Virus record (IMG/VR): IMGVR_UViG_3300002134_000143
Coordinates: 1-22,877 of that record
Reading direction: 5' to 3' (one strand)
Origin: a virus
Length of the DNA stretch: 22,877 nucleotides
Every line of letters begins with the position of its first letter. Within the stretch, counting starts at the first letter, position 1. Under the pieces are notes generated by a model, which was not told where the DNA came from, searched no databases, and saw nothing but the letters and a program-made list of their open reading frames with translations. Both the position numbers and the translations under genes were made by a program. Positions 1 through 22,877 of this stretch are shown here, piece by piece.

Positions 1-469
1 TGCAACAGATAATAAGAATCTACAGATAGCAATCCTAGCCGTAATAATACAGGAACAAGGAAAAGGAGGAAAGATATCAGGATTTAACCACAACTACGGA
101 GGGTTTGACATAACTAGGGGGGCTTGGAAATTTAATACAATAGGAGCTTCTAATACAAACGGATACGTCCTCGCAACAGAGGGAGGAACAAAATGCAGAA
201 TCGCTTATGTAAGCTTTAAAGATGCAGCATCCTTCTTCAAAGTAAAACTCGGAAGCTTTACCAGAAAAGGGTTTGACAAACCCCTCACAGGAGCACAGGT
301 TGCAACTTTGTGGTATGAAAAATGGAATGGAAAAGGAGCACGGTTATTCTGGAATAACAATACTAATAATTATAAAAAAACCTACGCCACTGTAGAGCAG
401 TATGATCAATTTGTAGTGTCGAACTTCGCAAATACGTATTACGCAACAGCAAAGAAATTAATAGGATAA
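1..469 (+). CDS. C-terminal part of a probable lysozyme/glucosaminidase-like virion protein (5' end outside window)
   Basis: The reading frame is open from base 2 to a TAA at 467-469, giving about 155 residues of a larger protein. The fragment begins with a helix-like stretch (AILAVIIQEQGKGG) followed by a Gly/Asn/aromatic segment (FNHNYGGFDIT), later FKDAASFFKVKL, and a C-terminal part rich in Trp, Asn and Tyr. This layout resembles glucosaminidase or lysozyme-fold domains found in phage tail and baseplate proteins, where an early Glu (here in IQEQG) is the usual catalytic acid. That link comes from pattern memory, not from a search. The next gene starts three bases after the stop, so the two probably belong to one structural operon. 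It could instead be a structural protein without enzyme activity. Confidence 0.5.
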   Translation, partial: ATDNKNLQIAILAVIIQEQGKGGKISGFNHNYGGFDITRGAWKFNTIGASNTNGYVLATEGGTKCRIAYVSFKDAASFFKVKLGSFTRKGFDKPLTGAQVATLWYEKWNGKGARLFWNNNTNNYKKTYATVEQYDQFVVSNFANTYYATAKKLIG

Positions 470-471
470 GT

Positions 472-1062
472 ATGTATTACCCAAAGTCTAAAATAGTAAC
501 AGACCTATACACAAACGGTAAAGAGCTGGTGTACGTAAGTACGGAACTCCCTTATTTGGGAGATTACCATATACTTGCTAAGGGTGAGGTTTATACCGGG
601 AAGAATCCACATGATGGAGAGCTACAAAGGTTAAAATATAAAAAAACTATTCCTTTTAACAGCACAGATGAGGGTATAGAATTATTAGACTTACCCACAG
701 CCCCCTCTAGCACTACTTACGACACTATCAGAAGAGGTAAACTAATAGAACCGCCTAATGTAGAGCTTATAGAACCTAAATATACGCAACCAACAGTAAA
801 ATATCCAGTACTTACCCGGTACTTCCTGAGAAGAACGAACAATGCAATCTTTACAGAGGTTTCACTAAAGGATTATAACGCTATAAAGAATAGAGATAAG
901 AAGTACAACTGGGGAATCTATGTAACTTTCGAACTCCCCTGGTCTACCTCAGGAGCTTACATTAAAGAGACGAATGAACGTATGGTTCTTCTAACAGAAC
1001 AACGTTATAAAGTCTACGGCTTTACCCAATACATCACAAACTATACCGAATTCTCAATCTAA
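472..1062 (+). CDS. conserved hypothetical phage protein, probably of the structural module
   Basis: This 196-residue protein starts two bases after the preceding stop codon, so the two genes are almost certainly cotranscribed. There is no signal peptide or membrane segment. It is rich in Tyr, Thr and beta-prone residues (for example YTNGKELVYVSTELPYLGDY), and contains a YTGKNPHDGE turn that I associate with small proteins of marine phage structural regions. I cannot assign a function. A virion or assembly role is inferred only from its position beside the lysozyme-like protein and upstream of the replication genes. Codon use matches the replication genes. It is the last gene before a clear new promoter at 1064-1094. 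Confidence 0.7.
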   Translation: MYYPKSKIVTDLYTNGKELVYVSTELPYLGDYHILAKGEVYTGKNPHDGELQRLKYKKTIPFNSTDEGIELLDLPTAPSSTTYDTIRRGKLIEPPNVELIEPKYTQPTVKYPVLTRYFLRRTNNAIFTEVSLKDYNAIKNRDKKYNWGIYVTFELPWSTSGAYIKETNERMVLLTEQRYKVYGFTQYITNYTEFSI

Positions 1063-1063
1063 G

Positions 1064-1094
1064 TTGTAACTATTAACATCTTTTCTTATATTAG
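1064..1094 (+). promoter_or_regulatory. Bacteroidota-type promoter P1 for the polymerase gene
   Basis: AAGTTG with TTG at 1064-1066, exactly 20 bases, then TATATTAG at 1087-1094. This fits the known Bacteroidota pattern of a -33 TTG and a -7 TAxxTTTG box. The ATG at 1105 lies 10 bases after the box, so the leader is very short. Confidence 0.7.
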
Positions 1095-1104
1095 AGGAAA
1101 GGTT

Positions 1105-2376
1105 ATGTTTTGGTTAATAGAGACACAAGAGCAGTTCGATGATCTAAAGGATCATAAGTTAGAGAATATTATAGCTATCCCTATACAGAGACATCTCGAG
1201 TTACATCCCGCTATTTATACTCCTCTTTGCCTATACGTAAAAGATGTAGATACAAAGGAAGGATACCTCTTAAACTTCTTTCACAGCGAAGCATTAAAAA
1301 TAGAACATACTCAAGTCAGAGAATGGCTAGCAACTATACAGAAAATCTATACTCCGGATAGGAAAGTCTTTAATTACTTTTACCACGGTCAAAATACATA
1401 CTCTCTACCTGCTACCAAAGAGGAAAACACTCAAGCATTAAATTACTTTTCAAGAAGGTATTATAACGATCCAGAACTAAGTAATATTATTCCGATTGTA
1501 AAGCATTTTGAGCATTGTCAAAAAGTATCAGAAGAACATCTTAAAGGTATAGCAGACTATTCACCTAATGAATTCCGGAAAACAGTAGAAGATATATTTT
1601 GGGTTATAGAAAGAAACGGCTTGAAGGTAAGTGATACATTAGAGGAGCATTTTAACATAGAGAGACCCTTTCTATCACTTATTAATAACCATATTTTAAC
1701 ACAGTACAACCTCAACAATACAACAGGAAGACCTTCTAACCACTTTAACCATATAAACTTCGCAGCATTGAACAAAGATAACGGGTGTAGAAGTGTTTTT
1801 ATACCTAGAAATGACCTACTGATGGAGATAGATTTGGTAGCATACCATCCTACTTTGATATCGAAATTAGTACAGTACGAGTCTGCAACAGGAGATATTT
1901 ACGAGGATTTCGGACAGGTGTATGGAATGGACAGAGATGAGGCAAAGAAGTTAGTATTTAAACAGCTATACGGGAATGTATTTGATCAATATAAGGATTT
2001 TGAATTCTTTAAACTTACAACTGCGTATATAGAAGAACTCTGGACGAAGTTTCAAAAGCAAGGATATATCGACGGAGTAGATGAGAGATATAGGTTTTAC
2101 AGGAAAGACTTAGCAAATATGAATCCGCAGAAGTTATTTAACTACCTAATACAGAACTACGAAACTGTAAGCAATGTTGGTTTATTGCAGAAAATACTCT
2201 ATCTTATGGAAGATAAAAAATCCAAAATAGTACTGTATACATATGATGCAATACTCTTAGATTTAGCAAAAGAAGATAAAGATATTCTACGTAAAATAGT
2301 AGAAGTCTTTGAAAAAGAAAATTTAAAGATAACGATAAATGTTGGAAAAAGATACGATACTTTACAGCCCTTTTGA
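1105..2376 (+). CDS. compact family A DNA polymerase-like protein
   Basis: This is probably the phage replicative DNA polymerase, adding nucleotides in the cytoplasm. The C-terminal half carries recognisable, divergent family A palm and finger motifs. Motif A is MEIDLVAYHPTLI with Asp243. Motif B is AKKLVFKQLYGN (residues 280-291), matching the family K-x6-Y-G pattern. Motif C is LYTYDAILLDL with Asp381. Both metal-binding Asp residues are therefore kept, but the usual motif A YSQIE and motif C HDE are replaced. Residues 1-100 look like a degenerate RNase H-like fold; I see no acidic exonuclease motifs, so proofreading is probably absent. At 423 residues it is much shorter than a Klenow-type enzyme of about 600. 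It is followed by SSB and UvsX genes, which supports a replication role. Family A is a motif-based inference; a terminal transferase-like or repair role is possible. Confidence 0.7.
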   Translation: MFWLIETQEQFDDLKDHKLENIIAIPIQRHLELHPAIYTPLCLYVKDVDTKEGYLLNFFHSEALKIEHTQVREWLATIQKIYTPDRKVFNYFYHGQNTYSLPATKEENTQALNYFSRRYYNDPELSNIIPIVKHFEHCQKVSEEHLKGIADYSPNEFRKTVEDIFWVIERNGLKVSDTLEEHFNIERPFLSLINNHILTQYNLNNTTGRPSNHFNHINFAALNKDNGCRSVFIPRNDLLMEIDLVAYHPTLISKLVQYESATGDIYEDFGQVYGMDRDEAKKLVFKQLYGNVFDQYKDFEFFKLTTAYIEELWTKFQKQGYIDGVDERYRFYRKDLANMNPQKLFNYLIQNYETVSNVGLLQKILYLMEDKKSKIVLYTYDAILLDLAKEDKDILRKIVEVFEKENLKITINVGKRYDTLQPF

Positions 2377-2377
2377 T

Positions 2378-2800
2378 ATGTATGATATAGATACTATAGA
2401 GAGTCAAGAGATGTTGAAGAATAAACTGTTGTGTACATTCGTACCCACTGAGGAGATAGATTACTTTATAGCCGATCTAACACAAAAACACACAATACTA
2501 TATAATAAAATATTCATCTTAAATATAAAAGATTCAGACGAAGTAGCCTGTACCTATAATTTAGATGAAATGAGCATAGATAGTATTCCACCGAATACAA
2601 TTTTAGTTCATAGAAAAAAAGAGACTAACACTCTCTACACTATTAATGCACTCAACGAGCTTATTAAAAGTTTAAACGGGGGAGTGGTGGACACCCGTTT
2701 TAGAGTGGACTGGCAGCATTATAGAAATACAGTGCTGCTGACTACTCAAGGAGAATTAAGATCTCTAAAAACAAAAATACACGAAATTAGAAACGTGTAA
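2378..2800 (+). CDS. small conserved hypothetical protein of the replication block
   Basis: From the ATG at 2378 this encodes 140 residues. An in-frame ATG at 2339 would add 13 residues and overlap the polymerase gene by 38 bases. I prefer 2378 because it lies one base after the polymerase stop and because MYDIDTIESQEML reads like a natural amino terminus. There is no signal peptide, membrane segment or known catalytic motif. The centre contains PNTILVHRKKETNTLYTINALNEL (quoted as two parts: PNTILVHRKK and ETNTLYTINALNEL), and the end is basic and Leu-rich (GELRSLKTKIHEI). Its place between polymerase and SSB genes suggests a replication accessory factor, but the sequence itself shows no function. 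Confidence 0.65.
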   Translation: MYDIDTIESQEMLKNKLLCTFVPTEEIDYFIADLTQKHTILYNKIFILNIKDSDEVACTYNLDEMSIDSIPPNTILVHRKKETNTLYTINALNELIKSLNGGVVDTRFRVDWQHYRNTVLLTTQGELRSLKTKIHEIRNV

Positions 2801-2807
2801 ATCTAAG

Positions 2808-2838
2808 TTGCCTCTGAGCAGCAAAGTTCATATATTAT
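2808..2838 (+). promoter_or_regulatory. Bacteroidota-type promoter P2 for SSB and uvsX
   Basis: AAGTTG with TTG at 2808-2810, 20 bases, then TATATTAT at 2831-2838. The SSB start codon is 17 bases downstream. The sequence around the box (GTTCATATATTATAGTA) is nearly repeated at the queC promoter. Confidence 0.75.
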
Positions 2839-2855
2839 AGTAATAAGTTATAAGA

Positions 2856-3674
2856 ATGAACGTAAATGAAATCAAAGCAAAGCTACAAGCTATGCAAACC
2901 CAGAACAGTGCCCAGTCGACAGGGTCAAGGAAAAACAACTTTTATAAACCGAGTGTAGGTAAGGAAGTTATTCGAGTAGTGCCGTCAAAATTCAACAAAT
3001 CAAATCCATTTTCGGAGCTAATGTTCCATTACGGTATTCACAAATTCCCAATCATTTCACCAATCAACTTCGGAGATGCAGATCCAATAGTTGAATTTGT
3101 TGCAAAATTGAGAGAAGCAGGAGGACAGGAAAACTGGAGACTTGCTAGAAAGCTAGAACCTAAAATGAGAGTATTTGCTCCAGTAATCGTAAGAGGTAAG
3201 GAAGATGAAGGAGTAAAACTATGGGGATTCGGAAAAGAGATCTACATGGAATTATTATCAATGGTTGAAGATGAGGACATAGGAGATTTTACAGACATTA
3301 TTACAGGTAGAGATTTAACTTTAACTACCATCGATGCTGCTACAACAGGAACAGGCTACGCTAAGACAACCCTCAGAGCAAGAACTGCAGAAACTACCTT
3401 AACAGACAATGCAGCCCTACTTGCAACAGTCTTAGAAGATCAACCTAATCCAACAGAAGCATTTAGTAGAATGGAATTTGACGACATGAAAAAAGTACTT
3501 CATGATTATCTAGCTCCAGAAGAAGCAGAAACAGATGTACCAACTCCAATGGTAGCATTTGACACTCCTTCATCACCGACAAACAAGTTTTCCTTAGAGA
3601 ACTCAGGAAAGAAGGCAGAATCGAAAGCTGATAAATTCGATAGTTTATTTGAAGACGACGCTGTACCTTTCTAA
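2856..3674 (+). CDS. gp32: gp32-like single-stranded DNA-binding protein
   Basis: This 272-residue protein coats single-stranded DNA during replication and recombination. The core aligns in pattern with T4 gp32: FYKPSVGKEVIRVVPSK near residues 29-45, FHYGIHKFPIISPINFGDADPIVEF near 62-86 (first part FHYGIHKFPI, second ISPINFGDADPIVEF), then KMRVFAPVIVRG and VKLWGFGKEIY for the OB-fold strands. The C-terminus is acidic and ends in DKFDSLFEDDAVPF, the typical SSB tail that recruits partner proteins. There is no cysteine anywhere, so the zinc ribbon that interrupts the OB fold in T4 gp32 is absent; the CP...CPICEF pattern is replaced by SP...DPIVEF. It starts a short operon with uvsX eight bases downstream, which matches the known partnership of these proteins in T4. 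Confidence 0.9.
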   Translation: MNVNEIKAKLQAMQTQNSAQSTGSRKNNFYKPSVGKEVIRVVPSKFNKSNPFSELMFHYGIHKFPIISPINFGDADPIVEFVAKLREAGGQENWRLARKLEPKMRVFAPVIVRGKEDEGVKLWGFGKEIYMELLSMVEDEDIGDFTDIITGRDLTLTTIDAATTGTGYAKTTLRARTAETTLTDNAALLATVLEDQPNPTEAFSRMEFDDMKKVLHDYLAPEEAETDVPTPMVAFDTPSSPTNKFSLENSGKKAESKADKFDSLFEDDAVPF

Positions 3675-3682
3675 GATAATCG

Positions 3683-4768
3683 ATGGCGAAAAAACAAAGC
3701 AAATCACTAACAGAAGCTGTATCCGCAGAACTTAAAAAAGGGTTTAACCTCAATAAGTTTAAAGAGCAGAAATTGCTGAGTAAAAATGTTCGCTTTAAAG
3801 ACCAGAAATGGATCCCATTATCCCCGGCATTTCAAGAGATCACCTCTATACCGGGGATCCCAATGGGACACATAACTATGCTAAGAGGCCATTCCGATAC
3901 AGGGAAGTCTACAGCATTATTAGAGGCAGCAGTATCGGCTCAAAAAGCCGGAATACTACCAGTATTCATTACTACAGAGATGAAGTGGAACTGGGAACAT
4001 GCTGTCCAGATGGGTTTACAAGTAGAACAAACAGTAGATGAAGATACCGGAGAAGTCTTAGACTATGGAGGATTCTTTATTTACGTAGACAGGGAGACTA
4101 TACACACAATAGAAGATGTAGCGGCTTTCATACTAGACCTGATAGACGAGCAAAAGAAAGGAGCATTACCTTACGACTTACTCTTCTTATGGGATTCAAT
4201 CGGATCAGTACCTTGCGAATTATCAGTACGTTCTAATAAGAACAATAATGAATGGAACGCAGGAGCAATGTCTACACAATTCGGTAACGGAGTTAATCAA
4301 CGTATCGTAATGTCGAGAAAAGAGTCCTCTCCTTATACTAACTCATTAGTAGTTGTAAACAAGGTGTGGACACAGAAAGCAGAATCACCAATGGGACAGC
4401 CGAAACTTATGAATAAGGGAGGTTTTGCTATGTGGTATGACGCAACGTTTGTAGTCACCTTTGGAAACATTATGAATGCCGGCACATCTAAGATTAAAGC
4501 AATCAAAGACGGTAAGCAGGTAGAATTCGCTAAGAGAACAAATCTCCAGATAGATAAGAATCATATCAACGGTATAACAACTAGAGGTAAGATTATTATG
4601 ACACCTCACGGTTTCATTCTAGATGAAGATAAAGATCTTAAGAATTACAAAGCAGCACACGCAGCAGAATGGGCAGCAATACTAGGAGGAGGAGACTTCG
4701 AGATAGTAGTAGAGCAAGCAGAAGAAGGCGATGCAGCACCAATACCAACTGAAAACGACCCAGGATAG
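3683..4768 (+). CDS. uvsX: UvsX/RecA-like recombinase
   Basis: This 361-residue ATPase forms filaments on single-stranded DNA for strand exchange and recombination-dependent replication. The Walker A loop is GHSDTGKS at residues 69-76, the following strand is ILPVFITTEMKW with the catalytic-type Glu, and Walker B is YDLLFLWDSIG with Asp171. Downstream come a RecA-like L1/L2 region (NNNEWNAGAMSTQFGNGVNQ, then TNSLVVVNKVW) and a C-terminal part with ISO-type beta strands. The order and length match T4 UvsX (about 390) better than bacterial RecA. It lies eight bases after the SSB gene with no promoter between. The acidic C-terminus (VEQAEEGDAAPIP) may regulate DNA binding, as in RecA; that is inference. 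Confidence 0.9.
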   Translation: MAKKQSKSLTEAVSAELKKGFNLNKFKEQKLLSKNVRFKDQKWIPLSPAFQEITSIPGIPMGHITMLRGHSDTGKSTALLEAAVSAQKAGILPVFITTEMKWNWEHAVQMGLQVEQTVDEDTGEVLDYGGFFIYVDRETIHTIEDVAAFILDLIDEQKKGALPYDLLFLWDSIGSVPCELSVRSNKNNNEWNAGAMSTQFGNGVNQRIVMSRKESSPYTNSLVVVNKVWTQKAESPMGQPKLMNKGGFAMWYDATFVVTFGNIMNAGTSKIKAIKDGKQVEFAKRTNLQIDKNHINGITTRGKIIMTPHGFILDEDKDLKNYKAAHAAEWAAILGGGDFEIVVEQAEEGDAAPIPTENDPG

Positions 4769-4795
4769 AACTAAACTCTAAATTAAGTTGAAAGG

Positions 4796-4819
4796 CCCTT
4801 GCTTATGCAGGGGTTTTTT
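4796..4819 (+). terminator. intrinsic terminator after uvsX, overlapping a promoter
   Basis: A 7-bp stem (CCCTTGC at 4796-4802 with GCAGGGG at 4807-4813, one G-T wobble), loop TTAT, then six T at 4814-4819. Its left arm contains the TTG of promoter P3. Confidence 0.75.
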
Positions 4820-4829
4820 ATTATCTTTA
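4799..4829 (+). promoter_or_regulatory. Bacteroidota-type promoter P3 inside the uvsX terminator
   Basis: TTG at 4799-4801 lies in the left arm of the terminator hairpin. Then come 20 bases and TATCTTTA at 4822-4829. Only three bases separate the box from the ATG at 4833, so the mRNA would be leaderless or nearly so. A second AAGTTG at 4785-4790 is 31 bases from the box, which is too far to pair with it. Confidence 0.65.
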
Positions 4830-4832
4830 AGT

Positions 4833-5873
4833 ATGTCAACTAATCTAAGAGCTCTTCTTGCTACTGTTACAGAGCATGAATCCTCACCTGCAGTAGTACA
4901 GGAATTCCATTCACGAGTACTAATGATAGATGCTCTTAACCTATTCTTCAGAAACTTTGCTACAATTAATTTCTTAAATAAAGAAGGAATTCCTATCGGA
5001 GGTATGGCCGGGTTTATAAGATCACTAGGGTCCTTGATACAGTTAGTACAGCCAACAGGAGTGTATGTTATCTTTGACGGAGTAGGATCTTCGAACAATA
5101 GAAAAAACCTCTTACCGGAATATAAGTCAAACCGCGGAATAACTAGGATAACAAACTGGGACACCTATGATAATATTGAAGAAGAAGGAGAGTCTAAAGT
5201 AGACCAGATAACACGTCTAATCCACTATTTACAATGTCTACCAGTAAAGACAGGAATGATAGATAAGGCAGAGGCTGACGATATGATAGCTTACATGGCG
5301 AACACCCTCCCACATACTCACAACTCAGACGTAATAATAGTATCCTCAGACAAAGACTATCTGCAGCTGGTCAGTAATAAGGTAACAGTCTATAGGCCTA
5401 TAGGTAAGAAATTTTACAAACAGAAAGAAGTAGCAGAGGAATTCGGAATACATTCAGACAACTTCATACTATACAAAACCTTATTAGGAGATAAATCAGA
5501 TGCAATATCGGGAATTAAGGGACTAGGCCCGAAAACACTTCTAAAGAGGTTCCCGGAATTAGTAAAACATTCACTAACTCTAGAAGACATCTTTGAGATA
5601 TCAGAAGCTAAATTAACACAGCATAAAATCTATGCTCAAATACTACAAGGGGAACAGGTTATAAGAAACTCCTACAAGTTGATGGACCTCCGAAACCCGA
5701 TATTGGACGATAGGCAGATAAAGTACATCGAAGAATTAATACAGGAAGAGAATAATCCATTTCATAGAAAAGAGTTTCTAGAGATGTACCACCAGGACGG
5801 AGTAGATCATTTTATAAAGAATATAGAAGGGTGGGTAACTGATACTTTTTTTAAGTTGGGAAACTTAAGATAA
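4833..5873 (+). CDS. rnh: 5'-3' flap exonuclease, T4 RNase H/FEN family
   Basis: This 346-residue nuclease removes RNA primers and 5' flaps from lagging-strand fragments. Family motifs in order are VLMIDALNLFFRNF (residues 29-42, first metal-binding Asp33), VIFDG, KAEADDMIAYMA (acidic pair), VSSDKDYLQLV, and the helix-three-turn-helix LLGDKSDAISGIKGLGPK that grips the DNA backbone. Length is close to T4 RNase H (305). A TTG at 4788 would lengthen the frame, but it would translate through the terminator hairpin and lies upstream of the promoter box, so I use the ATG at 4833. The first 28 residues are not part of the catalytic core. The gene stands between recombinase and helicase, consistent with lagging-strand work. 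Confidence 0.88.
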   Translation: MSTNLRALLATVTEHESSPAVVQEFHSRVLMIDALNLFFRNFATINFLNKEGIPIGGMAGFIRSLGSLIQLVQPTGVYVIFDGVGSSNNRKNLLPEYKSNRGITRITNWDTYDNIEEEGESKVDQITRLIHYLQCLPVKTGMIDKAEADDMIAYMANTLPHTHNSDVIIVSSDKDYLQLVSNKVTVYRPIGKKFYKQKEVAEEFGIHSDNFILYKTLLGDKSDAISGIKGLGPKTLLKRFPELVKHSLTLEDIFEISEAKLTQHKIYAQILQGEQVIRNSYKLMDLRNPILDDRQIKYIEELIQEENNPFHRKEFLEMYHQDGVDHFIKNIEGWVTDTFFKLGNLR

Positions 5874-5886
5874 GATCGTATATTAT
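5856..5886 (+). promoter_or_regulatory. Bacteroidota-type promoter P4 for the helicase gene
   Basis: AAGTTG with TTG at 5856-5858 lies inside the end of the exonuclease gene, followed by 20 bases and TATATTAT at 5879-5886. A 47-base leader separates the box from the ATG at 5934, the longest of the set. Confidence 0.72.
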
Positions 5887-5933
5887 AGTACAAGAAAAAT
5901 AAGTTATATTAATTAAATAGTTATAGAAAATAA

Positions 5934-7313
5934 ATGACGTTAAAGCAGCTAAGTGACTACGGTCCAGCATTCCAGGTAAAGACATTAGGAGCTTTACTAA
6001 CAAGAAAAGAGTTCTTGCAAAACATATACGATGTTCTAACAGACGAACATTTCCCTAATCCAGCCCACAAGTGGATCATAAATGAGATATTGAGATACTG
6101 GCATAAGTACCATACAGTAATCTCTATGGAGACTTTAACTATAGAAGTAAAGAGATTAGATAATGAAATCTTAAAAACCTCAATTAGAGAGCAACTCAAA
6201 GAAGCTTATAAACATTCAGACGATGAGTTACAATACGTAGAAGAAGAATTTACCGCTTTCTGCAAAAACCAACAACTTAAATCAGCACTGCTTAGCTCTG
6301 TAGATATGTTAAATACCGGAGAGTATGATACTATTAGAGTTTTAATAGATAATGCGTTAAAAGCAGGAGCAGATAGGAATATTGGACATGAGTACAATAA
6401 AGACATAGAGACTAGATATAGAAAAGATTCTAGACCTACAATACCAACTCCATGGCCGGAACTTAATAACCTAATGCAAGGCGGATTCGGCCCGGGTGAT
6501 TTAGGAATAGTATTCGGTAACCCGGGAGGAGGTAAAAGTTGGCTTATGGTAGGAATGGCAGCACATGCTGTAAAGATGGGATACAACGTAGTATACTATA
6601 CCCTTGAATTAGGAGAGGATTATGTAGGTAAAAGATTTGATTGCTACCTAACAGGCATAGGAATAGAACATATCGGAGACCATAGAGCTAAGATAGATAA
6701 GATGGTATCAGAATTAACCGGAAACCTAATCATAAAAGAATACCCGCCTAAGATGGCCTCAGTCTCAACCATAAGAGCACATCTCCAAAAATGTGTAGAC
6801 TCAGAAGTTAAGCCGGATTTAGTAATTATAGACTATATCGACTACTTAAGAGGGACTTCGAATAAGTTCGCAGAGAGGAAAGATGAGATAGATGATGTGT
6901 ATGTAGCATGTAAAGGGTTAGCTAAAGAGCTTAAGATTCCAATAATCTCTCCTTCTCAAGTAAATAGAATGGGTGCTAAGGATGATGTAATAGAAGGCGA
7001 TAAAGCTGCAGGATCTTACGATAAGATTATGGTATCGGACTTCTGTATGTCTCTCTCAAGAAAGAAAGAAGATAAGGTAAACGGAACAGGCAGAGTACAC
7101 ATTATGAAGAACCGATACGGTATGGATGGTATGACGTTTGGAGCATTGGTAGATACCAATACCGGGCATATCAAACTCACAGAAGATGTTCCGACCTACG
7201 ATGAGTTCCCCGCCTCTAACGGATCTTCTGGTTCTAAGACGTTTAATCTAATGGATAGCTTTGATAAAAAAGTACTAGCCGAGAAATTTGCACAACTTTC
7301 CACAGTTTCTTAA
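5934..7313 (+). CDS. dnaB: replicative DNA helicase, DnaB/T4 gp41 family
   Basis: This 459-residue protein should form the hexameric ring that unwinds the replication fork. Residues 1-150 form the helical N-terminal domain (for example DEHFPNPAHKWIINEILRYW). The RecA-like motor follows: Walker A GNPGGGKS at 195-202, the strand NVVYYTLELGEDYVGKR with the conserved Glu, Walker B DLVIIDYIDYLR at 295-306, and IPIISPSQVNRMGA (motif with the gamma-phosphate-sensing Gln), then an arginine-containing KNRYGMDGM segment near the end. Length fits T4 gp41 (475). I see no primase domain fused to it and no primase or helicase-loader gene in the window. Its own promoter (P4) separates it from the exonuclease gene. 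Confidence 0.9.
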   Translation: MTLKQLSDYGPAFQVKTLGALLTRKEFLQNIYDVLTDEHFPNPAHKWIINEILRYWHKYHTVISMETLTIEVKRLDNEILKTSIREQLKEAYKHSDDELQYVEEEFTAFCKNQQLKSALLSSVDMLNTGEYDTIRVLIDNALKAGADRNIGHEYNKDIETRYRKDSRPTIPTPWPELNNLMQGGFGPGDLGIVFGNPGGGKSWLMVGMAAHAVKMGYNVVYYTLELGEDYVGKRFDCYLTGIGIEHIGDHRAKIDKMVSELTGNLIIKEYPPKMASVSTIRAHLQKCVDSEVKPDLVIIDYIDYLRGTSNKFAERKDEIDDVYVACKGLAKELKIPIISPSQVNRMGAKDDVIEGDKAAGSYDKIMVSDFCMSLSRKKEDKVNGTGRVHIMKNRYGMDGMTFGALVDTNTGHIKLTEDVPTYDEFPASNGSSGSKTFNLMDSFDKKVLAEKFAQLSTVS

Positions 7314-7345
7314 AAGAAAACCTAATTTTCTTTAAAAATCACATA

Positions 7346-7366
7346 GTTATTATATACAATATAAAA
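7346..7366 (+). promoter_or_regulatory. candidate shared upstream element GTTAT-N7-AATATAAAA before the reductase gene
   Basis: GTTAT at 7346-7350, seven bases, AATATAAAA at 7358-7366, 12 bases before the reductase ATG. The same pattern and spacing occurs at 9308-9328 before the envelope module. Neither gene has a TTG-N20 promoter, so this may be a second promoter class. With only two copies in AT-rich DNA, chance is possible. Confidence 0.3.
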
Positions 7367-7377
7367 ATCAAATATAA

Positions 7378-9234
7378 ATGGACATCAGTCAGAAAATCCT
7401 ATCAGACATCACAGTTTTCTTAAAGTACGCAAAATACACTCCAAGTCTTAATAGACGGGAGATATGGACCGAATTAGTAGACAGAAACAAAGCTATGCAC
7501 TTAAAAAAGTATCCGCAATTAGCAGACGAAATTGAAAATACTTACAAATTCGTTTACGATAAAAAGATACTTCCTTCAATGAGGTCTATGCAATTTGCAG
7601 GAAAGCCTATTGAAATTAGTCCGAACCGTATCTATAACTGTGCGTATGCACCTATAGATGACTGGAGAACATTCGGAGAGATTATGTTTTTACTTTTAGG
7701 AGGAACAGGTATAGGATTTTCTGTTCAAAAACACCACGTAGAAAAACTACCTGAGATAAGAAGACCAAACCCTGCTAAGTTTAGAAGATACTTGATTAGT
7801 GACTCTATAGAAGGATGGGCAGACGCAGTAAAAGCATTAATAAAATCACACTTCCAAGGAGGTTCTACTTTGAGATTTGATTATTCTGACATTAGACCAA
7901 AAGGAGCTGCACTGATAACATCAGGAGGTAAAGCACCAGGCCCTCAACCGTTGAAAGAATGTCTTGTAAAGATGCAAGGAATCTTAGACCGTAAAGAAGA
8001 TGGAGATAAATTAGAGCCGATAGAAGTTCATGATATAGTTTGTCATATCGCAGATGCAGTACTGGCAGGAGGAATCAGAAGAGCAGCCTTAATATCATTA
8101 TTCTCAGCAGACGACGAAGAAATGATCTCTTGTAAGTCTGGAAACTGGTGGGAATTAAACCCGCAAAGAGGAAGAGCTAACAACTCTGCAGCATTACTGC
8201 GAAGAAAAGTAACAAAAGAATACTTCTTAGACTTATGGAATAGGGTAAAAGCTTCGGGAGCAGGAGAGCCAGGAATATACTTTACTAATGATAAAGATTG
8301 GGGGACTAATCCATGCTGTGAGATCGCCCTTAGACCTTATCAGTTCTGTAACTTATGCGAAGTAAATGTAAGTAACGTAGAAACTCAGGAAGAGTTAAAT
8401 GAAAGAGTAAAAGCAGCAGCGTTCTTAGGAACACTTCAAGCGGGTTATTCTGACTTCCATTATTTGAGAGAAGTATGGAGACGTACAACAGAGAAAGATG
8501 CATTAATCGGAGTATCTATGACAGGTATTGGCTCTGGAGCAGTTTTAAAGTTAAATACAACCGAAGCGGCAGAAATAGCTAACCAAGAGAATATTAGGGT
8601 TGCTGAGCTGATCGGAATAAACAAAGCGGCTCGTGTAACTACCGTGAAGCCTGCAGGGACAACCTCTCTGACACTAGGGACATCGTCTGGAATACATGCT
8701 TGGCATAACGATTTCTACTTAAGAAGAATAAGAGTAGGTAAAAACGAATCGCTATACGGGTATCTAGCAAAGAACCATCCTACATTAATAGAAGATGAAT
8801 TCTTTAGACCTCATGATACAGCAGTAATCACAATACCTCAAAAAGCACCAGTAGGAGCAATTCTTAGAACAGAAAGTGCATTTGACTTGTTAGAGAGAGT
8901 TAAAAAGGTTTCGATGGAATGGGTTAAGCCTGGACATGGAAACGGAAGCAACTCCCATAACGTATCAGCAACCATTTCTATTAAAGACGAAGAATGGGAT
9001 GCAGTAGCAGAATGGATGTGGAAAGAACGTAAGCACTATAATGGCTTATCAGTTCTACCGTTCTCAGACCACACTTATACCCAAGCTCCCTTTACTGACT
9101 GTACTGAAGAAGAGTACGAAGAGTTAATGAAAACTCTAGTAGATGTTGACTTGTCTAAAGTAGTAGAGATAGAGGACATGACGGACCTTTCCGGGGAAGT
9201 AGCCTGCGCTGCAGGAGCTTGCGAGGTAGTATAA
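7378..9234 (+). CDS. nrdJ: class II (adenosylcobalamin-dependent) ribonucleotide reductase, monomeric type
   Basis: It reduces ribonucleotides, probably triphosphates, to deoxyribonucleotides for phage DNA synthesis, using a B12-derived radical without oxygen or a second subunit. The finger loop is NPCCEI: Asn311, thiyl-radical Cys313 and Glu315. Cys324 in YQFCNLC lies 11 residues further, the same spacing as Cys408/Cys419 of the Lactobacillus leichmannii enzyme. Cys88 in RIYNCAYAP would be the other half of the active-site disulfide. The tail ends in CAAGAC (Cys610, Cys615), with the same spacing as the shuttle cysteines of that enzyme. LGGTGIGFSVQKH and VKPAGTTSLTLGTSSGIH are further family signatures. 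At 618 residues it is shorter than the 739-residue bacterial enzyme, as is common in phages. A thioredoxin encoded at 21652 could reduce it. Confidence 0.92.
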   Translation: MDISQKILSDITVFLKYAKYTPSLNRREIWTELVDRNKAMHLKKYPQLADEIENTYKFVYDKKILPSMRSMQFAGKPIEISPNRIYNCAYAPIDDWRTFGEIMFLLLGGTGIGFSVQKHHVEKLPEIRRPNPAKFRRYLISDSIEGWADAVKALIKSHFQGGSTLRFDYSDIRPKGAALITSGGKAPGPQPLKECLVKMQGILDRKEDGDKLEPIEVHDIVCHIADAVLAGGIRRAALISLFSADDEEMISCKSGNWWELNPQRGRANNSAALLRRKVTKEYFLDLWNRVKASGAGEPGIYFTNDKDWGTNPCCEIALRPYQFCNLCEVNVSNVETQEELNERVKAAAFLGTLQAGYSDFHYLREVWRRTTEKDALIGVSMTGIGSGAVLKLNTTEAAEIANQENIRVAELIGINKAARVTTVKPAGTTSLTLGTSSGIHAWHNDFYLRRIRVGKNESLYGYLAKNHPTLIEDEFFRPHDTAVITIPQKAPVGAILRTESAFDLLERVKKVSMEWVKPGHGNGSNSHNVSATISIKDEEWDAVAEWMWKERKHYNGLSVLPFSDHTYTQAPFTDCTEEEYEELMKTLVDVDLSKVVEIEDMTDLSGEVACAAGACEVV

Positions 9235-9263
9235 TAACTACTACATATTAAAATATTAGAAAG

Positions 9264-9293
9264 CAGGGGTGTTATTCACCCCTGTCTCTATTT
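9264..9293 (+). terminator. intrinsic terminator after the ribonucleotide reductase gene
   Basis: A perfect 8-bp stem (CAGGGGTG at 9264-9271 with CACCCCTG at 9277-9284), loop TTATT, and the T-rich tail TCTCTATTT. It closes the replication and nucleotide block and isolates the envelope module that follows. Confidence 0.75.
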
Positions 9294-9307
9294 ATATGAA
9301 ATAAAAC

Positions 9308-9328
9308 GTTATACTAAATAATATAAAA
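9308..9328 (+). promoter_or_regulatory. candidate element GTTAT-N7-AATATAAAA before the envelope module
   Basis: GTTAT at 9308-9312, seven bases, AATATAAAA at 9320-9328, three bases before the ATG at 9331. No TTG with a 20-base spacer is present here, although the terminator at 9264 means transcription must restart. It matches the element at 7346-7366. Confidence 0.35.
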
Positions 9329-9330
9329 GT

Positions 9331-12285
9331 ATGAAAAAGTATTTGATTAATTTGCTGCTATATATGTTACCGTTTGTAGCATCTGCACAAAATACAAGTT
9401 GGTTTGAGTTAAGAGTAGAATTCGGTAGATATATTTTCTCTGGCGGAAATGTATATTCAAACGATCAATCAATTTTAGTTAAACAAGGTACTGATACACT
9501 ATATTACGAAACCTACTCCTCAACTAATCCTAGTACTTATAGATACAATATTATAAATTGTGATACTGGTGATATTAAAGTAATACTTAAAAGTGCTGCC
9601 AGTAAGTGGTGGGATAATCAAAACCCATCTCCTGTTGTATGGTTACGTAATTCAACTCAAGATACATTTGTATATATAGAAGCTGATGAAACCGGACTAT
9701 TCTCAGGTTCTTACCCAAATTTTTCATACGATACAACTGTTAATATGTTATCACAACCTCCACCAGTTGCGGGTTGTATGGATTCAACTTCATCATCTTA
9801 TAATAGTAATGCTAATATTAGTAATGGTCAATGTAAATATCCTGTACACTTTGCAGTTGATATGAACTCATACCCTGATACATTTTCTCAAGTTTATGTA
9901 AGTGGTCAATTTAATAGCTGGAGTGGTATTGCTGATTCATTATCAGATTCTGATAGTAATGGTATTTGGACTGGTACTATAGATATCCTAAATAATCCAG
10001 GTTGGTTATGGAAGTATTCGGTTGATAATTGGTCAGACCAAGAGTTACCACCAAATATGCAAAATAATCAAAATCCATACGCACAATGTTTCTTACTTGA
10101 TGCTTATGGATTTACTAATAGAAATTTAATTGTAAACGGAGACTCGGTAGTATTAGATACTAATTGTTGGGAAAAATGTTTAGATTGTGCAGACATTATC
10201 GGATGTACCGATAGTACTTCAAATGAGTTCAACCCATGGGCTACTGTTAGTGATGGGCTATGTACCGGTGACCCTGCCGCATCTCTTAATTGTTCTTCCA
10301 ACCAAACTTATATAGATGTACAATTCACCCCTGATACCTATGGCGGGGAATCGAGTTGGATTGTTTACGATGACAACGGAGCAGTTTATACTGCATCCCA
10401 AGGTACATTCTCAGGCAAACCCCAAGGTGTACCTATCTCACATTATATGTGTGTTGATACAAACGTACTAATAGATATTGTAATTAGCGATAGTTATGGT
10501 GATGGTTTAAATGGTACTCTTTATGGCGGTTCAGTAGATGGGGACTTAAAAGTATATGATTGTTCAGGTAATCTTTTATGGGCATTATCCGATACTATCC
10601 CAAATGGAAACTTTGGATACCAATTCACCTCACCTCAGTTTAGTACTGGTGGTATATGTTCATCTGGTAGTTCAGATGTATATGGGTGTATGAATCCGTT
10701 CTCAACCACATATAACCCAAGTGCTACAATAGACACAGGCTCTTGTGGAGCTCCACGAATAGTAGGATGTATTGATACATCAGCATTTAATTATATAGAT
10801 ACCGCTAACACCAGCGAAATAATGACTGGTAACTACACTCTAAAAATTTACGATGGTGCTGCTAATGGTTGGGGTGGTACTTGGTTAGGTATCAAACAAG
10901 GTAGTAACTTATCTCCTCAATATAAAATGGGTCCTAATGATGGTTATAATCAAACATTTGATGTACCTTTAAACATATACGAACCAATTGATTTATATTT
11001 GTTTACAACGACTCAATCTCAAAACTCAATCGCTCAAGTAGCATATACTTTATATGGACCAGAGGGTGATACTATTGTAGATGTCCTATATTGGGGAGCA
11101 ACTACATTACAATTCCCTATAATTCAAAGAGTAGACTCACAACCTACATTCGGAGATGTATGCATTGAAAAAGTATTCGGATGTACAGATTCAACTTCAT
11201 TTAATTACGATTCACTAGCAAATACAAACGATGGGAATTGTATCCCTTACATTTACGGATGTATGAATCCATTATCATTTAACTATAATCCAAACGCAAA
11301 TACTCCTGATACATGTATAGCAATTAAAGTAGGATGTACTGATTCAACGATGTGGAATTATGACCCAACCGCCAACACATCAGGTACTTGTATACCTTAT
11401 ATTTACGGTTGTACGGACTCAACCTCATTTAATTATAATCCACTAGCAAATACGGATGATAGTTCATGTATCCCTGTAATTTACGGTTGTACAGACCCAA
11501 CTTCCTTTAATTATAATCCATCTGCAAACACAGAAAACGGTTCATGTATCCCCAAAGTATATGGTTGTATTGATTCAACAATGTGGAATTATAACCCATT
11601 AGCTAACACTGATAACGGAAGCTGCATCCCTTATATTTACGGATGTATGGATCCTGGTTCATTTAACTATAACCCACTAGCAAATACAAACCAAGTTTCA
11701 GCTACCGACTTTTCAAACCCATGTATTCCTACCATCTACGGCTGCACTGATTCAACTGCCCTAAATTATGATCCGAATGCAAATACCGACAACGGAACAT
11801 GTATACCCCCAATAGTCGGATGCACAGACCCAACAGCTTACAACTACAATCCAGACGCAAACGTACCAGATTCTACAAGCTGTTTATATGATGCAGGATG
11901 TATTGACGGCCCAGGAAATCCATATTGGCTAAACGATCCTTGCTATGCTTGGGTAATCGATGTTGATAACTACTGCTGTACTAACTCCTGGGATCCTGAT
12001 TGTCAAGCATTGTATGATTATTGTGCGATTGCAAATAACCTTCTCAATATCGATGAAATTGGATTTAACAGTATTATCGTCTATCCAAACCCGACTAAAG
12101 ATTTTTTAAATATTAAAACTAACCTAAATATTACATATACCTTATATGACTTTACAGGTAAGGTACTTATTGAAAATTCCAAAGAGAGGGTACTTGATAT
12201 ATCATCATTGCCAAACAGTATTTACTTCCTATCTATCAAACACCATGATAAAATATTTAATAAAAGAATTATAAAAGAGGATTAA
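9331..12285 (+). CDS. exported Cys-repeat protein with a C-terminal type IX secretion sorting domain
   Basis: This 984-residue protein begins with a signal peptide (MKKYLINLLLYMLPFVASAQ). A CBM48/E-set-like beta domain follows around residues 190-240 (VYVSGQFNSWSG ... WTGTIDI), with other beta-rich stretches (SDSYGDGLNGTLYGG, YDGAANGWGGTW). About thirteen copies of a roughly 24-residue motif of the form GCTDSTSFNYNPLANTDDGSC occur, nine in tandem at about residues 617-851. Each usually has two cysteines, so disulfide-stabilised turns are likely. The last 70 residues form a T9SS type A sorting domain: VYPNPTKDFLNIKT (Tyr918-Pro921), YDFTGKVL, LDISSLPNSIYFLSI and a basic end. In Bacteroidota such domains direct export across the outer membrane and surface attachment. 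Glycine codons at 9421-10020 are mostly GGT (11 of 14), unlike the GGA-rich helicase gene, which suggests acquisition from a host. The substrate or partner is unknown. Confidence 0.85.
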   Translation: MKKYLINLLLYMLPFVASAQNTSWFELRVEFGRYIFSGGNVYSNDQSILVKQGTDTLYYETYSSTNPSTYRYNIINCDTGDIKVILKSAASKWWDNQNPSPVVWLRNSTQDTFVYIEADETGLFSGSYPNFSYDTTVNMLSQPPPVAGCMDSTSSSYNSNANISNGQCKYPVHFAVDMNSYPDTFSQVYVSGQFNSWSGIADSLSDSDSNGIWTGTIDILNNPGWLWKYSVDNWSDQELPPNMQNNQNPYAQCFLLDAYGFTNRNLIVNGDSVVLDTNCWEKCLDCADIIGCTDSTSNEFNPWATVSDGLCTGDPAASLNCSSNQTYIDVQFTPDTYGGESSWIVYDDNGAVYTASQGTFSGKPQGVPISHYMCVDTNVLIDIVISDSYGDGLNGTLYGGSVDGDLKVYDCSGNLLWALSDTIPNGNFGYQFTSPQFSTGGICSSGSSDVYGCMNPFSTTYNPSATIDTGSCGAPRIVGCIDTSAFNYIDTANTSEIMTGNYTLKIYDGAANGWGGTWLGIKQGSNLSPQYKMGPNDGYNQTFDVPLNIYEPIDLYLFTTTQSQNSIAQVAYTLYGPEGDTIVDVLYWGATTLQFPIIQRVDSQPTFGDVCIEKVFGCTDSTSFNYDSLANTNDGNCIPYIYGCMNPLSFNYNPNANTPDTCIAIKVGCTDSTMWNYDPTANTSGTCIPYIYGCTDSTSFNYNPLANTDDSSCIPVIYGCTDPTSFNYNPSANTENGSCIPKVYGCIDSTMWNYNPLANTDNGSCIPYIYGCMDPGSFNYNPLANTNQVSATDFSNPCIPTIYGCTDSTALNYDPNANTDNGTCIPPIVGCTDPTAYNYNPDANVPDSTSCLYDAGCIDGPGNPYWLNDPCYAWVIDVDNYCCTNSWDPDCQALYDYCAIANNLLNIDEIGFNSIIVYPNPTKDFLNIKTNLNITYTLYDFTGKVLIENSKERVLDISSLPNSIYFLSIKHHDKIFNKRIIKED
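11179..11883 (+). repeat. nine tandem copies of a ~24-residue Cys-containing repeat
   Basis: Within the exported protein, units starting with GCTD, GCMN, GCID or GCMD and ending with a Cys follow each other every 69-90 bases, with FNYNP and LANT as the inner constants. Linkers such as IPYIYG recur between units. One copy (near 11644-11720) carries a short insertion before its second Cys. The nucleotide sequence is less conserved than the peptide, so the array is old or under selection at protein level. Confidence 0.85.
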
Positions 12286-12286
12286 A

Positions 12287-13336
12287 ATGAAAAATATATT
12301 ACTGTTATTATTAATCTTACCGTTATCACTTTTTAGCCAAACAACTTTAAAAAGTGGAATTAAAGAAACTCTTAAGTTCTCTACATTTTATGGTGCCTAT
12401 AACGGTAATAATTCCATCTCCGATGTAACATCATACTCCGTACTAGACGGTCTCAAGACAACAACTACAGAAACCCCTTACGATTACTCAGCAGTATTTG
12501 GAATTAGAAAAATTCAAAGATTTGGATATGAGCCTGACATTCAAAATAGGTTTAAAAACGGAACAGAGAATTCATTCTCCGACGCTGCTACGATTGGAAG
12601 TAAATCTAAAGGGTTTGAATACTTAGTTGAATTCGACTATAGAAGACAGCAAGGTAGAAAATTTTTAAATCAAGACCATTTTATAAGGTATATTGCTGAT
12701 AGATATGTTTTAAAAGTAGAATATTTAGAAGATGGATTTGCAGATATCGGTTACTTCGAAGCGTCGCAAAGATTTAGACATAAATTCAATAGAAGACTCT
12801 CAGTCAATATAGGAGTAATGCAACGCATATCCGAACCTTACGGATTTGATCCATTTGCTGATTATTTAAGACCTGATGGTAGTATACCTTGGATGAAAAT
12901 CTCTACCGATATGGGATATAACTATGCGCTAGATGATACCTACACTAGCCCAAACGGCGAAGTAATCGCCAATAGTACAGAAGTATTCCAAGAAGTAGTT
13001 GTACCGCAAATACTTTCAGACTACGCTAATACTCAAAGAAACGCTCTACCTAGTAAATGGGAATATTCCTTAGTAGCGGGTTTTGACTACTATAAGTACT
13101 CCAAAAAGTTCTGGCTACATTCCTGGGCAAACGTACTGCCTTATCATGTTGATATAGAAAACGAATACAGCTATCATAAATTTAATAACGGCCAGTGGAT
13201 AGATTACTCCGGGGGTTTAATTTTCGGTTATCGTTTTAATAAATCGCTAGGAATATTCGCCGAAGGTAGATACCATAAATATTGGAATAGAAGGTGGCAT
13301 GAATTTTCAACAGGAATTAACTATATAATTTTATAA
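12287..13336 (+). CDS. exported probable outer-membrane beta-barrel protein
   Basis: This 349-residue protein starts one base after the T9SS cargo gene. It has a clear signal peptide (MKNILLLLLILPLSLFSQ) and no later hydrophobic helix. The mature part alternates polar and hydrophobic residues with many aromatics, for example YLVEFDYRRQQGRKF, RLSVNIGVMQRI, KFWLHSWANVLPYHVDI, GGLIFGYRFNKSLGIFAEGRY, and it ends in FSTGINYIIL. This alternation and the hydrophobic last strand are typical of outer-membrane beta-barrels; roughly ten strands can be drawn by eye. I do not recognise a family. Translational coupling to the neighbouring genes suggests that it works with the surface protein, perhaps as anchor, pore or receptor mask. 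A soluble periplasmic beta protein is the main alternative. Confidence 0.6.
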   Translation: MKNILLLLLILPLSLFSQTTLKSGIKETLKFSTFYGAYNGNNSISDVTSYSVLDGLKTTTTETPYDYSAVFGIRKIQRFGYEPDIQNRFKNGTENSFSDAATIGSKSKGFEYLVEFDYRRQQGRKFLNQDHFIRYIADRYVLKVEYLEDGFADIGYFEASQRFRHKFNRRLSVNIGVMQRISEPYGFDPFADYLRPDGSIPWMKISTDMGYNYALDDTYTSPNGEVIANSTEVFQEVVVPQILSDYANTQRNALPSKWEYSLVAGFDYYKYSKKFWLHSWANVLPYHVDIENEYSYHKFNNGQWIDYSGGLIFGYRFNKSLGIFAEGRYHKYWNRRWHEFSTGINYIIL

Positions 13337-13337
13337 A

Positions 13338-13622
13338 ATGGCTAAACAGGTAGGAGAAGATACTAAAGTTACACTGGATTTAAAGACTATAGGTGTCATC
13401 GTGTTTTTTATTGCAACAGTTGTTGGTATGTGGTTTACCCTACAATCTGATATTGATAAAGCAAAAGAACTACCTCTACCTCCAGACCCGGAAGTCACAA
13501 GAATGGAGTATGATATGAAAGATCAATTAATTCGCCAAACAATTATGACCACGCAAGACGATGTCAAGGAACTGAAAAGCGATATGAGACGTATAGAAGA
13601 AAAAATTGATAAATTGAAGTAA
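13338..13622 (+). CDS. single-pass membrane protein with a coiled coil
   Basis: This 94-residue protein starts one base after the preceding stop. A charged N-terminus is followed by one membrane segment at about residues 17-36 (IGVIVFFIATVVGMWFTLQ), a proline-rich hinge (KELPLPPDPEV) and a C-terminal heptad-like coiled coil (QDDVKELKSDMRRIEEKIDKLK read as QDDVKELKSDMRR and IEEKIDKLK). With one helix and a long coil, it could bridge the inner membrane and periplasm, like an inner-membrane spanin or a phage scaffold, but this is inference. It belongs to the four-gene envelope operon. Confidence 0.65.
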   Translation: MAKQVGEDTKVTLDLKTIGVIVFFIATVVGMWFTLQSDIDKAKELPLPPDPEVTRMEYDMKDQLIRQTIMTTQDDVKELKSDMRRIEEKIDKLK

Positions 13623-13623
13623 T

Positions 13624-13953
13624 ATGAAAAAGTTTTTAATCCTAATAACCTTATGCTTATCGAGTATTATTGCAAAATCGCAGGTAGTAGTTTTACATTT
13701 TAATGCAGGATGGAATAAAACTAACAACGTAGAATGGATAAAAAACTTAACTGACTGCGATGTAGAATTCGTAGATATAGCCAAACAAGATAAATTAAAG
13801 AAAAAATATTCAATAGTAGTAGTACCAACAGTCATACTTCTCCAATACGACGAAGAGAAAAAACGGTATCAAGCAGATTTAAGCTTTAAATTAACAGCAA
13901 CAAAAGAAGAGGTACAGGAAAAAATAGATGAACTTATTTTAAGCGGATTCTAA
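13624..13953 (+). CDS. exported thioredoxin-fold protein lacking the catalytic cysteines
   Basis: This 109-residue protein has a signal peptide (MKKFLILITLCLSSIIAKSQ, so likely periplasmic) and then a thioredoxin-like pattern: strand VVVLHFNAGW, helix, strand CDVEFVDIAKQ, and VVVPTVILL with the characteristic cis-proline (Pro68) before the next strand. The CxxC active site after Trp30 is replaced by Asn31-Lys32-Thr33-Asn34, so it cannot be a disulfide oxidoreductase. The only mature cysteine is Cys45. It starts one base after the previous gene's stop and ends the envelope operon. It may act as a binding or chaperone module for the cysteine-rich exported protein; that is inference. Fold assignment is from pattern only. 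Confidence 0.65.
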   Translation: MKKFLILITLCLSSIIAKSQVVVLHFNAGWNKTNNVEWIKNLTDCDVEFVDIAKQDKLKKKYSIVVVPTVILLQYDEEKKRYQADLSFKLTATKEEVQEKIDELILSGF

Positions 13954-14008
13954 TTTAAAAAATTCTCTCTAATATTTATCAGTAAGAACAGTTATAAAAA
14001 GGTTGTAT

Positions 14009-14257
14009 ATGATTAAATACATAAAAAAACAAATAATGGCATTTAGAGAAATTTTTAAAGACAATAATGACGTTAACGAGAAAAACGTGATTGGCTTTTT
14101 ATCCTTTGCAGTAATGGTACTCTTTGCTGCAGCAGATTTAATAACAGGGTATTTCGGTAAGGACTTAGTAGTACAGGAGTTTATTTACAACTCCTTTGTG
14201 ATTGTCACCCTTGGTTGTTTTGGTATTGCTGGGTTAGAAAAATTTGCAAAAAAATAA
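14009..14257 (+). CDS. small two-helix membrane protein, holin-like
   Basis: From the ATG at 14009 this gives 82 residues; an internal ATG at 14036 would give 73. Two hydrophobic segments (IGFLSFAVMVLFAAADLITGYF and FVIVTLGCFGIAGLEKF, the first best read as GFLSFAVMVLFAAADLI) are separated by a short loop, and the protein ends FAKK. The size and layout fit class II holins or small phage membrane proteins. The stop codon overlaps the endolysin start by one base (TAATG), which couples the two genes and supports a lysis role. It resembles the protein at 16871 in layout and in the G-x-LS...GL-x-KI/F-x-KK pattern, so the two may be paralogues. Confidence 0.65.
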   Translation: MIKYIKKQIMAFREIFKDNNDVNEKNVIGFLSFAVMVLFAAADLITGYFGKDLVVQEFIYNSFVIVTLGCFGIAGLEKFAKK

Positions 14258-15177
14258 TGATACTAAAAATAGGTTCGAGAGGGAGAGACGTAAGAGAGCT
14301 TCAAGAGTTCTTAGAAGTAGGTGCTGATGGTATCTTCGGACCTGGAACAGAAGCAGCCGTAAAAAAGTGGCAAGCCGCAAATGGTTTAGTGGCTGATGGC
14401 CTCGTTGGACCTGGTACATTATCTAAAATGGATTTGTTAGATACAGATCTTACTGAGAACATAAAAAAATCAACCGGTTCTGCTACCTATACAAATACTA
14501 AGTACAAAACATCAAACGGATTAGAAGTAGTTGAATACTTTATGCCGAAAGATGAATACAATGCAGGACCTATCAAAGCTGAATGGCTTTTTATACACCA
14601 CACTGCAGGATGGCACAATCCATTTAATACCGTTAAGAATTGGGATAACGATACAGCAGGTAGGATAGCTACTGAGTTTGTATTAGGAGGACCTTCTTGC
14701 AAAGGTAACGATGTACTCTACGATGGAGTACTGGTTCAAGCATTTCCGGAAGGAAATTGGGCATCTCATTTAGGAAAAAACGGATCTCAAACAATGCATA
14801 CAAACTCTATAGGTATCGAAGTTTGCAACTTCGGATACGTAGTAAACGGTAAAACATATGCCGGAGCTACTGTAGTAGATTCACAAATAGTAACATTAGC
14901 AAAACCATTCAAAGGACATAAGACTTGGCATAAATACTCAGATAAGCAAATAAACGCTCTACATAAGTGGATAGTGTGGATGGGTGAGAGAGAAGGAATA
15001 GATGTTAGAAAAGGGTTACCTGCTTTAGTAAAAGCGAAAGGAGCTGATGCGTTCGAGTTTAACGAAAATGCATATTACGGCAAAGTGAAAGGGCTATGGA
15101 CACATACAAATACTCGTAAGGATAAGTTTGATATGTTCCCACAACAAGAATTACTAGACATGTTAACCAGTTTATAA
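14257..15177 (+). CDS. endolysin: N-acetylmuramoyl-L-alanine amidase with peptidoglycan-binding domain
   Basis: This 306-residue enzyme should cut the amide bond between muramic acid and the stem peptide during lysis. Residues 3-57 form a PG_binding_1 domain (SRGRDVRELQEFLEVGADG, FGPGTEAAVKKWQAANGL, DGLVGPGTLSKM). An Amidase_2 domain covers about residues 100-240, with zinc-ligand-type histidines in WLFIHHTAGW and GHKTWHKYSD, and the IGIEVCNFG strand. There is no signal peptide, so it depends on a holin for release, and holin-like genes lie on both sides. A longer frame from 14215 uses a non-ATG start inside the upstream gene; the ATG at 14257 in the TAATG overlap is more likely. The C-terminal 60 residues match no domain I know. 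Confidence 0.9.
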   Translation: MILKIGSRGRDVRELQEFLEVGADGIFGPGTEAAVKKWQAANGLVADGLVGPGTLSKMDLLDTDLTENIKKSTGSATYTNTKYKTSNGLEVVEYFMPKDEYNAGPIKAEWLFIHHTAGWHNPFNTVKNWDNDTAGRIATEFVLGGPSCKGNDVLYDGVLVQAFPEGNWASHLGKNGSQTMHTNSIGIEVCNFGYVVNGKTYAGATVVDSQIVTLAKPFKGHKTWHKYSDKQINALHKWIVWMGEREGIDVRKGLPALVKAKGADAFEFNENAYYGKVKGLWTHTNTRKDKFDMFPQQELLDMLTSL

Positions 15178-15182
15178 AAACA

Positions 15183-15605
15183 GTGAAAACTCCAAACCTA
15201 ATGAAAATTATCTTACTTAGTACCACAGTACTTAGCTTCTTACTAGCTTACTTTCTTGAATTATCAATGGCGAACGCTGAACAGTTCTTAGCAATAGTTG
15301 CTGTACTGCTACTCGACGGTTTTTTCGGGATGATAGCTGGAATCAAACGTGAAGGCTTCAAGACGTATAAAGCCCTTAAAGTCTTAAAATCGATATTTAC
15401 TTGGGAACTTATACTAACAGCCATCCTGATGATAGAAAAAGGATTCCCAGGAACAGGGTGGTTGAGTGAAACAATAGTAACACCGTTTATTGTATTTCAA
15501 CTAATGTCAGCACTTAAAAATGCATCAATGGCAGGATTTATCCAGAACGACTTGTTGAATCTTATTTTAGATAAGATAGACAAACATAAAGGAGATAGAC
15601 TCTAG
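15183..15605 (+). CDS. phage holin (Phage_holin_4-like)
   Basis: This 140-residue membrane protein begins five bases after the endolysin stop with a GTG; an ATG at 15201 would give 134 residues. Three or four hydrophobic segments are visible: IILLSTTVLSFLLAYFLE, FLAIVAVLLLDGFFGMIAG, FTWELILTAILMI and IVTPFIVFQLMSAL. The LLLDGFFGMIAGIKREGF stretch, an acidic residue at a helix end followed by a glycine-rich turn and a basic loop, resembles the toxin-secretion/phage lysis holin family. The position directly after an amidase endolysin fits. It would form the inner-membrane lesions that release the endolysin. Family assignment is from layout and partial motif only. Confidence 0.7.
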   Translation: MKTPNLMKIILLSTTVLSFLLAYFLELSMANAEQFLAIVAVLLLDGFFGMIAGIKREGFKTYKALKVLKSIFTWELILTAILMIEKGFPGTGWLSETIVTPFIVFQLMSALKNASMAGFIQNDLLNLILDKIDKHKGDRL

Positions 15606-15607
15606 AG

Positions 15608-15895
15608 GTGGAAAAGCAAGAATTAAACAGCAGTCCATCAAGCTTTTTAGAAGTATTCCTTTCTAAACTGAAAGAACAATCCTTCACGATAGTTTTAATG
15701 CTAGGAGTTATATACTTTCAGAATAAAATGTTTCGAGAAAGAATCAGTAGACATGAGACTATTGAAGCAAAACAAGAACTCCTAATTGAAAAGATAAACC
15801 AGGAACAAAAATCACAGAGTTACGAAAGAGAGAAATATCTTATAGAACAAAAAGATTTTTACATTCAAAGAATTTTAGAACTTAAAAACAAATAA
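15608..15895 (+). CDS. membrane-anchored coiled-coil protein, possible inner-membrane spanin
   Basis: A GTG start three bases after the holin stop gives 95 residues. One hydrophobic segment at about residues 26-41 (FTIVLMLGVIYFQNKMF) is followed by a highly charged helical tail with heptad character (IEAKQELLIEKINQEQ, YEREKYLIEQKDFYIQRI). A short cytoplasmic end, one membrane helix and a long periplasmic coiled coil are the features of Rz-type inner-membrane spanins, and the gene order endolysin, holin, spanin is common. I see no lipoprotein gene nested in or next to it that would be the outer-membrane partner, so the call stays tentative. The exported proteins at 9331-13953 might supply that function; this is speculation. 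Confidence 0.55.
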   Translation: MEKQELNSSPSSFLEVFLSKLKEQSFTIVLMLGVIYFQNKMFRERISRHETIEAKQELLIEKINQEQKSQSYEREKYLIEQKDFYIQRILELKNK

Positions 15896-15900
15896 AGATT

Positions 15901-16818
15901 ATGTCAGAAGAGGTAAACAAATCAATAGGTGATGAAAACCTAGGAGCATCTGCAAACGCTAGCGCTGGAACAGAAGTAACAGACACATCTGTAGCAGCAG
16001 GAGCTGAAGCTAATGTAGAAGTACACGCAGGTGTAGAAAACACAAATCAAATTGGAGATGTAACTATCTCTCAAGAAGCACACGCAGAAGCTGAAGTTCA
16101 TGCCGAAGCAGGAGCAGAAGCAGGCTTTGATGGTAGAAATGCTAAAGTAGAAGCTGGAGCAGAAGTTGGAACATCGGTAGAAGTTGGAGTATCTAACTCA
16201 GTAGAATATGGCGGTGTAACAAACACAACCGAAGTTCATGCCGGAGCACAAGCAAATGCTGGAGTATCCGTTGGTGGACAAGTTGGAATGGATGGAGCAG
16301 AAGGACACGCAGGAGCAGTAGCTGGCGCATCAGTAGGTGTAGGCGCATCAACTGGGACATACGATGAAAGTGGAAATGGTGCAGAAGCAGGAGCAGGTGT
16401 ATCGGTTGGAGTACAAGCTGGCGGTAGTGTTGGCGGTGGTGCAACGATGGATGATGGTGTTGCAACCGTTGGAGTTGATGGTAAACTTGCCCTCTTAGTT
16501 GGAGTTGATGTAGACCTTTCAGTAAGTGTAGATACTAAACCAGCACAAGAAGCAGCTCAGAAACTAGCAGAAGAAACTGCAGAAAAACTTAGATTAGAAG
16601 AAAATGCTAAAGCAGCCCAAAAGTTATTAGATGATGCAGCCGCAGAAACAAAAAGACAAACAGATGCAGCCGCAGCAGAATTACAAAGACAAAAAGACAA
16701 TGCCGCAAGAGAATTAAAAAAGCAGGCAGATGATGCAGCAGAAGCTTTAAGATTAAAAGATGCAGCAGACGCTTTAAAGAAAGCCGGTAAGAAAGCTAAT
16801 CCAAAAAACTGGTTCTAA
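15901..16818 (+). CDS. Ala/Gly/Val-rich repetitive protein with C-terminal coiled coil
   Basis: This 305-residue protein has no signal peptide or membrane helix. Residues 1-205 are a low-complexity beta-prone region in which short units such as VHAEAGAEAG, VEVGVSNSVE, VSVGGQVGMDGAEG and ASVGVGAS recur. Alternating small and Val residues suggest stacked beta turns or a fibre. From about residue 210 the sequence changes to an alanine-rich coiled coil (AQKLAEETAEKLRLEE, KRQTDAAAAELQRQKD) ending KKANPKNWF. Such a chain could form a trimeric fibre or a filament attached through its coil. I know of no function. It sits between a spanin-like and a holin-like gene, 5 bases after the former, so it may be a late gene for envelope or virion. 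Low complexity makes distant homology unreliable. Confidence 0.7.
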   Translation: MSEEVNKSIGDENLGASANASAGTEVTDTSVAAGAEANVEVHAGVENTNQIGDVTISQEAHAEAEVHAEAGAEAGFDGRNAKVEAGAEVGTSVEVGVSNSVEYGGVTNTTEVHAGAQANAGVSVGGQVGMDGAEGHAGAVAGASVGVGASTGTYDESGNGAEAGAGVSVGVQAGGSVGGGATMDDGVATVGVDGKLALLVGVDVDLSVSVDTKPAQEAAQKLAEETAEKLRLEENAKAAQKLLDDAAAETKRQTDAAAAELQRQKDNAARELKKQADDAAEALRLKDAADALKKAGKKANPKNWF

Positions 16819-16870
16819 ATGAAAAAAGCATTCAAATTTTGAAACCCATTTATAAAAAAGTAAAAACATT

Positions 16871-17122
16871 ATGAAATTAATCAACTGGCTTTCAGGCCTA
16901 CTAAAAGATGAAAAAGGAACTCCCTCTTCAAAACGCTTTATAGGAATACTATCAGGTATATCTTTATGCGTAACGCTCTTTGCAAATCAATTCACAGCTG
17001 AAGCAATAGCACCATCTCCTGTTTTAATAAATGCAGTAGCAGCTTTAGCATTTGGAGCTTTGGGACTAGCATCAGTAGATAAGATCTGGGGTAAAAAAGG
17101 AGATACTACAGAGGAGCAATAG
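16871..17122 (+). CDS. small two-helix membrane protein, holin-like
   Basis: This 83-residue protein has an N-terminal amphipathic stretch (MKLINWLSGLLKDEKG) and two membrane segments (IGILSGISLCVTLFANQF and INAVAALAFGALGLASV), followed by a charged tail (DKIWGKKGDTTEEQ). The layout parallels the protein encoded at 14009: both begin their first helix with IG-x-LS and end the second with GL/GI-A-S/G-V/L-D/E-K. A holin, antiholin or membrane scaffold is plausible. A 52-base AT-rich gap without a clear promoter precedes it. The next gene has its own promoter, which begins just after this stop codon. Confidence 0.65.
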   Translation: MKLINWLSGLLKDEKGTPSSKRFIGILSGISLCVTLFANQFTAEAIAPSPVLINAVAALAFGALGLASVDKIWGKKGDTTEEQ

Positions 17123-17125
17123 AAG

Positions 17126-17156
17126 TTGCACTCTCCGTATTTTTGTACTATATTTC
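17126..17156 (+). promoter_or_regulatory. Bacteroidota-type promoter for the membrane coiled-coil gene
   Basis: AAGTTG with TTG at 17126-17128, 20 bases, then TATATTTC at 17149-17156. Seven bases separate the box from the ATG at 17164, so the transcript is probably leaderless or has only a few bases of leader. Confidence 0.72.
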
Positions 17157-17163
17157 AAATAGT

Positions 17164-18312
17164 ATGAGAAAGATCCAACAGTACTTACTGCCCTCCCTTA
17201 TAGCAGTATCAGCACTTTCAGTATCCGCTTCCGCAGCATTCTACTCAGTCTCAGGACTAAGCAAACTCTTTGCCGGAGCCGCACTTGCTGTCATAATAAT
17301 GGCTGCTTCCTTAGAGGTAGCTAAACTAGTAATAGCTTCACTATTATACCAGTATAGAAAAACACTACCCAAATTCCTTAAATACTATCTATCAGTAGCT
17401 TGTTTTGTATTAATACTAATTACAAGTATGGGTATTTACGGGTTCCTATCTGCTGCCTATCAAAAAACAGCATCAGTATCGGGAACAATTGATGCTCAAA
17501 TAACGTTAGTGGAAACTAAAAGGGATAATATTAAAGAGCAATTAAACGTATTCAACACAGAAAAGGAAAGTATTAACAAATCAGTAACAGATTTAAGAAA
17601 TGGACTATCCAATAATGTTATAACATATACAAATTCAGAAGGACAGGTAATGACCTCAACCTCATCAGCTACCCGTAGAGCATTAGAAAAACAACTGGAT
17701 CAAGCGATTGAACGTCAGACTTCAATCAATACCCGAGTGGATGATCTAAATGAAAAATTATTTACATATGAAACAGAAATAGTAGAAGTATCTACTAATA
17801 ACGAGTTGACAAGTGAGCTAGGACCTCTTAAATTCCTTTCCGAGTTAACAGGTATTCCTATGAATAAAATCATTAATGTTTTACTCTTAATTATTATATT
17901 TGTGTTTGATCCATTAGCGATTGCTCTAGTAATAGCCGCTAACTTTGCTTTTGAACAAATCAAACCAGAAGAAGATGATTTATCCGATTTAGAAGGGACA
18001 ATAAATGATGGGTTAGATGAAATTGAAGATTGGGATGAGGGATTAGAAGAAATTATATACGGAAGTGACTTAGAAGAAGAAGATGATTTGTTCGATACAT
18101 GGTACGAGAATATGGAATTCCCCCTCCTGAATGAACCACTAATGCAAGCAGCTAAAGAGTACGAAGCTACAACCTCCGAGGAGCAGATTGTAGAAGAAGA
18201 AATACCTCAACTAAACATGGATATAGCTAAGGACTACATGCACGCTAGACCTGGATATAAACCACCCAACTCTATCCAGGCAGACGACGGTATGGGAGGT
18301 AAAGTCTATTAA
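17164..18312 (+). CDS. polytopic membrane protein with large coiled-coil domain
   Basis: From the ATG at 17164 this is 382 residues. A TTG at 17143 in frame lies upstream of the promoter box end, so it cannot be the start on that transcript. Three hydrophobic segments fill residues 8-98 (LPSLIAVSALSVSASAAFYS, FAGAALAVIIMAASLEVAKL, VACFVLILITSMGIYGFLSA). A coiled-coil segment of about 115 residues follows (LVETKRDNIKEQL to DDLNEKLFTYETEI), then a fourth membrane segment (IINVLLLIIIFVFDPLAIAL) and a strongly acidic C-terminal tail. I recognise this architecture from phages of marine bacteria but know no assigned function. The coil lies between helices 3 and 4, so it would be outside or inside as one large loop. 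A role in membrane takeover, lysis timing or superinfection exclusion is possible. Confidence 0.75.
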   Translation: MRKIQQYLLPSLIAVSALSVSASAAFYSVSGLSKLFAGAALAVIIMAASLEVAKLVIASLLYQYRKTLPKFLKYYLSVACFVLILITSMGIYGFLSAAYQKTASVSGTIDAQITLVETKRDNIKEQLNVFNTEKESINKSVTDLRNGLSNNVITYTNSEGQVMTSTSSATRRALEKQLDQAIERQTSINTRVDDLNEKLFTYETEIVEVSTNNELTSELGPLKFLSELTGIPMNKIINVLLLIIIFVFDPLAIALVIAANFAFEQIKPEEDDLSDLEGTINDGLDEIEDWDEGLEEIIYGSDLEEEDDLFDTWYENMEFPLLNEPLMQAAKEYEATTSEEQIVEEEIPQLNMDIAKDYMHARPGYKPPNSIQADDGMGGKVY

Positions 18313-18320
18313 TAGCCAAG

Positions 18321-18351
18321 TTGCTATATTGAACTAATTAAGTTATCTTTA
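18321..18351 (+). promoter_or_regulatory. Bacteroidota-type promoter for queF
   Basis: AAGTTG with TTG at 18321-18323, 20 bases, then TATCTTTA at 18344-18351, followed by a 29-base AT-rich leader before the queF ATG. I see no preQ1 riboswitch-like stem in this leader. Confidence 0.72.
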
Positions 18352-18380
18352 AAAAAGTATAAAAGTTATAAATCAAATAA

Positions 18381-19301
18381 ATGCAAGAACACAACAAAAA
18401 TCAAGAAGCAGTGATAGCTATTGCTGGGAAACATCTAGGACAAGTAGGAGGAGCAGGGTACAGCGATCAGTACAACCCAGACCTACTAGTAGCAATTCCT
18501 AGAAATCTAAACAGAGAAGCTTACGGTATCGACGAAGCAAATTTACCTTTTGTAGGAAGCGATGTCTGGAATGCTTACGAAGTATCCGCTATTACAGAAA
18601 CAGGAAGACCAGTAGTAGGTATGTTAAAGATAGTATACCCCTCAGACTCCCCTTTACACGTAGAGTCTAAATCTATAAAGCTGTATTTAAACTCCTTTAA
18701 TATGACAAGACTGGGGAAAACAGCAAAAGAGTGTATGTCCTTGGTAGAAGAGAGGGTAGTTAAAGACCTGAGTACTGCACTTCATACAGAAGTAGCTGTA
18801 AGATTCTTCGATACTGATTTCGGACCTCAAGCAGACTTTGGAAAAGAGTATATAAACATAAGTCGATTAACAGACTTAGACGAGGTGGAATTTAACGTAT
18901 TCCAATCAGACGCAAACCAACTAAAAAGTGTAGATGAAGAAGTTTCAGATACGGTAATAAAAGTACATTCAGATCTCTTAAGATCTAACTGTAGAGTAAC
19001 AAATCAACCGGATTGGGGTGATGTGTACATACATATGGAAGGAGTAAAAGAGCCAGATTACGCTTCTATTGCAAAGTACATAGTATCTCATAGACAGGTA
19101 TCTCACTTCCATGAAGAGATTGTAGAAATGATATTTACACATCTTACTGAAGCTTTTAATCCTAACAAGTTAATGGTATGTGCTCTATATACAAGAAGAG
19201 GAGGATTAGATATTAACCCTATCAGAGCTACTCATCAAGATATGATCCCAGCAGCCTTTATAGGAGTTGAGTTTAGAAATCGAAAAACACTTAGACAGTA
19301 A
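18381..19301 (+). CDS. queF: NADPH-dependent 7-cyano-7-deazaguanine reductase, long (bimodular) QueF
   Basis: QueF reduces the nitrile of preQ0 to the aminomethyl group of preQ1 with two NADPH. The 306-residue length fits the long type (E. coli, 282). Motifs in order: VESKSIKLYLNSF with substrate-binding Glu95, SNCRVTNQPDWGDVYI with nucleophile Cys204 and Asp211 (the Cys to Asp spacing of seven equals Cys190/Asp197 of E. coli), SHFHEEIVEMIF with His244-Glu245, and YTRRGGLDINPIRA. All catalytic residues are present, so it should be active. The N-terminal half is a duplicated, degenerate T-fold domain, as usual for this type. In the window queC and queD follow, so the phage makes preQ1 or a preQ1-derived product. 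Having queF separates it from phages that stop at preQ0. Confidence 0.93.
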   Translation: MQEHNKNQEAVIAIAGKHLGQVGGAGYSDQYNPDLLVAIPRNLNREAYGIDEANLPFVGSDVWNAYEVSAITETGRPVVGMLKIVYPSDSPLHVESKSIKLYLNSFNMTRLGKTAKECMSLVEERVVKDLSTALHTEVAVRFFDTDFGPQADFGKEYINISRLTDLDEVEFNVFQSDANQLKSVDEEVSDTVIKVHSDLLRSNCRVTNQPDWGDVYIHMEGVKEPDYASIAKYIVSHRQVSHFHEEIVEMIFTHLTEAFNPNKLMVCALYTRRGGLDINPIRATHQDMIPAAFIGVEFRNRKTLRQ

Positions 19302-19310
19302 AACATAAAG

Positions 19311-19341
19311 TTGCGATATAGAAAAATTGTTCGTATATTTA
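19311..19341 (+). promoter_or_regulatory. Bacteroidota-type promoter for the 19345 gene cluster
   Basis: AAGTTG with TTG at 19311-19313, 20 bases ending GTTCG, then TATATTTA at 19334-19341. The ATG at 19345 is three bases after the box, the same gap as at 4829-4833, so the mRNA is probably leaderless. Confidence 0.72.
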
Positions 19342-19344
19342 GGT

Positions 19345-19617
19345 ATGGAGAAAAAGAAATATGTCTATGTGCCCAAAGTATACGAGCAACGAACTGTATA
19401 TGACTTAGAAATGCAAGACGATGACGGGAGTATTAGTGTATGGAGATATGATAAGAAGAAAAACCCATACGGACCTTATCAGACAACTACAAAATATCCA
19501 ATAGGTCATAATTTTAATCCGGAAGCAAAAATTCCAAAAAGTAAACAGAAATACGTAAACCCAAAAACGGGAAAAGAAGTAAGTTACGCCCGAGCAAAGA
19601 ACCTCGGACTTATATAA
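19345..19617 (+). CDS. small basic hypothetical protein
   Basis: From the ATG at 19345 the product is 90 residues; an upstream TTG at 19327 is inside the promoter and is rejected. The protein is rich in Lys and Tyr (MEKKKYVYVPKVYEQ, KSKQKYVNPKTGKEVSYARA) with an acidic patch (MQDDDGSIS). The end KTGKEVSYARAKNLGLI could be a short nucleic-acid-binding or capsid-associated tail, but I recognise no family. There are no cysteines, signal peptide or membrane segment. It is the first gene of a tight cluster with the resolvase-like nuclease six bases downstream. Confidence 0.6.
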   Translation: MEKKKYVYVPKVYEQRTVYDLEMQDDDGSISVWRYDKKKNPYGPYQTTTKYPIGHNFNPEAKIPKSKQKYVNPKTGKEVSYARAKNLGLI

Positions 19618-19623
19618 AAACAT

Positions 19624-20055
19624 ATGATAATACTAGGAGTAATAACAGTAGCCCTTGTAGCTGCACTGGTTAATCTAGGGCTCTCCCTACGCGAAGCTAA
19701 AAGTCATATAAGAGAGTTAGAAGAGAGTTTTGCCTTGGAGAGAACCAAGATTAGAAAAGATGCACAGTTTAGATCTTCGGCAGTGAATTGGGGGAAAACA
19801 ATTGAGCATTTTGTACCGTTTATGACAGAATTTCCAATACCGCCGGAAGATGTAGTATTTTTAGGAATGCCTATAGACTACGTAGGGTTTACAAACACCG
19901 GAAGTAAGACTAAATGCGAAGTACACTTTGTAGAAGTTAAATCAGGAAGTTCTTTCTTAATGGGTAAGCAGAAAAATATAAAAAAAGCTATACAGGAAGG
20001 AAGAGTTTACTGGCATGAAGTAGCAGTAGAAAGTAACGCAGAAAGAGAAAAATAA
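19624..20055 (+). CDS. membrane-anchored Holliday junction resolvase-like nuclease (PD-(D/E)XK)
   Basis: This 143-residue protein starts with a membrane helix (MIILGVITVALVAALVNLGL, residues 1-20) and a short coiled coil (residues 22-46). The remainder fits the predicted Endonuc_Holl-type PD-(D/E)XK nucleases: NWGKTIEHFVPF with Glu61, FLGMPIDYVGF with Asp85, HFVEVKSG with Glu104 and Lys106, and MGKQKNIKKAI with Gln116. The Asp...Glu-x-Lys arrangement would bind the catalytic metal. Such nucleases may resolve branched recombination intermediates made by UvsX before packaging. The N-terminal anchor would hold this activity at the membrane. It overlaps the next gene by one base (TAATG), so translation is probably coupled. 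Enzyme class is a motif inference. Confidence 0.75.
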   Translation: MIILGVITVALVAALVNLGLSLREAKSHIRELEESFALERTKIRKDAQFRSSAVNWGKTIEHFVPFMTEFPIPPEDVVFLGMPIDYVGFTNTGSKTKCEVHFVEVKSGSSFLMGKQKNIKKAIQEGRVYWHEVAVESNAEREK

Positions 20056-20279
20056 TGACTTTAAAAAAACAATCTATAAGAAGAATCGAGGATGTTACCT
20101 TAAACGGAAAAGTTACTACTAAAGAAGAGCTTATCTTCGTAAGTACCGGCTGGGCAGAGAAGGAGGTAATATTGTTTAAGAAGGTATTATCGCAAGGAGG
20201 AGTATGTAGAATAGGCGGAGATCTACTTAAGGTAGATAAGGTAGAGCTGATAAGACCTATCAGCGATAGAAACATTTAA
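20055..20279 (+). CDS. small hypothetical protein coupled to the nuclease gene
   Basis: This 74-residue protein starts within the stop of the nuclease gene (one-base overlap). It looks like a compact beta protein: SIRRIEDVTLNGKVTT, ELIFVSTGW, EVILFKKVL, VCRIGGDLLKVDKVELIRPI. There is one Cys and no membrane segment. I do not recognise it. Coupling suggests that it acts with the nuclease, for example as a specificity or inhibitory subunit, but this is inferred from position alone. Confidence 0.6.
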   Translation: MTLKKQSIRRIEDVTLNGKVTTKEELIFVSTGWAEKEVILFKKVLSQGGVCRIGGDLLKVDKVELIRPISDRNI

Positions 20280-20284
20280 CCAGT

Positions 20285-20512
20285 ATGAAGCTACTTACAG
20301 AATACAACAACCTAACCGAGCAGGAAAAAGAAGAACTGCTTAACCTACTCTTCGCAGACGGATACACCTCAGATCTAGAACTTATGAGAGATTCCGAAAA
20401 AAATGTACTAGATCACGAGTGGGATACGATAATTAAAAAACTCGCAGGAGCTAGGCTAAGAATGACTCTAGAAGAAGAAAAAATAATAAAATCTGTTGCA
20501 AAAAGACTTTAA
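20285..20512 (+). CDS. small acidic helical hypothetical protein
   Basis: This 75-residue, mostly helical and charged protein (LTEQEKEELLNLLFADGY, HEWDTIIKKLAGARLRM, EEEKIIKSVAKRL) has no cysteine, signal or membrane segment. It follows the previous gene by five bases. It may be a small regulator or inhibitor, as such proteins are common in phage early operons, but nothing in the sequence proves it. The 3' end of the gene holds the TTG of the queC promoter. Confidence 0.55.
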   Translation: MKLLTEYNNLTEQEKEELLNLLFADGYTSDLELMRDSEKNVLDHEWDTIIKKLAGARLRMTLEEEKIIKSVAKRL

Positions 20513-20526
20513 AGTTCGTATATTAT
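20496..20526 (+). promoter_or_regulatory. Bacteroidota-type promoter for queC
   Basis: TTG at 20496-20498 (preceded by CTG rather than AAG), 20 bases ending GTTCG, then TATATTAT at 20519-20526. The queC ATG is 14 bases downstream. The box region repeats that of the SSB promoter. Confidence 0.72.
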
Positions 20527-20540
20527 AGTAATAAAAAAAG

Positions 20541-21407
20541 ATGGATAACCAGAAAAAACACGTAGTATTATCGCTTTCGGGCGGGATGGATAGTAGCACT
20601 CTGCTACTTAAATGTCTAAAAGAGTTTGACACAGTAACAGCTTTATCATTCGACTATGGACAAAAACATAGAGTTGAATTAGAAAGAGCTCAATCATTAG
20701 TAGATTATTTAAATAATAAGTGTAGCGATGAAGAGTGTTACGGAGGTTGTAGAATTAAATACCAAGTTATTAAACTAGATGGATTAGTTAACCTATTAGA
20801 TTCAGCTTTAGTAACAGGAGGAGATGATGTACCTGAAGGTCATTATGCAGAAGATAATATGAAAGCAACAGTTGTTCCTAACAGAAACAAAATATTTGCT
20901 TCTATTACCCAAGCCGTTGCTCTATCAGTAGCAAATAGGACAGGAGAGAATTGTGATATTGCAATGGGTATCCACGCAGGTGATCATTCAATTTATCCTG
21001 ATTGCAGACAGGAATTTAGAGATGCAGATGATGAAGCTTTTAGACTAGGTAATTGGGATGCCGAAAGAGTACATTATTGGACACCTTACTTATTAGGAGA
21101 TAAATTCACTATCCTACAAGATGGGGAAGTATTATGTGAAGAACTAGGTTTAGATTTTGATGAAGTTTATAAAAGAACAATGACATCTTATAAACCAATT
21201 CATATTCATGGTGGAGGGGGAGATGGATGGTATGCCGATTATAAATCAGCCTCTTCAGTAGAACGTATTGAAGCTTTTATGGCATTAGGTAGACCTGATC
21301 CATCACAATATGCTGATGAGAAGGGGGTTGTAGATTATGAAACAGCTAGAATTTACGTAGAACAGGTTCTATCAGAATATGAAAAAGAACAATTAAATAT
21401 AAAATAA
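20541..21407 (+). CDS. queC: 7-cyano-7-deazaguanine (preQ0) synthase QueC, lacking the usual zinc cysteines
   Basis: QueC converts carboxy-deazaguanine, ammonia and ATP to preQ0. This 288-residue protein has the PP-loop SGGMDSS at 13-19, FDYGQKHRVELE at 37-48, VVPNRNKIF near 111, and IAMGIHAGDHSIYPDCRQEF, the QueC signature. Typical QueC proteins end in a zinc-binding cluster of four cysteines. Here the matching region (TSYKP ... GDGWYADYKSASSVERIEAF, residues 215-246) has none, and no cysteine occurs after Cys199. An insertion at residues 59-70 (NKCSDEECYGGC) holds Cys61, Cys66 and Cys70 instead. The rest is intact, so activity is likely. It has its own promoter and is followed by a membrane protein, a thioredoxin and queD. 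Confidence 0.9.
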   Translation: MDNQKKHVVLSLSGGMDSSTLLLKCLKEFDTVTALSFDYGQKHRVELERAQSLVDYLNNKCSDEECYGGCRIKYQVIKLDGLVNLLDSALVTGGDDVPEGHYAEDNMKATVVPNRNKIFASITQAVALSVANRTGENCDIAMGIHAGDHSIYPDCRQEFRDADDEAFRLGNWDAERVHYWTPYLLGDKFTILQDGEVLCEELGLDFDEVYKRTMTSYKPIHIHGGGGDGWYADYKSASSVERIEAFMALGRPDPSQYADEKGVVDYETARIYVEQVLSEYEKEQLNIK

Positions 21408-21411
21408 TATT

Positions 21412-21648
21412 ATGAGCGACGGAATAACAGAAGCAAGACGAGGTACTTACTTTGATAACTCAACAACTAGAGGAAGTAAACCTAAACAGGAGGAACCTTC
21501 GAAAAGTACTACGGCTCGAGGCTGGTTTTTAAAATATGGACATTGGAGTTTCTTTACACTTTCCGTATTAGAAGCTCTTGCAGGGGATGGACTTATAGCA
21601 ATCGCTTTAATGATACTTTTTTACAACTACCAAACAGGTAAAAGATAA
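21412..21648 (+). CDS. small hypothetical protein with a hydrophobic C-terminal half
   Basis: This 78-residue protein starts four bases after queC. The first 40 residues are polar and basic (MSDGITEARRGTYFDNSTTR, SKPKQEEPSKSTT). The second half is hydrophobic: WSFFTLSVLEALAGDG and LIAIALMILFYNYQ, enough for one long or two short membrane segments, ending TGKR. I do not recognise a family. It may be an accessory membrane protein of the operon; no link with queuosine chemistry can be shown. Confidence 0.6.
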   Translation: MSDGITEARRGTYFDNSTTRGSKPKQEEPSKSTTARGWFLKYGHWSFFTLSVLEALAGDGLIAIALMILFYNYQTGKR

Positions 21649-21651
21649 TAC

Positions 21652-21903
21652 ATGAATAAATTAATATACATATCAGCCACATGGTGCGGACCTTGTAAGA
21701 CTTTTGGACCGATAATGGAACAAGTAGCTAACTCAGGAGTATCTGTAACGAAGTTGGATGCAGACAGAGACCAGCAAGCATTAGCTGACTACCAAGTACG
21801 AAGCGTACCAGCAGTAATTAAGGTAGACGGATCAGGAAAAATGATCGATAAGTTTATAGGAGTTAGATCAATGCAGGAAGTATTAAATTTCTATAATGGG
21901 TAG
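21652..21903 (+). CDS. trxA: thioredoxin (canonical active site)
   Basis: This 83-residue cytoplasmic thioredoxin has the active site ATWCGPCKTFGP (Cys12, Cys15), the strand VSVTKLDADR and the cis-proline SVPAV. It is about 25 residues shorter than E. coli thioredoxin, lacking the first strand and helix, as in many phage versions. It can reduce the shuttle cysteines of the class II ribonucleotide reductase encoded at 7378. The stop overlaps the start of queD by eight bases. It contrasts with the exported thioredoxin-fold protein at 13624, which has lost both cysteines. Confidence 0.9.
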   Translation: MNKLIYISATWCGPCKTFGPIMEQVANSGVSVTKLDADRDQQALADYQVRSVPAVIKVDGSGKMIDKFIGVRSMQEVLNFYNG

Positions 21904-22363
21904 ATTCCAATCAACAAAGATATATGACGGCTTCAGCACCGTCTTTCGTCAATGGGATGCAGAAGGTACGCACTGCCAGAAACTACATGGATATGGCATT
22001 AGTTTTAAAGTAACTTTCGAAGGAGAGCTAGATCATAGAAACTGGATATTTGACTTCGGAGGTATGAAAAGAGCTAAAACTCTTATTGACGGGCTACAGC
22101 CTAAAGCTTGGATGGATTATATGTTCGATCATACCTTCCTAGTAGCAGAAGATGATCCGTTCAAGGAATCTTTCTTAGCAATGAATGTAGCGGGAGTAGC
22201 TCAAGTAAGAGTAGTTCCCGCAACAGGAGCTGAGAAGTTCGCAGAGTACCTGTACGGAAAGCTAAGCACCTTTATTAAAGAAGAAACCGAAGAAAGAGTA
22301 AAAATAATATCAGTCGAGTTCATGGAACACGGTAAAAATACAGCTCTCTACATTGCAGATTAG
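21896..22363 (+). CDS. queD: 6-carboxy-5,6,7,8-tetrahydropterin synthase-like QueD
   Basis: QueD converts dihydroneopterin triphosphate to carboxytetrahydropterin, the step before QueE. The 155-residue T-fold protein has VFRQWDAEGTHCQKLHGYG with nucleophile Cys27 and His31, followed by RNWIFDFGGMKRAK, MFDHTFLVAEDDPF (Asp78-His79 relay) and VEFMEHGKNTALY with the substrate Glu. In E. coli QueD the zinc ligands include LHGH; here the second His is Tyr33 and the first His of the fold is not obvious. I know this FRQW...HC...LHGY pattern from a QueD-like subfamily of proteobacteria, so it is probably functional with a different ligand set. The gene overlaps thioredoxin by eight bases. QueE and FolE are not in the window; the former would be needed to link QueD with QueC. 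Confidence 0.85.
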   Translation: MGRFQSTKIYDGFSTVFRQWDAEGTHCQKLHGYGISFKVTFEGELDHRNWIFDFGGMKRAKTLIDGLQPKAWMDYMFDHTFLVAEDDPFKESFLAMNVAGVAQVRVVPATGAEKFAEYLYGKLSTFIKEETEERVKIISVEFMEHGKNTALYIAD

Positions 22364-22366
22364 GTA

Positions 22367-22504
22367 ATGGAAAACGAAGACGATTGGGAAATGCAAGAAC
22401 CTAAAGACGGCTTCACAAAAGAAGATGAGAAGTACCTCTTTCGGATGTTACAAAACATGACTATACTCGGAGAAAAATCACTTAAAGATCGGAAAAAAAA
22501 CTAA
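22367..22504 (+). CDS. small acidic ORF of 45 residues
   Basis: An ATG three bases after the queD stop opens a frame of 45 codons ending at the TAA at 22502-22504, just before a terminator hairpin. The product is very acidic at the N-terminus (MENEDDWEMQEPKDGF) and basic at the end (KSLKDRKKN). The close spacing and the terminator directly after its stop make it a credible gene, though too short for any family assignment. Confidence 0.5.
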   Translation: MENEDDWEMQEPKDGFTKEDEKYLFRMLQNMTILGEKSLKDRKKN

Positions 22505-22507
22505 AAA

Positions 22508-22532
22508 AGGCTTGCTTCTGCAGGCCTTTCTT
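22508..22532 (+). terminator. intrinsic terminator after the queC-queD operon, overlapping a promoter
   Basis: An 8-bp stem (AGGCTTGC at 22508-22515 with GCAGGCCT at 22520-22527, one G-T wobble), extendable by two A-T pairs, loop TTCT, then TTTCTT-like tail (22527-22532). The inner sequence TTGCTTnTGCAGG is shared with the terminator after uvsX. Confidence 0.72.
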
Positions 22533-22542
22533 CGTATCTTTA
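22512..22542 (+). promoter_or_regulatory. Bacteroidota-type promoter inside the queD-operon terminator
   Basis: TTG at 22512-22514 lies in the left arm of the hairpin. Twenty bases follow, ending CTTCG, then TATCTTTA at 22535-22542. The next ATG is 19 bases downstream. The architecture copies the uvsX/exonuclease junction. Confidence 0.65.
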
Positions 22543-22561
22543 GGTATAGATAATAAGAGTT

Positions 22562-22810
22562 ATGACAGATCAAACAAACTACACCGAATTCGAAGCCCTT
22601 CAAGAGTTTAATCATTTTCAAACTTTAGTAAATACTAAAGAGTATGTTACTAAAGATGAATATAATTTCATCATTGCTTATGATGCAACAGAAAAAACTA
22701 ATTTCTGCTACGTAGGAGAGTATAGTAAATACGGTGAGTATTTAAACTTACATGTTTATAGTGAGCATGATCATGAAAAACGTCAATACGAAATGGAGGT
22801 AGGGATTTAA
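22562..22810 (+). CDS. small acidic hypothetical protein
   Basis: This 82-residue acidic, Tyr- and Glu-rich protein (TDQTNYTEFEALQEFNHF, DEYNFIIAYDATEKTNF, GEYLNLHVYSEHDHEKRQ) has one Cys and no signal or membrane segment. It follows its own promoter with a 19-base leader. Alternating aromatic and polar residues in the centre suggest a small beta sheet. I do not recognise it. The next gene starts one base after its stop, so both share the operon. Confidence 0.6.
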   Translation: MTDQTNYTEFEALQEFNHFQTLVNTKEYVTKDEYNFIIAYDATEKTNFCYVGEYSKYGEYLNLHVYSEHDHEKRQYEMEVGI

Positions 22811-22811
22811 T

Positions 22812-22877
22812 ATGAAGAAGATATTATACCTCCACGGCCTTGAAAGTAAACAAGGCGGAGAAAAAGTTGGTTTTCTA
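22812..22877 (+). CDS. N-terminal fragment of a probable alpha/beta hydrolase (runs off the window)
   Basis: Twenty-two codons are visible from the ATG at 22812. MKKILYLHGLESKQGGEKV has the first strand and the oxyanion-hole His-Gly (LHG) of alpha/beta hydrolases of the YqiA/UPF0227 esterase type, in which LHGL/FxSS is usual. The catalytic Ser and His would lie beyond the window, so the call depends on this one motif. An esterase could act on host envelope esters or on a modified-base precursor; neither can be judged here. Confidence 0.55.
   Translation, partial: MKKILYLHGLESKQGGEKVGFL

Follow-up and report, generated by a model that had tools for sequence, protein, structure and literature searches.

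Does the DNA between the uvsX-like recombinase gene and the 5'-3' exonuclease gene of this virus end one transcript, begin the next, or do both with the same bases? An earlier note on the window (the whole stretch of 22,877 nucleotides analysed here) had described a composite at 4796-4829, in which the left arm of a terminator hairpin carries a promoter TTG and the T run is followed by TATCTTTA with a spacer of 20; all of these coordinates check. The features at this junction and at a second, similar site are as follows.

Signals at two junctions of the window

3683-4768, + strand: uvsX-like recombinase gene, upstream (PHROG 97 UvsX-like, E 1e-16)
4789-4820, + strand: terminator-like RNA hairpin 3' of uvsX (fold, terminator scan, covariation across 41 elements, homologous or analogous)
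4796-4802, 4803-4806 and 4807-4813, + strand: GC core of this hairpin, CCCTTGC, loop TTAT and GCAGGGG
4799-4802, + strand: -33 element TTG(C) within the left hairpin arm (TTG 4799-4801; TTGC common to the window sites)
4814-4819, + strand: T tract TTTTTT, directly 3' of the stem
4822-4829, + strand: -7 box, TATCTTTA, which directly follows the T tract (spacing; F. psychrophilum box position)
4833-5873, + strand: 5'-3' exonuclease gene, downstream (Pfam 5_3_exonuc_N)
22506-22529, + strand: second hairpin, AAAGGCTTGC/TTCT/GCAGGCCTTT (fold, ORF position)
22512-22542, + strand: second composite promoter, TTG 22512-22514, N20, TATCTTTA 22535-22542

At the uvsX junction A/U pairs lengthen the GC core to a stem of 14 pairs reaching 4789-4820, with a folding energy of -19.3 kcal/mol (z -4.94) that none of 200 shuffles equals. 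The locus thus combines a stable GC-rich RNA hairpin, supported by the folds and by the covariation described below, with a U tract adjoining the stem on its 3' side. Together with the 4-nt loop and the position directly past a stop codon, this is the form of an intrinsic (Rho-independent) terminator, from which the composite differs by a conserved TTGC in the left arm, a fixed length and tract, and a -7 box placed 20 nt from the TTG.

On the promoter side, the TTG lies 30 nt 3' of the uvsX stop codon (4766-4768) and is separated from TATCTTTA by exactly 20 nt. In Flavobacterium psychrophilum, where 5.5% of the mRNAs lack a leader, the -7 box of primary-sigma promoters occupies -12 to -5 (PMC9723704). 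Placing the phage box in the same register predicts a start 4-5 nt past it, with A4833 or T4834 as the +1 of the exonuclease promoter. As the exonuclease ATG (4833) follows the end of the box by only 3 nt, a leaderless exonuclease mRNA is expected. The N-terminus of the exonuclease, MSTNLRA, is kept in relatives with synonymous changes.

The design was also said to recur at 22508-22542, and it does, again with a spacer of 20. The second hairpin (-15.5 kcal/mol, z -4.99; 0/200 shuffles as good) begins 2 nt past the stop codon (22502-22504) of a 45-aa ORF starting at 22367, its TTG lies 8 nt past that stop, and an ATG follows at 22562. The T tract is poorer in this copy (TTTCTTCG), the stem being adjoined by TTTCTT and not by the TTTTTT of the first. 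The distance of 20 bases given in the earlier note applies from the TTG to TATCTTTA, while the 13-mer core shared by the two copies is only 10 nt from the box. Within the window, TTGCNNNNGCAGG-N10-TANNTTTR matches the two composites and nothing else, and the reversed control is without a match. The shared 13-mer alone, with two mismatches allowed, is not significant (1.33 expected). What excludes chance is the geometry together with the pattern seen in relatives, not the 13-mer alone.

A promoter class of the window and phage immuto

Forward matches to TTG-N20-TAnnTTT number five in the window, all with TTGC and all with TAT[AC]TTT; at other spacings there are 0-3 sites. Three of the five are plain promoters of the same class without a hairpin:

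17126-17156, + strand: TTGC ... TATATTTC
18321-18351, + strand: TTGC ... TATCTTTA
19311-19341, + strand: TTGC ... TATATTTA, then GGTATG

With an ATG at 19345, a leaderless mRNA is predicted for the last of these as well. The nearest cultured relative, Flavobacterium phage vB_FspM_immuto (NC_055915; 65.6% identity of the UvsX/recombinase), has 36 forward-strand sites at spacing 20 compared with 0-9 at any other spacing, and the opposite strand is without a peak. We count about 30 such promoters in immuto, 6 of them composite, at 22069, 25489, 37295, 64499, 69174 and 69567 of NC_055915; about 30 of the 36 lack a hairpin. Genes with ATG at 16431, 20739 and 52406 of immuto show the same leaderless-type layout as those at 4833 and 19345.

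The consensus of the 41 sites of window and immuto is an A-rich upstream region, G-TTGC, T-T-C before TAT[AC]TTTA, and then RGTAT; C follows TTG in 27 of the 41, and T is favoured before the -7 box with or without a hairpin. In their -33 TTG, their -7 TAnnTTT and a spacing near 20 the sites thus agree with the primary-sigma promoter of Bacteroidota (TTG / TAnnTTTG; motifs SM1-3 of F. psychrophilum, PMC9723704), and the distance from box to start codon is compatible with a box at -12 to -5 (PMC9723704). Where the host consensus box closes with G, both composites of the window and 39 of the 41 sites have A; we hence describe the class as a phage variant working like the Bacteroidota primary-sigma promoter. 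It differs further in TTGC, in a spacing of exactly 20, in the A-rich upstream and RGTAT downstream sequences, and in the terminator built into the spacer at a subset of sites. A generic sigma-70 scan was uninformative, with promoter counts near those of shuffles; the right model is TTG-N20-TAnnTTTR.

Hairpins occur in 8 of the 41 promoters, compared with a mean of 2.0 and a maximum of 6 in 2000 spacer swaps, so that the sequence preferences of the promoter ease composite formation, yet explain only part of the composites.

Two immuto CDS, gp156 and gp148 (NC_055915 64499 and 66953; loci L170 and L246), begin exactly at the -33 TTG and are therefore likely annotation artefacts, a warning for annotators that a promoter TTG can be taken for a start codon. 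Positions 60900-76200 of NC_055915 (L170) hold a dense array of small genes, many with a near-identical upstream promoter (AAAAG-TTGC ... TATATTTA-GGTATCAATAATTAAAA), which looks like an early-gene region.

Recurrence and covariation in related phages

A scan of 80 UvsX-relative loci and the window, in which the hairpin was not imposed, found 13 distinct composites among 71 sites at spacing 20, compared with a single composite at the other 20 spacings, at 30, which is the same sequence reached via a second match. When viral contigs were searched with TTGC/GCAR, five T and the box fixed and the outer arms left free, 81 stretches matched at the correct geometry and 8 with the -7 box shifted by +3 nt. 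The three free outer positions are complementary (G-U included) in 38 of 40 distinct sequences of the former set, but in 1 of 4 of the latter. Among 63 composite instances 57 are without a spanning ORF, and their median position is 29 nt past a stop codon and 23 nt ahead of an ATG. Whole records carry 1-4 composites, on one strand only, and none of the reversed pattern. Of 38 records searched for an immuto-like major capsid protein, 9 have one, counting immuto itself, and most of the others are fragments. As far as sequence comparison can tell, the merged terminator-promoter is recurrent at dozens of junctions in related Flavobacterium-type phages.

A nucleotide search of the 81-bp region against cultured phages gave no convincing homologue. 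A variable-gap viral scan was discarded, protein-coding families being mixed in at gap 4, and two TATTTTTG-box matches of a genome scan, in MAGs titled Clostridiales and Actinomycetes, were taken as chance.

The outer stem pairs covary across 41 distinct aligned elements, many of them from related phages (GGC/GCC, AGC/GCT, GAG/CTC, CCC/GGG): 98.4% of cells are paired compared with 24-63% in slid controls, there are 29 double-change cells in the outer three pairs, and the covariation score of 0.338 (0.141 in shuffles) is reached by none of 500 shuffles. Since the scan patterns fix the inner stem TTGC/GCAR, independent covariation is confined to the outer pairs; one element with a perfect stem but no T tract (L047), under a mechanical ORF, was left out of the set. 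G-U pairs are frequent, the fourth pair, counted from the loop, being U-G in 31 of 41 elements and GU occurring 8 and 4 times at outer pairs, which argues for selection on an RNA hairpin rather than on a DNA dyad.

At the uvsX junction itself, relatives have a bare junction, a terminator only, a composite or a different structured RNA. In the UvsX tree (79 rows) eight loci with a composite, the window among them, cluster with support, and one further composite, that of L055, belongs to the sister group; near relatives carry a terminator alone or another structured RNA, and in most further relatives uvsX and the exonuclease gene abut. Judged from this distribution, the composite design is lineage-specific at the uvsX junction. 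For the group members L069 and L030 identity is 97.5-100% over the 40-nt element, compared with 76-82% for uvsX and 50-53% for the upstream spacer, and in L069 the element is conserved despite a different downstream gene. The element of L065 has diverged (77.5%), yet keeps hairpin, T run and spacing 20, and L055 has a spacing of 20 despite a loop shorter by one base. Recurrence, the fixed geometry and covariation thus bear out the conservation in related phages that the earlier note had set as a check.

In clades L053/L058-L061/L064 the terminator at the uvsX junction is a plain one and lacks the TTG. At L056, L062 and L063, and at NC_055915 46498, 104387 and 160359, the hairpin is kept and the -7 box is degenerate (TTTCTTTA, TATATTGA, TATATTAA, TATATTAT and TATCTTAA behind composite-like hairpins); here the terminator would be intact and the promoter decayed or weak, and not every such terminator is a promoter.

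In L067, L068, L070 and L071 a conserved RNA-like element of about 100 nt replaces the composite, from +20 to +125 of the uvsX stop. Its pairings GUCGAGG/CCUCGAC, CUUAC/GUAAG and ACUCUUGG/CCAAGAGU plus a U tract, in crossing order and followed by an ATG, would form a pseudoknot with terminator. A riboswitch-like leader is possible; the core of the element was found in 7 viral stretches, and Rfam gave no match to the element.

Readings of the composite and other genes of the window

We consider it highly probable that the composite is one bifunctional element of immuto-related phages, in which an intrinsic terminator hairpin and its U tract fill the spacer of a Bacteroidota-type promoter. If the hairpin simply ended the uvsX mRNA, TTG and TATCTTTA being incidental and the exonuclease gene being served by read-through or an upstream promoter, the plain terminators and degenerate boxes of relatives would be readily understood. 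This reading is nevertheless improbable: the distance from TTG to box is 20 in all strict composites, even with the shrunken loop of L055; box, RGTAT and spacer are conserved at 97.5-100% next to a flank at 50-53%; and plain promoters of identical form exist without hairpins. Still less probable is a promoter alone, regulated through the dyad as an operator bound by a protein, or as DNA extruded into a hairpin as for the phage N4 virion RNA polymerase, with the T run as promoter sequence. An inverted repeat at a fixed promoter position and the T preference before hairpin-free -7 boxes would fit, but the many immuto promoters without a hairpin (about 30/36) make it unnecessary for initiation, unlike in N4-type promoters. 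Moreover, the many G-U stem pairs suit RNA and spoil a DNA dyad, the stem varies freely (GGC, AGC, GAG, CCC, TCC, GTC) unlike an operator, and all composites lie just past stop codons.

The least probable of these alternatives is that a uvsX-exonuclease mRNA made by read-through is stabilised by the hairpin or cleaved in it, with no termination. The downstream gene does begin right next to the hairpin, read-through RNA could serve as its message, and the two genes abut in most relatives. However, a stem of at least 7 pairs with a 4-nt loop and 5-6 U is the standard form of an intrinsic terminator, and other phage junctions have a hairpin of this form on its own.

In the merged terminator-promoter the nascent SSB-uvsX mRNA would fold as CCCUUGC/UUAU/GCAGGGG and end in the U run, while host RNA polymerase with a primary-type sigma would read the left-arm TTGC and TATCTTTA on double-stranded DNA. 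Initiation at or beside A4833 would yield the leaderless exonuclease mRNA. The promoter preferences shown above (A-rich upstream, G-TTGC, T-rich before -7) already resemble half a terminator; such a promoter would need only a right arm GCARnnn, which may explain the recurrence with fixed geometry at many junctions. As hairpin, U tract, -33 and -7 elements share about 35 bp, a terminating and an initiating polymerase cannot occupy them together. The two activities would exclude each other in time, and the element would be a stop/restart node, not a pair of independent parts.

The earlier note had read the arrangement as isolating expression levels. The merger itself is strongly supported, isolation only in part: with the signals sharing about 35 bp, it is just as likely that the two activities are coupled, through occlusion, a roadblock or reinitiation in place, as that expression is insulated. 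RNA polymerase retained on DNA after termination can restart at a close promoter, as found with E. coli and T7-type polymerases, and the nearest phage terminator-promoter distance quoted is 14 bp (PMC6978380, PMC11347151). In those systems termination likewise adjoins a promoter, whereas here both signals share bases. That the polymerase releasing the SSB-uvsX RNA stays, captures sigma on the same 35 bp or so and restarts the next, often leaderless, mRNA seems unlikely to us; were it true, upstream transcription would feed downstream transcription rather than be isolated from it.

Searches of open-licence papers found no description of fused terminator-promoter elements, and while both halves are known, the recurrent fused form is apparently undescribed in that literature. 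This phage lineage would pack stop and start into the same 35 bp or so at many junctions, with promoter constraints inside a covarying hairpin, and the cultured phage and its host, Flavobacterium sp. LMO8, offer a natural test system for transcriptional interference and in-place reinitiation by recycled polymerase.

Two further regions of the window deserve mention. Positions 18381-22363 hold 7-deazaguanine pathway genes (GTP cyclohydrolase/QueF-like, QueC, PTPS/QueD-like), as in immuto, which additionally has dpdA; their presence suggests modified DNA. The 984-aa phage protein encoded at 9331-12285 starts with a hydrophobic, signal-peptide-like stretch and has a C-terminal type IX secretion sorting domain (Por_Secre_tail), so that this product is apparently sent out via the T9SS of the host.
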